This document shows, piece after piece, positions 1 through 64,000 of a stretch of 64,000 nucleotides of DNA (positions are counted from its first letter, which is position 1; the number at the start of each line of letters is the position of its first letter). A program made the translations under genes and the position numbers. Origin of the DNA: a candidate division Zixibacteria bacterium HGW-Zixibacteria-1 (GTDB lineage Bacteria > Zixibacteria > MSB-5A5 > GN15 > PGXB01); assembly GCA_002838945.1 (NCBI GenBank), contig PGXB01000004.1:62001-126000 (forward strand), in the 5' to 3' direction. A model generated the notes under the pieces. The model was given only the letters and a program-made list of their open reading frames with translations. It made no database searches and was not told the origin of the DNA.

Positions 1-581
1 TGTAGATTTTTGTTAACCTCCTGAAAAACTGTTGGTAATTCATCCATTGGAAATTTCTCCAATGAAATTCCGGCTTTTAAGGGCCCACATTCTATTTTAA
101 ATGTGGGGTGTATTCTTAATTTTTTTGATTTACCAAATATTTGAACAACATCTGGGTCTTTTGTGCCATAGGAATCAATCACAAATCTTTCTACTTTTTC
201 AAGATTAACTTGTGCGTCATCCGAATATGGTTGCGAATTGTCAAAATTCAATAGTATCTTTGACAGCGATATATATATTAAGTATTTCCAGCTGTGAATA
301 TATTTTTCATGCTCGGGCATGCTATTTACCGCCAAACGTTGATGCAAATGCCACGGATAATCGGTGAAATTATGACCGAAGGCAAAAGTGTCATGATCTT
401 GCCTCTTTAATAATTTTCTGTAAATCGCTGTTTTTCCACTTCCTTTTCTACCTATAACTAGAAATTTTGAAAAATCGCAAATTTCCCGATAGGCCGCATG
501 ATCTTCAAAACATTCGAGCAAAATGTCATCCATGTCGGCATCAACGGCGCCAAATTGATTAATTTCCTCCAGATTTTTCAT
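1..581 (-). CDS. P-loop ATPase, Sll1717-like, partial (C-terminus beyond window)
   Basis: An uninterrupted reading frame runs from an ATG at 581 off the left edge, giving 193 visible residues. A Walker A motif GRKGSGKT lies at about residues 44-51, preceded by an acidic stretch and the segment LLECFEDHAAYREI. This arrangement resembles the N-terminus of the Sll1717-family P-loop ATPases, whose role is not established. The start is chosen because no earlier in-frame ATG is seen and GGTGGG lies just upstream. The gene is clearly richer in A+T than the acyl-CoA genes beside it, which hints at transfer or an accessory role. It shares orientation with the next gene but is separated from it by a hairpin. 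The family call is from memory of the motif pattern; the ATPase fold is more certain than the family. Confidence 0.6.
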   Translation of the reverse strand, partial: MKNLEEINQFGAVDADMDDILLECFEDHAAYREICDFSKFLVIGRKGSGKTAIYRKLLKRQDHDTFAFGHNFTDYPWHLHQRLAVNSMPEHEKYIHSWKYLIYISLSKILLNFDNSQPYSDDAQVNLEKVERFVIDSYGTKDPDVVQIFGKSKKLRIHPTFKIECGPLKAGISLEKFPMDELPTVFQEVNKNL

Positions 582-700
582 ATGACCCACCAAAAGCTAA
601 GTTAGAATCGGCAATAATAGTATAAAGTATATTTGAAAAATACATTGTCAAGGATTTTATTTATAATATTAAAGAAGCAAAATTAGTGCTTTTAATAAAC

Positions 701-748
701 AGGCAGGATCGCTTATCCCCAATTAAATCGGGAATTGCGGTCCTGCCT
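701..748 (-). terminator. Hairpin terminator after acyl-CoA dehydrogenase operon
   Basis: A 12-bp stem (AGGCAGGATCGC against GCGGTCCTGCCT, one wobble) closes around an AT-rich loop, 37 bases downstream of the acyl-CoA dehydrogenase stop on the minus strand. The following minus-strand bases are T-rich (GTTTATTAAAA) but not a clean U-tract. Position and stem support termination; efficiency is uncertain. Confidence 0.6.
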
Positions 749-784
749 TACTATTATCTACTAATTTCTAAATTTACAAAAATA

Positions 785-1936
785 CTATTTGACCTTCGCC
801 TGCAACTCCCTGATGGCTTCGCGGGCGATCACCATGCGCTGGATTTCAGAAGTCCCCTCCCCTATCTCGGTCAGTTTCATGTCCCGGAAATAACGCTCGG
901 CCGGGTATTTCTCGGTCAGGCCGTCGGCGCCGCATAATTGAATGGCATGATAGGTGTTGTAGTGGCAGGCTTCGGACGCATACAGCTTGCACATCGCCGA
1001 ATATTTGGTGAAGGGAACCTTGTTGTCCTTCATCCAGGCGGTTTTGTACATCAACAGGCGGGACGTCTCGACTTTCATGGCCATGTCGGCCAGTTTGAAC
1101 TGCGCCCACTGCTGGCGCGAGATCGGCTTGCCGTTCTCGAGCCGGCTCTCGGAAGCTTTGACCGCCACCTCGAACGCGGCCTGGGCCAGCCCGACCGCCA
1201 TGGCGCCGATCGAAATGCGGCCGCCATCGAGAGTGATCATGAACTCCTTGAAACCGTTGCCGATTTCACCGAGAAGATGCCACGCCGGAAGCTTGAGATC
1301 ATCGAAATGCATGTAGGCGGTGTCGGAACCGCGGCAGCCGATTTTGTTCTCCTTCTTCCCGGCCGTGAAACCTTCCATACCTTTCTCGACGACGAACGAT
1401 GATATCCCATGCACGCCGCCTTCATCGGAAGTGCGGGCGGTGGCGATGGCATAGTCGCAGACATTAGCCGAGGTGATCCAGCATTTGGTACCGTTAAGAA
1501 TGTAGCTGTCACCGCTCTTAACCGCCTTGCTCTTGGTGCCGCCGGCATCGGAGCCCGCTTCGGGCTCGGTCAGCCCGAAGGCAATCAGGCTGCCTTTGGC
1601 CGCCTTGGGCAGATACTTCTGCCGCTGCTCCTCGGTGCCGAACATCATGATCGGGCAGGTCCCGAGGGAGTTGTGGGCGGCATGAGTCAAACCGGTCGAA
1701 CCGCAGACACGAGAGAGTTCCTCGACGATGATGGCATACTCGACGGTCGAAAGACCAAGACCGCCGTAATCTTTGGGGATGAGACATCCCCACCAGCCTT
1801 TGCTGTTGACGATCTCATGGACTTCTTTCGAGTATTTCTGCTCACGGTCGATCTCGGCGGCGTGCGGTGCGACTTTCTCCTCGCAGAAGGCGCGCACATC
1901 CTGTCTGAAGTCCCGATATTTAATATCAAAATCCAT
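785..1936 (-). CDS. Acyl-CoA dehydrogenase (second copy)
   Basis: FAD-dependent acyl-CoA dehydrogenase, about 383 residues, full family length. It would oxidise an acyl-CoA to the trans-2-enoyl-CoA and pass electrons to an electron-transfer flavoprotein in the cytoplasm. The C-terminal motif EIGEGTSEIQR keeps the catalytic glutamate (about residue 360), which argues against an isovaleryl-CoA dehydrogenase, where this position is not Glu. An ATG at 1936 is preferred over a TTG at 1942 because AAGGA sits six bases before the ATG and directly abuts the TTG. It follows the other acyl-CoA dehydrogenase by two bases and closes the operon with thiolase and hydroxyacyl-CoA dehydrogenase. The chain-length preference cannot be read from sequence. 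Confidence 0.93.
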   Translation of the reverse strand: MDFDIKYRDFRQDVRAFCEEKVAPHAAEIDREQKYSKEVHEIVNSKGWWGCLIPKDYGGLGLSTVEYAIIVEELSRVCGSTGLTHAAHNSLGTCPIMMFGTEEQRQKYLPKAAKGSLIAFGLTEPEAGSDAGGTKSKAVKSGDSYILNGTKCWITSANVCDYAIATARTSDEGGVHGISSFVVEKGMEGFTAGKKENKIGCRGSDTAYMHFDDLKLPAWHLLGEIGNGFKEFMITLDGGRISIGAMAVGLAQAAFEVAVKASESRLENGKPISRQQWAQFKLADMAMKVETSRLLMYKTAWMKDNKVPFTKYSAMCKLYASEACHYNTYHAIQLCGADGLTEKYPAERYFRDMKLTEIGEGTSEIQRMVIAREAIRELQAKVK

Positions 1937-1938
1937 AC

Positions 1939-3081
1939 TCAATCCTTCAGAAGGTCACGTGAGATGACGATTCTCTGCGCCTCTGACGTTCCTTCATAGA
2001 TTTCGGTCACGCGGGCATCACGGAAATACCGCTCGACCGGGTATTCCTTGACGTAGCCGTAACCGCCGTGAATCTGCACCGCCTCATTGGCGACAAAATT
2101 AGCCGCTTCCGAAGCATACAGTTTGGCCATTGATATTTCGCGCGAAAAGCGGCCCTCGGCGTCTTTGAGAGTCGCGGCGCGGTACACCATCAGGCGGGCG
2201 GCATCGATCTGGGTGGCCATGTCGGCCAGCTTGAACTGGATCGCCTGAAAAGATGACAGTGTCTGCCCGAACTGCTTGCGCTCTTTGGAATACTTGAGCG
2301 CTTCGGAATAAGCGGCTTCGGCAATACCCAGCGCCTGAGCGCCGATACCGATGCGGCCGTTGTCGAGCAGCGACAGGGCCACTTTGAAGCCGTGGTTTTC
2401 CTGGCCAAGCAGATTCTTGCAGGGAACTTTGGCATCCATGAAGGCGAGTTCGCGGGTATCGGAGCACTTCATGCCCATCTTTTTTTCGGGTGAGCCAAGC
2501 GTCAATCCGTCTGTCCCCGGTTCGACCAGAATAGCCGAGATTCCCTTGGAGCCGAGTTCGGGGCTGGTCAGGGCAAAGACAATAAAGATACCGGCATGAC
2601 AGGCGGTCGAGACCCAGTTCTTGGTGCCGTTGAAAATGAAGTGATCGCCTTTGGGGATGGCCTGGCAGCTCAGGGAGCCGGCATCGGTCCCGGAATTAGG
2701 CTCGGAGAGCGAATAGGCGCCGATAATTTCACCCGCTGCCAGTTTGGGCAGATATTCCTGCTTCTGCTCAGGCGTGCCATACATTTCGATGGCCTTGATG
2801 ACAAGTGAATTGTGGACGCTGATGGGAATGGCAAAACCGGCGCAGGCCTTGGAAATTTCCTCGATGGCCAGCGCATAGCTGAGGGTATCGACTCCGGACC
2901 CGCCGAATTCTTCGGCGGCCATCAGTCCGAAAAAGCCCATCTCGGCGGCCTCGCTGAGGAGTTCCTTCGGCATTTCCGATTTTTCATCCATCTCCTCGGC
3001 AAGCGGCGCCAATCTTTTTTGGGCGAATTCCCGTGCCAGGTCGCGGACCATTATTTGATCTTCGGTTAAATTGAAATCCAT
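1939..3081 (-). CDS. Acyl-CoA dehydrogenase (butyryl-CoA type, first copy)
   Basis: About 380 residues, the usual length of short-chain acyl-CoA dehydrogenases. The motif TEIYEGTSEAQR near the C-terminus carries the catalytic base Glu, and the HGGYGYVKEYPVERYFRDAR segment is the standard FAD/tetramer region. The start at 3081 (MDFNLTEDQ) is preferred because GGAG lies six bases upstream; an ATG at 3093 overlaps the previous stop and has no ribosome site. It lies between a 3-hydroxybutyryl-CoA dehydrogenase and a second dehydrogenase, so a C4 beta-oxidation or reverse C4 route is likely. It is only moderately similar to its neighbour, so this is not a recent duplication. Confidence 0.94.
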   Translation of the reverse strand: MDFNLTEDQIMVRDLAREFAQKRLAPLAEEMDEKSEMPKELLSEAAEMGFFGLMAAEEFGGSGVDTLSYALAIEEISKACAGFAIPISVHNSLVIKAIEMYGTPEQKQEYLPKLAAGEIIGAYSLSEPNSGTDAGSLSCQAIPKGDHFIFNGTKNWVSTACHAGIFIVFALTSPELGSKGISAILVEPGTDGLTLGSPEKKMGMKCSDTRELAFMDAKVPCKNLLGQENHGFKVALSLLDNGRIGIGAQALGIAEAAYSEALKYSKERKQFGQTLSSFQAIQFKLADMATQIDAARLMVYRAATLKDAEGRFSREISMAKLYASEAANFVANEAVQIHGGYGYVKEYPVERYFRDARVTEIYEGTSEAQRIVISRDLLKD

Positions 3082-3092
3082 TTTATTCTCCA

Positions 3093-3956
3093 TTATTGGG
3101 AGTAATCATAGAATCCTTTGCCGGTTTTCCGACCCAGGTGGCCGGCTTCGACATATTTCTTGAGAAGCGGGCACGGGCGGTATTTGGGATCGCCAAAACC
3201 CTCATGCAGCACATTGAGAATGGCCAGACAGACATCCAGCCCGATAAAGTCGGCCAGTGTCAGCGGGCCCATCGGGTGCGCCGTGCCCAGCATCATAACG
3301 CTGTCGATATCCTTGACCGTCCCGACTCCTTCGAAGAGTGCATAGATCGCCTCATTAATCATCGGCAGTAAAATACGATTGGCGATAAAGCCGGGATAGT
3401 CATTGGCCGGTACCGGGGTTTTCCCCAGTTTTGCGGCTAATTCCATGGCAGTACTGAAAGTCTCGTTGGAAGTGGTAAAACCGCGAATCATCTCAACCAG
3501 CTTCATCATCGGAACCGGATTCATGAAGTGCATCCCGACAACGTCGCCGGGACGACCGGTGGCGGAAGCCAATTTGGTGATGGATATCGAAGAGGTATTG
3601 GAAGCCAGAATGGTCCCGGGGGGACAGACCGAATCGATTTTCTTGAAAATCTCCAACTTGACATCGAGGTTTTCGAAAACCGCTTCAATGACAATCTGAG
3701 CCGCCTTGACATCATCGAGACTGGTGCTTCGTCTGATGCGGGCCAAGGCCTTGTTTTTATCTTCTTCGCTTATTTTTTCTTTCTTGACCATTCGGTCGAG
3801 ATTTTTGGTTATGGTGCTGATAGCGAGATCAAGGAACTCTTCCCTGGTCTCCACCAGAATTACATCATAACCGGTCACGGCACATACATGCGCGATACCA
3901 TTACCCATAGTCCCGCCGCCAATGACGGCGATAGTTTTTATGTCGTCAACTTTCAT
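3093..3956 (-). CDS. hbd: 3-hydroxybutyryl-CoA dehydrogenase
   Basis: NAD(P)-dependent 3-hydroxyacyl-CoA dehydrogenase of 287 residues. The N-terminal Rossmann motif is [13 protein letters not shown] (residues 11-23); the segment [15 protein letters not shown] carries the catalytic His, and [11 protein letters not shown] begins the C-terminal dimerisation domain. It interconverts 3-hydroxybutyryl-CoA and acetoacetyl-CoA. The ATG at 3956 with GAGG three bases upstream is chosen; longer versions would run into the thiolase gene. Position immediately after a thiolase and before two acyl-CoA dehydrogenases fits a C4 acyl-CoA pathway. No crotonase lies in this unit; the nearest hydratase relative is at 9547. 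Confidence 0.95.
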
Positions 3957-3975
3957 AGTCCTCAAACTCCCAGTG

Positions 3976-5166
3976 TTATACCAGTTCAATTGCCATCGCG
4001 ACGGCATTACCTCCGCCAAGACAGAGCGTAGCCAGTCCTTTTTTAAGTCCTCTGTCTTTCAAAGCATAAATAAGGGTCGTCAGAATTCGCGTTCCGGAGG
4101 CGCCGATGGGGTGCCCGAGGGCGACAGCGCCGCCATGCACATTGACGCGGCTCCAATCCCAGCCCAGTTCCTTGCCGTCGGCAAGGGCCTGGACAGAGAA
4201 GGCCTCGTTGGCCTCAATCAGATCGAAGTGATTGATATCATTTATGCCCATTCTGCCCATAAGTTTGCGAACCGCATAAATCGGGGCAAAGAAAATCAAT
4301 TCGGGATCAATACCGGCGGCGGTGTACTCGACGACACGAGCCAGCGGAGTCAGATTATGCTTTTTGAGATATTTTTCGGAAACGATGACGGTGGCCGATG
4401 AGCCGTCATTAAGCCCGGGCGCATTGCCGGCAGTGACGGTGCCGTCCTTTTCGAAGGCCGGTTTCAGTTTGGCCAGTCCATCTATCGAGATGTTGGCGCG
4501 GGGGCATTCATCCTTGTCGTATATAACAGGATCGCCCTTTCTCTGCGGTATTTCTACCGGGAAAATCTCATTTTTGAATTTGCCCTGATCGATGGCGGCC
4601 ATCGCCTTTTTGTGAGAATTATAGGCGTACTCATCCTGCTCCTCACGGCTGATGCCGGCTTTGCGCCCGGTCAATTCGGCAGCGCTGCCCATGTGCCAGT
4701 TTTTAAAGGCGCACCAGAGACCGTCGAGAACCATGGAATCCTGCAGTTTCTTGTCGCCGAATTTGAGCCCGCCCTTGGCGCCATGGAGAACATAAGGAGT
4801 CCCTGACATCGATTCCATACCCCCGGCAATTATGCAATCCTGGTCACCGGCGCGAATGGATGCGGCCGCCAGCATGACGGCCTTTAGCCCGGAGCCACAG
4901 ACTTTATTTATGGTCAGGGCCGGAACCTCGGCAGGCACACCGCCATGAATGGCGGCCTGACGCGCGGGCGCCTGGCCGACACCGGCCTGAACAACCTGCC
5001 CCATGATAACTTCATCTATCGTAGCGGGATCGATTCCAGCTCGCTTCACAGCCTCTTTTATGGCCAGAGCCCCCAACTGAGTAGCGGTAAACGCGGATAA
5101 ACCGCCCAGAAAAGTGCCGATTGCGGAACGGCACGCGGATGCTATATAAACTTCGTTGTCTGCCAC
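3976..5166 (-). CDS. Acetyl-CoA C-acetyltransferase (thiolase II)
   Basis: Biosynthetic/degradative thiolase of 396 residues. The nucleophilic Cys is at residue 90 in NKVCGSG, the catalytic His at 352 in GHPIGASG, and the second Cys at 382 in CLGGGNAV, so all catalytic residues are present. It condenses two acetyl-CoA to acetoacetyl-CoA or runs in reverse. It is the first gene of a four-gene minus-strand unit with hydroxybutyryl-CoA dehydrogenase and two acyl-CoA dehydrogenases. The upstream 220 bases are shared with a divergent outer-membrane gene. It belongs to a different subfamily from the thiolase at 12420. Confidence 0.95.
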
Positions 5167-5283
5167 TATCTCCTCCAGATTCTTAATTTTTATAGGTTTT
5201 ATGTATTGAAATTATATAACAAATTGACGACCTTAAATCAAGTGAAACGTACTTTTGGAACGATAAAACGAGATTAATTTTTG

Positions 5284-5313
5284 TTGACAGTGACTTTTTC
5301 GCAAACTTATTTG
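5284..5313 (+). promoter_or_regulatory. Possible promoter of barrel gene (TTGACA box)
   Basis: A perfect TTGACA lies at 5284-5289, 103 bases before the barrel start. At the usual spacing there is only a weak TTATTTG rather than TATAAT. The same TTGACA with a similar downstream TTTTG occurs 100 bases before the next barrel gene at 6114. The call rests on the shared box and spacing. Confidence 0.4.
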
Positions 5314-5386
5314 CTTCAACTTGTTATAAGGGTATAGAAAAAGTATATTCTGGCAGCAATAGAGATTCCTTGGAAAGGAGGAAAAT

Positions 5387-6004
5387 GTGAGAAATTCTGT
5401 CTTCAACAGGCTGATATTGGCGGCATTAATTGCCATCTTTATTCTCGGTGTCGCGTCCCCGGGCTTCGCCTTTGACAAAATGAGAAAAGGCTTTATTCTG
5501 GGATTTGGTCTTGGACCGGGTTATGACAAATATACCGAGGCCAAGGATTCTTCGGGGACAGAAATCAGATCATTCGATGAGGGCAAGGTTTCCCTTTTCT
5601 CCGATTTCAAAATCGGATATGCCCCGTCGGAGAAATTGATGGTTTACTGGATGAGCAAGGGCGCCTGGTTCGGAGTCGATTCGACGATTATAGATGAAAA
5701 AAAGGAAACGGTATCGATTCTGGGCGGTGTCGGCGGCATTGGGGTGACTTATTTTCTCAGTTCGGAAACACCGTCGTTCTTTGTGAGCGGCGGAGTCGGG
5801 TTTTCCTCCTGGAGTCTGCCGTTCGAGGGAAGCGATCCCTGGACCGGTATCGGTGCGGCGGGCAGCATCGGCTATGAGTTCACCAGAAACTGGACACTGG
5901 AGGCAAGTGTTCTTTATGGCAAGCCGAAGCATGAAATCGACGTGTATAAAGATGAAGCCAAGAATATGGCCTTTGGTCTGACCATAAACGTGCTGGGTTA
6001 TTAA
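5387..6004 (+). CDS. Secreted outer-membrane beta-barrel protein, unknown function
   Basis: A 205-residue protein with an N-terminal signal peptide (hydrophobic core LILAALIAIFILGVAS, probable cleavage after GFA near residue 28) followed by alternating short beta-strand-like segments rich in Gly and aromatic residues, ending in an aromatic/Gly-rich strand (NVLGY). This is the pattern of small eight-stranded outer-membrane barrels. Start is GTG at 5387 with AAAGGAGG five bases upstream; an ATG overlapping it at 5385 is followed at once by TGA and cannot serve. It is transcribed divergently from the thiolase operon and followed by its own terminator. No specific function can be assigned. Confidence 0.8.
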   Translation: MRNSVFNRLILAALIAIFILGVASPGFAFDKMRKGFILGFGLGPGYDKYTEAKDSSGTEIRSFDEGKVSLFSDFKIGYAPSEKLMVYWMSKGAWFGVDSTIIDEKKETVSILGGVGGIGVTYFLSSETPSFFVSGGVGFSSWSLPFEGSDPWTGIGAAGSIGYEFTRNWTLEASVLYGKPKHEIDVYKDEAKNMAFGLTINVLGY

Positions 6005-6030
6005 TAGCATAAGACAACATTACCGTATCG

Positions 6031-6063
6031 GAAAAAGCCGTGCATACATGCGCGGCTTTTTTG
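6031..6063 (+). terminator. Rho-independent terminator
   Basis: AAAAAGCCG pairs with CGGCTTTTT around an inner GCA/TGC stem, ending in a T-tract, 27 bases after the first barrel gene. It is nearly symmetric, so it could act on both strands, but only plus-strand genes flank it. Confidence 0.85.
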
Positions 6064-6113
6064 TTGCTCCATATCACGCATCATCCAAAAAAACATTTCT
6101 ATTATAATTGTTG

Positions 6114-6144
6114 TTGACAAAAATAAATAAAAACAGCCATTTTG
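6114..6144 (+). promoter_or_regulatory. Possible promoter of second barrel gene
   Basis: TTGACA at 6114-6119 is embedded in TTGTTGACAA, the same nine-base context seen 830 bases upstream (TTGTTGACA), and lies 100 bases before the start codon. A TTTTG element follows 26-27 bases downstream in both copies. A canonical -10 box is lacking. Confidence 0.4.
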
Positions 6145-6213
6145 AGGATAATAAATATTAAAACCAACAGATTGTATTATGTTTAAACATTTATTAACAA
6201 AAGGAGTTCAGGG

Positions 6214-6789
6214 ATGAAAAGACTTTTCGTTCTTGGTCTGATGGCGGCGCTGTTCGCGGTGACAGCAGCGGCACAGGAAACCCCGATCGACAAAGGGAGC
6301 ATGATCCTGGGCGGTACTGTAACATTTCAAAGCTATAGTGGCGATTTGTATAATAATCAAAACGGCGACGGGGAGAAAATATTTGCTTTCATGCCGAGCT
6401 TTGGTTATTTCATCGCGCCCGGGGTCGTCATCGGGGCTGATCTTATTTATCACTCCGATTCTCAGGGTGATTGGAGCGGGTCTATTTTTGGTATTGGGCC
6501 GATGGTTGGTTACTATTTCAATACCAATAAAGAAAGGACAGAAATCAAGGGGTCAATGTACCCTTATGTCAAAGGCACTTTTCAGTATTTGAAATCCGGT
6601 GGAGATTATGTCGACGAGACCAATACCGCTTTCGGCGGAAGTGTCGGTATCAACTATATGCTTTCCAATGCCGTGGCTGTTGATTTTGGTATAAATGTGA
6701 TGTCGGCCACTGAAGACTTAGAGGGGTATGATTCACTCAGCGGCACTGTAATAACGATCGGTGCCGGTATGCAGGCCTTTATATTTTAA
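6214..6789 (+). CDS. Outer-membrane beta-barrel protein (OmpW/porin-like)
   Basis: 191 residues with a signal peptide (cleavage after ...VTAAA near residue 20) and then a barrel domain: GSMILGGTVTFQS, FMPSFGYFIAPGVVIGADL, GPMVGYYFN, GSVGINYMLSNAVAVDFGINV and a terminal strand GAGMQAFIF ending in Phe, the usual signal for BAM-dependent insertion. The layout matches the generic outer-membrane beta-barrel domain. A strong AAAGGAG precedes the ATG. It stands as a single-gene unit with its own putative promoter and terminator. Ligand or role unknown. Confidence 0.85.
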   Translation: MKRLFVLGLMAALFAVTAAAQETPIDKGSMILGGTVTFQSYSGDLYNNQNGDGEKIFAFMPSFGYFIAPGVVIGADLIYHSDSQGDWSGSIFGIGPMVGYYFNTNKERTEIKGSMYPYVKGTFQYLKSGGDYVDETNTAFGGSVGINYMLSNAVAVDFGINVMSATEDLEGYDSLSGTVITIGAGMQAFIF

Positions 6790-6811
6790 TTAATGAGATA
6801 AGAATAATATC

Positions 6812-6841
6812 AAGACCGGGTTATATTCCCGGTCTTTTTTT
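6812..6841 (+). terminator. Rho-independent terminator
   Basis: A nine-base stem AAGACCGGG / CCCGGTCTT with a TTATATT loop is followed by a run of T, 22 bases after the second barrel gene. Confidence 0.92.
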
Positions 6842-6878
6842 ATGCTTCTTTTCATATATTTTATTATCTTATCGGCCT

Positions 6879-7487
6879 ATGAAAAGGCTGCAGTTCAGAA
6901 TTCATATCCCTATTATCCTGCTTTCTATAATCATGTTGTTCACGAACGCATCGGCCGAGAATAATAACGGCGCGGTGACAGTGGCCGCCGGGATTTCGAT
7001 ACCGCTCAGGCCGAGTGCCGTCACCGATAATTACGGTATCGGACCGAATGTTGGATTCGGGTTGTGTTATGATCCGGCCAGAATTCTGGAAATCGAGCCG
7101 CGAGTAATTTTCAACTCCTTTCCTCATCAGGATCATGAGTCTTTCAAGCTCTTCGAAATCGGGGCCGACATCAAAATATATACTCAGGAAAGAAGACCGG
7201 AAAGACTGGCCACTTACCTGGTAATCGGGCCCGGCCTGTCATACATGAGTTACTCCAACGGCGAGGAATTATGGGGTGATAAGTTCGATAAGGAATCCAG
7301 AACCGGTACGGAAACCGATTTCGGGATGAGTTTCGGACTGGGCATAGAGCATCCGGTCGTGCCCGGATTCGGCGTCTTTATGGATATCAGGTACGCTATT
7401 GATTATGGCGAGTATAATGTCGTAACATATCTGCCGATTCGGTTCGGGCTGAAATTCAGTTCCAAAAGACAAGGAGCCGGACGATGA
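6879..7487 (+). CDS. Outer-membrane beta-barrel protein, third of a tandem set
   Basis: 202 residues with a signal peptide (hydrophobic IPIILLSIIMLFTN, cleavage after ASA near residue 26) and barrel-like strands: GVNVG-type glycine turns, YLVIGPGLSYMSY, FGMSFGLGIEHPV and VVTYLPIRFGLKF. It begins only 38 bases after the previous terminator and has no evident ribosome-binding site before its ATG, so its expression signals must be compressed or weak. It resembles the two preceding genes in architecture but not closely in sequence. Function unknown. Confidence 0.75.
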   Translation: MKRLQFRIHIPIILLSIIMLFTNASAENNNGAVTVAAGISIPLRPSAVTDNYGIGPNVGFGLCYDPARILEIEPRVIFNSFPHQDHESFKLFEIGADIKIYTQERRPERLATYLVIGPGLSYMSYSNGEELWGDKFDKESRTGTETDFGMSFGLGIEHPVVPGFGVFMDIRYAIDYGEYNVVTYLPIRFGLKFSSKRQGAGR

Positions 7488-7500
7488 TATCACGGCTCCT
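7472..7500. terminator. Hairpin between convergent genes
   Basis: AGGAGCCG (7472-7479) pairs perfectly with CGGCTCCT (7493-7500) across the stop codon of the third barrel gene. It lies 22 bases from the end of the convergent biotin-carrier gene and probably serves both strands; only short T-rich runs follow. Confidence 0.55.
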
Positions 7501-7522
7501 GAATTATTTACTTTGAACAGGC

Positions 7523-8032
7523 CTATTCTTCCGGTTTCGTTTCCAATTCCAACTCGATAATCGGTGTTTCGGTATTAACCTGGTCGCCGTCGGCAAAGTT
7601 GACCTTCTTGACGGTTCCTACCGCGGCTGAATTGACCTGGTGTTCCATCTTCATGGCTTCGACAATAACCATCGGCTGTTTCTCGACCACTTTATCGCCT
7701 TCCTTAACCAGTAGTTTGACGATTTTGCCGGGCATCGGGGCGTAAATTTTATCCTTCTCCCCTGCCATTCCGCCCGCACCGCCGATATTGTTGCCGTCCT
7801 CGGAGGGTATGGCGAGTTCCATAAGCAACCCATCAATATCGAGAAATGATTTATTGCCGTTGACCACGCAGCAGACGGTACGTCGGGTTCCGTTTATTTC
7901 GACGCTGTACTTTCCGGAGGCAAGTTCGACGATATTGAAGATTTTATCGCCGACGGAAACTTTGATTCCATCGGGAGTAATTTCCATATCGGTTTCGATG
8001 GTTTCTTCCCTATGAATAAATTCGTTTTTCAT
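7523..8032 (-). CDS. Biotin carboxyl carrier protein of acyl-CoA carboxylase
   Basis: 169 residues. The C-terminal 75 form a biotinyl domain with the biotinylation motif EAMKMEH (Lys128) and the preceding YAPMPGKIVKLLVKEGDKV. The N-terminal ~80 residues (DGIKVSVGDKIFNIVE, KYSVEINGTRR) resemble the linker/BT segment that joins biotin carboxylase to the carrier in one-chain acyl-CoA carboxylase alpha subunits. The start overlaps the stop of the biotin carboxylase gene as ATGA, with GAGG eight bases upstream, so translation is coupled. Together 505 + 169 residues equal a normal alpha subunit of methylcrotonyl- or propionyl-CoA carboxylase. It carries CO2 on biotin to the beta subunit encoded at 10343. 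Confidence 0.93.
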   Translation of the reverse strand: MKNEFIHREETIETDMEITPDGIKVSVGDKIFNIVELASGKYSVEINGTRRTVCCVVNGNKSFLDIDGLLMELAIPSEDGNNIGGAGGMAGEKDKIYAPMPGKIVKLLVKEGDKVVEKQPMVIVEAMKMEHQVNSAAVGTVKKVNFADGDQVNTETPIIELELETKPEE

Positions 8033-9546
8033 TTTCCGATCCTCATCCCAATCTCCCAGGGGCCGATAGTCTGCCAGGGTGACGGCTGCGATGCTTTTCT
8101 GCTGCCGGTCATGTTTGTGCCGACCTTGCGCATCATCGCGGCCGATGAAACCGCGGCGGCCAGGTCGAAGATTTCAGCGGTATCAACCTTTCGATCGCCC
8201 ATATGAAGTTCGATAAAGTTGGTGTATGTCCGGCCGGCCCTGAATTCAGCATGTTCGAGAACATCGATCATGAAGCGCCGCGATGTTTTTATACCCAGGA
8301 TACGATAATCCTTGAGGGCATCGATCATCTTGTTAATGGCCATTTCACGGTCGGGAGCATGGACGATCAATTTGGCCAGAATGGGGTCGTAATCGACCCC
8401 GACGACAGTACCGGCGGCAACGCCCGAATCGACCCTGATACCGGGGCCAACCGGTTCCTCATAGTACAATATTTTCCCTGAGGAGGGCATGAAATTATCT
8501 TCGCCGTCTTCGGCATAAATACGACACTCGATCGCATGGCCGCGCTGGGTGGCATTGCGCACATATTCGGAAATCGGTTCGCCGGCGGCGATTTTGATTT
8601 GTTCGACGACCAGATCGACCCCGGTGACCATTTCGGTAACGGGATGCTCGACCTGAATTCGGGTATTCATTTCAAGGAAATAATATCCGCCGTTTTTATC
8701 TAGCAGAAATTCGACCGTACCGGCATTGATATACCCGGCGACAGCCGCAACTTTGGCGGCAACGGCACCCATTTTCGCTCTCAGTTCGGAACTAAGTGCA
8801 GTGGATGGAGTCTCCTCGATGATTTTCTGATGACGGCGCTGAATAGAGCACTCACGCTCGAAGAGGTGCATGGTATGGCCGTGGGTATCGGCCAGCACCT
8901 GAAATTCGATATGGCGCGGATTTTCGATATATTTTTCAAGATAGACGGTATCGTCACCGAAAGCATTTTTGGCCTCGCGCCTGGCCGCCTCGACAGAGGC
9001 TTTGAGCTCCGCAGGCGATTTGACAACGCGCATGCCCTTACCGCCGCCGCCGGCGGCGGCTTTGATGAGGACCGGGTAGCCGGCCGTTTCGGCGGCTTTC
9101 TCGAACTCCTCCAGACTGGCGCCGGCCGATTTCATGCCGGGGATCAACGGCACACCGGCATCGGCCATTTTGATTCGTGATTCGACCTTATTGCCCAGCA
9201 AACGCATGGCGTCAGCGGGCGGACCGATAAAAGTTATACCGGCTTTGACACAGGCCTCGGGAAAGCGCGGATTTTCGGCCAGGAAACCGTAGCCGGGGTG
9301 GATAGCATCACACCCATGCGCTTTGGCGGCATCGATAATTTTTGGAATGGATAGGTATGATTCATTCGGCGGCGGCGGGCCGATTTCGACCGCTTCACCG
9401 GCAGACCGGGCATGCACCGCATCTTTGTCAGCCGTCGAATAGACGGCCAGGGTGGGTATGCCCAGAAGCCGGCAGGCGTTGATAACCCGCATGGCAATTT
9501 CGCCGCGATTGGCAACCAGTATCTTTTTGAAGTATCTATCAGCCAT
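8029..9546 (-). CDS. Acyl-CoA carboxylase, biotin carboxylase subunit
   Basis: 505 residues. It has the full ATP-grasp biotin carboxylase fold: N-terminal ILVANRGEIAMRVI, the glycine-rich ATP loop AAAGGGGKGMR, and VEHPVTEMVTGVDLVV with the catalytic Glu/Arg region EMNTRIQVEHPVTE. It carboxylates the biotin of the carrier using ATP and bicarbonate. About 55 residues beyond the usual end of the domain (ending SPWQTIGPWEIG) resemble the start of the linker of fused alpha subunits. The gene abuts the hydratase gene and overlaps the carrier gene by four bases. Context with a methylcrotonyl-type beta subunit suggests LiuD/MccA function, divided over two chains. Confidence 0.93.
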   Translation of the reverse strand: MADRYFKKILVANRGEIAMRVINACRLLGIPTLAVYSTADKDAVHARSAGEAVEIGPPPPNESYLSIPKIIDAAKAHGCDAIHPGYGFLAENPRFPEACVKAGITFIGPPADAMRLLGNKVESRIKMADAGVPLIPGMKSAGASLEEFEKAAETAGYPVLIKAAAGGGGKGMRVVKSPAELKASVEAARREAKNAFGDDTVYLEKYIENPRHIEFQVLADTHGHTMHLFERECSIQRRHQKIIEETPSTALSSELRAKMGAVAAKVAAVAGYINAGTVEFLLDKNGGYYFLEMNTRIQVEHPVTEMVTGVDLVVEQIKIAAGEPISEYVRNATQRGHAIECRIYAEDGEDNFMPSSGKILYYEEPVGPGIRVDSGVAAGTVVGVDYDPILAKLIVHAPDREMAINKMIDALKDYRILGIKTSRRFMIDVLEHAEFRAGRTYTNFIELHMGDRKVDTAEIFDLAAAVSSAAMMRKVGTNMTGSRKASQPSPWQTIGPWEIGMRIGK

Positions 9547-10332
9547 TTATTCTTCAACCCATTTTGGTTTACGCTTTTCAAGAAAGGCATTCATGCCTTC
9601 CTGTCCCTCATTGGAAATTCGCAATCTGGCGATCATTTCGGCGGTGAACGGCTTGTACTCCGCCTCGTTCATATTCGGTACCGATGACACCAGAGTTTTG
9701 GCGACCGCGATCGCTTCCGGCCCGGATGATTTTATCATCTTGACCAGATTATCAATCGTCTCATCAAGCTCATCGTCGTCAACATAGTTGTTGACCAGGC
9801 CTATTTTGAAGGCCTTTTTCGCCTTCATGCGTTCGCCCGTGATAAAAAATTCGCGGGCCTTTCCCTCGCCTATTTTCTTGACGACATACGGCCCGATACA
9901 GGCGGGAACAAGACCGATCTTCACTTCGGAGAACGAAAACAGGGCCGACTCGGCGGCAATGGCGATATCGCACACCGCCACGAAGCCGACGCCGCCGCCG
10001 ATCGCGGCACCGTTTATTTTGCCGATAACCGGACAGCGGAAATTGTATATCATCGCGAACAAATCGGCCAGGGCATTGGATTCTTTCAGGTTTTCCTCGA
10101 ATGATTGCGTGATAACCCGTTTCATCCAGTTCAGATCGGCCCCGGCACAGAATGACTTTCCTTCGCCGGTGAGGACTACGGCCCGGAGCGCCTTTTCGCC
10201 GTCGAGCTTCCTAAACAGATCGGTCATTTCATAGATGACGATATCATTGAAGGCATTATGCACTTCGGGACGGCAGAAGTCGATATAGGCAACGCGATCC
10301 TGTATTTCATATTTTATCGTCTGGTAATCCAT
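9547..10332 (-). CDS. liuC: Methylglutaconyl-CoA hydratase-like enoyl-CoA hydratase
   Basis: Crotonase-fold protein of 261 residues. The oxyanion-hole segments CAGADLNWM and GAAIGGGVGFVAVCD are present; Glu136 in SEVKIGLVPA matches one catalytic glutamate of enoyl-CoA hydratase, while the other is replaced by Gly116 within GGGVGF. The GGGVGF...SEVKIGLVPA...GPYV signature is what I recall for bacterial LiuC-type methylglutaconyl-CoA hydratases, which interconvert 3-methylglutaconyl-CoA and HMG-CoA. Start ATG at 10332 follows AGGGG by seven bases. Placement between the methylcrotonyl-CoA carboxylase subunits strongly supports the role. A general enoyl-CoA hydratase remains possible. Confidence 0.85.
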   Translation of the reverse strand: MDYQTIKYEIQDRVAYIDFCRPEVHNAFNDIVIYEMTDLFRKLDGEKALRAVVLTGEGKSFCAGADLNWMKRVITQSFEENLKESNALADLFAMIYNFRCPVIGKINGAAIGGGVGFVAVCDIAIAAESALFSFSEVKIGLVPACIGPYVVKKIGEGKAREFFITGERMKAKKAFKIGLVNNYVDDDELDETIDNLVKMIKSSGPEAIAVAKTLVSSVPNMNEAEYKPFTAEMIARLRISNEGQEGMNAFLEKRKPKWVEE

Positions 10333-10342
10333 GTCATTTCCC

Positions 10343-11950
10343 CTACATCCTGAAGACACCATATTTCTGATCGGGAATGTCGGCGTTGAGCGACATCGCA
10401 ATACCAAGAGCCAGCGCCTCGCGCGTCTCGGTCATGCCGACGATGCCGTCATCCCAGAGACGCGCCGTCGAATAGTATGGTGACGACTCCGCCTCGTATT
10501 TTTCCAGGATGGGCTGTCTGATAGCAGCGATTTCATCAGGCGTAAGTTTCTTGCCCTCGCGTTCGAGCTGCTTGACTTTAACCGTCGCCAGCACATCGGC
10601 GGCCTGTTCGCCGCCCATAACGCAAATCTTGGCATTGGGCCACATCCAGAGAAGGCGCGGAAAATAACCGCGGCCGCACATGGCATAGTTGCCGGCGCCG
10701 TATGATCCCCCGATGATGACGGTGAATCTGGGCACCTGGGCGTTGGCCACGGCATGTACCAGCTTGGCGCCGTCACGGGCGATACCGCCCGCTTCGTACT
10801 GGCGGCCGACGATAAAACCGGTGATGTTCTGCAGGAAGAGAAGCGGAATTTTCCGAATGGTGCAAAGCTCGATGAAGTGGGCTCCTTTGAGTGACGATTC
10901 CGAGAAGAGGATGCCGTTGTTGGCGAGGATGCCGACCGGATATCCCATTATTTTCGCGAAGCCGCAGACCAGGGTCATGCCGTAGAGTTCCTTGAACTCA
11001 TGGAATTTCGAGCCATCCACCAGCCTTGCGATCACCTCGCGGGCATCATACGGTTTGCGAAGATCATTGGGCACGACACCATAGAGTTCTTCGGGATCAT
11101 AGTACGGTTCCTCGACCTCGCCCATTTCAAGCTCGAATTTAGGCCGGCGATTGAGATTTTCAATAATATTCCGGCAGATCTGCAGGGCATGCTTGTCGTT
11201 TTGGGCGTAATGATCGGTGACGCCGGATGTCCGGCAGTGCACATCGGCGCCGCCGAGTTCCTCGGCGGTGACAACTTCTCCTGTGGCCGCTTTGACCAGC
11301 GGCGGTCCGCCGATAAAAATTGTCCCCTGCTTGCGGACGATGACGGTTTCATCGGACATGGCCGGAAGGTACGCACCGCCGGCGGTGCATGAACCAAGGA
11401 CGGCCGATATTTGCGGGATGCCCATGGAAGACATCCGGGCCTGGTTATAGAAGATGCGCCCGAAATGATCTTTGTCGGGGAAAACGCCGGACTGCATCGG
11501 CAGGAAAATGCCGCCCGAATCGACCAGATAGACACAGGGCAGGTTGTTTTCCTGGGCGACGCGCTGGGCGCGGGCATGCTTGAGAATGGTGATCGGATAA
11601 TAAGTGCCGCCTTTGACGGTGGCATCATTGGCGATGACCATCACTTCCCGCCCATGGACGATACCGATACCGGTAATGAGTCCCGAAGCCGGGGCATCAT
11701 TATCGTACATATCATATGCCGCCAGCGAAGACAATTCCAGAAACGGAGTATTTTTGTCAAAGAGGAGACCGACCCGTTCGCGCGTCAGCAGTTTGCCCCG
11801 CTCGAGGTGCACCTTGCGTGACCGCTCCGGACCGCCCTCTTTTATTTTTTCCAGTCTTTCCTTGAAGATCCGGTGCTGCTCTTTGTTGAGCCGAAGGTTT
11901 TCCTTGTAAGCATCGGAAGATGTACTGATTTTGGATTCTATTCTAAACAT
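10343..11950 (-). CDS. liuB: Methylcrotonyl-CoA carboxylase beta (carboxyltransferase) subunit
   Basis: 535 residues, matching bacterial LiuB/MccB length. Two carboxyltransferase domains are visible; diagnostic stretches include [36 protein letters not shown] and [20 protein letters not shown] in the N-terminal half and [16 protein letters not shown] in the C-terminal half. The [10 protein letters not shown] segment separates methylcrotonyl/geranyl-CoA carboxylases from propionyl-CoA types. It transfers CO2 from biotin to 3-methylcrotonyl-CoA in leucine breakdown. It is the first gene of the unit with liuC, biotin carboxylase and carrier. A hairpin terminator lies just upstream, so it should have its own promoter in 11951-11988 or receive read-through. 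Confidence 0.94.
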
Positions 11951-11988
11951 TTATCCCCTGTCCCAGTCCTAACGGGGTTCGAAACAAA

Positions 11989-12013
11989 CGGGGCCGGATG
12001 ATTCCCGGCCCCG
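11989..12013 (-). terminator. Rho-independent terminator after DUF35 gene
   Basis: A perfect nine-base stem CGGGGCCGG / CCGGCCCCG with a seven-base loop lies 12 bases after the DUF35 stop; the minus-strand continuation GTTTGTTTCG is T-rich. It separates the HMG-CoA synthase unit from the carboxylase unit. Confidence 0.82.
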
Positions 12014-12024
12014 CATAAACTATA

Positions 12025-12420
12025 TTAATACCATTTGGGTACGAACTTATAGCCGTAACTGAGCACGCCGTGATGCCCATCGGTCTGAATGCGGCGGAAT
12101 TCGATCCGCACTTCCATACCGACAGTCAGTTTATCGACATCACAGTCGGTCACCTGGGCCAGAAGTCTGACGCCATTGGCCAGTTCCGCGATGCCGATGG
12201 CATACGGCGCCTGATCGGTAAACTGCGACGGCGCCACACGAATGACGGAAAAAGTGAGCAGCTTGCCGGTATCCGGCAGGATGACTTTCTCGAATTCGCG
12301 GTGACCGCATTCCGGGCAGATCAGACGGTACGGGAAGACAACCTTGCCGCACTTGGTGCATTTACCGGCTTCCAGGCGATAGCGATGTTTGCTATCTCTC
12401 CAAATTCGTGATGGAAACAT
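12025..12420 (-). CDS. DUF35 OB-fold/zinc-ribbon acyl-CoA-binding protein
   Basis: 131 residues. A rubredoxin-like zinc ribbon with Cys21, Cys24, Cys35 and Cys38 (CTKC, CPEC) is followed by an OB-fold (GKLLTFSVIRVAPSQF, PYAIGIAEL, GMEVRIEFR). DUF35 proteins act as scaffolds in the archaeal thiolase/HMG-CoA synthase complex, where they bind the CoA of the channelled acetoacetyl-CoA. The ATG shares its first base with the last base of the upstream thiolase stop (TGATG), so translation is coupled. The same three genes sit together as synthase-thiolase-DUF35, which supports an equivalent complex here. Confidence 0.9.
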   Translation of the reverse strand: MFPSRIWRDSKHRYRLEAGKCTKCGKVVFPYRLICPECGHREFEKVILPDTGKLLTFSVIRVAPSQFTDQAPYAIGIAELANGVRLLAQVTDCDVDKLTVGMEVRIEFRRIQTDGHHGVLSYGYKFVPKWY

Positions 12421-13580
12421 CAGGCCACCTCCATAATATGAACCAGAGTGGAACCGCCGGAACCACCCATGTTTTGAGTCATACCGATTTTCGGCTTGGT
12501 CTTGAGCTGACGGCCGTTTTCGGCTGTCCCGCGAAGCTGCTTGACAACTTCGATAACCTGGGCGACGCCGGTCGCTCCGACCGGATGCCCCTTGGATTTC
12601 AGACCGCCCGAAGTGTTGATCGGGAAGGAACCTTCAAGCGAGGTCTCCCCTTTTACGACCGCTTCACCGGCCTTGCCCGGCGCATACAGCCCGAGTGATT
12701 CCATGACAATGATCTCGGCAATGGTAAAGCAATCATGAACCTCGGCAAAATTGACATCCTTAATGGTCTTGCCGGCCATCTTGAAGGCTTTCTCGGCCGC
12801 TACCGTGGTCGCTTTGATCGTGGTCAGATCTTTGCGGCTGTGAAGCGCGATGGAATCGGTGGCATGACCGGAACCGATGATTTTAATGATCGGCTTGCCC
12901 AGTTTTTTGGCAATATCGACCGTGGTCAGAATCACAGCGGCGCCGCCGTCGGTGATCGGCGAACAGTCCAGGATTCGGAGCGGACTGGCCACCATGACCG
13001 AGCTCTCGACCGCCTCGCGGGTAACCTCGAAAGGATACTGGGCGAACGGATTCATCGAGCCGTTGTGATGATTCTTGACCGACACCGCCGAAAGCATCTC
13101 GCGGGTGGTGCCGTATTTTTCCATGTGGGCGACCGCCATCAAAGCATATAAACCCGGAAAGGTGGCGCCGTGGAAAACTTCATATTCCTGGTCGGCAGCG
13201 GCCGCCAGGGCATATGTGGCGCCATCGCCGGAGATATCGGTCATTTTTTCGACACCGCCGGCCATGACAATATCCGACATCCCGGAAGCAACTTCGATAA
13301 AGGCATGGCGGAAAGCCAGACCGCCGGAAGCACAGGCCGATTCGACCCGCGATGCGGCCAGATATTTTTGCCCAAGATAATCGGCCATAAGTGAGCCAAC
13401 ATGTTCCTGGCCGATGAAAAGGCCGCCGGTCATACAGCCGATGATCATCGAATCGAGGTGATCGACTCCTGCATCATCGATGGCCGCCAGGGCCGCTTCG
13501 ACATATAAGTCACGGAATGATTTTTCCCAAATCTCGCCGAATTGGGTCATACCCACGCCAACAACTGCAACATCTCTCAT
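12420..13580 (-). CDS. Thiolase-fold acetyl-CoA acetyltransferase (archaeal/SCP-x type)
   Basis: 386 residues. The thiolase nucleophile is Cys83 in VESACASGG; the C-terminal region has GHPVGATG with the catalytic His, and [10 protein letters not shown] corresponds to the NEAF-like His motif of the SCP-x class. Start ATG at 13580 follows AGGAGG by eight bases; a GTG three codons earlier lies inside that spacing. It lies three genes deep in a synthase-thiolase-DUF35 unit and overlaps DUF35 by one base. In archaea this partner supplies acetoacetyl-CoA to HMG-CoA synthase and the endergonic step is pulled by channelling. It is not closely similar to the thiolase at 3976. Confidence 0.92.
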
Positions 13581-13592
13581 ATGTCTCACCTC

Positions 13593-14642
13593 CTAAGCAT
13601 TCTTCAGAATTTTGTGCCGGAATTTGGCGTAGGTTCCATAGTCAACATAGGTCAGGTTTTCATCGAGCAGTTTTCGTGTCCTGACCGCTTTATCGCGGGC
13701 TTCATCTATCCTGTCGGTGACTTTCCAGACAAAAGCATCCGAACCGGCGCCGGAACCGTAGGAAACCATGAGAATGGTGTCGCCCGGTTTGGCGATATCG
13801 AGGGTGGACGTGAGACCCATCGGCGACGCGCCCGAGTAGGTGTTGCCGAGAGTCGGCGAGAGCCAGCCCGGTTCGATCTGTTCTTTGGTGAAGCCGAGCA
13901 TTTTGCCGACCCTCATCGGAAATTTGCCGTTCGGCTGATGGAAAACGGCATAAGTGAAATCTTTCGGTTTCATATTGGCCATTTTCAAGATGCCGTTGGC
14001 AGCGCCCATGGTGGTCCTGAAATAAGCCGGCTCGCCGGTGAAACGCCCGGCGTGCTGGGGATAAAATTCATGCTCACGGCGCCAGAAATCCGGGGTGTCG
14101 GTCATCCAGGAATAGGTGTAAAGCGCTTCGGCCAGGACATTCTGGATGCCCATAATGAAGGCAGCGCCGCCGGCAGCGGCCGAATATTCCAGAGCGTCGC
14201 TGGGCGCGCCCTGTGAAGTATCGGCGCCCACGGCCAGACCGTATTTAATATAGCCGGATTTGACCAGTCCCAGGCAGACAAACATCGCCTCAGAACCGGC
14301 CTTGCAGGCGAATTCGAGGTCGGCGCAATGAATATCGGGAGTGGCGCCGATAGCTTCAGCGACGACGGTTCCCGACGGTTTCACGGCATAAGGATGCGAT
14401 TCCGAACCTATATAAATGGCCCCGATTTCGGCGGGGTTTATATTTCCGGCCCGTTTCAGGGCGTTTTTGGTCGCTTCCACCGACAGAGTAATGGTATCGG
14501 TATCGGGCGACGGGACCGATTTTTCCCTGAGCATTAGTCCTTTTTTGTAGCTTGGCGCATCGGCTCCCCAGACCTTGGCGATTTCCTCGACCTTAATCCG
14601 GTGCCGCGGGATATGCGCACCATAGCCCACGATTCCTACCAT
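13593..14642 (-). CDS. Hydroxymethylglutaryl-CoA synthase, archaeal type
   Basis: 349 residues, matching archaeal HMG-CoA synthases. N-terminal MVGIVGYGAHIPRHRI, the GSESHPYAVKPSGT segment and the nucleophilic Cys113 in DLEFACKAGSEA are characteristic; a general acid Glu is expected near KSVPSPDTDT. It condenses acetoacetyl-CoA with acetyl-CoA to HMG-CoA. Start ATG at 14642 follows GAGG by seven bases; the 18 codons upstream lack a site. It leads the triad with the SCP-x thiolase and DUF35 and has a good promoter upstream. Direction of flux (mevalonate supply, or HMG-CoA handling with the adjacent leucine-type genes) is not decided by sequence. Confidence 0.92.
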   Translation of the reverse strand: MVGIVGYGAHIPRHRIKVEEIAKVWGADAPSYKKGLMLREKSVPSPDTDTITLSVEATKNALKRAGNINPAEIGAIYIGSESHPYAVKPSGTVVAEAIGATPDIHCADLEFACKAGSEAMFVCLGLVKSGYIKYGLAVGADTSQGAPSDALEYSAAAGGAAFIMGIQNVLAEALYTYSWMTDTPDFWRREHEFYPQHAGRFTGEPAYFRTTMGAANGILKMANMKPKDFTYAVFHQPNGKFPMRVGKMLGFTKEQIEPGWLSPTLGNTYSGASPMGLTSTLDIAKPGDTILMVSYGSGAGSDAFVWKVTDRIDEARDKAVRTRKLLDENLTYVDYGTYAKFRHKILKNA

Positions 14643-14720
14643 AGAAATACCTCGCAATTTATGTTTCCAACTCAGTTTGTAGTCGCTTCTTACCAAAGGA
14701 GCTATCTCGTAAAGATTTAT

Positions 14721-14749
14721 AATATACCAATTTCATTTACGTTTCGCAA
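14721..14749 (-). promoter_or_regulatory. Sigma-70-like promoter for HMG-CoA synthase unit
   Basis: On the minus strand TTGCGA (14744-14749) and TATATT (14721-14726) are separated by exactly 17 bases, 79 bases before the synthase start codon. Both boxes match four to five of six consensus positions. Confidence 0.7.
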
Positions 14750-14830
14750 GGTCTTCACCGGGAATTATTTTGACATTTTCACCGATATAAATTGCGTTTT
14801 GGGCCGCCCGGTTCTATATTAACGTTCATA

Positions 14831-15391
14831 ATGCTAATAATGAGACTTTTTTTAATTGCTTTTATTCTGTTCGTTGCGGTCGCGGCGACAGCCGATGACC
14901 AGGTCGGTTTTGAAGAAAATTATGTTCTCTATGAGGGCGAAACGGATAATTTTATAATTGACGCCCCCGATCACTGGTATATCGATATCGAGAATGCCTC
15001 GAAAGACGGCTACACGGCGGCCATATTTGCCGACACCGAGTCATATAACGACCCCAGCATGATTATATATGTCTGGGTTTACCATAAGGATTCCCTTTCC
15101 TTCCAGGAATTTATCAGCGAGGACTCGGCTTACTATATCAAACGGGATGCCGCTCTGACCGTTGCTTCGGCCGATACGGTTTTGACCGACCAGGGAAAAA
15201 CGGCGGTGGTGTTCGAAATGGAAAATCCGGGTATGGGAAGCGAGACGGCGGCGATCGGCTATATTGATGCCGGGCCGGAAATAGTCATATATGAGCTGGA
15301 TGTCAGGCGGCTGGACCATTTTTTGGAAGGCAACTATAATTTTAGAGAGGCGATATGGCTGTTTAAGGTGGTGGGTAAAGAAACAGAATAG
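14831..15391 (+). CDS. Secreted protein of unknown function
   Basis: About 186 residues from an ATG at 14831, or 183 from 14840; neither has a clear ribosome site. The N-terminus is a signal peptide (IMRLFLIAFILFVAVAATA, cleavage before DDQ). The mature part is acidic, with a central stretch NFIIDAPDHWYIDIENASK reminiscent of proteins that begin with a stress-type 'aPDgW' motif, and no cysteine or transmembrane segment. It is divergent from the HMG-CoA synthase unit and convergent with clpB. I do not recognise a family; periplasmic or outer-membrane association is inferred from the signal peptide only. Confidence 0.7.
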   Translation: MLIMRLFLIAFILFVAVAATADDQVGFEENYVLYEGETDNFIIDAPDHWYIDIENASKDGYTAAIFADTESYNDPSMIIYVWVYHKDSLSFQEFISEDSAYYIKRDAALTVASADTVLTDQGKTAVVFEMENPGMGSETAAIGYIDAGPEIVIYELDVRRLDHFLEGNYNFREAIWLFKVVGKETE

Positions 15392-15457
15392 ACAAAAGTC
15401 CCAAAGGGCGGGTCATAATCAAAAATATTTTCTGACTAATTCAGCAATATCAAAAAT

Positions 15458-15478
15458 CGGCGGGGTGATGCCCCGCCG
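15458..15478. terminator. Bidirectional rho-independent terminator
   Basis: CGGCGGGG pairs perfectly with CCCCGCCG around a five-base loop. The minus strand continues ATTTTTG and the plus strand TTTGGTGTTTTT, so both the plus-strand secreted gene and clpB can end here. Confidence 0.88.
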
Positions 15479-15501
15479 TTTGGTGTTTTTGGTGTTTGCT
15501 G

Positions 15502-15529
15502 TTCAACATGGCACCGGGGCCATGTTGAA
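15502..15529. terminator. Second hairpin after clpB
   Basis: An 11-base perfect stem TTCAACATGGC / GCCATGTTGAA with a six-base loop lies six bases from the clpB stop. No U-tract adjoins it, so it may stabilise the clpB transcript end in tandem with the terminator at 15458. Confidence 0.6.
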
Positions 15530-15534
15530 ATCAA

Positions 15535-18159
15535 TTAAATTGTCGTTTTGACTTTTTCAGATTCGATCGGAATTATTTTAAGTTCACCATCGGCGTAATC
15601 GATTAAAATACTGCTTTCATTTCCAATCTCGCCGGCCAGGATTTTTTTCGAGATGGTCTGGCTGAGTTCCTTGTTGATCAGACGTTTAATCGGCCGCGCC
15701 CCATAGGTCGGATCGAAGCCGATTTTGGCCAGATGTTCCACGGCGGCGTCGGTCATCTCAGCGGTGATCTCCTTCTCCTTCAGAAGCGCCTGCAGGCGCG
15801 TAAATTGGATTCTCACGATTTTGGTAATATCGTCCTGCTCGAGGGCACGAAAGACAATGTACTCATCGATACGATTGAGCAATTCCGGATTGAAAAGTCG
15901 TTTGATTTCGTCGGTGACTTTTTTCTTCATTGATTCATAGGACATGTCATGCATTTCCGGATCAAAGCCGACCGACCGCCCCTCGCCCATTCCGCGCGTG
16001 CCGATGTTGGAGGTCATGATCAGAATGGCGTTCTTGAAACTGACAGTGCGACCCTGATTATCGGTCAGGCGGCCGTCTTCAAGAATCTGCAGCAGCAGAT
16101 TAAAGACTTCGGGATGCGCCTTCTCGATTTCATCGAACAAAATAATGGCATGCGGGCGGCGGCGCACCGCCTCGGTTAACTGGCCGCCTTCATCGTAACC
16201 GACATACCCGGGTGGCGCGCCGATGAGGCGCGACACGGAAAATTTCTCCATGTATTCCGACATATCGATCCGGACGATGGCGCTTTCGGTGCCGTACATA
16301 AATTCAGCCAGCGCTTTGGCCAATTCGGTTTTTCCGACGCCGGTCGGCCCGAGGAAAATAAATGATCCCAGCGGGCGGTTCGGGTCGGAGAGCCCGGCCC
16401 GTGACTGGCGGACAGCATTGGCCACCGCCGTGACCGCCTCATCCTGACCTATGACGCGCTCATGCAGTTTTTCTTCCAAATGCAATAAGCGTTCCATTTC
16501 CGATTCAGTCAAACGCTTGACCGGAATTCCAGACCATTTGGAGACGATATCGGCGATATCTTCAGCCTCGACTTCCTCCTTAAGCAGTTTCCGTGATGAT
16601 TGGATCACTGTCAGCGAATGCGTCAGAAATTGCAGTTTCTTCTCGGCTTCGACCAGCGTGCCGTATTTGATTTTCGCGGCTTCTTCATAGTTGGCCTGGC
16701 GTTCCATCTCAGACGCTCTCTGCTTCAGCTCCTCTATTTCTTTCTTGATTCCATGAATGGCCTCGACCGTTTCTTTTTCCTTCAGCCACTGCGTTTTGAG
16801 GTCATCCCGTTTGACGTACAACTCCTCCAGTTCTTCCTCGATCGGTTTGATTCTGATGGCGGCATCCTTTTCAACCTTGATGCCTTCTTTTTCAATTTCC
16901 AGCCAGCGGATACGTTTCTCGAGGGCATCGAGTTCCTCCGGCATGGAGTCGATCGAGATGCGCAATTCGGCGGCCGCCTCGTCGATCAGGTCGATAGCCT
17001 TATCCGGCAGGAAGCGGTCGGCAATATAACGGTCGGACAGCTTGGCCGCCGCAACGAGCGCTTCATCTTTTATTTTGACATGATGGAATATCTCATAGCG
17101 TTCCCGCAGCCCGCGTAAAATCGAGATGGTGTCCTCCACCGAGGGCGGCTCGACCATAACCGGGGCGAAACGTCGTTCCAGTGCGGCATCCTTTTCGATA
17201 TGTTTGCGGTATTCGTCAAGCGTGGTTGCCCCGACACAGCGCAGTTCGCCGCGGGCCAGCGCCGGCTTTAGCATATTGGAAGCATCCATCGCGCCTTGAA
17301 TGGCACCGGCGCCGACGATGGTATGCAGTTCATCGATGAAAAGAATAATCTTCCCGGCCGCTTCATTGACCTCTTTGAGGACGGCTTTGAGACGTTCCTC
17401 GAACTCGCCGCGGAATTTCGAGCCGGCAATGAGCGAGCCGAGGTCGAGCGCCACCACCATCCGGTCCTTGATGGTTTCGGGGACCTCTCCCTTGATAATC
17501 TTCTGCGCCAGTCCTTCAACGATGGCGGTCTTGCCGACACCCGGTTCGCCGATCAGAACCGGATTGTTCTTGGTACGGCGCGAGAGAATTTTTATGATGC
17601 GGCGGATTTCATCATCGCGGCCGATGACCGGGTCGAGCTTGCCGACGCGGGCCTCGGCGGTGAGGTCGCGTGAATACTTTTCGAGCACCTGGTATTTCGA
17701 CTCGGGGTGATCATCGGTCACGCGCGTCTTGCCGCGGATCGATGAAAGCGCCTTCAGAAAAGTTTCGCGGTCAACTCCCGATTCCCTGAGAATTTCCTGT
17801 GCCTTTGATTTGATTTCGAGCATGGCCAGAAAGAGATGCTCCACCGAGATGAATTCATCTTTAAGCTGGCCCGCTTCCTGCTCGGCCTTGGCGAAAAGCT
17901 GGGGCATCTCTCTCGACGGGTACAATTGCGCCCCTACGACTTTCGGCAGCAGTTTAATGTATTCGTCGATCTTTTTATTAATGGCATCCGGATCGGCGCC
18001 GATTTTTTTGAGCACCTGCCCGACCAGCCCCTCTTCCTGCCGAAGAAGCGCCGCCAGCAGATGCGCCGGTTCGATCTGGGCGTGCGATTCGGACATGGCC
18101 ATTTGCTGCGCATAATTGATCGCGTCAGCCGACCTCTGCGTGAGTTTATTCATATTCAT
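15535..18159 (-). CDS. clpB: ATP-dependent disaggregase ClpB
   Basis: 874 residues, the normal ClpB length. An N-terminal Clp repeat domain is followed by AAA-1 with Walker A GEPGVGKT at 204-211, a long coiled-coil middle domain rich in Glu/Lys (about 410-525) and AAA-2 with GPTGVGKT. The middle domain separates ClpB from ClpA and ClpC, and no ClpP-binding IGF loop is seen. It extracts polypeptides from aggregates with DnaK/DnaJ, which are encoded just upstream. Two ATGs (18159 and 18153) are possible starts. It lies 95 bases after dnaJ. Confidence 0.97.
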
Positions 18160-18254
18160 ATATTTTCACTTTCCATATGCCTATTATTAACACTGCCCTT
18201 GCGGCATCTATATTAATCAGGCAGGTATCAGCGATATAAAATAAATCGACTGAA

Positions 18255-19367
18255 TTACGACTGCATCGTTTTCTGCAACTCTTCGAGCAGTTCTTTCTGC
18301 CGCGGGGTGATATCACTTGGGACACCGATATGCACTTCGACATACTGGTCACCCTGGGCCCCATCGACCGAAAGCCCCATGCCTTTCAGGCGCAGTTTCG
18401 TTCCATGCGTCGTGCCCGGTTTGACATTAATATTGACCATTTTGGCCAATGTCTTGACCGGCACCTTGGCGCCGAGAACGGCCTGCGGGTATGATACCTC
18501 GACCGTCGTATAGATGTCATTACCCTTCCGCTCGAATTGCTGGTTTTTGTTTACATTCACGGTTATCAGTAAATCTCCATCGTGTCCGCCGTTGGAACCG
18601 GGATTACCCAGCCCGCGAAGGCGGACAATGCCGCCGTCATCGATTCCGGCGGGTATTTTTATTTTAATTTTTTTCGATTCCTTTACTCTTCCGGATCCGC
18701 CGCAGCGCCCACAGGGCGTTCCGGGTACCAGTCCCTTGCCCAGACATCGCGGACAGGGCCGCGATATGGAGAATCCGCCCTGAGCATAGCTGACCGTACC
18801 GCGCCCATTGCACTGCGTGCATACTTTTTGACCGCTTCCCTTCTGCTCGCCGGTGCCGCCGCAGACATCACAGGTGACCGGCTTGTTCATTCGAAGCGTC
18901 TTGCTCGTGCCGTTGATGGCCTCCTTAAAACTGACATTCAGTTTGAGCGAGAGATGGGCACCGCGATGCGGCTGTGCCGCCCGGTGTTTCCGGCTCCGGC
19001 CGCCAAAAAGATCCTCGCTTCCGAAAATCGAGCTGAAAATGTCGGCGAAGGAGCCCAAACCGCCCAGGTCCTCGAACCGGAAATTGCCGCCGAACTGCGA
19101 GGAGTCCTGAGCACCGCCCCTGGCCTGCCTGTGATCGAAACCGCCGAAAGCGCCGTATTTACGCATGGTATCATACTGGCCGCGTTTCTGCTCATCGCCC
19201 AATATTTCATAAGCTTCCGATATTTCCTTAAACCTGGCCTCGGCAGACGCCTCCCCTTTATTGCGGTCCGGATGAAATTTCTTGGCCAGGGTGCGAAACG
19301 CCTTTTTTATGTCCTCCTTCGAAGCATTTTCAGGCACGCCAAGAACAGTGTAATAATTTTTAGGCAT
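18255..19367 (-). CDS. dnaJ: Chaperone protein DnaJ
   Basis: 370 residues. The J domain carries HPD at residues 32-34; a Gly/Phe-rich segment spans roughly 72-125; four zinc-binding CxxCxGxG repeats lie between Cys166 and about residue 227; the substrate-binding C-terminal domains follow. It stimulates DnaK ATPase and delivers clients. The gene follows dnaK but a strong terminator lies between them, so it either has its own promoter in the 100-base gap or depends on read-through. The full zinc region makes it DnaJ rather than CbpA. Confidence 0.97.
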   Translation of the reverse strand: MPKNYYTVLGVPENASKEDIKKAFRTLAKKFHPDRNKGEASAEARFKEISEAYEILGDEQKRGQYDTMRKYGAFGGFDHRQARGGAQDSSQFGGNFRFEDLGGLGSFADIFSSIFGSEDLFGGRSRKHRAAQPHRGAHLSLKLNVSFKEAINGTSKTLRMNKPVTCDVCGGTGEQKGSGQKVCTQCNGRGTVSYAQGGFSISRPCPRCLGKGLVPGTPCGRCGGSGRVKESKKIKIKIPAGIDDGGIVRLRGLGNPGSNGGHDGDLLITVNVNKNQQFERKGNDIYTTVEVSYPQAVLGAKVPVKTLAKMVNINVKPGTTHGTKLRLKGMGLSVDGAQGDQYVEVHIGVPSDITPRQKELLEELQKTMQS

Positions 19368-19446
19368 CTATATTTATCATCTGCCTTTCCATATATATTA
19401 CGGTTAACTCCAGTTTAATGAAGGCAACCGTTTGAGTCAAATAAAA

Positions 19447-19466
19447 CAGGGGCCCGACGGCCCCTG
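19447..19466 (-). terminator. Rho-independent terminator after dnaK
   Basis: CAGGGGCC pairs with GGCCCCTG around a four-base loop, three bases after the dnaK stop, and the minus strand continues TTTTATTTG. Confidence 0.9.
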
Positions 19467-19469
19467 CTT

Positions 19470-21383
19470 TTATTCATTCACCACTTCGAATTCAGCGTCA
19501 ACCGCCTTATCATCCTTTTTACCCGAATCATTCGATTCGGGTCCCTGAGGGCCGCTGCCGCCCGGCTGCCCGCCCATATTCGGGTTGACATTCTGATACA
19601 TGGTCGAGGCCGCCGTTTGCCAAATTTGATTAAGGGCATCAACCGCGGCCCGCATCTCATCGGTGTTGTCGGTCTTAAGGGCCTCATTGATGCGGTTGAC
19701 CGCCGCCTCAATTTTGGCTTTATTGTCGGCATCGAGTTTATCGCCGAAATCCTTCAGATTCTTTTCGGCTTGGAACACCGCGGCATCGGCCGAGTTGCGA
19801 ATATCGATTTTGCGCCGTTTTTCTTTGTCATCAGCCTCATGCACCTTGGCGTCATTGACCATTTTCTGGATTTCCTGCTCGCTTAATCCGGAAGAAGCCT
19901 CGATTCGGACATTCTGCGATTTGCCGGTAGCCATGTCCTTGGCCGTTACATTTATTATACCATTGGCATCAATGTCAAAAGCGACTTCGACCTGCGGGAT
20001 ACCGCGCGGCGCCGGCGGAAGACCGTCGAGGACGAACCGGCCGATGGTTTTATTGTCGATGGCCATCTCGCGTTCACCCTGCAGAACATGAATATCGACC
20101 TGCGTCTGGCTGTCGGCGGCCGTTGAGAATATCTGCGACTTTTTGGTCGGGATCGTCGTGTTGCGCTCGATCAGACGAGTCGCCACGCCGCCGAGAGTCT
20201 CGATACCAAGCGACAGCGGAGTGACATCCAAAAGCAACACATCTTTGACATCACCGGCCAGGACGCCGCCCTGAATTGCGGCACCGACGGCAACAACTTC
20301 ATCAGAATTGACACTTCGGTTCGGTTCCCGGCCGAAGAGATTCCGGACCAGCTCGATGACTTTCGGCATACGCGTCATGCCGCCGACCAGGATGACATCA
20401 TCGACATCCTTGAAACTGATTTTGGCGTCGGCAATGGCCCGGCGGCACGGTTCCATGGTGCGGTCAAGAAGGTCATCAACCAGCTGCTCGTACCGGGCGC
20501 GGGAGAGCCGGAGATTAAGATGTTTCGGCCCATTGGCATCGGCCGTGACAAAAGGAAGATTAAGGTCGGTTTCCATGGTCGATGACAGTTCGATTTTGGC
20601 CTTTTCCGCCGCTTCTTTCAGGCGCTGGAGAGCCATCGAATCTCTGGACAGGTCAATACCGTCCGTTTTTTTGAATTCGCTGACAAGCCAGTCAATAATC
20701 CGCTTGTCGAAATCATCACCGCCGAGATGCGTATCACCGTTGGTTGACAGCACTTCGAAAACGCCGTCAGAAAGCTCCAGAATAGAGATATCGAAAGTCC
20801 CGCCGCCAAGGTCATACACCGCGATCTTGCCGGTTTTTTTCTTGTCCATGCCATAGGCCAGGGCCGCCGCCGTCGGCTCATTGATAATACGCTGGACATT
20901 CAGTCCGGCGATGCGGCCGGCATCCTTGGTGGCCTGGCGCTGGCTGTCATTAAAATAAGCCGGGACGGTGATGACGGCATCGGTTACTTTCTGCCCGAGG
21001 TATTCCTCGGCTGTCTTTTTCATCTTCGAGAGAATCATGGCCGAAATTTCGGGCGGCGAATAATGCTTCCCGGTCATTTCGACGACCGCCTCGCCCTTGT
21101 CACCGGCGGCGACTTTGTACGGGAAGTTCTTTATTTCCCCGCTGACTTCGTCAAAACGCCGGCCCATAAACCGCTTAATCGAAAAGACGGTATTAAATGG
21201 ATTGGTGACCGCCTGTCGTTTGGCCACCTGTCCGACCAGGCGTTCGCCATTCTTGTCGATGGCCACAACTGAGGGGGTGGTGCGGGCGCCTTCCGAGTTG
21301 GTAATGACGACCGGCTCCTTGCCCTCGACCACCGAGACGACCGAGTTGGTGGTGCCTAAATCTATGCCGATAATTTTACTCAT
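19470..21383 (-). CDS. dnaK: Chaperone protein DnaK (Hsp70)
   Basis: 637 residues. The ATPase domain begins [17 protein letters not shown], with phosphate-2 motif [17 protein letters not shown] and [10 protein letters not shown]; the substrate-binding domain starts near [14 protein letters not shown]; the tail is a disordered Gly/Pro/Asp linker ending DAEFEVVNE. It is the ATP-dependent core chaperone and works with DnaJ and ClpB encoded downstream. A GrpE gene is not in the window. AGGAAAG precedes the ATG. The upstream gap of 95 bases contains the hsp20 terminator and no obvious promoter, so read-through from hsp20 is likely. Confidence 0.98.
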
Positions 21384-21414
21384 TTTCTTTCCTGCCTTTC
21401 ATTTCTATTTTCGC

Positions 21415-21445
21415 AAAAAACGGGCGGGTCGATCCACCCGCCCGT
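21415..21445 (-). terminator. Rho-independent terminator after hsp20
   Basis: A ten-base perfect stem ACGGGCGGGT / ACCCGCCCGT with a six-base loop is followed on the minus strand by TTTTTTGCG. It lies only 32 bases before the dnaK start codon. Confidence 0.92.
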
Positions 21446-21478
21446 CTGCGTGTAACAATTGTGCGACCCGGCTTTTAT

Positions 21479-21922
21479 TTACTTTACGTCGACCTTGATT
21501 TCTTTCGGCAGGGCTTTCTCGTGCTTGGTCAGCATCACATTCAGGACTCCATTCTTGTAGTCCGCCGAAATTTTATCGGAGTCGACATTGTCGGGAAGCG
21601 TGAAGGAGCGCGAAAACGATCCATACAAGCGCTCGCTTCTCAGATAGTTATTGTCTTTCTCTTCCGATTCGAATTTGCGCTCGCCGCTGATAGTGAGAAC
21701 ACCATCCTCGACGACCACTTTAATCTGATCCTTCTCCATTCCGGGAAGTTCCACTTCCAGTCTGATTGACTTCTTGTCTTCGATAATGTCAACGCGCGGC
21801 ATGAAATCGCAGCCGCCTTCGGCCCGAAGAGTCGGGGTATTGAAGATCGAATCGAAAATCGAATCGAAGTCGCGGTTGGCCGTGTTGAGCCATCTGTTCG
21901 GGTTGTATCTTACGAGTGTCAT
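21479..21922 (-). CDS. Small heat shock protein, Hsp20/alpha-crystallin family
   Basis: 147 residues. The alpha-crystallin domain spans about 42-138 (PRVDIIEDKKSIRLEVELPG, GVLTISGERK, SFTLPDNVDSDKISADYKNG, GVLNVMLTK) with a short N-terminal arm and a C-terminal tail KEIKVDVK carrying an I-x-V anchor. It holds unfolding proteins for DnaK/ClpB refolding. AGGAGG lies nine bases before the ATG. It leads the heat-shock cluster hsp20-dnaK-dnaJ-clpB. A TATATAAT box occurs about 60 bases upstream, but no CIRCE repeat was seen. Confidence 0.95.
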   Translation of the reverse strand: MTLVRYNPNRWLNTANRDFDSIFDSIFNTPTLRAEGGCDFMPRVDIIEDKKSIRLEVELPGMEKDQIKVVVEDGVLTISGERKFESEEKDNNYLRSERLYGSFSRSFTLPDNVDSDKISADYKNGVLNVMLTKHEKALPKEIKVDVK

Positions 21923-22057
21923 TTTAATATACCTCCTATTTTTGTTTTATCTTATTTCATCTCACGCCATTATATATAACAACCGGCGTGCCAAGAATTG
22001 TAAGAGGCTATATAACAATGACTTACTATTTGATTGGATAATAAGCGCAATAACAAA

Positions 22058-22094
22058 ATGCCATTATGGCACTTTTAGCAGGCCATAATGGCAT
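22058..22094 (-). terminator. Rho-independent terminator after HEAT-repeat gene
   Basis: A 13-base perfect stem ATGCCATTATGGC / GCCATAATGGCAT with an 11-base loop is followed on the minus strand by TTTTGTTATT. It ends the envelope block. Confidence 0.88.
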
Positions 22095-22125
22095 CAATAT
22101 TAATATTTTGGCAGAACGGGACTGC

Positions 22126-24360
22126 CTATTTGTCGCGCCGGCCCAGGATCTCTTCGGCCGCCTTTGAGAGCTTTGCCCCGCCAAAAAGAATTTTTTGTGA
22201 GGTTGACATCGAATCGTTGAAATCTTTGATTTTTCGCAAAGAATCCTGATCGCCGATTCGCCCCAGCGCCTTAATCGTAGCCATTTTGAGATCATCGCGG
22301 GAGGAACGCCCGGAGGTGAACTGCGACTGAACCTGCTGGTCCGACAGAAGCGAACCGAGGAAGCTCCTGGCTTCGGAACCGCCCAGTTTACCCAGTGAAT
22401 TGATTATACATATAATATCCGAGCGATGCTGCCTGGTCAATTCAATCAGTTCCGGAGCGATGTCGGGCTTGCCGATCAGGCCGAGGGCGATAATGGCGGA
22501 TTCACGTATCTCGCGGTCATCATCGTCGGCCAGCATCAGAAGCAGATCGCAGGACTGCTCTTCGCCGATTTTCTCCAGTGATTGGACGATGGCCCGGCGG
22601 ACCCTGGTGTCCATATCATTTATGCGGACCCTGAGTGCTCGGCAAGCTTCCGGGTCGTTGAGGGTGCTGAGGACAAAAATCGAATTGCGGACAATATACC
22701 ACTTTTCATCAGGCAGTTCCCGTCGTGATTCTTCGCGATCGAAATAACTGCTATTATTCATAATTTCCGAGAAGACCTTAAGCGAGGCTTTGCCCATCTC
22801 GGAGAGAATTTTCAGAACATGCTGTCTGACCTGGCGCGATTCATGAGAAATAATATGTGACAGCTCCAGGGCCGCTTCCTCGGACCCGATAGTGATGAGT
22901 ATATTTCTAATAAACGGAACATTGCTGTTGGGGCCGATGACGAGGTCGCGGACCAATTGCTCGATCACTTCACGGCGATTGAATTCCTCGACCGCTTTCT
23001 TGACCGCCACCGATTCATAACTCCAGACACCTTTGTAACGCGACCGCTTCTCGGAGAGAATATCGCAAATTCGCGACATGTGATCATATTGTTTTTCGGC
23101 AAGCGCAATGCGGGCCAGTTCCCAGATAAGGTCCGAGTATTCGAAGGTTTCTTTCCCCGCTTTAACATATTCGCCTACTTTTTCTATCATGTATTCGATA
23201 AGGTATCCCGCCATGTTCTTCGGATAGACCGAAAGAGCCAGACGAAATAGAACGAGCGATTTTTCGCGCAGATCAAGATTGGGTCCGGCCAGATAGTTAA
23301 GAAGAATGTTAATGACTGCTTTTGCTTTCCCCTGCTGGCCGGTTCGCAACAGGCGGCTGAAGACATCCTTGAAATCGTTCAGGTCATATCCGGGGAGCGC
23401 CTCATTGAAAGTAGCGTTGAGGAACTGGTCGATTTTCTCCGAGGATTCCACTTTGATCAGGCTGGATTCCGGAAGGATACTGGTATAGACCGACTTTTCG
23501 GCACCCTCTTGAACCATCCGGCTGCCAATATTTTCAAGAATCTTTTCCCGTTCCGGATGATAATTAAGGGCGGCAATCATTTCTTTCAGCCGGGTACCGC
23601 CCGAAACATCACTGGAATCTGATTCGGGGACCTCTCCCTTATCGAAGTTAAGAGAAGCCGACAGGCTTTCCTGAATTTTGTCGGCCGGCATGGAAGACAA
23701 TAGTTCCGGGATCAAATAGCCGATAAGAGCGGGTTGATAATCGTGTTTATGGCGGGCGAAGTATTCTTCGAACGGCAGCGCTTCATCGGCCATCAAAGCC
23801 GACAGCTTTTTATAATCATCACCCAGTATTTGGCCGACCACCGCTCTGACCGAGAAGTCGCCAATCAGATCGCCGCGCATGGTGAGGCAGTTTTCGAAGA
23901 TATCATGGCCCATTTCCGAATTCACGCGAATGGTCGTGATTTTATTTTTTTCGAGATAGGTGGCCATCAGATTGCTGAAATCGGACGAGGGCAGTCTTTT
24001 GACGAAGCGATCGAGAAAACGCGACAGATCATTGGCCGACAGGCTCATTTCGAAGAGGATGTCATTCAGGTCAAGCACCTGCATGAAGTTCAGAATATTT
24101 TCGGTAAAGATGGATGGGCGGGTGCGGATATTAAGGGCGTAAAGATGACCGTCCGAAATGTGCAGATTTAGGAATCGTTTGAACCTGAAAATTTTTTCCA
24201 GCATGAGAAAGGCGCGGCTGATCGCTTTTTGCGATAGCGGGTGGCCGCTTGAATAAATAGAGACTTTCTTGGATGCCAGGAAAAACTCTCTGAGGGTTTC
24301 GTGCACAAGTTCGTTTAGATTGAGGCCAAGATCGCTCTCGGTAAATTTGTAGTCTCTCAT
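22126..24360 (-). CDS. HEAT-repeat protein of unknown function
   Basis: 744 residues, no signal peptide. The first ~200 residues form an uncharacterised domain (LNELVHETLREFFLASKKVS, SGHPLSQKAISRAFLMLEKI) that reads like a response-regulator-adjacent helical module. From about 460 to 730 there are HEAT-like helical repeats (LKILSEMGKASLKVFSEIM, VRRAIVQSLEKIGEEQS, IRESAIIALGLIGKPDIAPE, ATIKALGRIGDQDSLRKI), a protein-interaction scaffold. The ATG at 24360 follows GGAG by six bases and lies one base after the stop of the BamB-like gene, so the two are translationally coupled. It is the last gene before a terminator. The protein is probably cytoplasmic, in contrast to its exported partners. Confidence 0.75.
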   Translation of the reverse strand: MRDYKFTESDLGLNLNELVHETLREFFLASKKVSIYSSGHPLSQKAISRAFLMLEKIFRFKRFLNLHISDGHLYALNIRTRPSIFTENILNFMQVLDLNDILFEMSLSANDLSRFLDRFVKRLPSSDFSNLMATYLEKNKITTIRVNSEMGHDIFENCLTMRGDLIGDFSVRAVVGQILGDDYKKLSALMADEALPFEEYFARHKHDYQPALIGYLIPELLSSMPADKIQESLSASLNFDKGEVPESDSSDVSGGTRLKEMIAALNYHPEREKILENIGSRMVQEGAEKSVYTSILPESSLIKVESSEKIDQFLNATFNEALPGYDLNDFKDVFSRLLRTGQQGKAKAVINILLNYLAGPNLDLREKSLVLFRLALSVYPKNMAGYLIEYMIEKVGEYVKAGKETFEYSDLIWELARIALAEKQYDHMSRICDILSEKRSRYKGVWSYESVAVKKAVEEFNRREVIEQLVRDLVIGPNSNVPFIRNILITIGSEEAALELSHIISHESRQVRQHVLKILSEMGKASLKVFSEIMNNSSYFDREESRRELPDEKWYIVRNSIFVLSTLNDPEACRALRVRINDMDTRVRRAIVQSLEKIGEEQSCDLLLMLADDDDREIRESAIIALGLIGKPDIAPELIELTRQHRSDIICIINSLGKLGGSEARSFLGSLLSDQQVQSQFTSGRSSRDDLKMATIKALGRIGDQDSLRKIKDFNDSMSTSQKILFGGAKLSKAAEEILGRRDK

Positions 24361-24361
24361 G

Positions 24362-25489
24362 CTAGTCTCCGAAACATTGTATGGTGCCGTCATGCGCCGC
24401 GACGCAAATTACCTTTCCATCACTGACGGCGGGGAAATTGATGCCCCTTTTGAATTCCCGTTTCGAGACCAATTCGCCGGTGTCTTTGTCGAGACAATAG
24501 AGGTTTCTGTCCAGCGAGGCAAAGAGCAGGTAATCTCCGACGACTATGGGCGAGGAGACGATGACACCGTCGGCCCGAAACTGCCACAGTGTTTCGCCGT
24601 CTGTCTCCGCCAGAGCCATGAGATTGCCGCCGTTGTCGCCGAAGTAGAGCATACCATTGTCCAGCGCCGGCGAGGTCCAGATTGGATACGGGAATGTCTT
24701 TTTCCACACAATATTTCCGGATGACCTGTCGAGGGCGAAGAAGCCGCCCTCGGAGCCGGTGAGATAAACTTTCTCACCTATGACTGCTTTTGTTACCAAA
24801 GGTTGGTCCAGTTCTGCCTCAAATATTTTGTCACCGGTTGCGGCCTTCAGACCCAGTATTGTTCCGTTGTCCTGCGGGAAAAAGACCATTTCGCCGTCAC
24901 CGCTTGGTCCGGCCAGGCATCTGCCTTCGGCCGGGTATTGCCAGAGTTCTTCGCCGGTTTTTTTGTTGAGGCAAATCAACTTACCGTCGGAAGAACCGGC
25001 ATAAAGGCGGTTCTCTATAATTATCGGCGCGCCGGTAACATCCTTTATATTAAAGGCCCACGAGACCTTGCGATTTAGCAGATTAAGGCAAATTAAGCGA
25101 TTTTTGGTCTGGCCGACGGCAAAATAGGCCAGCGAATCCGACACCACAACTCCCGATTGGACCCCGTAACGGGCCTTATACATGCCCAGATAATCCCCTG
25201 TGGCCAGATCATAGAAGAATATCCTGGAGCGGCTGCCGCAGTAGATAAGTTTCCCGGCGCCAATGGTTAACGGCCCCAGGGGGGATTCCGAATTCTTTTT
25301 TTGCCAGATAAGATTCAATTGGCCGCCAAAATCCGACTTGATAACGGCTCCGGCCCCGATATCTTTTCTCGGATATTGCCAGCTTGGCGGCGTCATTATA
25401 TCCGCCCGGGGCAGGGTAAACTGCTTTGAGCAGCCTGATACCAGAAATATGGCCATAATTGCCGGTAGTATGAAGTGTCTGGCATTCAT
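24362..25489 (-). CDS. BamB-like PQQ beta-propeller lipoprotein
   Basis: 375 residues. A lipoprotein signal with lipobox LVSGC (Cys20) anchors it, probably to the outer membrane. The rest is a repeating propeller with PQQ-type blades such as GKLICLNKKTGEELWQYPAE, GGFFALDRSSGNIVWKK, GGNLMALAETDGETLWQFRA and RNLYCLDKDTGELVSKREF. This is the fold of BamB, the accessory subunit of the barrel-assembly machine. The start overlaps the stop of the protease-barrel fusion by one base (TGATG). Context with a BamA-like barrel domain makes an assembly or secretion partner role plausible; a generic PQQ-propeller protein is the alternative. Confidence 0.8.
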   Translation of the reverse strand: MNARHFILPAIMAIFLVSGCSKQFTLPRADIMTPPSWQYPRKDIGAGAVIKSDFGGQLNLIWQKKNSESPLGPLTIGAGKLIYCGSRSRIFFYDLATGDYLGMYKARYGVQSGVVVSDSLAYFAVGQTKNRLICLNLLNRKVSWAFNIKDVTGAPIIIENRLYAGSSDGKLICLNKKTGEELWQYPAEGRCLAGPSGDGEMVFFPQDNGTILGLKAATGDKIFEAELDQPLVTKAVIGEKVYLTGSEGGFFALDRSSGNIVWKKTFPYPIWTSPALDNGMLYFGDNGGNLMALAETDGETLWQFRADGVIVSSPIVVGDYLLFASLDRNLYCLDKDTGELVSKREFKRGINFPAVSDGKVICVAAHDGTIQCFGD

Positions 25490-28299
25490 CAAAAATTCCA
25501 ACCAAAGAAAAAGTCAAAGTTCGTGTTTTTGCTGACTGTCTTGAAATCAGTGGTCCGGGCAAAATCGAAACGGAAGACGACAAATCTTCCCAGTGCGATG
25601 CGAAAGCCGGTGCCGAATGATCCCAATAGATTCTCATCGAAATCATCGGTAAGCAGACGGAACTGCCGGTCGGTTATATATCCGGTATCGAAGAAAACGG
25701 CACCGCGGATAGCCTGGAAGCCGATTCCGCCGATAGGCAGGCCTATGTACAAATTATCGATGAGCGGAAAGCGCAGTTCATTGGAGGCAAAGGCAATATT
25801 CCGGGCATAAAAAGCACGGCGGTTATATCCGCGGAACGACCAGCTTCCGCCGAAATAAATGCGCTGAGGTTCGATTCCGGTTGAGGAGTACACGAAGAAA
25901 CGCGAGGCATAGGCCGAGTATTTCCCCAAACGCAGGTAATTGCGAATGTCGATCAGACCGATGCGGTTGTACTGCCGTCCCTGCTCCAGCCGCGTGGTGA
26001 GACCGAAAGTCAAGTTGTATCGGTGGCCCTCGATCGGTCCGGAAATATCCCAGAGGGAATTGTCGGAGACGATGGACACATAATTGGTCATCATGGCACC
26101 TTTGCGCCGGAACTGGAAGAGCCATTTGTCACGGTCGGAATACCTGATATAAGTGGTCGTCTCCAGGCGGTTGAAACGCGACAAAGGATAATTCACATAA
26201 GCCAGGCCGCCGAGCTGACGCTCGAAATAATATCCGTCATAGTCGTTAAAATATTCGTCGTAAAGATGATAAATTCCCCCGCCCCAGTTAAGGCGATGTT
26301 TCTTGTTGATATAGGTCACGGCAAAATTGAAACTGGACAGGAAGTCATCCTTCGTTTCGGCGGTGTTGGTGAGAAGCAAATAAAACGCATTATCGCCGAG
26401 CATATCCGAGAGAGCCACCTGCAGTCCACCGAGGGAGCCATAAACCGGATCATATGATATGGCCGACTGGGCTATGTCCAGTGAGTATTCGGTTTTATAT
26501 CTGACCGATGATTTGAATGTTTTGCTGCTGAGTTTCCCGGGGCGCCACTGGGCCCGGCCCTGAGGCAGAGAATCAGCGGCAAGAAGCATGGTGTCGCTGA
26601 TACCAACGCGATATATATGCGAGCCGAAATCCTGGTATCCGGAAAATAAAAGATTCTTCTTGTCGGGAGTCAGTCGAGGATCATAGGCCCCGGTCAAAAG
26701 GGCGGTCACTCTGTTTATGGATCCGTCATTGTTAAGGCGATAAATGTTAAAGGCGCCGTCCCGATCAGATGAGAAATAGATGCCTTCTTCCGAGACATCG
26801 GGAGTGATATCGCGCCAGCGTCCGGAAGTCAACTGTCTCGGGGCGCCGCCTCCCGCCGCGACAATAAATAAGTTAATGGCGCCGGCATCGCCCTCAACCG
26901 AGCGGTCGGAGGCGAAAACGATGGAGTCGCCGGCAAGCGTGAAAACCGGGTCCTTGTCCAGATAGAAATCCTTGGTGACACGCTTGAGGTCGCCGTTATT
27001 GAGATTCAGAGTATAAATATCGGTAATGCCGGATCGTCTGGCCCCACTGAAGACGGCCAGCTTGCCATTGGGCGAAAAGCGCGGCGATGAAATTTCGGCC
27101 AGTTCAGGGATTTCATATTTTTCTTTGATCCGGCGTCTCTCCAGATCATACAAGTAGAGAACATCGGCCTCTTTGGATTTGGATGAAAAAAGAATCATGC
27201 CGTCATCATTGGCATCGATACCGCTTTGCAGGAGATGCAACGATTCAAAACTGGCCGATCGTCCGCCTTTTAGCAACGTATAGAGTTTCTTTTTTTCACC
27301 GGCCGGGGGCATCATATATATCCCTGAATAACCCCGCTTGTTGGCTTTGAAAATGATCCACTCCCCCGACTTGTCGCCGTCTTTGAGTTCGATGGGGACC
27401 CCTTTGAGCGAATAGCCGTCCTTGGTCAGTTGTTTTGCTTCGCGCTTGGCGAGGCCGGCATCGGCGATCTGCGGGAAATATCTTTTCTTAAGATGATATT
27501 CCCATTTTTCGGAAATATCTTTCTGCGAATCGCCCAATGTGTAGCGAACAACTTCTTCGAAGTTGGCGCCTTTCCACCAGTTTTCGAAGATAAGGATAAG
27601 TTTGTCGGAACCGTAGTAGTCGTTTATAAATTCGCAAATGGATTGACCGAGTTTGTACATGAAAAAGGTGCCGGAAATTTCATAGAGCCGCGAAATGGGA
27701 AACAATTTTCCGGAAAGCACCATATCCTTCAGGATCATGTCGGCTTCGCTGTCCCATTCGGTTGACCAGTATTCGGCGATTCCCTCGATAAACCACAACG
27801 GCGGCGAAGCGAGCCGGGCCAGTCTTTGCTTGGACATGACCGATTCCAGTTTGGAAATGGTGAAGACATGCACCAGTTCGTGCCGAATGACATGGGCAAA
27901 ACTGTAATAGGAGCCATGGAACGGCACAACGACGCGCCCCTTGAGAAATTCGGTGAAGCCGCCCACCGATTCCGGCAGAAGACTCGGTATGACATTGGTC
28001 TGGGCGAAATAGTTGGGCGAACTGTAAATAATCAGGGGGATCTTGCGATAGACCTCATGCTTGAATTTGGCCGCAAGTTCTTTATAGCCATCCTCGGCGA
28101 TGCGGGCTGCGATCTCACCCAGTTCCTCTTCTTCGGCATAGAAGAAAATCCGGAAATGATCGGTTTCCATCACCTGCCAGTCGAAATTGGTGTACTGCAC
28201 CTTATTCTGCCCGAAATAAAACTGGGAGTTAGCAGCCGCCGGCAGTAAAATGAGAATTACTGCAAGGGCCAGGAGGTATTTTAACGTCGAGGTAATCAT
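25489..28299 (-). CDS. Zinc metalloprotease - beta-propeller - BamA-like barrel fusion
   Basis: 936 residues from the ATG at 28299. A signal peptide (LLALAVILILLPAAANS) is followed by a peptidase-MA-like domain with HELVH at 140-144 and WFIEGIAEYW, where Glu172 is the likely third zinc ligand. Residues about 310-600 contain WD40/PD40-like propeller blades (SPRFSPNGKLAVFSGAR, DPVFTLAGDSIVFASDRS, GIYFSSDRDGAFNIYRL, DPRLTPDKKNLLFSGYQ). From about 610 to the end is a surface-antigen/BamA-type barrel with SFRGYNRRA near 823 and a terminal Phe. This predicts a protease tethered outside or under the outer membrane by its own barrel. It is coupled to the BamB-like gene. Substrate and function are unknown. 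Confidence 0.82.
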   Translation of the reverse strand: MITSTLKYLLALAVILILLPAAANSQFYFGQNKVQYTNFDWQVMETDHFRIFFYAEEEELGEIAARIAEDGYKELAAKFKHEVYRKIPLIIYSSPNYFAQTNVIPSLLPESVGGFTEFLKGRVVVPFHGSYYSFAHVIRHELVHVFTISKLESVMSKQRLARLASPPLWFIEGIAEYWSTEWDSEADMILKDMVLSGKLFPISRLYEISGTFFMYKLGQSICEFINDYYGSDKLILIFENWWKGANFEEVVRYTLGDSQKDISEKWEYHLKKRYFPQIADAGLAKREAKQLTKDGYSLKGVPIELKDGDKSGEWIIFKANKRGYSGIYMMPPAGEKKKLYTLLKGGRSASFESLHLLQSGIDANDDGMILFSSKSKEADVLYLYDLERRRIKEKYEIPELAEISSPRFSPNGKLAVFSGARRSGITDIYTLNLNNGDLKRVTKDFYLDKDPVFTLAGDSIVFASDRSVEGDAGAINLFIVAAGGGAPRQLTSGRWRDITPDVSEEGIYFSSDRDGAFNIYRLNNDGSINRVTALLTGAYDPRLTPDKKNLLFSGYQDFGSHIYRVGISDTMLLAADSLPQGRAQWRPGKLSSKTFKSSVRYKTEYSLDIAQSAISYDPVYGSLGGLQVALSDMLGDNAFYLLLTNTAETKDDFLSSFNFAVTYINKKHRLNWGGGIYHLYDEYFNDYDGYYFERQLGGLAYVNYPLSRFNRLETTTYIRYSDRDKWLFQFRRKGAMMTNYVSIVSDNSLWDISGPIEGHRYNLTFGLTTRLEQGRQYNRIGLIDIRNYLRLGKYSAYASRFFVYSSTGIEPQRIYFGGSWSFRGYNRRAFYARNIAFASNELRFPLIDNLYIGLPIGGIGFQAIRGAVFFDTGYITDRQFRLLTDDFDENLLGSFGTGFRIALGRFVVFRFDFARTTDFKTVSKNTNFDFFFGWNF

Positions 28300-28456
28300 A
28301 ATAAAGTCATAATACAACTCAAGCGCCCTTTAAAACAAGGGTTCTCGAGTGTTGGTTCCATATAATAATAATCGCACAAGCTATGCATAATAACACATTA
28401 ATATTTTATCGGTCTTTAAATAATATGTCTGAATGATGTCAGTCATTAATCGGCCC

Positions 28457-29446
28457 TCATTGAATTATATTCAAATCATGGCTGCAGTTTTTACATTTAC
28501 CGTTTTCGAGTTCCAATATTTCGATATGATAACCGCTTCGGCAAATAAGCCGCTCCTTACATTGGGGGCAAAAGGTGTCCGATCTGTCCGGGATCCTGAC
28601 ATTTCCAAGATATACGAAATCCAATTTTTTTGAAGAGATTTCATAGGCCCGCATCAGTTTTTGCACGGATGTGGGCGGATTGTTCATCTTGTAAGTGGGA
28701 TAATAGGCGGAAAAATGCAGTGGAATATGTGTCGAAACTGAGGCTACAAAGTCGCTGATCGCTTCAAAATCATGATCGGAATCGTTCAGGCCGGTTATGA
28801 CCAGATTGGTTATTTCAATTTTCACCCCGGCTTCGTGGAAATGCTTGATATTATCCAGAACCGGCTGCAGTTTTCCTTTGCAGATTCGCTTATAAAAATC
28901 GGGGCTCATGCTCTTGAGATCAACATTGGCGGCATCGATCAGAGGGAGCAATTCCATGAGCGGTTTCTCATTGATGTAGCCATTGGTGACAAGAACATTT
29001 TTGAGTCCGGCATCTTTGATCAATTTCCCGGCCTCCCTGATATATTCAAACCAGATCAGCGGTTCGGTATAAGTGTAGGCAATACCGATGGAGCCGTTGC
29101 GGCCGGCCAGATTGACCAGATCGGGCGGAGCGACGAACCGGGTTGGAACATGCCCCTGCGAAATTTCCCAGTTCTGGCAGTTACTGCAGTTAAGATTGCA
29201 ACCGTTGGGACCGGTCGAGAAAATGGCCTTGCCGGGGTGGAAATGATACAGCGGCTTCTTTTCGACCGGATCATAGCAGGCGCTGACCAGTTCCCCAAAG
29301 TTGTCCGTCATTAACTTGCCATTGGAATTAAACCGCGAACCGCAGATACCGATTTTGCCCTCGGTGAGGAGACATTCTGCGGGACAAAGATGACAGCGGA
29401 CCTTGCCGCCGTCAAGTAACTCCGAATATGCCGCATCAACTATCAT
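28457..29446 (-). CDS. amrS: AmmeMemoRadiSam-system radical SAM enzyme
   Basis: 329 residues. The radical SAM cluster motif is Cys83-x3-Cys87-x2-Cys90 (CNLNCSNC), in the family context DPVEKKPLYHFHPGK ... GPNGCNLNCSNCQNW. N-terminal CHLCPAEC and C-terminal CPQC/CKNC pairs add metal sites. Radical SAM enzymes cleave SAM to a 5'-deoxyadenosyl radical; the substrate of this family is not settled. Usual partners are AMMECR1 and MEMO proteins, and none is seen here. The ATG at 29446 is chosen over a GTG at 29464; it overlaps the end of the glycosyltransferase gene by 11 bases. The gene symbol follows common annotation practice. Confidence 0.85.
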   Translation of the reverse strand: MIVDAAYSELLDGGKVRCHLCPAECLLTEGKIGICGSRFNSNGKLMTDNFGELVSACYDPVEKKPLYHFHPGKAIFSTGPNGCNLNCSNCQNWEISQGHVPTRFVAPPDLVNLAGRNGSIGIAYTYTEPLIWFEYIREAGKLIKDAGLKNVLVTNGYINEKPLMELLPLIDAANVDLKSMSPDFYKRICKGKLQPVLDNIKHFHEAGVKIEITNLVITGLNDSDHDFEAISDFVASVSTHIPLHFSAYYPTYKMNNPPTSVQKLMRAYEISSKKLDFVYLGNVRIPDRSDTFCPQCKERLICRSGYHIEILELENGKCKNCSHDLNIIQ

Positions 29447-31028
29447 CGCCGCTGATTCCTCCACCCCTCACCACATATTTTACGGCTTCATGGAAGTTTT
29501 CGGTGATTATTTCCGGGCCAAGCACATAAGGAATCTGCAACAGTTTTTCTTCCTGTTTGCCGAAACCGGTCCGGACAAGAATCCCGCGTCCGCCCGAGAC
29601 TGCGGCCAATTGAATGTCGGTCATTTTATCACCAATGACAAAGGAGTTAAAGGGATTAATATTGTGCCGCAGGCAGGCCAGTTCCAGCATCCCCGCCGAC
29701 GGTTTTCGACAGGAACATTCGATTGCATATTGAGGCAACTCGCCCTTGATATAATGCGGGCAATAGTGAATCTCGTCGATGGGCGCCCCTGATGAGGCAA
29801 AGATATCGAGCACCCTCTGGTTGACCAGCCGCACCATTTCCTCGTCATAATATCCGCGGGCGACTCCTGACTGATTGGTGAGTCCAATAATTTTGTACCC
29901 GGCATCGCGAGCCATTCGAACCGATTCCACCGCTTTGTACTCGGGTTCAACTTCACCCGGATCGCGAAGGTATCCTTTTTCCCTGATCAGGGTGCCGTCC
30001 CGGTCGATAAATAAAGCCTTCTCTCCCCCGGTTTTTGACTTTATTCGTTCCGTAACCTTCTCCATGACATCATCAATTGAAATTCGGTCAAAGCAGTACT
30101 GGTGGTCGCGATAGCAGGCCCGCCTTCCATGCAATGAACAGGGTCGGCATGGTTCGTCCACCTGCATGATGCAATCACGCAGGCCGCGCGGTGAAAAACC
30201 GAGAGTCGGGTGGGTCGGGCCAAACAGGGCAATGACCGGGGTTCCGACGGCCGAACCGATATGCGCCAGCGCCGAGTCGTTACAGATTAGCAGGTCGGTT
30301 CCGGCGATAATCTGCGCCAGTTCGGCGAGTTCGGCATTGACGAATATTTTCAGCCTGTCGAGCGGTATTTCATCCCGCAGCGACTCCATCTGTTCATCAA
30401 TATCAGCCAATAATAGAACGACGTTGGCCGGGTTACGTTTAAATATTTCCAGAGATAGCTTGCGGAAGCGGTCAGGCGGCCACTGTTTCGACGGAAACGA
30501 GGCCCCCGGCGCGATGGCGATGTGCGGCAGTGATTCGGTCAGATCAAAGTCCATACGCTCGGAAGGTTTCAGCCGGATTACCGGGCGCCGGGCATAGATG
30601 CGGCTGCCGGCTTTTTGAACGGCCATATTGTACAGGTCGATCGTGTGCGGGGGATCGGGGTTCAGTTTATGCAACCTGACGGATGCCCACCGCTCAAAGC
30701 GGCGTTTGGGATATTGCACTTTGACACCGGCGGCGATATGTTTCATAAGATATTTTGAACGGAGGTTGCCGTGCAGATCGACAATCATGTCGAAACCGAT
30801 TTTGTCCAGATGTTCCGCCATCCGAAACAGGTCTCTTAATGAAGCATGAGCCGGGAACTCGATGATCTCATCCACCCCGGAAAACATCGAGGCCAGTTTG
30901 GCGATTTTCGATCGTGTTAATAATAAGATTCTGGCGCCGGGATTCGATATTTTTAAATTCAGAATAGCGGGCGAGGTCAGGACAACATCGCCGATCGCCC
31001 CGAGTCTGATAACAAGTATCCGTTTCAT
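29436..31028 (-). CDS. GT9 heptosyltransferase fused to GmhB-like HAD phosphatase
   Basis: 530 residues with two enzymes in one chain. Residues 1-330 are a GT9 (LPS heptosyltransferase-type) domain: MKRILVIRLGAIGDVVLT, HIAIAPGASFPSKQWPPDRF, LICNDSALAHIGSAVGTP. Residues 337-510 are a HAD phosphatase of the D,D-heptose 1,7-bisphosphate type with nucleophile motif DRDGT (Asp342, Asp344), zinc ligands Cys423, His425, Cys438 and Cys440, and GDKMTD at 466-471. The first would transfer a heptose and the second make the heptose 1-phosphate precursor, both for the LPS core. ATG at 31028 lies five bases after the uppP stop. A fusion of these two activities is unusual and worth noting. Confidence 0.9.
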   Translation of the reverse strand: MKRILVIRLGAIGDVVLTSPAILNLKISNPGARILLLTRSKIAKLASMFSGVDEIIEFPAHASLRDLFRMAEHLDKIGFDMIVDLHGNLRSKYLMKHIAAGVKVQYPKRRFERWASVRLHKLNPDPPHTIDLYNMAVQKAGSRIYARRPVIRLKPSERMDFDLTESLPHIAIAPGASFPSKQWPPDRFRKLSLEIFKRNPANVVLLLADIDEQMESLRDEIPLDRLKIFVNAELAELAQIIAGTDLLICNDSALAHIGSAVGTPVIALFGPTHPTLGFSPRGLRDCIMQVDEPCRPCSLHGRRACYRDHQYCFDRISIDDVMEKVTERIKSKTGGEKALFIDRDGTLIREKGYLRDPGEVEPEYKAVESVRMARDAGYKIIGLTNQSGVARGYYDEEMVRLVNQRVLDIFASSGAPIDEIHYCPHYIKGELPQYAIECSCRKPSAGMLELACLRHNINPFNSFVIGDKMTDIQLAAVSGGRGILVRTGFGKQEEKLLQIPYVLGPEIITENFHEAVKYVVRGGGISGDDS

Positions 31029-31033
31029 CGCAT

Positions 31034-31807
31034 TCAAATAAAATATATTATGCCGATTATTCCAACGACCAGGCAGTAGATACCGAAATATTTGAATTTG
31101 CCTTTCTTGATTAAATCAAGCAAGAGATAAACGGCAAAGAGTCCGGTCAAAAAAGCAATGACCGTCCCGACCGCATATTGGCCGATCAGGCCGGTATCAA
31201 TGGAGATAATTTCTCTTGACTTGAAAATAATGGCTCCGATAATGGCCGGAATCGACAACATAAAGGAATATTCGGCGGCTTCAATCGGTTTAACGCCGGC
31301 AAACAGTCCGGCTGAAATGGTCATTCCGGAACGAGATATTCCCGGAAGTATCGCCAGAGCCTGGGCAATCCCGATTAAAAGGGAGCGCGGCGCATCGATC
31401 ATCCTGGTTCCCTTGCCGAAGGAAGAGGTCAGGAGAAGCACAACACCGGTGAAGACCAGAAACATGGCCGCGGCAAAAGGAGATGCAAAAGCGCTCTCAA
31501 TCAGATTGTCAAATAAGAGGGCTATTATAGCGGCCGGGATCGTGCCCAGTATCAGATAATGAATAAATTTTCTTTCGGATTTGAGAGCCGGCGTATATAG
31601 AGCCCTGATCAAAGCAAATACCTTTTTCCTGAAATAAATAAGCACCGACATCAGGGTTCCGAAATGGACGACCAGTTCAAACATCACGCCCGGCATTTTT
31701 GCACCCAGCAGATACTCTCCCAAAACCAGGTGCCCCGATGATGAGACCGGTAAAAATTCCGTCAATCCCTGAATAATGCCAAGGATGATTGAATCAAGGT
31801 ATGTCAT
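31034..31807 (-). CDS. uppP: Undecaprenyl-diphosphatase UppP (BacA)
   Basis: 257 residues, integral membrane. The two conserved active-site motifs are present: GLTEFLPVSSSGHLVLGEYL and PGISRSGMTISAGL, with about eight hydrophobic helices. It dephosphorylates undecaprenyl diphosphate so that the lipid carrier can be reused for peptidoglycan and LPS sugar assembly; it often confers bacitracin resistance. It leads the unit with the heptosyltransferase/phosphatase fusion. Its ribosome site overlaps the stem of a terminator at 31811-31835, four bases from the ATG, which suggests regulation at this junction. Confidence 0.97.
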   Translation of the reverse strand: MTYLDSIILGIIQGLTEFLPVSSSGHLVLGEYLLGAKMPGVMFELVVHFGTLMSVLIYFRKKVFALIRALYTPALKSERKFIHYLILGTIPAAIIALLFDNLIESAFASPFAAAMFLVFTGVVLLLTSSFGKGTRMIDAPRSLLIGIAQALAILPGISRSGMTISAGLFAGVKPIEAAEYSFMLSIPAIIGAIIFKSREIISIDTGLIGQYAVGTVIAFLTGLFAVYLLLDLIKKGKFKYFGIYCLVVGIIGIIYFI

Positions 31808-31810
31808 TAC

Positions 31811-31835
31811 AAAAAGCTCCGGTCGTAACCGGAGC
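31811..31835 (-). terminator. Terminator hairpin overlapping the uppP ribosome-binding site
   Basis: GCTCCGGT pairs perfectly with ACCGGAGC around a four-base CGTA loop, and the minus strand continues TTTTTG before the uppP ATG. The 3' arm contains the CGGAG that would be the uppP Shine-Dalgarno sequence, so folding would both end transcription from the upstream gene and hide the uppP start. Confidence 0.78.
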
Positions 31836-31862
31836 CCAAATCCTTTCTGAATTCAGAGCGAC

Positions 31863-32513
31863 TTAAAACGCCCGTATGTCCATTCCCAGATAAATGCCGG
31901 TGTTGCCGTCTATCTGAAACTCGCCATAGAGATTGAAATCCTGCGTCAGCTCGAATTTAGCGCCGAAATTCAAACCGGCCTCGAAGTCGGTATTCGCATC
32001 ATGCCCATCGGGATCAACTCTTTCCATTCTCACATTCAGCCGGGCGTAAGGAACAATTTTTTGGCCTGATTTAAACCGATACGGAATCGAGCCGATGAGA
32101 TCGCCGCCAAGCTGCAACAGCGGACTGAATTCGAAATCGGCATATTCAATAAAGGCGCCGGCGGCGAGATCGAACGGATTCTTATGCAAGGTGTCTTCAT
32201 AATCCATTAATTCATACTTGAAGTCAAAACCGAGCATAATCCTGGGATCGCTCTGCGGCGCGTCGGGATCGGAAAACCCGAGTTTGAAGCGGATATCGGT
32301 ATATTCGGCCATACCGTAGGTGAAAGTCCCGTAAACCGTGGCAACATGATCGCCAAAACCGACAAAGCCGCCGAAGTATCCAACACCGGGACCGGAGGCG
32401 TCAGCAGTGGTCAGGCAGCCGGTGAACATGCCCGCCGAGCTGTCGGCCATAGCCGGCGAAAAACTTGAAGCTGCAATAAGCAAGGCGGTCAGGGCGATTA
32501 ATTTTCTTATCAT
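31863..32513 (-). CDS. Outer-membrane beta-barrel-like protein, unknown function
   Basis: 216 residues with a signal peptide (LIALTALLIAASSFSPAMA, cleavage after AMA) and a series of short amphipathic strands with Gly-rich turns (GFGDHVATVYGTFTYGMAEY, IMLGFDFKYELMDYE, AGLNFGAKFELTQDFNLYGE, GIYLGMDIRAF) ending in Phe. One Cys occurs in the mature part near residue 33. This is the appearance of a small outer-membrane barrel. It is transcribed divergently from the sodium symporter and is separated from uppP by a hairpin. I do not recognise a family. Confidence 0.72.
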   Translation of the reverse strand: MIRKLIALTALLIAASSFSPAMADSSAGMFTGCLTTADASGPGVGYFGGFVGFGDHVATVYGTFTYGMAEYTDIRFKLGFSDPDAPQSDPRIMLGFDFKYELMDYEDTLHKNPFDLAAGAFIEYADFEFSPLLQLGGDLIGSIPYRFKSGQKIVPYARLNVRMERVDPDGHDANTDFEAGLNFGAKFELTQDFNLYGEFQIDGNTGIYLGMDIRAF

Positions 32514-32634
32514 TACATTCCTCCATGAATTATTTTTTTCATTCCAAGCCTATTCATGATATTCCCCTCTCGGATTCATGTCAACAAAAAATGATACGTA
32601 ACTGGGGCGGGGCGGTTCCAAATGTCTTTTTATA

Positions 32635-32664
32635 TTGACATTAAAAGTCGTGAGTCTTTATAAT
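32635..32664 (+). promoter_or_regulatory. Sigma-70 promoter of the NSS symporter
   Basis: Perfect TTGACA (32635-32640) and perfect TATAAT (32659-32664) are separated by 18 bases, 71 bases before the symporter ATG. It is the best promoter in the window. Confidence 0.85.
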
Positions 32665-32735
32665 TTCATTTTACCGGGCAAAGGGTAATTTAACTGCTGC
32701 GAAAGTAATTTATAAATCATGCGGAGATATAAGAG

Positions 32736-34295
32736 ATGAGTAACGACAGGCAACGCTGGGGAACCAAAATAGGTGTCGTTCTGGCCGTAGCCGGCTCCGC
32801 GGTCGGCCTCGGCAATTTCCTTCGATTTCCCTCACAGGTGGGCAAATACGGCGAAGGCGCCTTTATGATACCTTATCTTATTGCGCTGGTCCTGGTCGGC
32901 ATACCGCTGATGTGGGTCGAATGGACGGCGGGTCGCTATGGCGGCGGTTTCGGTCATTCCACCGCGCCCGGTATTTTCCAGTCACTTTGGAGAAAAAGTC
33001 GTTTTATCAAATATTTCGGCATTGCCGGGATATTCGGACCCTTTCTGATATATATGTATTATGTATATATCGAATCATGGTGCCTGGCCTATGCCTATTA
33101 TTCACTCACAGGGCAGCTTGCCGGTATTACATCAAGTCAGGGCTTTATTGATTTTCTTACGTGGTACCAGGGGGTGGGCGATGCCGGAACCTTTGCCGGA
33201 ACCGTTCCGGGAGTCATCTTTTTCCTGATCACATTTTTGCTGAATATAACGGTAACATATTTCGGCATTCGCGGCGGTATCGAGAAATTATGTAATTTCG
33301 CCATGCCGCTGCTGATAGTTTTCGGTCTGGTGCTGATGATTCGGGTGATTTTGTTGTTTGCGCCGGATCCGCTGCATCCTGACTGGAGTTCCATCAACGG
33401 TCTGGGCTTTATATGGAACGCCGATCTGTCGGCGCTGAAATCGCCGAAAGTCTGGGTGGCGGCGACGGGACAAATATTTTTCACCCTGTCGGTCGGAATG
33501 GGTGTGATCCTGACTTATTCGAGCTACCTGAGAAAGAGCGATGATGTGGCTCTGTCGGGCTTGGCGGCGGCCTCGACCAATGAATTTGCAGAGGTCATTC
33601 TGGGAGGTTCGATAGTGATTCCGGCGGCCTTCATCTTTTTCGGCCCAGCCAACATTGTCGATATCGCCAACTCCGGCTCGTTCAATCTCGGCTTTGTCAC
33701 CATGCCGCAGATTTTCAATCAATTGCCGCTGGGCGCCATTTTCGGGTTTATCTGGTTTTTTATGCTGTTCCTGGCCGGGATAACTTCATCTATTTCGATA
33801 GCCCAGCCGGCGGTGGCTTTTATGGAAGATGAGTTCAATATCAAGCGGCAGAAGGCGGTCAAGATTTTCGGCGTGATTGCCTTTATTCTCTGCCAGCCGG
33901 CTCTGTGGTTCCTGCATCGCGGGGTGCTCGATGATCTCGATTTCTGGGGCGCCAATTTCGTTATTGTCGTCGGGGCCACGGTGGAAATAATTCTTCTGGC
34001 CTGGGTTTTCGGAATCGATAAGGCCTGGAAGGAACTGCATCACGGCAGCAGAATCAAGGTCCCGGGGATATTCCGGTTTATAACGAAATATATTACGCCG
34101 ACATCGTTGATTGTCCTGCTGGTGTGGTGGGTCAAGGAAGAGTGGTGGAATGTCATCACGATGAAAGGGGTCCCTGAAGAGAACTTACCCTATGTTCTGG
34201 GGACAAGACTCCTTCTGTTGGGAATCCTGGCGCTGCTGGCCTTTCTGGTTTTTCTGGCTTGGCGGCGGCGTGAAAAGAATCATTTGGAAGGCTGA
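32736..34295 (+). CDS. Sodium-dependent transporter, NSS (SNF) family
   Basis: 519 residues with about 12 transmembrane helices. The N-terminal signature WGTKIGVVLAVAGSAVGLGN-FLRFP is the sodium/substrate-binding motif of the neurotransmitter:sodium symporter fold (LeuT type). It should import an amino acid or similar solute with Na+. The tail ends in a polybasic WRRREKNHLEG. A 44-residue membrane peptide gene follows six bases downstream, the arrangement of MetP/MetS-type methionine/alanine symporters. It has a consensus promoter upstream and is the only long plus-strand gene between 15 kb and the right end. Confidence 0.95.
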   Translation: MSNDRQRWGTKIGVVLAVAGSAVGLGNFLRFPSQVGKYGEGAFMIPYLIALVLVGIPLMWVEWTAGRYGGGFGHSTAPGIFQSLWRKSRFIKYFGIAGIFGPFLIYMYYVYIESWCLAYAYYSLTGQLAGITSSQGFIDFLTWYQGVGDAGTFAGTVPGVIFFLITFLLNITVTYFGIRGGIEKLCNFAMPLLIVFGLVLMIRVILLFAPDPLHPDWSSINGLGFIWNADLSALKSPKVWVAATGQIFFTLSVGMGVILTYSSYLRKSDDVALSGLAAASTNEFAEVILGGSIVIPAAFIFFGPANIVDIANSGSFNLGFVTMPQIFNQLPLGAIFGFIWFFMLFLAGITSSISIAQPAVAFMEDEFNIKRQKAVKIFGVIAFILCQPALWFLHRGVLDDLDFWGANFVIVVGATVEIILLAWVFGIDKAWKELHHGSRIKVPGIFRFITKYITPTSLIVLLVWWVKEEWWNVITMKGVPEENLPYVLGTRLLLLGILALLAFLVFLAWRRREKNHLEG

Positions 34296-34301
34296 TTATT
34301 T

Positions 34302-34436
34302 ATGACAACCGGCGGCTGGATATTCATGATTCTTGCATGGGGAGTGATCATCTCGATTCTGATCTACTGTTACACCAGTTTGATCAGGGGAAATAAAGAT
34401 GAACCCACGCAGGACCAAAATAAAATATCGGAATAG
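34302..34436 (+). CDS. MetS-like small subunit of NSS transporter
   Basis: A 44-residue peptide starting MTTGGWIFMILAWGVIISIL with a single transmembrane helix followed by a short polar tail (RGNKDEPTQDQNKISE). The G-G-W-x-F-M-x-x-A-W pattern is what I recall for MetS family NSS transporter small subunits, which assemble with the large symporter and are needed for transport in Corynebacterium MetPS. It lies six bases after the symporter stop, with GGAAGG upstream, so translation is likely coupled. It ends four bases before the convergent sigma-54 regulator gene. Confidence 0.8.
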   Translation: MTTGGWIFMILAWGVIISILIYCYTSLIRGNKDEPTQDQNKISE

Positions 34437-34440
34437 TCCT

Positions 34441-35868
34441 TTAGAAAATACTGTATCGGGCCATGCGGTCCCGCAGAGTATTTCTTGATATGCCCAGTAT
34501 TTCCGAAGTCTTGACCTGATTCGAGCCGAAGTGTTTCAGGCATGACGCGATCAGGGCCTTTTCCAGGGCCGATTCCAGAAAGTAATATATCTTCCCGGGC
34601 GAGTTGTTGATCAATCTGGGCAGGACCGGGTCAATTATCTTACCGAACATCTCGGTATAATCATCCTGCAGATTATTAAGATCTATCTCCACCCCGGAAT
34701 CGATTTCGGAAAAAATCGGGAAATCTTCCGGCTGCAAGGCATTCGATTTTGTCATGACGCAGGCGGTGTGAACGTTATTTTCCAGTTCCCGAACATTGCC
34801 GGGCCAGGAGTATTTGCTCAACATGTTCTGCGCTTTTTGCGAGATGCCTTTGATCTCTTTATTGAGCTGGCGGCTGAATCCCTTGGCAAAATGGTCGGCC
34901 AGAAGCGGGATGTCATCCTTACGTTCACGCAACGGCGGGATGAAGATCGAGACGACTTTCAGACGATAGAACAGATCGACCCGGAAGGAACCTTCCTTCA
35001 TGCATTGCACCAGTGATTTATTGGTCGCCGCGACCACCCGGACATCAACATCGATGGTTTCATTGCCGCCGACGCGTTCGAATTTCTTCTCCTGCAACAC
35101 CCGCAGAAGTTTTGACTGGGTCAACATCGACATATCGGCGATTTCATCCAGGAATATCGTCCCCTGATCGGCCTGTTCGAATTTACCCAGACGCTTGAAA
35201 TAAGCTCCGGTGAAGGCGCCTTTCTCATGGCCGAACAGCTCCGATTCGAGAAGGGTCTCGGCCAGCGCTGCGCAATTGACCGAGAGGAACGGTTTGCTTC
35301 GTCGATGCGAATTGCGATGGATGGCCCGTGCCACCAGTTCCTTGCCGGTGCCGGACTCGCCAAAGATAAGGACGGCCGCGTCACTCTTGGCCACCTGTCC
35401 GACCAGTTTGGCTATTTCAACGATTTCGGGGGACTGCCCGACGATCTCATCCAGTTCATGCGCCTCGACATCGGAAGGATCGACATAGGCTCTTATCCGC
35501 GCCGTCTTGAATCCACAAGCTTTGTTAACCGTATCTATCAACTTTTGTATTTCGAATGGTTTGGTCAGATATTCAAAGGCCCCCTCACGCATAGCTTCCA
35601 TAGCGTTGGCGGTAGAGACAAAACCCGAAATCATGATGACCGGACTGCCGACCTCATGGAGCTTAATCTGCCTCAGAACCTCAAGGCCGGATAATCCCGG
35701 CAAATTTACATCCAGAAGAATAGTATCAATGTCTTTATTCTCTTTGACAAATTCAATGACCTTCTGACCGTCTTCAAGGAAATAAAATCGAAACCGATCG
35801 GGATCGAAAAGATTGGCCAGTGATCTGGATATTTCACGATCGTCATCAACGATAAGTATGTTTTTCAT
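34441..35868 (-). CDS. Sigma-54-dependent response regulator (NtrC family)
   Basis: 475 residues in three domains. A receiver domain (1-120) has the acidic pair in VDDD and phospho-acceptor Asp53 in LLDVNLPG; the AAA+ domain has Walker A GESGTGKE at 169-176 and the sigma-54 contact loop GAFTGA at 216-221; a Fis-type HTH ends the protein (VKTSEILGISRNTLRDRM). It would activate sigma-54 promoters after phosphorylation. No histidine kinase is adjacent, so its partner is elsewhere. The gene is convergent with the MetS-like gene across four bases, with no visible terminator. No convincing GG-N10-GC promoter was found in the window. Confidence 0.96.
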   Translation of the reverse strand: MKNILIVDDDREISRSLANLFDPDRFRFYFLEDGQKVIEFVKENKDIDTILLDVNLPGLSGLEVLRQIKLHEVGSPVIMISGFVSTANAMEAMREGAFEYLTKPFEIQKLIDTVNKACGFKTARIRAYVDPSDVEAHELDEIVGQSPEIVEIAKLVGQVAKSDAAVLIFGESGTGKELVARAIHRNSHRRSKPFLSVNCAALAETLLESELFGHEKGAFTGAYFKRLGKFEQADQGTIFLDEIADMSMLTQSKLLRVLQEKKFERVGGNETIDVDVRVVAATNKSLVQCMKEGSFRVDLFYRLKVVSIFIPPLRERKDDIPLLADHFAKGFSRQLNKEIKGISQKAQNMLSKYSWPGNVRELENNVHTACVMTKSNALQPEDFPIFSEIDSGVEIDLNNLQDDYTEMFGKIIDPVLPRLINNSPGKIYYFLESALEKALIASCLKHFGSNQVKTSEILGISRNTLRDRMARYSIF

Positions 35869-36077
35869 AGATGCGTGTTTATCCTGTATATATTTTATAC
35901 ATTCATAACAGTTTGCCTCTTCAAGGTATCGGATTTTGAACAGAATAGTTTAGCGCCGGGCGGCTCAAATATCCGATATAAAAGGCTTTTCGGAAGGTTT
36001 ATAATGATATCAAAAGCGGATTCAATCAAATGATCCGGTCTGCAAAATATTGCAAAGTCATCAATAAATATTTTGGC

Positions 36078-36917
36078 TCAGTCGCGTTCTTCGATAAGCA
36101 AACCGACCACCGTGGCTGTTAGTATAAAATTAACCAGCATATCGACAATCAACCCGGCAGCCAGAATGTAAAAGACCAGTTCCGGGGAAAATTTGCTGAC
36201 GATTGCGGCGGATTGACCCGTCAAGTACGATGTGGGTACAGTCAGCAAATAAGGAAGCAGGGCCAGGAAAAAAGTAAAAATCGGGTATCGGAAAAAGAGG
36301 GCGAATGTGGTCCTGAAGGCGCGGATAATATTGTTCTTATATACGATGATTGACGGGACAGCATAAATAAATATTGCGTATAATGTTACAGCCACCAGTC
36401 TGATAACGACGTCAAAGACGGCGGCGCGACGCGGTGATCCTTCAAGATAACTCCTGAACAACTCCGGCAATATCAGACTCGCGGCGATAATCACCGCCGT
36501 CACAATAGTCCAGACAATAATGAGCTGCGGCCATCGGCGCACGACTGACCGAAGCGTCATGCCCTCACCCCTTTTTGAACCAATATATCTAAGAAAAAGC
36601 AGTGCGGTAAGCCCGATCGCCAGTCCTTCGAAGATTATTCCGAATAGCAATCTCCCCCATTGATACACATATGGAAGGGCGATGTACAGACCGGGATATT
36701 GCGCAAACAGGCTGGCTGTATTTTTTCCCATCAAGCCGACAAATGGAGACAGAACAGGATATATTACCGGATTTACATATGAATTGAAAACAAGCAGCAG
36801 AAGAAATTGTGCAATCGTATAAATAAACAGCGGCGGCCACAGCCGCATTTTTACGACGGCCCTAAAGGCCTCCGCATAAAGACCAATCAGTCGGTTGATG
36901 CCGTAAATAAAGCCCAC
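36078..36917 (-). CDS. Multi-pass membrane protein, unknown function
   Basis: 279 residues with about six hydrophobic helices (LFIYTIAQFLLLLVFNSYV, LLFGIIFEGLAIGLTALLFL, LIIVWTIVTAVIIAASLIL, LVAVTLYAIFIYAVPSIIVY, FTFFLALLPYLLTV, FYILAAGLIVDMLVNFILTATV). Start is GTG at 36917 with GAGG six bases upstream. It resembles the broad class of glycerophosphodiester phosphodiesterase-like/YciC-type membrane domains only loosely, and no motif is diagnostic. It is separated by 13 bases from the Fn3 lipoprotein gene, so the two are probably co-transcribed. Confidence 0.75.
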   Translation of the reverse strand: MGFIYGINRLIGLYAEAFRAVVKMRLWPPLFIYTIAQFLLLLVFNSYVNPVIYPVLSPFVGLMGKNTASLFAQYPGLYIALPYVYQWGRLLFGIIFEGLAIGLTALLFLRYIGSKRGEGMTLRSVVRRWPQLIIVWTIVTAVIIAASLILPELFRSYLEGSPRRAAVFDVVIRLVAVTLYAIFIYAVPSIIVYKNNIIRAFRTTFALFFRYPIFTFFLALLPYLLTVPTSYLTGQSAAIVSKFSPELVFYILAAGLIVDMLVNFILTATVVGLLIEERD

Positions 36918-36930
36918 TAATTACCTCAGT

Positions 36931-38463
36931 CTATGGTATCGTAACATTCACCCAGTTGGATACCGCCCATTTGCCCTGTTTGTCGAAGACGGCCACGCCG
37001 AAATAAAAGGTACCGTTTCCGGGGCTGTTTTCGAAAGCGGTCTCGGCCCGAGCATTGACAATCACCAGTGGTGTCAGCTGGTCGATGGAAGCCGGGATGG
37101 AGGCGGCACGATATACGCGATATGACTCAAAATCGGAATCATTATTCGACGACCATGATAATGACACCACGGCCCCATCGACACCGGCGGCCAGAGTTAC
37201 CGGAGCGGGCGCCTGGTTTACTAGTGTGACGGCGGAAATAACGGACGAGGCCGCCGAGAGACCGGTATTGTCATAAACATATATTCTATAAAAGTACTGC
37301 GTACTTTCGTTTAGATTTTCATCCTTATATGTGCGGGTGGCACGGCTGGTGACAACCATAATGGGATCGGAGCTGTTGGAAACTGAACCGGTCAGGCCGC
37401 GATATATATGATAGGCGGCGAAATCATCATCAACGGACTGCGACCAATTGAGCCTGATGGCGGACGATGATTCGACCGTAGCATAAGCCGTAACCGGCGA
37501 GGGAGGATTGGAGATAGTCAGCAAAGCCGGAGCATTCACAATAGGAGCCGAATTGCCGGCGGCGTCAAGGAAATGTCCGGCGACTTCTCCACCGACCACC
37601 TCGAGGCCGGCCGGAATTTCATAAATCCGGGAATAGACATATCGACTTGCGCCGATATTACTTTGAACTTCATCGAATGTCAGCGCCAGACTGCTCTGTC
37701 CGGGGAACGTAATGGATGCCGAGCCATCCCCTTCCGCTGTTTCGAGTGAGAACGCAATGCTGTCCCCGGCCGCAAAGACCTGGTCATCGGGAGAATAAGA
37801 GACCGAATTTATCGAGGTCTCGGTATCAAGGATGATACTGTCGGATACGGCCGAGCCGATGCCTGTCTCCGAACCATCAGCGAATCGAAACCGGGCATAG
37901 ACATACTTGACACCGTCACCGGCAGTCAATACAAAAGTTTTAATCGGGGCATAACTTTCCCAGATCGCTTCGGTGAATAGCGGATCCTCGGTAACCTGCA
38001 TCACGGTTGCGGTAACGGGAACAATGAAATCCAGACGGACACTCCTGGAATTGGTGTACTTTCTCCCGCTGCCGATAACAACCGACATTAACCCCGGGCT
38101 GGTGGCAACCGGTTCCGACTTTTCGCCTTCAAGGCCGTCGCTCGTAACAGATGAAACCATGAAATAATACAGGCGTCCGGAGACGAGGCCGGTAACGGTC
38201 GTGGAATATGCGGCGGTTTTAATCCAGAGTTGTTCCGGGCCGCCGAGTGAATCGGTATAATACACTTTGAAAGACATATTGGCGAGGGTATCGGGAACCT
38301 GCCAATCCAGCATAATGCTCTCGGACAAATGAATCGCTTTGACATATATCGGCACCGGGGGAGCCTCGGGAAGTGAGAAATCGAGATCCTCGGAATCGAT
38401 ATAACGGTCACAACCGCCGACCAGCAGCGCCAATAAAGCTATGATAAGAATAATTAATTTCAT
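36931..38463 (-). CDS. Fibronectin type III lipoprotein
   Basis: 510 residues. The lipobox LLVGGC (Cys18) anchors it to a membrane. Fn3 domains are visible at about 35-125 (IMLDWQVPD...SFKVYYTDSLG), 325-415 (IRLNWSQSVDDDFAAYHIYR) and 420-505 (VSLSWSSNNDSDFESYRVYR), with a beta-sandwich region between. Fn3 arrays on lipoproteins often bind surface polymers or proteins. It lies between a PEGA/DUF5683 gene and a membrane protein gene in a three-gene unit. No catalytic motif is visible; the function is unknown. Confidence 0.88.
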   Translation of the reverse strand: MKLIILIIALLALLVGGCDRYIDSEDLDFSLPEAPPVPIYVKAIHLSESIMLDWQVPDTLANMSFKVYYTDSLGGPEQLWIKTAAYSTTVTGLVSGRLYYFMVSSVTSDGLEGEKSEPVATSPGLMSVVIGSGRKYTNSRSVRLDFIVPVTATVMQVTEDPLFTEAIWESYAPIKTFVLTAGDGVKYVYARFRFADGSETGIGSAVSDSIILDTETSINSVSYSPDDQVFAAGDSIAFSLETAEGDGSASITFPGQSSLALTFDEVQSNIGASRYVYSRIYEIPAGLEVVGGEVAGHFLDAAGNSAPIVNAPALLTISNPPSPVTAYATVESSSAIRLNWSQSVDDDFAAYHIYRGLTGSVSNSSDPIMVVTSRATRTYKDENLNESTQYFYRIYVYDNTGLSAASSVISAVTLVNQAPAPVTLAAGVDGAVVSLSWSSNNDSDFESYRVYRAASIPASIDQLTPLVIVNARAETAFENSPGNGTFYFGVAVFDKQGKWAVSNWVNVTIP

Positions 38464-38478
38464 TGTGCTATCCCCTGC

Positions 38479-39198
38479 TTAAAACCTGTGGCTCAGGACC
38501 AGCCGGCCGCCACCCTGCTCAAAATCCGGCACTACCGTAAGGCTGTTCGTCCCGCTTTCAATATTCTTTTCCGGAAAAAAGAAGATAACATCGAGCAGAT
38601 TCAATCCCCAGACAGCGATGGCGGCGCCGATTGTCACCCGCCGAATCGTTTCGGCATCATAGGCGTCCTTTCTGGCTTCAGCCAGAATCGGATAAAACTG
38701 TTCCTTATCGCCAATCGATGTCATGGCATCATAACGATCGAAATAATCATCATAGATACCGACTTTATCGTCGTACTCATTATCGGCTATCAGGAATGAA
38801 GCCAGCGCTCCCGCGGTCGCGACAAAAAACAGACCGCCCTTGAACTTCTGATCGGCATATGTCTGTCCCCAGCCGGGAATAAAAAAGGAACGACTGAAAG
38901 CTTTGAACCGGGTCTTCGGTTTAAGGGTTATGTTGAGACTTCGCCCAATGCCGCTCTGAAGAAACAAAGATGACTTGTATGTTTCATAGCCGTCTTTTTT
39001 GATGCTGACACGGTAATTGCCTTCAAGCGCCTGTTGAAAATTAACGGGAGTAACGCCGGAGACGACTTTATCGCCGGCAATAAAAACTTCCGCCCCGGTC
39101 GGTTTAGTGACAACGGAAAAACCGCTGGCCTCCTGAGCGGACAGCGCCCCGGAGATAATGAATATGATACTTATGACCAAGATCCCTTTGGGCAACAT
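38479..39198 (-). CDS. PEGA domain / DUF5683 membrane protein
   Basis: 239 residues. A signal peptide (ILVISIIFIISGALSAQ) is followed by a PEGA domain (FSVVTKPTGAEVFIAGDKVV-SGVTP, NYRVSIKKDGYETYKSSLF) and a DUF5683-type region with the hallmark FIPGWGQTYADQKFKGGLF and two hydrophobic helices. Both domains recur in Bacteroidetes-side envelopes. It starts the unit with the Fn3 lipoprotein and a multi-pass membrane protein, suggesting a small surface module. Role unknown. Confidence 0.82.
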   Translation of the reverse strand: MLPKGILVISIIFIISGALSAQEASGFSVVTKPTGAEVFIAGDKVVSGVTPVNFQQALEGNYRVSIKKDGYETYKSSLFLQSGIGRSLNITLKPKTRFKAFSRSFFIPGWGQTYADQKFKGGLFFVATAGALASFLIADNEYDDKVGIYDDYFDRYDAMTSIGDKEQFYPILAEARKDAYDAETIRRVTIGAAIAVWGLNLLDVIFFFPEKNIESGTNSLTVVPDFEQGGGRLVLSHRF

Positions 39199-39270
39199 AT
39201 AAAACTCACTTCCTTGTTAATTATCGCTTAATATTGTAAAATAATTATATTCAACACCTAATTCAACAAA

Positions 39271-39300
39271 TAAAAAAAGCCGCATCAGGCGATGCGGCTT
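39271..39300 (-). terminator. Rho-independent terminator after sugar transferase
   Basis: AAGCCGCATC and GATGCGGCTT form a ten-base perfect stem with a four-base loop, and the minus strand continues in seven T residues. It lies 18 bases after the sugar transferase stop. Confidence 0.92.
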
Positions 39301-39317
39301 AAAATTTTCTCAAAATG

Positions 39318-40256
39318 TCAACAGGCGCCTCTTCCGGTCAGAACCACCACGACTGTCTTCGCCAGTATTTTCAGGTCGGTAACAATCGACCATTTATGGA
39401 TATATTTGACGTCGTGCCTGACTTTATCCACCACCGACTCGATCGAAGAATCATAACCCTGGCTGACCTGGGCCAAACCGGTAATTCCCGGTTTTACCCT
39501 GAGGCGGGCATCATAATTAGGTACCTTTTCCCGTAATTCCCTGACAAATTTCGGTCGTTCCGGCCGCGGTCCAACCAGTGACATGTCGCCTTTTAATACA
39601 TTCAGCAATTGCGGCACCTCATCCAGTCGGGTCTTTCGGAGGAACCGTCCCAGCGGCGTTACTCTGGCATCATTCTGTGTGGCCCAGACCGGTCCGCTTA
39701 ATTTTTCGGCATCCGTGACCATGGTGCGGAACTTAATTACCTTAAAAGGCCGGCCGAAACTGTCTTCACGGCGACGTTCCCTGATTCTCATATTTTCATT
39801 CACGTCGGTTTTGTAAATGCGGCGCGAATTGCGGCGGCGATTGATCCCCACTCTTTCCTGGGTATAAAACACCGGGCCGGAGCTGGTTAATTTAATCAAA
39901 AGCGGGACGACCAGAAATATTGGCAAAGCGACGATAATTCCGATAATGGCCCCGCCGACATCAAGTATTTTTTTCATTAACTTATCTATCATACCGATCA
40001 CATATTTTACCGGGTTGGCAACATTTATTGGTGTCATTAATGTATACAACAAGAGGGCGAAAATAAACATAATTCCGGTTATATATTCGCCATAATAATA
40101 TCTCAGGATTGTATTGAACGATTGTTTGCGAAGGGCCTCCCTGACATTCCCGGGCTCCACCGTGATAACTTTGCCGTAACCGACAACCGTTTGTGAAATT
40201 GCGTAAGAGTGGCTTACTTTGCTTTCGTAGTTGGTTTCAATTACTGTCTTACTCAT
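39318..40256 (-). CDS. Polyprenyl-phosphate sugar-phosphotransferase (initiating glycosyltransferase)
   Basis: 312 residues. The C-terminal bacterial sugar transferase domain carries FYTQERVGINRR, FKVIKFRTMVTDAEK, TRLDEVPQLLNVLKGDMSLV-GPRPE and RLRVKPGITGLAQVSQGYD, the catalytic and substrate-binding motifs of WcaJ/PssA-type enzymes. Two hydrophobic segments near 60 and 100 anchor it. It transfers a sugar-1-phosphate to undecaprenyl phosphate to start exopolysaccharide or O-antigen synthesis. It lacks the long N-terminal multi-helix CoA-binding-like part of WcaJ, so it is the short form. No polysaccharide cluster adjoins it; it is a lone gene. Confidence 0.94.
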   Translation of the reverse strand: MSKTVIETNYESKVSHSYAISQTVVGYGKVITVEPGNVREALRKQSFNTILRYYYGEYITGIMFIFALLLYTLMTPINVANPVKYVIGMIDKLMKKILDVGGAIIGIIVALPIFLVVPLLIKLTSSGPVFYTQERVGINRRRNSRRIYKTDVNENMRIRERRREDSFGRPFKVIKFRTMVTDAEKLSGPVWATQNDARVTPLGRFLRKTRLDEVPQLLNVLKGDMSLVGPRPERPKFVRELREKVPNYDARLRVKPGITGLAQVSQGYDSSIESVVDKVRHDVKYIHKWSIVTDLKILAKTVVVVLTGRGAC

Positions 40257-40561
40257 TCGAATTTCATGTCTTTAAAATTAACATTAATATAGAATTACAC
40301 TTCTTGTGCATATATGAGCAAATAGACTGCCCGAAATGAAATAAGCGGGAAAATTTACAAACCAAGCAAGATTATTACTGTCCCGTATTTGTATGTACTT
40401 ATGATACAGATCGTTACAGATACTCGCTGAAGAAATACTATTATTAATAATTCATCAGGATAGCGTCCGGGCGGTGTGCAATACGTTTTCACTGAATCTG
40501 TTGACATAATAACTGCAAGATATTGCGCACTACTTGCGAAAAGAGTTGCAAAATGCAAAAA
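40257..40561. other. Non-coding gap with spaced TTGC repeats
   Basis: Upstream region of the sugar transferase. On the plus strand TTGCG, TTGCG and TTGCA occur at 40523, 40534 and 40546, spaced 11-12 bases, and TTGACA at 40501 is isolated. No ribosome-bound ORF is convincing. The helical spacing could mark an operator, but the motif is short. Confidence 0.3.
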
Positions 40562-40586
40562 CGGCCGGAATCTCTGGTTCCGGCCG
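40562..40586 (-). terminator. Rho-independent terminator after PorV-like gene
   Basis: CGGCCGGAA / TTCCGGCCG is a nine-base perfect stem with a seven-base loop. The minus strand continues TTTTTGCATTTTG, 38 bases after the gene's stop. Confidence 0.88.
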
Positions 40587-40624
40587 CTTTTATGATCAAG
40601 TTTATATAATATCTATCGGAGAGT

Positions 40625-41563
40625 TTATAAGTCCATTATTATAGAGAAACGGTGAATGCTTTCCGAAGTTGAATTTTCGGACGGCGAGAAGGTGTAGTCG
40701 AAATGGGCCGGGCCAAGAAGGGCGCCGACGCCAAAGGACAAACTTTGGCCGAATTCGCGTCCATCCTGGGACGGAATGAAGGCATACCCGGTCCGTACGA
40801 AATACTTTTCCTGGAAGCAGTATTCATAGCCGTTTTTTATGGCAATATCTCCATAAAACGGTGTGTTCATCTCCAGCGAGGCCAGGAGCGATGAGCCATA
40901 GGGTCTGACACTGAAGCCGACCCGGACGGCCGCAGGAAGTTTCTCGGAGACTTCATCGAACTTGATTTTTTGCCCCAAATTAACAGCCGCCAGCCCGAAC
41001 GTAAACCGATCCATTTCATAACGGGCACCGATATCGGCAGCCAGGGCCGATCCGGACAGTCCGGCCAGCGAGACGACGATATATTTGGCAGTCAGTCCGA
41101 GCGAAAAATTATCTTTAACCAGATAGGCGGCCGAGATACCGGCAGCCATATCATAGGTCGAAGCTACTTCACCGGTCGGCTCGTCAAAAGCATTGTAGCC
41201 ATCAATTGAGCCATAGCTCAAATAAGACGCGCTCGTTCCGAGAGTCCATCTTTCCGAGACCGGATAGGCCACGGCCAGATATTCATAGTTTATATCCTGA
41301 TACCAGGCGAAATGCGAGAAAGCGGCCTGAGCCCCTTCCAGTGTCATCAGCCCGGCCGGATTCCAATAGGCCGCGGTGGCATCATTGGTGACGGAGGTAT
41401 AAGCGCCGCCAAGGGCGGCGGCTCTGGCACTGACACCGATATTGAGAAAATCGGCGGCGGCGGAGCCGTTATCGGCGGCAACGGTCGTTTTGCCCAGAAG
41501 CGCCGTAGCGACGACCAGGCAACCCCATATAATTAAGATTCTAAACAGTTTCTGTCGTGACAT
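40625..41563 (-). CDS. PorV/PorQ-family outer-membrane protein
   Basis: 312 residues with a signal peptide (LIIWGCLVVATALLGKTTVAA) and the family N-terminal motif SAAADFLNIGVSARAAALG-GAYTSVTNDATAAYWNPAGLMT. The remainder alternates strand and turn, ending in a strand that finishes MDL. PorV/PorQ proteins are barrel partners of type IX secretion and other surface systems in Bacteroidetes-side bacteria; related barrels are also widespread in other phyla. AGGGGTGG precedes the ATG. The gene has a long 5' leader and its own terminator. Secretion-system membership is not shown by the neighbours. Confidence 0.92.
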   Translation of the reverse strand: MSRQKLFRILIIWGCLVVATALLGKTTVAADNGSAAADFLNIGVSARAAALGGAYTSVTNDATAAYWNPAGLMTLEGAQAAFSHFAWYQDINYEYLAVAYPVSERWTLGTSASYLSYGSIDGYNAFDEPTGEVASTYDMAAGISAAYLVKDNFSLGLTAKYIVVSLAGLSGSALAADIGARYEMDRFTFGLAAVNLGQKIKFDEVSEKLPAAVRVGFSVRPYGSSLLASLEMNTPFYGDIAIKNGYEYCFQEKYFVRTGYAFIPSQDGREFGQSLSFGVGALLGPAHFDYTFSPSENSTSESIHRFSIIMDL

Positions 41564-41566
41564 TTT

Positions 41567-41674
41567 CTACCACCCCTTGGTTTTGTATGCATATTTACAG
41601 GGTGGTAATTGCAATGACGATGCCCATAGGGCATGAATCAAAATTATTTTCAGCAAGTAAAAAAGTAAATTCAT
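41567..41674 (-). CDS. Possible 35-residue leader peptide before PorV-like gene
   Basis: A short ORF starts MNLLFYLLKIILIHALW at 41674 with AGGA four bases upstream and stops at 41567, three bases before the PorV-like ATG. The N-terminal half is hydrophobic and could be a membrane-spanning or signal segment; the C-terminal half is basic. Its stop lies within the ribosome-binding region of the downstream gene, a layout consistent with translational coupling. It may equally be chance, since no homologue can be named. Confidence 0.35.
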   Translation of the reverse strand: MNLLFYLLKIILIHALWASSLQLPPCKYAYKTKGW

Positions 41675-41953
41675 AGTTTCCTGTAATTGTATGTATCCTA
41701 TTTGTTTACAAGACCTGCAAGGAAGCCGGCAGGAGACTTCGTCGGGTTGAATTCAGCCAGGGCCGGCTGTCAACTATAAGGCAAATCCAACAAGTCTTGA
41801 ACAGATCCCATATTTAACCCCCTTTCTCAGCGTCATTCGTTTACTCGGCAATGGCTTAAATACCTCGTTCGGTTATTGCACAAGCCTAATCTAATTGTCG
41901 GTCTTCTGAACACTGTTCTTTATACAATATGGGATTCAACCCATAGTATTTTT

Positions 41954-41983
41954 ATACTACTTTTTTTTATAAGCTGTTGTCAA
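41954..41983 (-). promoter_or_regulatory. Promoter of the PorV-like gene with 5' hairpin
   Basis: On the minus strand TTGACA (41978-41983) and TAGTAT (41954-41959) are 18 bases apart. The predicted start near 41947 would place the stem TATGGG / CCCATA (41928-41945) at the very 5' end of the transcript, and would give a leader of about 380 bases. Confidence 0.55.
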
Positions 41984-42070
41984 CACAAAAATTAGAAAGA
42001 ATTATCTTTTTATAACATCGCAACCCGCACCAGGACAGCGATTTAACATGGTATTATTGACATCTTTATT

Positions 42071-42112
42071 CATTATCTTGTATTGGAATGGACAATCCAA
42101 TGAAAGATAATG
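42071..42112. repeat. Imperfect inverted repeat
   Basis: CATTATCTT (42071-42079) pairs with AAGATAATG (42104-42112), and inside it ATTGGA pairs with TCCAAT, leaving an eight-base loop. There is no T-tract and no gene on either side within 100 bases to terminate. Role unknown; an operator dyad or a transcript structure is possible. Confidence 0.6.
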
Positions 42113-42225
42113 TGTTACGAAATTATTAGAATGACGACGAAAGGGATAAAATCTGCAGATGGGACGTTCCGATTTCAATAAGATTTAATTACAGCGGCGC
42201 GAGCATACGAAATTTCGGAACAAAA

Positions 42226-42627
42226 TCAGAGCTTCATTTTCTCGGCAATGTCGCTAATAATCGGCAATCTGTACATCTTGCCCTGAATACCAAATATAAT
42301 CCCGGCAACGGATGTTCCGAGCGCCAGAATTAATATGGTCTTCCAGATCATACCGGACAGTCCCGGTATCAGAAATAAGACGGCCAGCAGCTCAATGAGA
42401 AACAGAATCAAGCCCTGTCGGCTGTGAAAGCGGGCCTGTTCATTATCACGCATCTGGAGAAGCGGCACCAGGCACAAAAACGGAATATAGGAGAGGACGG
42501 CGGCAATAAGCGCCCGGTCGGTTTCAAAGCCCGAGTCGCCGGGCTTCGGGCCGGCGGATCCATTGAGATTTGGAATTTCGCTATGGCCGGTCTTTTCTTC
42601 TTCCCTGTCAAAAAATGATTCACCCAT
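42226..42627 (-). CDS. DUF4870-like small membrane protein
   Basis: 133 residues. An acidic, disordered N-terminal ~35 residues is followed by three hydrophobic helices (ALIAAVLSYIPFLCLVPLL, LILFLIELLAVLFLIPGL, TILILALGTSVAGIIFGIQ). The segment YIPF-x-C-LVPLLQMRDNEQARFHSRQG has the pattern of the DUF4870/Tic20-like membrane domain, where 'N-x-x-FHxxQ' is the conserved turn. Function of the family is unknown. GGAG lies upstream of the ATG. It follows the GH57 gene on the same strand by 19 bases. Confidence 0.78.
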   Translation of the reverse strand: MGESFFDREEEKTGHSEIPNLNGSAGPKPGDSGFETDRALIAAVLSYIPFLCLVPLLQMRDNEQARFHSRQGLILFLIELLAVLFLIPGLSGMIWKTILILALGTSVAGIIFGIQGKMYRLPIISDIAEKMKL

Positions 42628-42646
42628 GGTATTCTATCTCCATTAG

Positions 42647-44770
42647 TTAAACCTGCCAAAAGATTTCTTTATCTCTTTCAGGAAGTTCAAGGGAAATCGG
42701 CTCATCAAAAGGCCATTTTTCAATCAACTCACCGCCGGAATAGAGCGCCACAAAAAACTGAATTTTGCCGCTGCCGGATCCGGTAAGACTCTTTCGATTG
42801 AACTTGATTTCCAGAACCCGCTTAAAGGAGAAGGCAAAATCACCCATATCTCTGAGCGGCGTCTCCTCCAATTCGATCTTCCTGTGACCGATATCCTTGA
42901 AATCAATTACAATTTGGCACTTGTTAATGCCAACTAAATCAAAATCATCGTCAAAGTCAAGCCGAATATAAAAGCTGTCATGATCGAAGGCGAAGTATAT
43001 CCCTTTGATATAGACATCCACACGATGCATGGCTCCGCCCGCTTTAAGGCAATCATAACTGCCGGCGCCGCTCCATTCATAATAGTGCGTCAGCAGGCCG
43101 TCAAGCCGCGGTGTGATGAGCGATTCGGGCAGGCATATGAATGATTCCAGTTCCCCCCGATGAATCGGCTGCATGAGTGACACCGGAACCTCCAGACCGA
43201 GTATTTTATAGACGGCCGCCAGATGAGCCCGGAAGAGTAAATCGAAGTCGGCATTCTGGGCTCCGAGATGATCATCGCCGAACCACCAGCACCAGTCGGA
43301 GCCTTCGGAGATATAAATTTGACGCCAGGCGCGCGCAATTTTGTCGGCGTCGGTTTCAGGAGCGGTTTTCTGATATTCAACAAGAACACGGCGGGCCTCG
43401 GATACCAGATCCCACGCCCGATTATCTTCACCATGCCCGATCCAGATTCTAAAATTATGATTGATCCAGGAACCGGCAAACAATGACTCCAGCGGTTTCG
43501 ATTTCAGACTGTCGGCGGCAGCGGTCATGGAAACCACCTCGATGTCGTCGCAGGCCGCCAGTTCCTCATAAAGCCGGGACAGGAATTTATAACCGTCTCC
43601 CGGGTAATATTCCCAGGCGTTTTCGCCATCCAGAATAATCGGGATGATGACATTATCCAGTTGTTCTTTCTGCTGGTCACGAATTAGTTTCAGATTCTGG
43701 ATAAAATCCAGGACGGCTCTTTCGGCATCCCATCCGGAATAAACGAAACCGATTTTATCGGACAGGCCGTGATCCCGGAAAAAGATTCTGGTTCCCGGGG
43801 CCCCGACGTACTCATAGGTGAAATACGGGGAGGCTTTCATCGACGACGGCATCATTTTTGAATGCTGCAGGATTTCCTCATCGGTGGCGATCCATTTGAT
43901 ACCGGATTCATTGATAATTTTCACCGCCGCTTCGGACACCGAGCCTTCCGAGGGCCACATCCCCGTCATCTCCCTGCCGAACAGCGCCCGATATTTTTCG
44001 CATGATTTTTCTATTTGCCAGCGGGCATCTTCCGGGTGGCTGAACCGAATCCGCGGCAGTTCGATTTCGGCAATGGCCTGTCGGGCCGTATCGGTGTCGA
44101 TCAGAAGTGGCAGAATGGGATGGTAATATGGCGTAAAGGAGACATCGATTTTATTTTCGGCCAGCAATCTCTGATATGTCGGGATAATTTTTTTCAGCAA
44201 CTCGATTTCATAATCGAGCAGCCGGCTCTTGTCTTCTTCGGTATAATCCCGTCCCTTTCGGAAAAGATGATTGACCGGGTATTCGTCACGGAACATGGGG
44301 TCGATCCAGACAAGGTTCGACCAGACCTGCAGGTCGCGCCATTCCGAAGCGGAGAAGATTTCGGCGGCAAGGTTGAGGTCATTGCCACAGCCTTCCTTTT
44401 TGCGGTACAACTGTTGATAGCGGGCGTGCGGTTCTATCATGGTGGCATGCTGGGCGGAAAAGAATGTCCGGAGAATTTCTTTCTTCTCGGCCGAGTTAAG
44501 TTCACGCGCCGGAAGGCGGGAGAGTTCCATGTGTCGATCGGTGTAACCCCGGCCGTACATCTCAATCTGATCAAGCAGCGACGGCACCAGATTGAAAGTG
44601 GCCTTAATACCGTACTTCTCGGCCAGGAGCGGCATATCGAGATAATCCTTAAGGCCATGCAGACGAACCCATGGCATCATGAACCGTTCGGTATCAGGAT
44701 TAAGATAGAAGGGCTGGTGCATATGCCAGAGAATCGCGATTTTGAGTCTTTTTTTCTCCGACACACTCAT
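42647..44770 (-). CDS. Glycoside hydrolase family 57 enzyme (alpha-glucan active)
   Basis: 707 residues, no signal peptide. The GH57 barrel begins WHMHQP (15-20), has the catalytic nucleophile Glu275 in GMWPSEGSVSE and the acid/base Asp381 in IILDGENAWEYYPGDG, followed by helical and beta C-terminal regions to about residue 700. The WPSEGSVS/DGENAWEYYP combination is the amylopullulanase-like type, which cleaves alpha-1,4 and possibly alpha-1,6 glucans, or rearranges them. The lack of an export signal suggests intracellular glycogen or maltodextrin turnover. It lies nine bases after the TPR gene and before a small membrane protein gene. Confidence 0.93.
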   Translation of the reverse strand: MSVSEKKRLKIAILWHMHQPFYLNPDTERFMMPWVRLHGLKDYLDMPLLAEKYGIKATFNLVPSLLDQIEMYGRGYTDRHMELSRLPARELNSAEKKEILRTFFSAQHATMIEPHARYQQLYRKKEGCGNDLNLAAEIFSASEWRDLQVWSNLVWIDPMFRDEYPVNHLFRKGRDYTEEDKSRLLDYEIELLKKIIPTYQRLLAENKIDVSFTPYYHPILPLLIDTDTARQAIAEIELPRIRFSHPEDARWQIEKSCEKYRALFGREMTGMWPSEGSVSEAAVKIINESGIKWIATDEEILQHSKMMPSSMKASPYFTYEYVGAPGTRIFFRDHGLSDKIGFVYSGWDAERAVLDFIQNLKLIRDQQKEQLDNVIIPIILDGENAWEYYPGDGYKFLSRLYEELAACDDIEVVSMTAAADSLKSKPLESLFAGSWINHNFRIWIGHGEDNRAWDLVSEARRVLVEYQKTAPETDADKIARAWRQIYISEGSDWCWWFGDDHLGAQNADFDLLFRAHLAAVYKILGLEVPVSLMQPIHRGELESFICLPESLITPRLDGLLTHYYEWSGAGSYDCLKAGGAMHRVDVYIKGIYFAFDHDSFYIRLDFDDDFDLVGINKCQIVIDFKDIGHRKIELEETPLRDMGDFAFSFKRVLEIKFNRKSLTGSGSGKIQFFVALYSGGELIEKWPFDEPISLELPERDKEIFWQV

Positions 44771-44779
44771 GTTATTAAT

Positions 44780-45451
44780 TTATTTGAGTCTCAGACTCAT
44801 GGCCATTCTGGTAGCGGCTCGTGAGTAATCAGAATTCGGGAACTGTTGATCCAATTCACCGAGAATTTTCTCCATTTTCTCACGATCGTTACCGGCCACA
44901 TAGTTACGAACCGCACCGACATAATAATCCGGCGCGTTGGCAGATTCGGGAAAATATTCGAAAGCTTCGACATATTTATCACCGGCCGCCAGAAATTCCT
45001 GCTTACTCTCAAGACAGGCTGCAATTCCCGCAATAGCCGAAGAGGTCGTCAGCTTGTCAATGTGATACTTATCGATATATATCTGGTAATTTTCCATGGC
45101 CTGATCATAGTTCCGGCTTTCATAGTGCCCGTTGGCCAGATAAAATTGCGCCATACCACCGATACGTCCGCTATAATCATCAGCGATATTGCCAAGCTCC
45201 AAAATGGCTTCCTGGTAATTGCCGCGATTCAGGTTGGCTACGGCCGCGGACAGACGAATGGACCCTTCCTGACCCTTGGCGCTCTGCATATTCACGAAAT
45301 AGACCACCGCCACCACGACGACGACCGCAAGGGCAACACCGATGGCCAGCTGCTGCCAGCTTTCAAGGACCCAATCCTTGGCCAGGAGCATGAAACTCGT
45401 GAATTTATCCTGCTTCATCTGCTTCTTGGTAATTTTGACTTTCGTCCGCAT
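44780..45451 (-). CDS. TPR protein with N-terminal membrane anchor (YfgM-like)
   Basis: 223 residues. One transmembrane helix (LAIGVALAVVVVVAVVYFV, about 36-54) is preceded by a basic cytoplasmic tail and followed by TPR-like helical pairs (NRGNYQEAILELGNIADDY, SRNYDQAMENYQIYIDKY, KQEFLAAGDKYVEAFEYFP, EKMEKILGELDQQFPNSDYS). The layout resembles YfgM-type ancillary proteins of the SecYEG translocon, which present a periplasmic TPR domain. It sits nine bases upstream of the GH57 gene. It could also be a generic tetratricopeptide anchor protein. Confidence 0.82.
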   Translation of the reverse strand: MRTKVKITKKQMKQDKFTSFMLLAKDWVLESWQQLAIGVALAVVVVVAVVYFVNMQSAKGQEGSIRLSAAVANLNRGNYQEAILELGNIADDYSGRIGGMAQFYLANGHYESRNYDQAMENYQIYIDKYHIDKLTTSSAIAGIAACLESKQEFLAAGDKYVEAFEYFPESANAPDYYVGAVRNYVAGNDREKMEKILGELDQQFPNSDYSRAATRMAMSLRLK

Positions 45452-45532
45452 TGTCCTTCTCTCTTTTCCGACTTAAGCTACTTTAGATATCTATCGGCTT
45501 GACAAATCAATTTCCTCACCGGTGATAAAAAA

Positions 45533-45558
45533 ACGGGGCCGCCGATGGCCGGCCCCGT
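45533..45558 (-). terminator. Rho-independent terminator after FadL-like gene
   Basis: ACGGGGCC pairs with GGCCCCGT around GCC-GATG-GCC, and the minus strand continues with seven T residues. It lies 16 bases after the barrel gene's stop. Confidence 0.9.
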
Positions 45559-45573
45559 CGTAAATTATAACGA

Positions 45574-47001
45574 TTAGAAATAACCGGTAAAAGTAACATT
45601 CAAATGATGATTTTTCCAATTATTTTCTGATTTCAAAGCGTTATCGCTGGTCAGCACCGACTGATCGTAGGTAGTATAAGTATATGCGAGGTCAAGCAAA
45701 ATCTGCGACCAGTGGATACCGGTGCCGAAAGCGATACTATAACCTTTAACCTGCTCATCATTAAAGTTGAAAATATAGGAAATTCGGGTCGAATCATTGA
45801 CCGGGTTGCCTTTGGCGCCGTCATAAACGACCTCATAACCGGAAATATTTCCTTCGGGAAAAGCCTCGTTACGGAATCCGGCTCTCAGAGGGATATCCCC
45901 TTTCGCCGTATTCAAAATGTATTCGGTTCCGATTCTAAATTGGATAACATTACTCCAATTCGGATCGCGGGTATAGAACCTTTCCTCGGTATCGCCGCCG
46001 GGGGTGATAAAGAGGGCCTCCAGATTCTTTACCTTCTTACCGCTGAATTTTCTATACTCGATGTCGCCCGCGGCAAGCCAATTGTCATTGACCTGATAAG
46101 ACAGGCCCAAACCGACGACCAGCGGCATTTCCATACGTGATGTCATATTGTCGACATACACCGTATCGGTTTGAAAGATTCCCCAGGAATCATCCTGGCC
46201 GACACCGATGTCGTTTCGGGTCGACAGCATATAAAGGGTGGAATCGGATTCGCCTTTCAGATTAAATGGCGTTTTTATAACCGCGCCAACCTTGAAAGCA
46301 TCACCCGTATACATGAATCCAATGGTGGTATTGAAGCCGCTGAAACTGGTCGAATCAATTGACCGAACATCGCTGGCATAAGTGGCATTACCGTAAAATG
46401 TATAGATGTCCCGGCTGAATTTTCTGGTTTCCTCGGTTACCACGCGCCCGGTATAGAGATTGCCGGCCACACCGAAAGACAACTGCTTATAAATCCTGGT
46501 TCCCATGGATAAATTAATGCTGCTCACGCCGCCCTGTTTATCCAGAAAAGCATTGGGCTCATTGCCCATCCAGCCACGAAACAGGTTTTCGCTGAATTTA
46601 TAATATGTGTCGAAATTCCTGGCGTAAGACATATTCATGACCACATGATGCCCCTTGATACGAACCGGGCTCAAAACATTCCAGTAATTTATGGCCCCAT
46701 AGCTGCCACCGTGAGAATATGTCTCATAAAGAGCATTGTCTATATAATATGACAATTCTCCACGCGGCATCAGGAAGCCGTAACTGAATACCATCATGGT
46801 TCTTTCCTGTATATAAAGCCCGGCCGGGTTCCAACTGCCGGCTGTGCCATCGTCGGAAACGGCCAAAAAGGCCTGACCCATCCCCTCAGAGCGCGCTCCG
46901 CCACCGAAAAAATTGAAGCTCAGTCCCTGCTCCTGCCCACAAGCTGTCGTTGCGAGAATTAACGCAAAGAGTATTGAAGCCTTAAACAACGACAATTTCA
47001 T
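45574..47001 (-). CDS. FadL/PorV-like outer-membrane barrel protein
   Basis: 475 residues from the ATG at 47001, preceded by GGGAGG. The N-terminal signal peptide (LFKASILFALILATTA) is followed by CGQEQG, so a lipoprotein form is conceivable although the lipobox is poor. The mature N-terminus has the family motif GGGARSEGMGQAFLAVSDDG-TAGSWNPAGLY, then many beta strands, ending HLNVTFTGYF with a terminal Phe. FadL-type barrels carry hydrophobic compounds across the outer membrane; this member is more like the PorV/OMPP1 superfamily and its ligand is unknown. It is a single-gene unit with a terminator. Confidence 0.88.
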   Translation of the reverse strand: MKLSLFKASILFALILATTACGQEQGLSFNFFGGGARSEGMGQAFLAVSDDGTAGSWNPAGLYIQERTMMVFSYGFLMPRGELSYYIDNALYETYSHGGSYGAINYWNVLSPVRIKGHHVVMNMSYARNFDTYYKFSENLFRGWMGNEPNAFLDKQGGVSSINLSMGTRIYKQLSFGVAGNLYTGRVVTEETRKFSRDIYTFYGNATYASDVRSIDSTSFSGFNTTIGFMYTGDAFKVGAVIKTPFNLKGESDSTLYMLSTRNDIGVGQDDSWGIFQTDTVYVDNMTSRMEMPLVVGLGLSYQVNDNWLAAGDIEYRKFSGKKVKNLEALFITPGGDTEERFYTRDPNWSNVIQFRIGTEYILNTAKGDIPLRAGFRNEAFPEGNISGYEVVYDGAKGNPVNDSTRISYIFNFNDEQVKGYSIAFGTGIHWSQILLDLAYTYTTYDQSVLTSDNALKSENNWKNHHLNVTFTGYF

Positions 47002-47205
47002 AATATAAGATCCTCCCATCACAAAGGATTGTTATTCTTTTCTATACAGACGCATAAACCTATCAAATATCAAAGTGAAAAATATAACTACTCCTGTCTG
47101 TCCTGTCAAATTCTTTTTGCACATTTGGCGAATTAAAGTCAATAATTGCAGGGAAATAGCAGATGTTTTCAGAATAAAGGTGGAAAAGATGATTTCATCA
47201 AAAAA

Positions 47206-47278
47206 TACCCCCGGCAGGAATTGAACCTGCGACCAATGGTTTAGGAAACCACTGCTCTATCCCCTGAGCTACGGGGGC
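47206..47278 (-). tRNA. tRNA-Arg (anticodon CCT)
   Basis: A 73-base cloverleaf: acceptor GCCCCCG / CGGGGGT (a G-U closing pair), D-stem GCTC/GAGC, anticodon stem GTGGT/ACCAT with loop TTCCTAA giving anticodon CCT (reads AGG), T-stem GCAGG/CCTGC with loop TTCAATT, discriminator A. CCA is not encoded. It lies eight bases after the apt stop. Confidence 0.92.
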
Positions 47279-47285
47279 ATATTTT

Positions 47286-47810
47286 TTACTCGGACTCGTA
47301 TTTAATCAAACTCAAAACATCGTATTTGTCAATCTTTTCCCGCCATGGCAGGAACGCCAAATCAATTAAAACGGCAATCCCGGCCACCTTTCCACCAGCC
47401 TTTTCGACCAGTTTACAGACCGCCTCAAGGGTTCCCCCGGTGGCCACCAGATCATCAACCAGAACGATGTTTTCTCCCTCACTGACGGCGTCGGCATGGA
47501 TTTCGATCGCATCGGTACCATATTCCAGTTCATATTCACAACGAATTGTTTTGGCCGGAAGTTTGCCAGATTTTCGGGCCGGAATAAAGCTGACTCCAAG
47601 CCGATCGGCCAGGGCGCCACCAAAAATAAAGCCGCGCGATTCTATTCCAAGGATTTTGGCCGCCTTTTTCTCACGGCAGAAATTCTCCATCAAATCGAGC
47701 GCCTGCTTAAAGGCTTTGGGGTCGGCGAGAAGCGTTGTTATATCCCTGAAAACGATCCCCTTCTTGGGAAAATCGGGGACGGACCTGATAACTGCTTTGA
47801 GATCAATCAT
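47286..47810 (-). CDS. apt: Adenine phosphoribosyltransferase
   Basis: 174 residues, standard for Apt. It has IRSVPDFPKKGIVFRDITTLL at the start, ESRGFIFGGALADRLGV, and the PRPP-binding motif NIVLVDDLVATGGTLEA. It salvages adenine to AMP with PRPP in the cytoplasm. Its ATG overlaps the last base of the acyP stop (TAATG), so it is coupled with acyP. tRNA-Arg follows closely. Confidence 0.97.
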   Translation of the reverse strand: MIDLKAVIRSVPDFPKKGIVFRDITTLLADPKAFKQALDLMENFCREKKAAKILGIESRGFIFGGALADRLGVSFIPARKSGKLPAKTIRCEYELEYGTDAIEIHADAVSEGENIVLVDDLVATGGTLEAVCKLVEKAGGKVAGIAVLIDLAFLPWREKIDKYDVLSLIKYESE

Positions 47811-48097
47811 TAATATTCTCCATGCCTTATAATAAAATCATCGAAGCCCTGCGGGGTATCATACCAATCGACTTTAAGGTCGGTCACATGGGCATAGGTC
47901 GGCCCCACCCGGACTTCTTTAAGAAAATCATTCACAACTCCGCGATCACCCTCCACTTTCATCTCCACCGAGCCGTCGGGCATATTGCTCACATAACCAT
48001 TAAGGCCGTAATCTCTGGCCAGATGCAGACACCAGTAGCGAAATCCGACTCCCTGGACAACTCCACGAACTTTGGCCGTGGCTCCGATAAAAGTCAT
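47810..48097 (-). CDS. acyP: Acylphosphatase
   Basis: 95 residues. The active-site signature is GVVQGVGFRYWCLHLARDYG, with the catalytic Arg in GFR and Asn in YVSNMPDGSVE. It hydrolyses acyl phosphates. The start overlaps the preceding gene's stop by four bases (ATGA) and its own stop overlaps the apt start, so the three genes form a tightly coupled unit. Confidence 0.96.
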   Translation of the reverse strand: MTFIGATAKVRGVVQGVGFRYWCLHLARDYGLNGYVSNMPDGSVEMKVEGDRGVVNDFLKEVRVGPTYAHVTDLKVDWYDTPQGFDDFIIRHGEY

Positions 48098-48585
48098 TTT
48101 TTCGACTCCAGAATCTCAAAGGCCCGCTCGACAGCTTCGACAGGTTTCTCGAATTTTTCGATTTTTTCCGAAATATTCCAGGCCGACAACGACAAGAGTG
48201 GTTTGCCAAGCTGCATACAAAAAGCCATTTCGGAAAGAGTCCCGAATTTGCCGGGCATGGCAATCACAATATCGGCGCAACGGACGACCAGGAGATTCCT
48301 TCCTTCGCCAAGCCCGGTGGGGATGGCATAATCCAGATACGGATTGGCATCTTTGCGGCTGGTTCCGGGGAGAATACCGATGGTTATCCCGCCGTTTTCA
48401 TGCGCCCCTTTGGAAGCGGCTTCCATGACGCCGCCCAGACCGCCGCAGACAAGAATCCCGCCTCTCAGGGCGATTGCCTTGCCGAGTTCCTGCGCGTCCA
48501 GACACATTTTGCGCGAGCATTTCCCGGCCCCGATAACGCCAATATAAGGAGCCGGCCCTTCTGAAGATTTCTTCTTTTTGTTCAT
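48094..48585 (-). CDS. TIGR00725/LOG-like Rossmann nucleotide-binding protein
   Basis: 163 residues from the ATG at 48585. A Rossmann-like fold is seen: YIGVIGAGKCSRKMCLDAQELG, LVCGGLGGVMEAASKGAHENGG and a variant PG-GT motif (VIAMPGKFGTLSEMAFC). The family relates to the LOG/DprA-like proteins, whose members include cytokinin-riboside phosphohydrolases; the exact reaction of this branch is not known. It is coupled to acyP and apt, hinting at nucleotide salvage or damage cleanup. The start has only a weak ribosome site. Confidence 0.82.
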   Translation of the reverse strand: MNKKKKSSEGPAPYIGVIGAGKCSRKMCLDAQELGKAIALRGGILVCGGLGGVMEAASKGAHENGGITIGILPGTSRKDANPYLDYAIPTGLGEGRNLLVVRCADIVIAMPGKFGTLSEMAFCMQLGKPLLSLSAWNISEKIEKFEKPVEAVERAFEILESKK

Positions 48586-48642
48586 AGGTAGATTAAATAT
48601 GAGGATCCTGAGCTGACTTTCTCTCTGCACACCGAAATTAAA

Positions 48643-48716
<74 letters not shown>

Positions 48717-48781
48717 ATTTAATGATAAGCTATTATATATAATCGTCATTCAAAGTCAAGCTATTTATTCCATTATGGCCT

Positions 48782-49531
48782 TTACAGCCTTAAGTTTACG
48801 TTTTTCATGGCGTCCAGCGAATCGAAGTCCGAAAAATTGACTTTCAGCGGCGAGATGGAAACGGCGCCGTGGCTGACCGCCTCGAAATCGGAGCCGGCGA
48901 CATCTTTCCAGACCGAATCCCCGGCAATCCAGTAGTAGTTACGGCCGCGCGGGTCGGTTTTCTCGATGACAATGTCGTTATAGACCCTCTTCCCCAGTCT
49001 GGTATAGCGGTATTCGGCGAATTTTGTCCCGGACAATTTGGGGAAATTTATGTTCAAAAACGTGTCGATCGGAAGATTGAATTTATGCATCTGCTGAATG
49101 AATTTGGCGATAAATTCCGCCGCCGGTTTATAGGAACCGATATTTTCATCATCGGTATTGGAGACCGCCAGCGACTTGATGCCCAGAATCGAGCCCTCGA
49201 TAGCCGCCGCCACCGTTCCGGAATAAGTAACATCTTCGCCCATATTGGCGCCGTGATTGATACCGGAAATAAGCAGGTCAGGCAGGCGGTCTTTAAGTAT
49301 GCCGTGGGTGGCCAGCATGACGCAGTCGGTTGGAGTCCCGTCGCATGAATAACAGTACGGCCCGCGTTGATGCAGCCTCAGCGGCCGATTAAGAGTAAAT
49401 GAATGCGAAGAGGCCGATTGCTCGCGGTCAGGAGCGACAACGAGGACCTCCGCAAAATGCTTGATTTCCATCTCGAGAGCGTTCAAACCCTCGGCATAAA
49501 TACCGTCATCATTGGTCAACAAAATAAGCAT
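48782..49531 (-). CDS. surE: 5'-nucleotidase SurE
   Basis: 249 residues. The N-terminal metal-binding motif is [13 protein letters not shown], with the additional ligands in [14 protein letters not shown] and [25 protein letters not shown]. SurE is a metal-dependent phosphatase acting on nucleoside monophosphates and short polyphosphate under stress. It has its own promoter region upstream, shared with nothing, and a tRNA-Pro gene follows on the same strand. Confidence 0.97.
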
Positions 49532-49638
49532 GACATAACTCCATAATAATAAACCATACCGAAGCCGGAATATAAGATATTGCCTTTATTTTGCAACAGT
49601 CGATAATTAAAATATTTGATTGGAAATCGGAACTATTA

Positions 49639-50331
49639 TCAGCAGAAAATTCGTTTCCAGATCAGTTTGACAAAGCGGGCCGAATCCATGAACGGATTTA
49701 TAAACGAAGGCGAGTCTTCATAAATGGTCGAGATCGGGATTTCGGCGATATCGATATTCATCTTCCCGGCCAGAAACAGTTGTTCCGACTCGAACATATA
49801 GCCGATATAGGACTGTTTAAGCGCCCTGATCAGTTCAGTGGAAATCATCCGGTAGCCGGTCTGGCTGTCGCGAATCCTCCGGCCGCTGAAAATCGAGATA
49901 ATCAGCGAGGTAATATAATTGCTCAATTTCCGGTGCGGCGGCATATCTTTCGAGCGCAGATCACGCGTGCCGATATAGAGATCAGCATAGGGGCGGTAAT
50001 CAAGAAAACGGGGGATTTCTTCCGGAAGATGCTGGAGGTCGGCGTCAATCGTCAGGACGTAATCATAGCCCTTCTCGAGGGCATAGTCGAAACCGCGCTG
50101 GAGGGTGGCCCCTTTCCCCCGGTTGGGGTCGTTGGTCAAATGAGTGACGCTGAGCGAAGTCAGGATTTCGGCGGAATTATCGGTGGAGCCGTCATTGATA
50201 ATCAACAGATCGGTTTCAGGGGCCGCTTTGCGGATTCGAGCGGTCAGCTCAACCAGATATTTCCCGGCATTATAGGCCGGAACGAGGATGAGGACTTTTT
50301 GGGGCGAAGAATTGATTTCTGGGCTGATCAT
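49639..50331 (-). CDS. Glycosyltransferase family 2 protein
   Basis: 230 residues, a single GT-A fold with no membrane helix: VLILVPAYNAGKYLVELTAR, LLIINDGSTDNS, and the nucleotide-sugar/metal motif LTIDADLQHLP (the DxD equivalent), followed by DSQTGYRMIS, the acceptor-site region found in dolichol/polyprenyl-phosphate mannosyl or glucosyl transferases. It probably loads a sugar on a lipid carrier or extends a surface glycan. It lies 16 bases downstream of the HEPN gene. Confidence 0.93.
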   Translation of the reverse strand: MISPEINSSPQKVLILVPAYNAGKYLVELTARIRKAAPETDLLIINDGSTDNSAEILTSLSVTHLTNDPNRGKGATLQRGFDYALEKGYDYVLTIDADLQHLPEEIPRFLDYRPYADLYIGTRDLRSKDMPPHRKLSNYITSLIISIFSGRRIRDSQTGYRMISTELIRALKQSYIGYMFESEQLFLAGKMNIDIAEIPISTIYEDSPSFINPFMDSARFVKLIWKRIFC

Positions 50332-50347
50332 TTAAAGAGAATAAATA

Positions 50348-51001
50348 TCAGGTTCTCATATGCTCATCGATGAATCTGGTGAGCCATTTGATCATATCAT
50401 CAACATCTTCATTCTTGACTTTGCCGAAATGTCCATGATCGGCGTTATTTCTTATATCAGCATAAAGCGTAATTCGTTTCTGGGTTGTCTTATCGTAAAT
50501 TTCCTTTTGGGCCAACGAGATATTTAAGGCGTCAATTCTTGTTTTCTTTTCATACTCAATATTATTCTTATCGCAGAGTTTCCTTAATGTATCTTCCAAA
50601 ACTGCACCGGCAAGAGAGGCTGCAGCACAATGGTATTCCTCATTTAACAAATATTCAGCTTGGGACAAGAAATCATCCAAAAGTTCTGCTCTGACAAATC
50701 GCCTGACATCAAAAAACATTCCATGTTCAAAATCGGTTTTTGCCGCGCCCAGAGTACCCAATAATCCATCAAATAAATGTCTCCGTTCCGTTCCTCTATA
50801 TTCGGAGTTGAAGTACTTGGCCTGTCTATAATGATCGCTATTTTCGGAGCAAGATATCTTAATTAAATGCAGCGATTCAACCATCCATTTATGACATCTT
50901 ATGGAAAAATCATAATTGTCATCCCGGAAATTCGATGACAATTCCCCACCTTCCAATAATAGGATTTCAAACTTCTCTAGAATTTTATTATTTAGATTCA
51001 T
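50348..51001 (-). CDS. HEPN/DUF4145-like protein
   Basis: 217 residues from the ATG at 51001. The C-terminal half contains a helical region with YADIRNNADHGHFGKVKNED, where Arg-x4-His fits the HEPN RX4-6H catalytic signature, and an AEYLLNEEYHCAAASLAGAV-LEDTLRKLCDKNN helix typical of DUF4145. HEPN domains are commonly RNases in toxin-antitoxin or defence loci, but no nucleotidyltransferase partner is adjacent. The gene is AT-rich beside GC-richer neighbours and starts 22 bases after a tRNA-Pro, a usual insertion address. The start has a weak ribosome site. Longer versions would overlap the tRNA and are rejected. Confidence 0.65.
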   Translation of the reverse strand: MNLNNKILEKFEILLLEGGELSSNFRDDNYDFSIRCHKWMVESLHLIKISCSENSDHYRQAKYFNSEYRGTERRHLFDGLLGTLGAAKTDFEHGMFFDVRRFVRAELLDDFLSQAEYLLNEEYHCAAASLAGAVLEDTLRKLCDKNNIEYEKKTRIDALNISLAQKEIYDKTTQKRITLYADIRNNADHGHFGKVKNEDVDDMIKWLTRFIDEHMRT

Positions 51002-51023
51002 AACAATTTCTTGATTTTTATGG

Positions 51024-51098
51024 TCGGGGCGAGCAGATTTGAACTGCCGGCCTCTCGCACCCCAAGCGAGTGCGCTAACCAAGCTGCGCTACGCCCCG
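51024..51098 (-). tRNA. tRNA-Pro (anticodon GGG)
   Basis: A 75-base cloverleaf: acceptor CGGGGCG / CGCCCCG, D-stem GCGC/GCGC, anticodon stem CTCGC/GCGAG with loop TTGGGGT giving anticodon GGG (reads CCC and CCU), T-stem GGCAG/CTGCT with loop TTCAAAT, discriminator A. CCA is not encoded. Confidence 0.93.
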
Positions 51099-51124
51099 AT
51101 CACTGGCACAATCTAAACTTTCCG

Positions 51125-51490
51125 TCAGAAAAGGCAAGGGAAAAGTTTCAGCAGGTCCTCGATATCCTTGCGAATATCACCCACCACCGTCCGAAATTTC
51201 CCGGTCTCGGCCAGCTCTTTTTTCTCGGGGGTAGGTTTGATACTTTTCAGCCGATTGCGGGCGCCCTCGATGGTGTAATTTTCCTTGTAGAGAAGATGTT
51301 TGATCCGGTTGACCATCTCGATGTCGCTTTTCTGGTAAATCCGGTTGCCCCCGCGGTTTTTGCGCGGTTTGAGCATCGGGAACTCTTTCTCCCAGAAGCG
51401 AAGGACATACGGCTCGAGGCGGGTGATTCGGGCCACTTCGCTGATCGAGTAGTAAAGCTTCTCCTCGGTTTTCTTTTTACGTGGCGGCAT
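51125..51490 (-). CDS. MerR-family transcriptional regulator
   Basis: 121 residues. The winged-helix motif YYSISEVARITRLEPYVLRF-WEKEFPMLKPRKNRGGNRIY is a full MerR DNA-binding domain, followed by a short helical tail. No metal-binding cysteines are present at the end, so it is not a metal sensor of the classic MerR kind; such short forms often regulate central metabolism or division. It follows gpsA on the same strand by 17 bases. Confidence 0.93.
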   Translation of the reverse strand: MPPRKKKTEEKLYYSISEVARITRLEPYVLRFWEKEFPMLKPRKNRGGNRIYQKSDIEMVNRIKHLLYKENYTIEGARNRLKSIKPTPEKKELAETGKFRTVVGDIRKDIEDLLKLFPCLF

Positions 51491-51507
51491 AAAAAAACCT
51501 CTATAGT

Positions 51508-52518
51508 CTAACTCCAGATTTCTTCCTTAAGGGTGCGCCCCATCAGGTCGGTCAGGGCCCGGGCCGGTGGTTTGTCTTCGAATAACACTTTATAAACCTG
51601 CCGGGTGATCGGCATATCGACATCGAATTTGTCGGCCATGGCATTGGCCGAGCGGCAGGTATCGACACCCTCGGCCACCATGACCATGCTGTTCAGGATG
51701 TCGGTCAGCTTCTCCCCTTTGCCGATACGGTCGCCGACATAGCGGTTGCGCGAGTGGCGCGAAATGCAGGTGGTGACAAGGTCGCCGATTCCGGAGAGAC
51801 CGGCGAAGGTCAGCGGATCGGCTCCCGCTTTGACACCCATGCGGGTGATCTCGGCCAGGCCGCGAGTAAGCAAGGCGCCGGTGGTGTTGTCGCCGAAACC
51901 GAGCCCCTGCGTTATTCCGGAACCGATGGCGATCACATTCTTGAGCGACCCGCCCAGCTCGACGCCGATCAGGTCGGTGGAGCGGTAAACGCGAAAAGTT
52001 ATATTATTGAACAACTCCTGAATTTTAACGGCGAAATCATTACTGACCGAGGCGGCCACGACACTGGTCGGGACACCGCGGGCGACTTCCTCGGCATGGC
52101 TCGGCCCGGAAAGAGTGGCGATGCGATCCATCGCGACGCCATCGATTGTGCTGCAGATGACTTCCGACATTCGCAACAGCGTTCCTATCTCGACACCCTT
52201 GGCCAGGTTGATGATGCCGGCCTTCGATAACCCTATTTTGTTTAGCCCATCACAGACCGACCGCACTCTCTGGGCCGGGATGGCCATGACGATATCGGCG
52301 GCGTTATGGATGGCTTCTTCAAGGTTGTTGGTGATGTCTATTTCCCTCGGGATGTCGATGCCGGGAAGTTTTTTCTCGAGGGTCCGTTTCTCAATCAGGT
52401 ATTCGCAGTCGGCTTTGTTGAATTCCCAGAGTTTTATTTTGTGTCCATTGGCGTGGAGCAGATTGGCAACTGCGATGCCCCAGCTTCCGGCGCCCAAAAC
52501 GGCTATTTGCTCAGACAT
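51508..52518 (-). CDS. gpsA: NAD(P)H-dependent glycerol-3-phosphate dehydrogenase
   Basis: 336 residues. The Rossmann motif is IAVLGAGSWGIAVANLL; the substrate-binding Lys sits in NLAKGVEIGTLLRMSEVI; and GLSGIGDLVTTCISRHSRNRYVG is the family signature. It reduces dihydroxyacetone phosphate to sn-glycerol-3-phosphate for phospholipid synthesis. ATG at 52518 follows AGAGGG. Its first eight bases overlap the plsY stop, so the two phospholipid genes are coupled. Confidence 0.96.
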   Translation of the reverse strand: MSEQIAVLGAGSWGIAVANLLHANGHKIKLWEFNKADCEYLIEKRTLEKKLPGIDIPREIDITNNLEEAIHNAADIVMAIPAQRVRSVCDGLNKIGLSKAGIINLAKGVEIGTLLRMSEVICSTIDGVAMDRIATLSGPSHAEEVARGVPTSVVAASVSNDFAVKIQELFNNITFRVYRSTDLIGVELGGSLKNVIAIGSGITQGLGFGDNTTGALLTRGLAEITRMGVKAGADPLTFAGLSGIGDLVTTCISRHSRNRYVGDRIGKGEKLTDILNSMVMVAEGVDTCRSANAMADKFDVDMPITRQVYKVLFEDKPPARALTDLMGRTLKEEIWS

Positions 52519-53161
52519 GGTCGGCCCTCTCGGTATTATACCTCGAGTGAAAATCAAATTTGTTCTCGCCGCCCGACAGGAGTCGTGAAATATTGGAGCG
52601 ATGAGTGATAATTATGAGAAGCATCAAAAGAGCGCTGATGATCAAGTAAAGCAACGGCATCTCGTGCAGTTTGAAAATATATGAAATCAGAACGGCAGCA
52701 AAGAAGAAAACCGAGGCCAGGACCGAGCCGAGCGAGATATAGCGGCTGATGGCGACCGTGATAATAAAGCCGGCCAGGGCAATTAAAGTCTCGATGGGGA
52801 GTATCATAATCATTACGCCCAGAGCGGTGTTGACACCTTTACCTCCGCGAAAACGAAGAAACAACGGAAAGACATGACCGAAAACGGCCGCGATGCCGGC
52901 GATTAATTTAAGATTGGCCAAATCAAGGGCGCTTTGGGGCATCAATGATGCCAGAATAACGGCCAGAACACCTTTGCCGATGTCGCCGATTGAAACCAGG
53001 ATTCCGGCGACCGGTCCGGCGGCGCGCCAGGCATTGGTGGCGCCGATATTGCCCGAACCTACCTTGCGAATATCTTTGATCCCGAACATCCGGGTAATGA
53101 TTAAAGCGAACGGAATCGACCCGAGAACATATCCGCCCGCAATGGCGATTAGATCATACAT
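52511..53161 (-). CDS. plsY: Glycerol-3-phosphate acyltransferase PlsY
   Basis: 216 residues, five transmembrane helices. The conserved active-site loops are GSGNIGATNAWRAAG, FLRFRGGKGVNTALG and the acidic region after FIITVAISR. It transfers an acyl group from acyl phosphate to glycerol-3-phosphate at the inner membrane. The following gene, gpsA, makes its substrate. A 95-base gap upstream probably holds the promoter. Confidence 0.97.
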   Translation of the reverse strand: MYDLIAIAGGYVLGSIPFALIITRMFGIKDIRKVGSGNIGATNAWRAAGPVAGILVSIGDIGKGVLAVILASLMPQSALDLANLKLIAGIAAVFGHVFPLFLRFRGGKGVNTALGVMIMILPIETLIALAGFIITVAISRYISLGSVLASVFFFAAVLISYIFKLHEMPLLYLIISALLMLLIIITHRSNISRLLSGGENKFDFHSRYNTERADHV

Positions 53162-53256
53162 AAACGATAACTTTAAGTATAAAATATAAGCTATTTTATA
53201 TCAAGCTAATATTCAACTATTTAAATGGCCGCCAAAGCGGCGCCCTGGCGATGCCT

Positions 53257-53607
53257 TTATTCAGCCGCTTTTCTGATTTCTTCGACAAACATGCGGGCCT
53301 CGGTGCTGTCCACTACCTGGTCCTTCATAATGTCCTGAAACATAAGCGACAGGCTCTGAATTTCTTCGGTGTCGATCTTCTTTTCATCAAAAGCCTTTTG
53401 AAAATCTTCCACGGCCTTATCGACATCCTCGGCGGTCATATCGGCCGGCAAATCTTTTTTGGCTTCGGCCGCCACCGTTTCGGCCAATTTGGTAAGACCG
53501 ATTTTGACGATATCATCCCGATAAACATAGCAGACAACCATCGAGGCCGCGACGAGCACAACGATGATACCAACAACGATCAGCGCTACCATGCATCCGC
53601 GTGACAT
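53257..53607 (-). CDS. Small membrane-anchored protein, unknown function
   Basis: 116 residues from the ATG at 53607 (a TTG at 53628 would add seven). One transmembrane helix (MVALIVVGIIVVLVAASMVVC) near the N-terminus is followed by a helical, highly acidic tail (KDLPADMTAEDVDKAVEDFQKAF, VVDSTEARMFVEEIRKAAE). Cysteines occur on both sides of the helix. It lies between plsY and the ribosomal operon and is on the same strand. I recognise no family. Confidence 0.65.
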   Translation of the reverse strand: MSRGCMVALIVVGIIVVLVAASMVVCYVYRDDIVKIGLTKLAETVAAEAKKDLPADMTAEDVDKAVEDFQKAFDEKKIDTEEIQSLSLMFQDIMKDQVVDSTEARMFVEEIRKAAE

Positions 53608-53813
53608 AGCGCCTTTCTGATTTGACAACTAGGGCATTGAGGACTCCTTTCCAATCAGCCGACTATCCGAGGTCGGGGCTTATTATGAGTTAAGATATTA
53701 TTATTCAGCCAAATGAAAAGCCTTTATAAAATATTGCTTTAAGAATTATTAAAAATATCAAAAGACGGCGATCATGGCAATAAAATAAACTCGGGCATGG
53801 AATAATAAAAAAA

Positions 53814-53832
53814 AGCCCGCCGACGGCGGGCT
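53814..53832 (-). terminator. Terminator of the ribosomal operon
   Basis: AGCCCGCC pairs with GGCGGGCT around a three-base loop; the minus strand continues in seven T residues. It lies 37 bases after the rplQ stop. Confidence 0.92.
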
Positions 53833-53868
53833 CTTGGATTTATGCGACAATGATGAATCAGGGCGAGA

Positions 53869-54300
53869 TCATTTTCGGGCTTTGGCGGCCTTCTTTTCTT
53901 TTTTCTCTTTCATCGCCTTCTCTTTTTCCTTGTCGATTTTCGGCTTTTCGGTGAGCAGTTCCACGATGGATACCATCGCGGCATCACCGCGCCTGAAGCC
54001 GACGCGCAGAAGGCGTGTGAACCCGGACTCACGGTCCTTGAATTGCGGTATTATTTCCGCGAACAATTTCTGAAGCACTTTCTTGTCCTTGACGGTGCGG
54101 GCCACCTGACGACGGGCCGCTAAGGTGTCTTTCTTGGCCGTGCTTATCAATCGATCGGCGACCTTTCTTAGTTCCTTGGCCTTGGCTTCGGTGGTATAAA
54201 TGGTGCGATTGTCGAAAAGCGATGTGGCCATGTTGGCCAGCAAGGCATCGCGGTGCGCTTTCGGCCGGCTTAGTTTCCTTACCTTTATCTGATGTCGCAT
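53869..54300 (-). CDS. rplQ: Ribosomal protein L17
   Basis: 143 residues. The core (MRHQIKVRKLSRPKAHRDAL-LANMATSLFDNRTIYTTEAKAKELR) is typical L17 near the exit tunnel; the last 20-25 residues are an added Lys/Glu-rich tail (KEKEKAMKEKKEKKAAKARK), longer than in most bacteria. It ends the alpha operon just before a strong terminator. Confidence 0.97.
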   Translation of the reverse strand: MRHQIKVRKLSRPKAHRDALLANMATSLFDNRTIYTTEAKAKELRKVADRLISTAKKDTLAARRQVARTVKDKKVLQKLFAEIIPQFKDRESGFTRLLRVGFRRGDAAMVSIVELLTEKPKIDKEKEKAMKEKKEKKAAKARK

Positions 54301-54309
54301 TTCTTTCCT

Positions 54310-55290
54310 CTAAGACTTCTTTTCCAAAAATTTCGATATATCCATTCCAAAAGACAAATTTAATTCATCAAGGATGGCATTTAATTCATTCAGGGATTTA
54401 CGCCCGAAATTACGGTATTTAAGCATCTCCGACTCCGTTTTGCCGACCAGATCGGACAGCGTCTGGATATTGGCGGCCCGGAGACAGTTGGAAGAACGGA
54501 CGGATAATTCGAGTTCATCGACACGCGTCTGCAACAGTTGCCTGATGCGAACGGTCTCCTCGTCTTCCTCTTCCACTTCCTCGATCTGGATATCCTCGTC
54601 CATATGAATAAACAACTGCAGATGATCCTTGAGAATTTTGGCGGCGAATGAAAGGGAATCTTCCGGAGTAATAGAGCCATCAGTGGTGATTTCAAGAATC
54701 AAGCGGTCATAATCGGTTCGCTGGCCGACACGCGTATTTTCCACTTCGTAGTTGACTTTGACCACCGGCGAGTAAAGGGCGTCGACAAAAATCGTTCCCA
54801 CGGGAGCATCGGGCCGTTTATTCTGCTCGGCCACGACATAGCTTCTTCCGGAATCGATATCCAGTTCCATGGTGAACTCGCGATCGTTGACCAGCTCGAC
54901 TATATGCAGATCCGGATTGAGGATTTCGACCTCGGAATCAACATTGAACATACCGGCCGTGATTTTGCCTTTTTTCGCGGTTTTGAAAGTAAGCGTTCTC
55001 ATCTCGTCGGCATGCATTTTGACACGGATTCTCTTCACATTGAGAACGATATCCGTAACATCTTCGTACACATCCTCAAGGGTTGTGAACTCGTGCAGGG
55101 CGCCGTCGATCCTGATGGATGTAACCGAAGCACCCTGAATGGATGACAGCAGGACCCGGCGCAAAGCATTGCCCAGGGTATTGCCGAAACCCCTCTCCAG
55201 AGGTTCAATAATAAACCTTGAATAATTCTCGGTTGCCGAAGACTGATCGGAAACGATCTCCTTTGGCATCTGCAGTGGTTTCCACTTCAT
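54310..55290 (-). CDS. rpoA: DNA-directed RNA polymerase alpha subunit
   Basis: 326 residues: N-terminal assembly domain (FIIEPLERGFGNTLGNALRR-VLLSSIQGASVTSIRIDG), acidic linker (VEEEDEETVRIRQLL) and C-terminal DNA/activator-binding domain (LELSVRSSNCLRAANIQTLS-DLVGKTESEMLKYRNFGRKSLNEL). It scaffolds the polymerase. It sits between rpsD and rplQ, its usual place. Confidence 0.98.
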   Translation of the reverse strand: MKWKPLQMPKEIVSDQSSATENYSRFIIEPLERGFGNTLGNALRRVLLSSIQGASVTSIRIDGALHEFTTLEDVYEDVTDIVLNVKRIRVKMHADEMRTLTFKTAKKGKITAGMFNVDSEVEILNPDLHIVELVNDREFTMELDIDSGRSYVVAEQNKRPDAPVGTIFVDALYSPVVKVNYEVENTRVGQRTDYDRLILEITTDGSITPEDSLSFAAKILKDHLQLFIHMDEDIQIEEVEEEDEETVRIRQLLQTRVDELELSVRSSNCLRAANIQTLSDLVGKTESEMLKYRNFGRKSLNELNAILDELNLSFGMDISKFLEKKS

Positions 55291-55324
55291 ATAATTAAGC
55301 CTCCCCGACTAGGCTGAACGTTTT

Positions 55325-55954
55325 CTACTTCGAGTAGAGCTCAACGATTAACTGTTCATTGGCAGCGACTGGAATATGTTCCCTTGATGGAACTTCAAGA
55401 AGCTCCCCTTCCAATGCGGCCTTGTTTAAGCGCAGCCAGGCGATTTCATCGGTCTGCGCAAACTCTTTTAAAGCGGCGTGAATAATATCAAGATTCTTGG
55501 ATTTATCGCGAACCTTGATAACGTCCTTCGGTCTCACCTGGTACGAAGGGATATCAACGATCTGACCGTTGATGACAAAATGACGGTGGCGAACCAGTTG
55601 CCGGGCCGCCTTGCGGGAGGGGGCGAACCCCAACCGATAGACGATATTATCGAAGCGGCACTCAAGCATTTGCAGCAGGGTTTCACCGGTGATGCCTTTG
55701 GTTCTCTCGGCCTTGGCAAAATAGTTACGGAACTGGTTTTCCAGAACTCCGTACACTCTTCTGACTTTCTGCTTTTCCCGAAGCTGTTTTCCGTAGTCGG
55801 AAACTTTGTACCGCATCCGTTGTCCGTGCTGTCCCGGTGCGTATGCTCTTTTTTCAAACGCGCATTTATCCGTCACGCAGCGATGTCCCTTCAGGAAAAG
55901 CTTTTCGCCTTCGCGGCGGCAGAGTTTGCAGTTTGCGTCACGATATCGAGCCAT
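55325..55954 (-). CDS. rpsD: Ribosomal protein S4, zinc-binding form
   Basis: 209 residues. The N-terminal zinc site Cys9, Cys12, Cys26 and Cys31 is present, and [27 protein letters not shown] is the S4 RNA-binding domain. It nucleates 30S assembly and regulates its operon in many bacteria. The zinc-type S4 pairs with the zinc forms of S14, L36 and L24 in the same operon. Confidence 0.97.
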
Positions 55955-56000
55955 GTTTCTCCTATTAATAACTCACATTTATTTCTATGTTAAAAAACAA

Positions 56001-56399
56001 TCAGACCCGGCGCCTTTTCGGAGGCCGGCAGCCATTATGCGGAATCGGCGTCACGTCCTTAAGGGCGGTAATTTCCAGCCCGGACGCCGACAGGGATCGA
56101 ATGGCAGCCTCGCGACCGGCACCCGGCCCTTTAACCCAAACTTCAACCTTTCTCATACCCAGATCCATTGCCTCGACGGCGGTGGCCTTGGCGGCCATCT
56201 GGGCCGCGAATGGAGTCGATTTCTTGGAACCCTTGAAACCGACGGTTCCGGCCGACGCCCAAGCCACGGTCCGTCCGATCGAATCGGTAATCGTCACGAC
56301 GGTATTATTGAAGGTTGCCTTGATATGGGCAACTCCGGCGCTTTCTATTTTGCCGAGTTTTTTCTTGCCTTTGGGGCTTTTCTTTTTCTGTTCAACCAC
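56001..56399 (-). CDS. rpsK: Ribosomal protein S11
   Basis: 132 residues with [46 protein letters not shown] and the C-terminal [15 protein letters not shown]. It lines the mRNA/platform region of the 30S subunit. It follows rpsM by 18 bases. Confidence 0.98.
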
Positions 56400-56417
56400 G
56401 GTATTTCCTCATCTATA

Positions 56418-56801
56418 TTACTTAGCTGACGGTGCCTTTTTCTTACCGGCGACGGTGCGTTTTGGACCTTTGCGGGTCCGGGCATTGGTCTTCGTGCGCT
56501 GGCCGCGCAAAGGCAGGCCGCGCCGATGCCTGAGACCGCGATAGGATCCGATGTCGATCAGGCGTTTGATATTCATGTTGACTTCACCGCGTAAGGCACC
56601 TTCAACCTTAAACTCATTCTCGATGACTTTCCGGAGCTTGGCCACTTCCTCTTCAGAAAGCTTGCGGACTCGGGTATCCGGACTTATGCCAGTCAAATTA
56701 AGAATTCTCTGGGATGATGTCCGGCCAATTCCGAAAATATAGGTCAAACCGATTTCAATTCGTTTGTCCTTGGGTAAATCTACTCCGGCAATGCGCGCCA
56801 A
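56418..56801 (-). CDS. rpsM: Ribosomal protein S13
   Basis: 127 residues: [32 protein letters not shown] at the start and the basic tail [31 protein letters not shown] contacting tRNA in the P site. It is followed by rpsK and preceded by rpmJ, the usual alpha-operon order. Confidence 0.98.
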
Positions 56802-56826
56802 AATAACCTCCTAATCTTAAAACTTC

Positions 56827-56943
56827 TTAGCCCTGTCTCTGCTTATGACTTGGGTTCTTGCTGCAAATCACTCTCAAGACACCATTACGCTTGATAATCT
56901 TGCAGTGCTCACATCTTTTTTTAATCGATGAGCCAACCTTCAT
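56827..56943 (-). CDS. rpmJ: Ribosomal protein L36, zinc form
   Basis: A 38-residue protein, [20 protein letters not shown] then [18 protein letters not shown], with zinc ligands Cys11, Cys14, Cys27 and His33. It binds 23S rRNA in the 50S subunit. It lies between infA and rpsM as in most genomes; the coding length of 117 bases is short but the motif and position are diagnostic. Confidence 0.97.
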
Positions 56944-56972
56944 AATTAACCACCTTCCAGGCGAACCTTAAA

Positions 56973-57191
56973 TCATTTGTATCTATAAATGATCCGGCCG
57001 CGGCTCAGGTCGTACGGCGACAATTCCAGTGTCACCCGATCGCCGGGCAGAATCTTGATAAAGTGCATTCTCATTTTACCCGATATATGGGCCAGCACCA
57101 CGTGACCGTTGTCCAGTTCGACTTTGAACATCGCATTGGGCAGCGGCTCCAGTACCTTGCCTTCCACCTGTATTGTATCTTCTTTAGGCAT
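56973..57191 (-). CDS. infA: Translation initiation factor IF-1
   Basis: 72 residues forming the classic S1-like OB fold: [69 protein letters not shown]. It occupies the 30S A site during initiation. It lies between map and rpmJ, its usual position in this operon. Confidence 0.98.
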
Positions 57192-57198
57192 CTGCTCC

Positions 57199-57945
57199 TT
57201 ATAATTTTGTCAAAATGTCGGCGCCGTTTTCGGTGACGGCCACCGAGTGCTCAAAATGTGCCGAAGCGGATCCATCGGCGGTTACAATCGTCCAGCCGTC
57301 GGCCTTCTGCAACACCTGATAACCTCCGGCGTTCACCATCGGTTCGATGGCCAGAACCATCCCTGTCTTAAGAATCGGGCCGGCTTCGGCCGGGCCGAAG
57401 TGCGGCACCTGCGGGTCTTCATGCAGATTCTTGCCGATTCCATGGCCGACCATATCCCTGACGACCGAGAATCCGTCGGCTTCGACGCATTTCTGTATGG
57501 CGGACGAAACCTTGCCGAGCTTAACCCCGGCCCTGACCTGCGAGATCCCGACTTCCAAAGAACGTCTGGTGGTGTCAAGAAGTTTCCTTTTTTCTTCGGA
57601 AATTTCACCCACCGGGAATGTCGCCGCCGTGTCGCCATAAAAGCCGTTGACAATACAACCCAGGTCGATCGAAACGATCTGTCCCTCGACCAGGCGGCGG
57701 CTGCCCGGAATACCGTGCACCACTTCCTCGTCGATAGAGACGCACAGGGTGGCCGGAAAGCCGCGATATCCCTTGAAAGCCGGTTTTGCCCCCAGGGATA
57801 AAATATATTCTTCGGCCATCCGGTCAAGATCAGCAGTTGTAATCTCGGGTTGAATCTTCTCGCCTATCATCTTCAGTGTCTCTGCAACAATCTTTCCCGC
57901 TTTACGCATTATTTTGATCTGGGCATCTGTCTTTAATACGATCAC
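57199..57945 (-). CDS. map: Methionine aminopeptidase, type I
   Basis: 248 residues. The two-metal site residues are visible in [19 protein letters not shown] (two Asp), [12 protein letters not shown] (His), MVLAIEPMV (Glu) and [11 protein letters not shown] (Glu). It removes the initiator Met. It lies between adk and infA; there is no rpmJ-type or zinc extension at the N-terminus. Confidence 0.97.
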
Positions 57946-57950
57946 TCTAA

Positions 57951-58598
57951 CTAAAACTCTCTTGTTATCCTGAGCAATGCCTTAAAAATATCATCGATGT
58001 TTCCCTCCGCCGGCACTTCGGTCAGGACCGACTCTTTGCGATAGAAATCGACAATAGGTTCGGTCTGTTTTTTATAGACTTCCAGCCGGTTACGAACGAC
58101 ATCCTCTTCATCATCGGGCCGGCGCAGAAGTTTGGAGCCGTCATGGTCACATACTCCCTCGACTTTGGGCATCTGGGCCGGGTAATTGTATCCGGCATTG
58201 CAGGTCGGGCAGTAAAAACGTCCTGACAGCCGCTTGATAACTTCCCGGTCGGTAACATCGAGAAGGACGGCCCGGTCAATCGATTTATCATTCTTTGCAA
58301 ACATCTTCTTCAGCGCTTCGGCCTGCGGCACCGTCCTGGGAAAACCATCCAGGATGAAGCCGTTATCGAGTTCGCCGTTTTTCAATTTATCTTCGATCAT
58401 CCCCACAATAACCTGGTCGGGAACGAGGTCACCCGCTTCCATGAATTTTTTGGCCTGAAGGCCGAGCTGGGTGCCGCTCTTGACATTTTCGCGCAGAACG
58501 TCACCGGTCGAAAGATGCAGAATATTCAGCTCGCGGCATATCCGCTTTGCCTGTGTGCCTTTGCCGGATCCGGGCGGACCCAAGAAGATAAAGTTCAT
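57951..58598 (-). CDS. adk: Adenylate kinase, zinc-containing
   Basis: 215 residues. P-loop GPPGSGKGT is at residues 7-15, and the LID carries Cys130-x2-Cys133-x16-Cys150-x2-Asp153, a zinc site with Asp replacing the fourth Cys. It interconverts AMP, ADP and ATP. The start overlaps the secY stop by one base (TGATG) and the stop is five bases from map. Confidence 0.97.
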   Translation of the reverse strand: MNFIFLGPPGSGKGTQAKRICRELNILHLSTGDVLRENVKSGTQLGLQAKKFMEAGDLVPDQVIVGMIEDKLKNGELDNGFILDGFPRTVPQAEALKKMFAKNDKSIDRAVLLDVTDREVIKRLSGRFYCPTCNAGYNYPAQMPKVEGVCDHDGSKLLRRPDDEEDVVRNRLEVYKKQTEPIVDFYRKESVLTEVPAEGNIDDIFKALLRITREF

Positions 58599-59905
58599 CA
58601 GTACGATCTCCCTCGAATTTTGCCTTTTTTCATAAACCCTTCATAGTGACGCATAAGCAGATGAGATTCGATCTGCTGGAGGGTATCGAGCGCCACACCA
58701 ACCACAATCAGCAACCCGGTACCACCGAAGAAATAGTTGACCCCGACACGCGACATCAGGATCCACGGCAGGATGGCGATGGCCGCGAAAAATATGGCGC
58801 CGGGAAGGGTGATACGGGTTAAAATTCTTTCTATATGTTCGGCCGTCCGTTTTCCGGGACGAATTCCGGGAACGAAACCGCCGTTTTTCCGCATATTGTC
58901 AGCGATATCGATCGGATTGAAAACGATCGCGGTGTAGAAATATGCAAAAAAGACAATAATCAAACCATAGACAATGCTGTAAACCGCATCGCCCGGAGCC
59001 AGCCAGTCGGTAACGATATTCGAGATCCACTCGGCATTGGGAAACAACTGCTGGACGGTCGCCGGCAGGAACATGATCGACTGGGCGAAGATGATCGGGA
59101 TAACGCCGGCTGAGTTAACCGAGAGCGGCAGATGGGTGGTGGCGCCGCCATATACTTTCCGGCCGATAATTCGTTTGGGGTACTGGACCGGAACCTTTCG
59201 CTGAGCCCTGGTAACAAGAATAACAGCGGCGATAACCATCAGCATCAGCATGACCAGAATAAATTCGGTGACGATGGAGCGGGTCCCGGCAAAAAGGTAC
59301 TGGACCTCTTCGATAACGGCATCGGGGAATCGCGCGACAATACCGATAAAGATAATCAGCGAAATCCCGTTGCCGATGCCCCGTTCGGTGATCTTTTCAC
59401 CGAGCCACATGATGAAAATAGTTCCGCAGGTGAAAGTCAGCATAGTGATCCCGATAAACTGAGCGTACGGCATATAGACGACCTTGCCGGCCGGTCCTTC
59501 AAGCGAATAAAGGAACTGAGCGGTTCCGAAGGCCTGCAGGGCGGAAATGATAACGGTCAGGTAACGCGTATACTGGGTGATCTTGCGACGCCCCTCTTCA
59601 CCTTCCTTCTGGAGCCTTTGCAGATAAGGGACGACGGCGCCAAGCAACTGGAGCATAATCGACGCCGAGATGTACGGCATAATGCCCAGTGCGAAAATAG
59701 TGGCTTTTAAGAACGCCCCCCCCGCAAACAGGTCCAGGAGACCGAAAATGGTATCGCCCGAAAGCAATTCCGTCAGCATTGAGCCGTCGACACCGGGAGT
59801 GGGAACATGGCCGCCGATCCGGTAGACGATAAGGATTCCCAAGGTAAACAGAATCCGTCTCCTGAGTTCCTCGACCTTGAATATAGACTGGAAAGTACCT
59901 AACAC
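58598..59905 (-). CDS. secY: Preprotein translocase subunit SecY
   Basis: 435 residues with ten transmembrane helices; VPTPGVDGSMLTELLSGDTI and ISLIIFIGIVARFPDAV are conserved segments, and the cytoplasmic loop RVPVQYPKRI and the C-terminal IESHLLMRHYEGFMKKGKI-RGRSY are standard. It is the channel of the Sec pathway. It overlaps adk by one base and rplO by one base. Confidence 0.98.
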   Translation of the reverse strand: MLGTFQSIFKVEELRRRILFTLGILIVYRIGGHVPTPGVDGSMLTELLSGDTIFGLLDLFAGGAFLKATIFALGIMPYISASIMLQLLGAVVPYLQRLQKEGEEGRRKITQYTRYLTVIISALQAFGTAQFLYSLEGPAGKVVYMPYAQFIGITMLTFTCGTIFIMWLGEKITERGIGNGISLIIFIGIVARFPDAVIEEVQYLFAGTRSIVTEFILVMLMLMVIAAVILVTRAQRKVPVQYPKRIIGRKVYGGATTHLPLSVNSAGVIPIIFAQSIMFLPATVQQLFPNAEWISNIVTDWLAPGDAVYSIVYGLIIVFFAYFYTAIVFNPIDIADNMRKNGGFVPGIRPGKRTAEHIERILTRITLPGAIFFAAIAILPWILMSRVGVNYFFGGTGLLIVVGVALDTLQQIESHLLMRHYEGFMKKGKIRGRSY

Positions 59906-60351
59906 TATACTACCTCTGTGTTACCGCCGGCCTCTCGGATTTTCTCGATAGCGGACTTTGAAAAAGCCGCCGCCTTGACCTGCAATGCGGTCTCGAGTTT
60001 TCCCATGCCAAGAATTTTGACAGGCAGACGTGTTGACTTGATAATCCCCAACTCCTTTAAGGTGTCAGGAGTAACTTCACCCGGACGACATTTACTCAGC
60101 GCCGAGATATTAACTTCCTGATATTCTTCCCTGAACCGGTTAGTAAAGCCGCGTTTGGGAATTCGCCTCTGGATCGGCATCTGACCGCCTTCCATCCAGG
60201 CCTTGATATTTCCGCCGGAACGCGCTTTTTGTCCCTTGTGGCCCCGGCCGGCGGTTTTACCGCGGCCGCTGCCGGTTCCGCGCCCGTATCTCCGGCGCTT
60301 CTTATGCGCCCCCGGCGCTGGCTGCATGTCTGATAATTCTAACCGTGCCAT
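59905..60351 (-). CDS. rplO: Ribosomal protein L15
   Basis: 148 residues from the ATG at 60351. The glycine-rich RNA-binding start (PAPGAHKKRRRYGRGTGSGR-GKTAGRGHKGQKARSGG) is diagnostic. It helps late 50S assembly. The start overlaps the rpmD stop and its end overlaps the secY start, so translation is coupled. Confidence 0.97.
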   Translation of the reverse strand: MARLELSDMQPAPGAHKKRRRYGRGTGSGRGKTAGRGHKGQKARSGGNIKAWMEGGQMPIQRRIPKRGFTNRFREEYQEVNISALSKCRPGEVTPDTLKELGIIKSTRLPVKILGMGKLETALQVKAAAFSKSAIEKIREAGGNTEVV

Positions 60352-60536
60352 CACTCTTCCACCTTCTCATATTCAACCAGATGTCTGACTGCCTGAATCA
60401 TTCCGCGAATTTGCGGGGTATCGTTATGAATCACTGTTCTGTGCAGTTTACCTAATCCCAAGGCAATGACAGTCTTTTTCTGTTTCGCATTGCGATCAAT
60501 GGCACTCCGCACCTGGGTAATCTTCAACTTAGCCAT
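60351..60536 (-). CDS. rpmD: Ribosomal protein L30
   Basis: 61 residues from the ATG at 60536 ([20 protein letters not shown]): the short L30 fold with [28 protein letters not shown]. It lies between rpsE and rplO, its standard place. Confidence 0.97.
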
Positions 60537-60560
60537 GTTCAACCTCTATAAACCGAATCA

Positions 60561-61046
60561 TCAACCTTCGGTCCGATATTTTTCCTGTTCCTCTTTCGAG
60601 CGAAGACTCAACAATCCATTCATGGTGGCCTTGACAACATTATGCGGATTGCGGCTGCCAAGAGCCTTGGTCAGAATGTCCTGAATACCGGCCGACTCCA
60701 TGACGGCTCGCACCGCCCCGCCGGCGATAACACCGGTACCGGGGGAGGCCGGTCTCAAAACCACGGTAGAGGCACCGTATCTTCCAAGGACCATGTGAGG
60801 AATTGTACCTTCCTCAGTCACTGCGACCTTCACCATAGATTTGTGAGCCGCATCGGTGGCTTTTCTGATGGCGTCGGCAACTTCTTTGGCCTTGCCGGTT
60901 CCGATCCCGACACGCCCGTTCTTCTTGCCCACGGCGACCAGGGCGGTAAAACTAAAACGGCGCCCGCCCTTGACCACTTTGGCCACACGATTGACATTGA
61001 TTACTTTTTCCTCGAAATCGAGGCTTTCCATTTCCGTTCTAGCCAA
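60561..61046 (-). CDS. rpsE: Ribosomal protein S5
   Basis: 161 residues. The double-stranded RNA-binding half ([28 protein letters not shown]) and the S5 fold ([22 protein letters not shown]) are complete. It contributes to translational accuracy. It lies between rplR and rpmD. Confidence 0.98.
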
Positions 61047-61066
61047 GAGTCTACCTCATTTATTTT

Positions 61067-61432
61067 TTAAAAATCCAACCCTGATTTACGCGCAGCTTCA
61101 GCAAGCGCTTTTACCCGGCCATGATAGACATTTCCGTTCCGGTCAAAAGCGACTGCCTTGATGCCTTTCTCCTGTGCGACCCTGGCGATCTCTTCGCCAA
61201 TAATACCGGCAATTTCAGTTTTGTTCTTTTTGCCGATTTTATCGCGGATCGACTTGGCCGAACTCGAGGCCGCGGCAAGAGTGATCATCTTTTCATCATC
61301 GACGACCTGGGCATACATGTTCTTCAATGTTTTGGTAACCGTCAGACGCGGTCTTCCGGCCGTGCCGAATATTTTTCCCCTGACTCTGGCCTTGCGTTTG
61401 GCCCGTCTGATAGATTTGTTTATAGTACTCAT
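61067..61432 (-). CDS. rplR: Ribosomal protein L18
   Basis: 121 residues from the ATG at 61432; a second ATG six bases upstream is possible but has a poorer ribosome site. The 5S-rRNA-binding motif (SIRRAKRKARVRGKIFGTAG-RPRLTVTKT) and DRNGNVYHGRVKALAEAARKSGLDF are typical. It brings 5S rRNA to the 50S subunit. Confidence 0.96.
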   Translation of the reverse strand: MSTINKSIRRAKRKARVRGKIFGTAGRPRLTVTKTLKNMYAQVVDDEKMITLAAASSSAKSIRDKIGKKNKTEIAGIIGEEIARVAQEKGIKAVAFDRNGNVYHGRVKALAEAARKSGLDF

Positions 61433-61444
61433 ATCCATCAATCC

Positions 61445-61987
61445 TTACTTACCGGCTGCTTTTCCGGCTTTGCGGCGGATTTTCTCGCCGACATACTTGA
61501 TACCCTTGCCCTTGTACGGCTCCGGCGGCCGGAACTTACGAATTAGAGCCGCCGTCTGGCCGACCAGTTGTTTGTCAGGGCCGGTGATGATTATTTTATT
61601 TTCTTTCGGAATGACTTCCACTTTCACATCATCGGGCGGCCGGACCAGAATCGGATGAGAAAAACCCAGACTCAATTCCAGCAGTTTGCCTTTCATTTCG
61701 CCACGGTAGCCGACACCAACCATTTCCAGTTGGATCTTGTATCCCTCGGAGACGCCGACAACCATATTCTGAATCAAAGCCCGGGTCAGGCCGTGCAGGG
61801 CCCGGTGGGGTTTGAGATCGGTAGGACGGGTGACCACGATCAAGCCTTCATCCACCTTCACGGTGATATCCTTATGGATCGCCTGGGTCAGCTTGCCTTT
61901 GGGTCCAGACGCATCAACATGCGAATCCGTCACCTGCACCGTCACACCTTTGGGAATCTTAACCGGTAATTTTCCAATTTTCGACAT
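61445..61987 (-). CDS. rplF: Ribosomal protein L6
   Basis: 180 residues, two alpha/beta repeats with MSKIGKLPVKIPKGVTVQVT-DSHVDASGPKGKL and the C-terminal PPEPYKGKGIKYVGEKIRRK-AGKAAGK. It sits near the sarcin-ricin loop. It is in standard order between rpsH and rplR. Confidence 0.98.
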   Translation of the reverse strand: MSKIGKLPVKIPKGVTVQVTDSHVDASGPKGKLTQAIHKDITVKVDEGLIVVTRPTDLKPHRALHGLTRALIQNMVVGVSEGYKIQLEMVGVGYRGEMKGKLLELSLGFSHPILVRPPDDVKVEVIPKENKIIITGPDKQLVGQTAALIRKFRPPEPYKGKGIKYVGEKIRRKAGKAAGK

Positions 61988-62001
61988 AATAGTAACTCCG
62001 C

Positions 62002-62403
62002 TTACCAGACATTACAGAGGGCTTCGCCGCCCACATTTTTCTTCAACGCCTCACCGTCGGTCATGATTCCCTGCGAGGTGGAGACGATTGTGATGCCAAC
62101 CTTGGTTCGTCTGATTTTTTTCAAATCTTCAAGGTTATAGTATTTTCTCAAACCGGGGCGGGAAATTCTTTTCAGGCCCCTAATAATGGGGGCATCATCG
62201 CGGCTATATTTAAGATATAATCTCAAGATACCCTGCCGTTTATCCGGAATCTCCAAAATATCCTTAATGAAATTTTCATTTTTAAGGATCTTGGCAACCT
62301 CCAATTTTATATTCGAGGCGGGAACATTCACAGCCTTCATCTTGGCTTTGGATGCATTCCTGATTCTGGTTAGCATATCAGAAATCGGATCGGTCATCGA
62401 CAT
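62002..62403 (-). CDS. rpsH: Ribosomal protein S8
   Basis: 133 residues from the ATG at 62403 (SMTDPISDMLTRIRNASKAK), with AGGAG nine bases upstream. The C-terminal SRPGLRKYYNLEDLKKIRRT and VGITIVSTSQGIMTDGEALK are S8 hallmarks. It binds 16S rRNA helix 21. Confidence 0.97.
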   Translation of the reverse strand: MSMTDPISDMLTRIRNASKAKMKAVNVPASNIKLEVAKILKNENFIKDILEIPDKRQGILRLYLKYSRDDAPIIRGLKRISRPGLRKYYNLEDLKKIRRTKVGITIVSTSQGIMTDGEALKKNVGGEALCNVW

Positions 62404-62427
62404 TACCAAATTCTCCTGTCAATATCT

Positions 62428-62613
62428 TTACCAACTGGCCTTTACAACACCAGGAATTTCCCCGGCCAGAGCCATTTCTCTAAAGCAAATGCGGCACAGA
62501 CCAAATCTTCTCATAAAGGCCCGAGATCTTCCGCAGCGGCGGCAACGGCTGTACTTCCGGACTTTGAATTTAGGCGTGCGCCTTTGTTTTTCTACCAGAC
62601 ACTTCTTGGCCAC
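62428..62613 (-). CDS. rpsZ: Ribosomal protein S14, zinc form (type Z)
   Basis: 61 residues with zinc ligands Cys24, Cys27, Cys40 and Cys43 (CRRC, CRIC) and the conserved [20 protein letters not shown]. It binds 16S rRNA in the head of the 30S subunit. Its short zinc form matches the other zinc ribosomal proteins in the operon. Confidence 0.97.
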
Positions 62614-62621
62614 ATTAACTC

Positions 62622-63161
62622 CTATTTCCTAAACGGCATGCCCAGCTCGGTCAACAGCTGGCGGCATTCATCATCATTCTTAGCCGTCGTTGTTATCGAT
62701 ATATTCATACCGCGAATTTTATCGATTTTATCATAATCTATCTCGGGAAAAATAAGCTGCTCCCGGATGCCCATGTTGAAATTTCCTCGTCCGTCAAACG
62801 ACTTGGCCGAGATTCCCCTGAAGTCCCTGATTCGCGGAATCGAGACATTCATAAGGCGATCCAGAAATTCATACATTTTCTCCCGGCGCAGCGTCACCAT
62901 GACGCCGATTCTGGCTCCCTCTCTCAACTTAAAATTGGAGATCGACTTTTTCGCCTTGGTGAAAACCGGCTTCTGCCCGGTGATCTTGGTCAGATCCTCC
63001 ATGGCCGCGTCAAGCGCTTTCGGATTCCCGATGGCCTCGCCCATACCAATATTGATGGTAATCTTGGTCAGCCGCGGAACCTCCATGATCGAGGAGTAAT
63101 TATTCTCCTTCATCAACTTGGGAACAATGGTCTCTAAATACGTATTTTTCAGTCTAGCCAT
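62622..63161 (-). CDS. rplE: Ribosomal protein L5
   Basis: 179 residues: [40 protein letters not shown] and [21 protein letters not shown] are conserved. It binds 5S rRNA in the central protuberance. It lies between rplX and rpsZ. Confidence 0.98.
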
Positions 63162-63171
63162 ATACCATCAC

Positions 63172-63513
63172 CTATGATATCTCTTCGCCGCATTTACGGC
63201 AAATCCGGATTTTCTTTTTGGAGCCGTCAGATTCATCCAGGACCTTGAAGCCAATCTTGGTCGGAGCCGCGCAGCTTTTGCAGAACAGTGCCACGTTGGC
63301 CCGTTGAATCGGGGATTCCTTCTTGACGATGCCGCCCTTGGGGTTCTTCTGAGAGGGGCGCGTGTGACGGGAGATCATGTTGACGCTTTCGACAATCAAA
63401 CGATCGCTGTCGGTAAACACGTGCAGCACCTTGCCGGTTTTGTATTTCCCGGCCTCCTGGCTCCGATACTTGCCCCGTCGTATGACGACCGTATCACCTT
63501 TTCTAATTCTCAT
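63172..63513 (-). CDS. rplX: Ribosomal protein L24 with C-terminal zinc ribbon
   Basis: 113 residues. The KOW domain ([20 protein letters not shown]) is followed by [20 protein letters not shown] and a C-terminal Cys78-x2-Cys81 ... Cys105-x2-Cys108 pair, as in zinc-binding L24 forms. It initiates 50S assembly near the tunnel exit. Confidence 0.97.
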
Positions 63514-63523
63514 TTCAACACCT

Positions 63524-63892
63524 CTATAAAACCTCTGGGGCCAGAGAGATAATTTTCATAAATTGTTTCTCTCTGAGTTCTCTGGCCACCGGGCCGAAAA
63601 TACGGGTTCCCCGCGGTTCTTTCTGATCATTTATAATAACGGCGGCATTATCGGAAAATCTGATAACGGAACCGTCGCGTCGCCTGGTTTCAGACTTGGT
63701 TCTCACCACGACAGCCTTGCAGATCTCCGATTTTTTGACCGTACCGCCGGGAATGGCATCCTTCACGGCGACGACAATAATATCACCCAGCCGGGCATAT
63801 CTTCGGCTCGTACCGCCAAGAATACGAAAACACCGCGCTCTTCGCGCGCCGGAATTGTCGGCGACAATTAAATCTGTTTCTTCCTGTATCAT
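63524..63892 (-). CDS. rplN: Ribosomal protein L14
   Basis: 122 residues, the standard length: [48 protein letters not shown] and the C-terminal [20 protein letters not shown]. It forms the inter-subunit bridge. It follows rpsQ. Confidence 0.98.
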
Positions 63893-63925
63893 CTTCTTAC
63901 TCCTGATTCACCACGGACGCGGCGA

Positions 63926-64000
63926 TTACTTGGCCCGCTCAACAATTTCCACCAGGCGCCAGCATTTCTTCAGTGACAAAGGTCTGGTCTCCATGACCCG
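63926..64000 (-). CDS. rpsQ: Ribosomal protein S17, C-terminal fragment (window edge)
   Basis: The last 24 codons are present, reading VMETRPLSLKKCWRLVEIVE-RAK, the conserved C-terminus of S17, and end in TAA at 63926-63928. The start lies beyond the right edge. The spacing to rplN is 33 bases. Confidence 0.93.
   Translation of the reverse strand, partial: RVMETRPLSLKKCWRLVEIVERAK

Follow-up and report, generated by a model that had tools for sequence, protein, structure and literature searches.

A conserved zinc peptidase-propeller-barrel fusion and its propeller lipoprotein neighbour in Zixibacteria

A single gene within a 64,000-nucleotide stretch of Zixibacteria DNA (the window, as the whole of that stretch is called here) encodes a protein in which a predicted zinc peptidase, a six-bladed propeller and an Omp85-type barrel are joined on one chain. 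This protease-propeller-barrel fusion is real, strongly conserved and apparently an unstudied outer-membrane machine. Propeller-Omp85 fusions are already known, and what is added here is a zinc peptidase on such a barrel. The role tentatively proposed is that of a barrel-anchored, periplasm-facing protease for the quality control or processing of outer-membrane proteins.

The fusion gene and its domains

In the sequence, the fusion gene opens with an ATG at 28299 and closes with a TGA at 25491-25489. Its recognised parts, together with the two genes that follow it, are listed below with the evidence for each.

25489..28299, minus strand: fusion gene, 936 aa, with signal peptide, gluzincin peptidase, TolB-type six-bladed propeller and Omp85 16-strand barrel
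28225..28299, minus strand: signal peptide, residues 1-25, MITSTLKYLLALAVILILLPAAANS with Q following (hydrophobic core and AxS-Q site)
27424..28224, minus strand: peptidase domain, residues 26-292 (Peptidase_MA_2, AF2, Foldseek)
27868..27882, minus strand: zinc motif HELVH, with H140, E141 and H144 (invariance across orthologues)
27766..27795, minus strand: WFIEGIAEYW, with E172 as the putative third ligand, the gluzincin Glu (invariance)
26575..27423, minus strand: TolB/PD40-type propeller, residues 293-575, six blades of four strands (profiles, AF2, Foldseek)
25492..26487, minus strand: Omp85-type 16-strand barrel, residues 605-936, with C-terminal Phe (NCBIfam, AF2, Foldseek)
25825..25836, minus strand: FRGY, residues 822-825, VRGF-like loop-6 motif of Omp85 barrels (R823 and G824 invariant)
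24362..25489, minus strand: BamB-like PQQ-propeller lipoprotein, 375 aa (PQQ_2/BamB matches, lipobox VSGC)
22126..24360, minus strand: HEAT-repeat protein, 744 aa, lacking a signal peptide (HEAT_2, 7.1e-27)

That one 936-residue gene combines a zinc peptidase, a propeller and a barrel had been claimed in a preliminary description of the window, and profile searches, AlphaFold2 (AF2) and Foldseek all confirm it. The AF2 model of the fusion, for which the input alignment held 61 sequences, reached a mean pLDDT of 84.6 and a pTM of 0.81, and places a signal-peptide helix at residues 2-22, a helix-rich N-domain, a propeller of six times four strands and a barrel of about 16, with a C-terminal barrel forming in the prediction for the full chain. 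Against the PDB, the whole fusion was matched by Foldseek to TolB first (E 1.8e-10), with many BamA and TamA barrels among the top 50 and barrel-only target TM-scores of 0.57-0.64. The synteny across the phylum, the homologues beyond it, a second fusion paralogue in the genome and the weak linkage of the HEAT gene, all treated below, had no place in the preliminary description.

The domain profiles named in the preliminary description fared unevenly. PD40 was found (3.2e-9 in Pfam), while Peptidase_MA_2 stayed under its Pfam cut-off of 32.4 bits in the fusion (27.0 bits, 4.6e-6), with homologues scoring 38.4, 44.1 and 43.3 and another 20.6. For the barrel, the Omp85_fam match in NCBIfam over residues 814-930 is weak and below cut-off (8.4e-8), and the Pfam Omp85 model PF01103 gave no reported match for the window's fusion protein. 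All three domains do lie above Pfam's curated cut-offs in a homologue from outside the phylum that is 45% identical to the fusion (locus L157). TolB, itself a six-bladed PD40 propeller, is the best structural match to the fusion propeller and was also found by profile search (1.6e-32); the NCBIfam match, over the propeller domain only (9.7e-26), scores 90.6 bits against the equivalog cut-off of 343 (TIGR02800).

Modelled alone (AF2 pLDDT 84.7, pTM 0.83), the peptidase domain was matched best by Foldseek to collagenase H (8.3e-6, prob 1.00), and further matches included leukotriene A4 hydrolase (LTA4H), tricorn factor F3, aminopeptidase N (APN) and an M61 enzyme. For collagenase H, LTA4H, APN and M61 the probabilities were about 1.00, and for the M9 and M1 structures the TM-scores were moderate, at 0.38-0.59 on the query. 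A profile search found the M9 collagenases weakly (E 0.003), and a viral fold search returned distant peptidase-like matches only. The zinc-site residues were as the preliminary description had read them, with HELVH at residues 140-144 and Glu172 within WFIEGIAEYW. The sequence thus holds the HExxH and downstream Glu of the gluzincins (clan MA(E)) and the model their fold, which supports a gluzincin with no particular named family favoured.

The predicted 16-strand C-terminal barrel is related to those of BamA and TamA and carries the (V/I)RG(F/Y) motif of Omp85 barrels as FRGY. A Pfam scan found no POTRA domain in the fusion, the POTRA matches of the genome sitting elsewhere; the protein is still filed here as an Omp85 variant, because PMC4104836 accepts the WD40 and noNterm subgroups as exceptions.

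Conservation and the lipoprotein partner

All 133 of the Zixibacteria genomes searched hold a match to the fusion at E <= 0.001. Most have a full-length orthologue of 45-81% identity and some hold fragments only, often at contig ends; for G087 (2.1e-7) and G074 (4.0e-13) there are matches with no orthologue shown, and nearly all of the 133 match through a true fusion orthologue. None of the 61 orthologues departs from H140, E141, H144 and E172, nor from Y215 or, in the barrel, R823, G824, E841 and D871, and the C-terminal Phe is invariant or nearly so in the same 61 sequences. The zinc ligands are kept in all 69 peptidase domains that were aligned, 20 of them taken from loci outside the phylum. 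Mean identity to the window's fusion is highest in the peptidase (61%), followed by the barrel (58%) and the propeller (46%), and lowest in the signal peptide (22%), and the peptidase domain is almost without length change across the phylum. Conservation throughout the phylum excludes chance or artefact as the origin of the fusion, and the invariant catalytic residues speak against a degenerate or inactive protease.

A search of 387 genomes that extended beyond the phylum found end-to-end homologues in at least 14 outside genomes from at least 13 families; at least five more have long matches that are partial or split. A protein of about 633 aa from Salinibacter ruber (WP_118831798.1, 'basic secretory protein-like') is homologous to residues 28-537 of the fusion; it has the peptidase and propeller, and the homology found stops short of the barrel. 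As this protein apparently has no barrel, anchoring by a barrel would not be essential to the enzyme.

The lipoprotein gene begins at the ATG at 25489, which overlaps the stop of the fusion gene by one base (TGATG), and ends with a TAG at 24364-24362, one base before the ATG of the HEAT gene at 24360; the overlap and the one-base gap, both described earlier, were confirmed at base level. The name 'BamB-like' holds as a description of the fold, BamB being likewise a PQQ-type propeller lipoprotein, and fails at the BamB equivalog TIGR03300, where the protein scores 118.4 bits against a cut-off of 285; moreover, the second gene adjoins the fusion and not bamA. Plain BamB for the second gene and plain TolB for the fusion are thus both excluded by curated cut-offs. 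The lipobox Cys is present in the window's protein (VSGC), and the strict lipobox pattern is found in 42 of 59 relatives, the others, whose start sites are uncurated, often having a Cys at the site.

Sixty Zixibacteria fusion loci were examined, and 59 have downstream sequence in which a partner could be sought. The lipoprotein gene lies no more than 356 bp downstream of the fusion in 57 of the 59, and 2.2-2.3 kb from it in the remaining two. At seven loci outside the phylum, from six families (L156, L157, L158, L159, L171, L172 and L173), the lipoprotein gene comes directly after the fusion or overlaps it, and together these counts support the earlier proposal that the lipoprotein is a partner of the fusion. 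It is not an obligatory one, since at least 10 fusion loci outside the phylum have no adjoining lipoprotein gene. A distance correlation with DnaK as the control gave, in a small sample, a partial r of 0.78 for fusion and lipoprotein, with 0.46 for HEAT and 0.47 for Hsp20, and is suggestive of coupling between the first two.

At four of the outside loci (L158, L159, L172 and L173) the gene after that of the lipoprotein encodes a possible third partner, about 270 aa long and in two cases PEGA-like by eye.

Relatives and proposed role

The fusion peptidase has the HExxH, the downstream Glu and the fold in common with gluzincins such as M9 collagenase, M1 aminopeptidase and M61, and differs from them in its low identity (9-17%, with no MEROPS family assignment) and in its anchoring by a barrel. 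The M9 and M1 relatives include nutrient- or collagen-degrading enzymes. A different family, PF00149, is that of the metallophosphoesterases. It is the one behind the 'Metallo' class of Heinz and Lithgow, who in 2014 described WD40-Omp85 fusions, likened to a fusion of BamA with BamB and grouped among the non-POTRA N-termini (PMC4104836). In that subfamily, as in the window's fusion, a TolB-like propeller stands ahead of an Omp85 barrel, and the earlier impression that no established system has this layout needs tempering to that extent; a peptidase for WD40-Omp85 is mentioned nowhere in the text of that paper (PMC4104836). No description of a peptidase-TolB-Omp85 fusion was found in the literature, among the open-licence papers covered.

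Two further systems bear on where such a protease would work. In PlpD and the patatin-Omp85 proteins, as in the fusion, an enzyme lies N-terminal to an Omp85 barrel, and the enzyme domain of PlpD, the one such fusion that is well studied, stays in the periplasm although it had long been taken to be translocated (PMC11116518); PlpD has a patatin lipase and POTRA where the window's protein has a zinc peptidase and a propeller. BepA of E. coli cleaves stalled outer-membrane proteins at BAM (PMC13067283) and offers a functional analogy, that of a zinc protease at work on an Omp85 machine with a propeller lipoprotein among its parts, with the difference that BepA is a soluble M48 protein and a separate polypeptide, whereas the fusion protease is on the same chain as the barrel.

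Following export by Sec, the C-terminal barrel of the fusion would be inserted in the outer membrane, and the propeller and peptidase would hang in the periplasm at the place of POTRA domains. Envelope proteins that are unfolded or immature would be recruited or gated by the TolB/tricorn-like propeller and the PQQ-propeller lipoprotein and passed on to the gluzincin site, where they would be clipped. Most likely the protein would then control the quality of outer-membrane proteins or lipoproteins, or mature them, on the inner side of the membrane, in a mode akin to that of BepA with BAM but with one chain made from unrelated parts. The periplasmic placement rests on the signal peptide and the C-terminal barrel, read in the usual Omp85 topology, and the precedent of PlpD argues against the word 'secreted', which had been used for the protease and is doubtful (PMC11116518); the tethering to the outer membrane, with a propeller of its own, is supported, as is the domain order. 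With PlpD in the periplasm and BepA cutting at BAM, the favoured reading would be one of quality control or maturation just inside the outer membrane, the propellers serving as receptors.

A fuller version of this proposal, which is a shade more doubtful, is that of a dedicated quality-control or maturation machine apart from BAM and BepA, with protease, propeller receptor and barrel on one chain and an almost obligatory propeller lipoprotein, ubiquitous in the phylum, present outside it and never characterised. Several observations count against quality control: the outside loci without the lipoprotein, the barrel-less Salinibacter enzyme, the degradative M9 and M1 relatives and the position of the fusion away from bamA, which was not found beside it, a BamA-like protein with five POTRA domains being encoded on a different contig (C17). 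Surface delivery and cargo maturation are the main alternatives, each less likely.

Under the first of these, the barrel would carry the peptidase, with or without the propeller, to the cell surface or release it, as a secreted degradative or nutrient-acquiring protease. Such a role is unlikely, even with secreted collagenases and aminopeptidases among the fold relatives and a free peptidase-propeller protein in Salinibacter, and even with surface delivery having been raised for enzyme-Omp85 fusions by Heinz and Lithgow (PMC4104836), as the domain of the prototype, PlpD, was found to be periplasmic (PMC11116518). A folded peptidase and propeller would also make a poor passenger, an unsystematic look brought up no segment for the cleavage or release of a passenger, and presence in every genome of the phylum suggests housekeeping and not a niche exoenzyme.

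To much the same degree improbable is a maturation protease of a specific secretion or surface-lipoprotein pathway, which would cut its cargo while it crosses, with PorU, the sortase on the PorV barrel, as its functional counterpart. The membrane-tethered protease, the propeller receptors and the near-fixed lipoprotein partner all fit such a role, and coupling of protease to barrel would put the cutting at the translocation site, but the surroundings of the loci showed neither cargo genes nor conserved sorting signals.

Less probable again is an additional assembly factor of the BAM or TAM type, in which the propellers replace POTRA, the lipoprotein is the BamB of the phylum and proteolysis is secondary. 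The resemblance of WD40-Omp85 to a BamA-BamB fusion speaks for it (PMC4104836), as does the lipoprotein being the sole compact PQQ-propeller protein found in the genome, whose context was read from stretches of its contigs; the window's lipoprotein could conceivably serve as the BamB of the BAM complex. Against it, the peptidase is the best conserved domain, with an active site that never varies, and the genome already has its canonical BamA and two TamA-like proteins (C12 and C23), the latter named by their arrangement beside long TamB-like frames.

If the quality-control reading holds and a protease does sit inside the assembly scaffold of the outer membrane, some bacteria have fused surveillance parts that are kept separate in E. 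coli. The fusion also brings a zinc protease to the few enzymes known on Omp85 barrels. With a match in all 133 genomes searched and unchanging catalytic residues, the gene is a good candidate for a core function of the envelope. Zixibacteria are known here from MAGs alone, and the homologues outside the phylum may give a tractable host for testing.

The HEAT gene, the wider neighbourhood and other barrel proteins

The trio of fusion, lipoprotein and HEAT genes co-occurs at other Zixibacteria loci, which, like the predicted barrel, goes against the refutations named in the preliminary description, and in close relatives the order UppP, GT9 transferase, radical-SAM protein, fusion, lipoprotein, HEAT, Hsp20, DnaK and DnaJ is kept. 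A complex of all three proteins, as first suggested, is nevertheless overstated, since the HEAT protein has no signal peptide, its gene comes after that of the lipoprotein in some two thirds of cases (36 of about 55 testable Zixibacteria loci, being upstream or missing in the rest), and it was found next to the fusion-lipoprotein pair at none of the loci examined outside the phylum. Probably the HEAT protein is cytoplasmic and shares the transcript as a neighbour, outside the machine. That the three adjoining genes form a chance or transcript-convenience cluster of unrelated functions is very improbable, for all that the HEAT gene is lost or moved at many loci and the wider cluster is mixed, because fusion and lipoprotein stay together in 57 of 59 loci while other neighbours change, and do so again outside the phylum; chance clustering is largely refuted for these two genes and stands for the HEAT gene.

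In the window, the Hsp20, DnaK and DnaJ genes lie directly downstream of the trio (18255-21922, minus strand), in an order common to many Zixibacteria. At 29436-31037 (minus strand) is a gene for a 533-aa protein with a GT9 heptosyltransferase and a HAD phosphatase domain, GmhB-like by eye, which adjoins the fusion gene in close relatives and is possibly a one-chain LPS heptose module.

Elsewhere in the same genome are a separate 455-aa frame with a propeller match and a PlpD-like patatin-POTRA-Omp85 protein (C44; L113:7584-10199), with all three domains above Pfam cut-offs. A further paralogue with peptidase, propeller and barrel, the second fusion of this kind in the genome, is 1124 aa long and has an acidic insert ahead of its barrel (G000:C56:2391-5765, L102). 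It keeps HELTH and WFAEG, has no lipoprotein neighbour and lies 40 bp from a murA-like gene.
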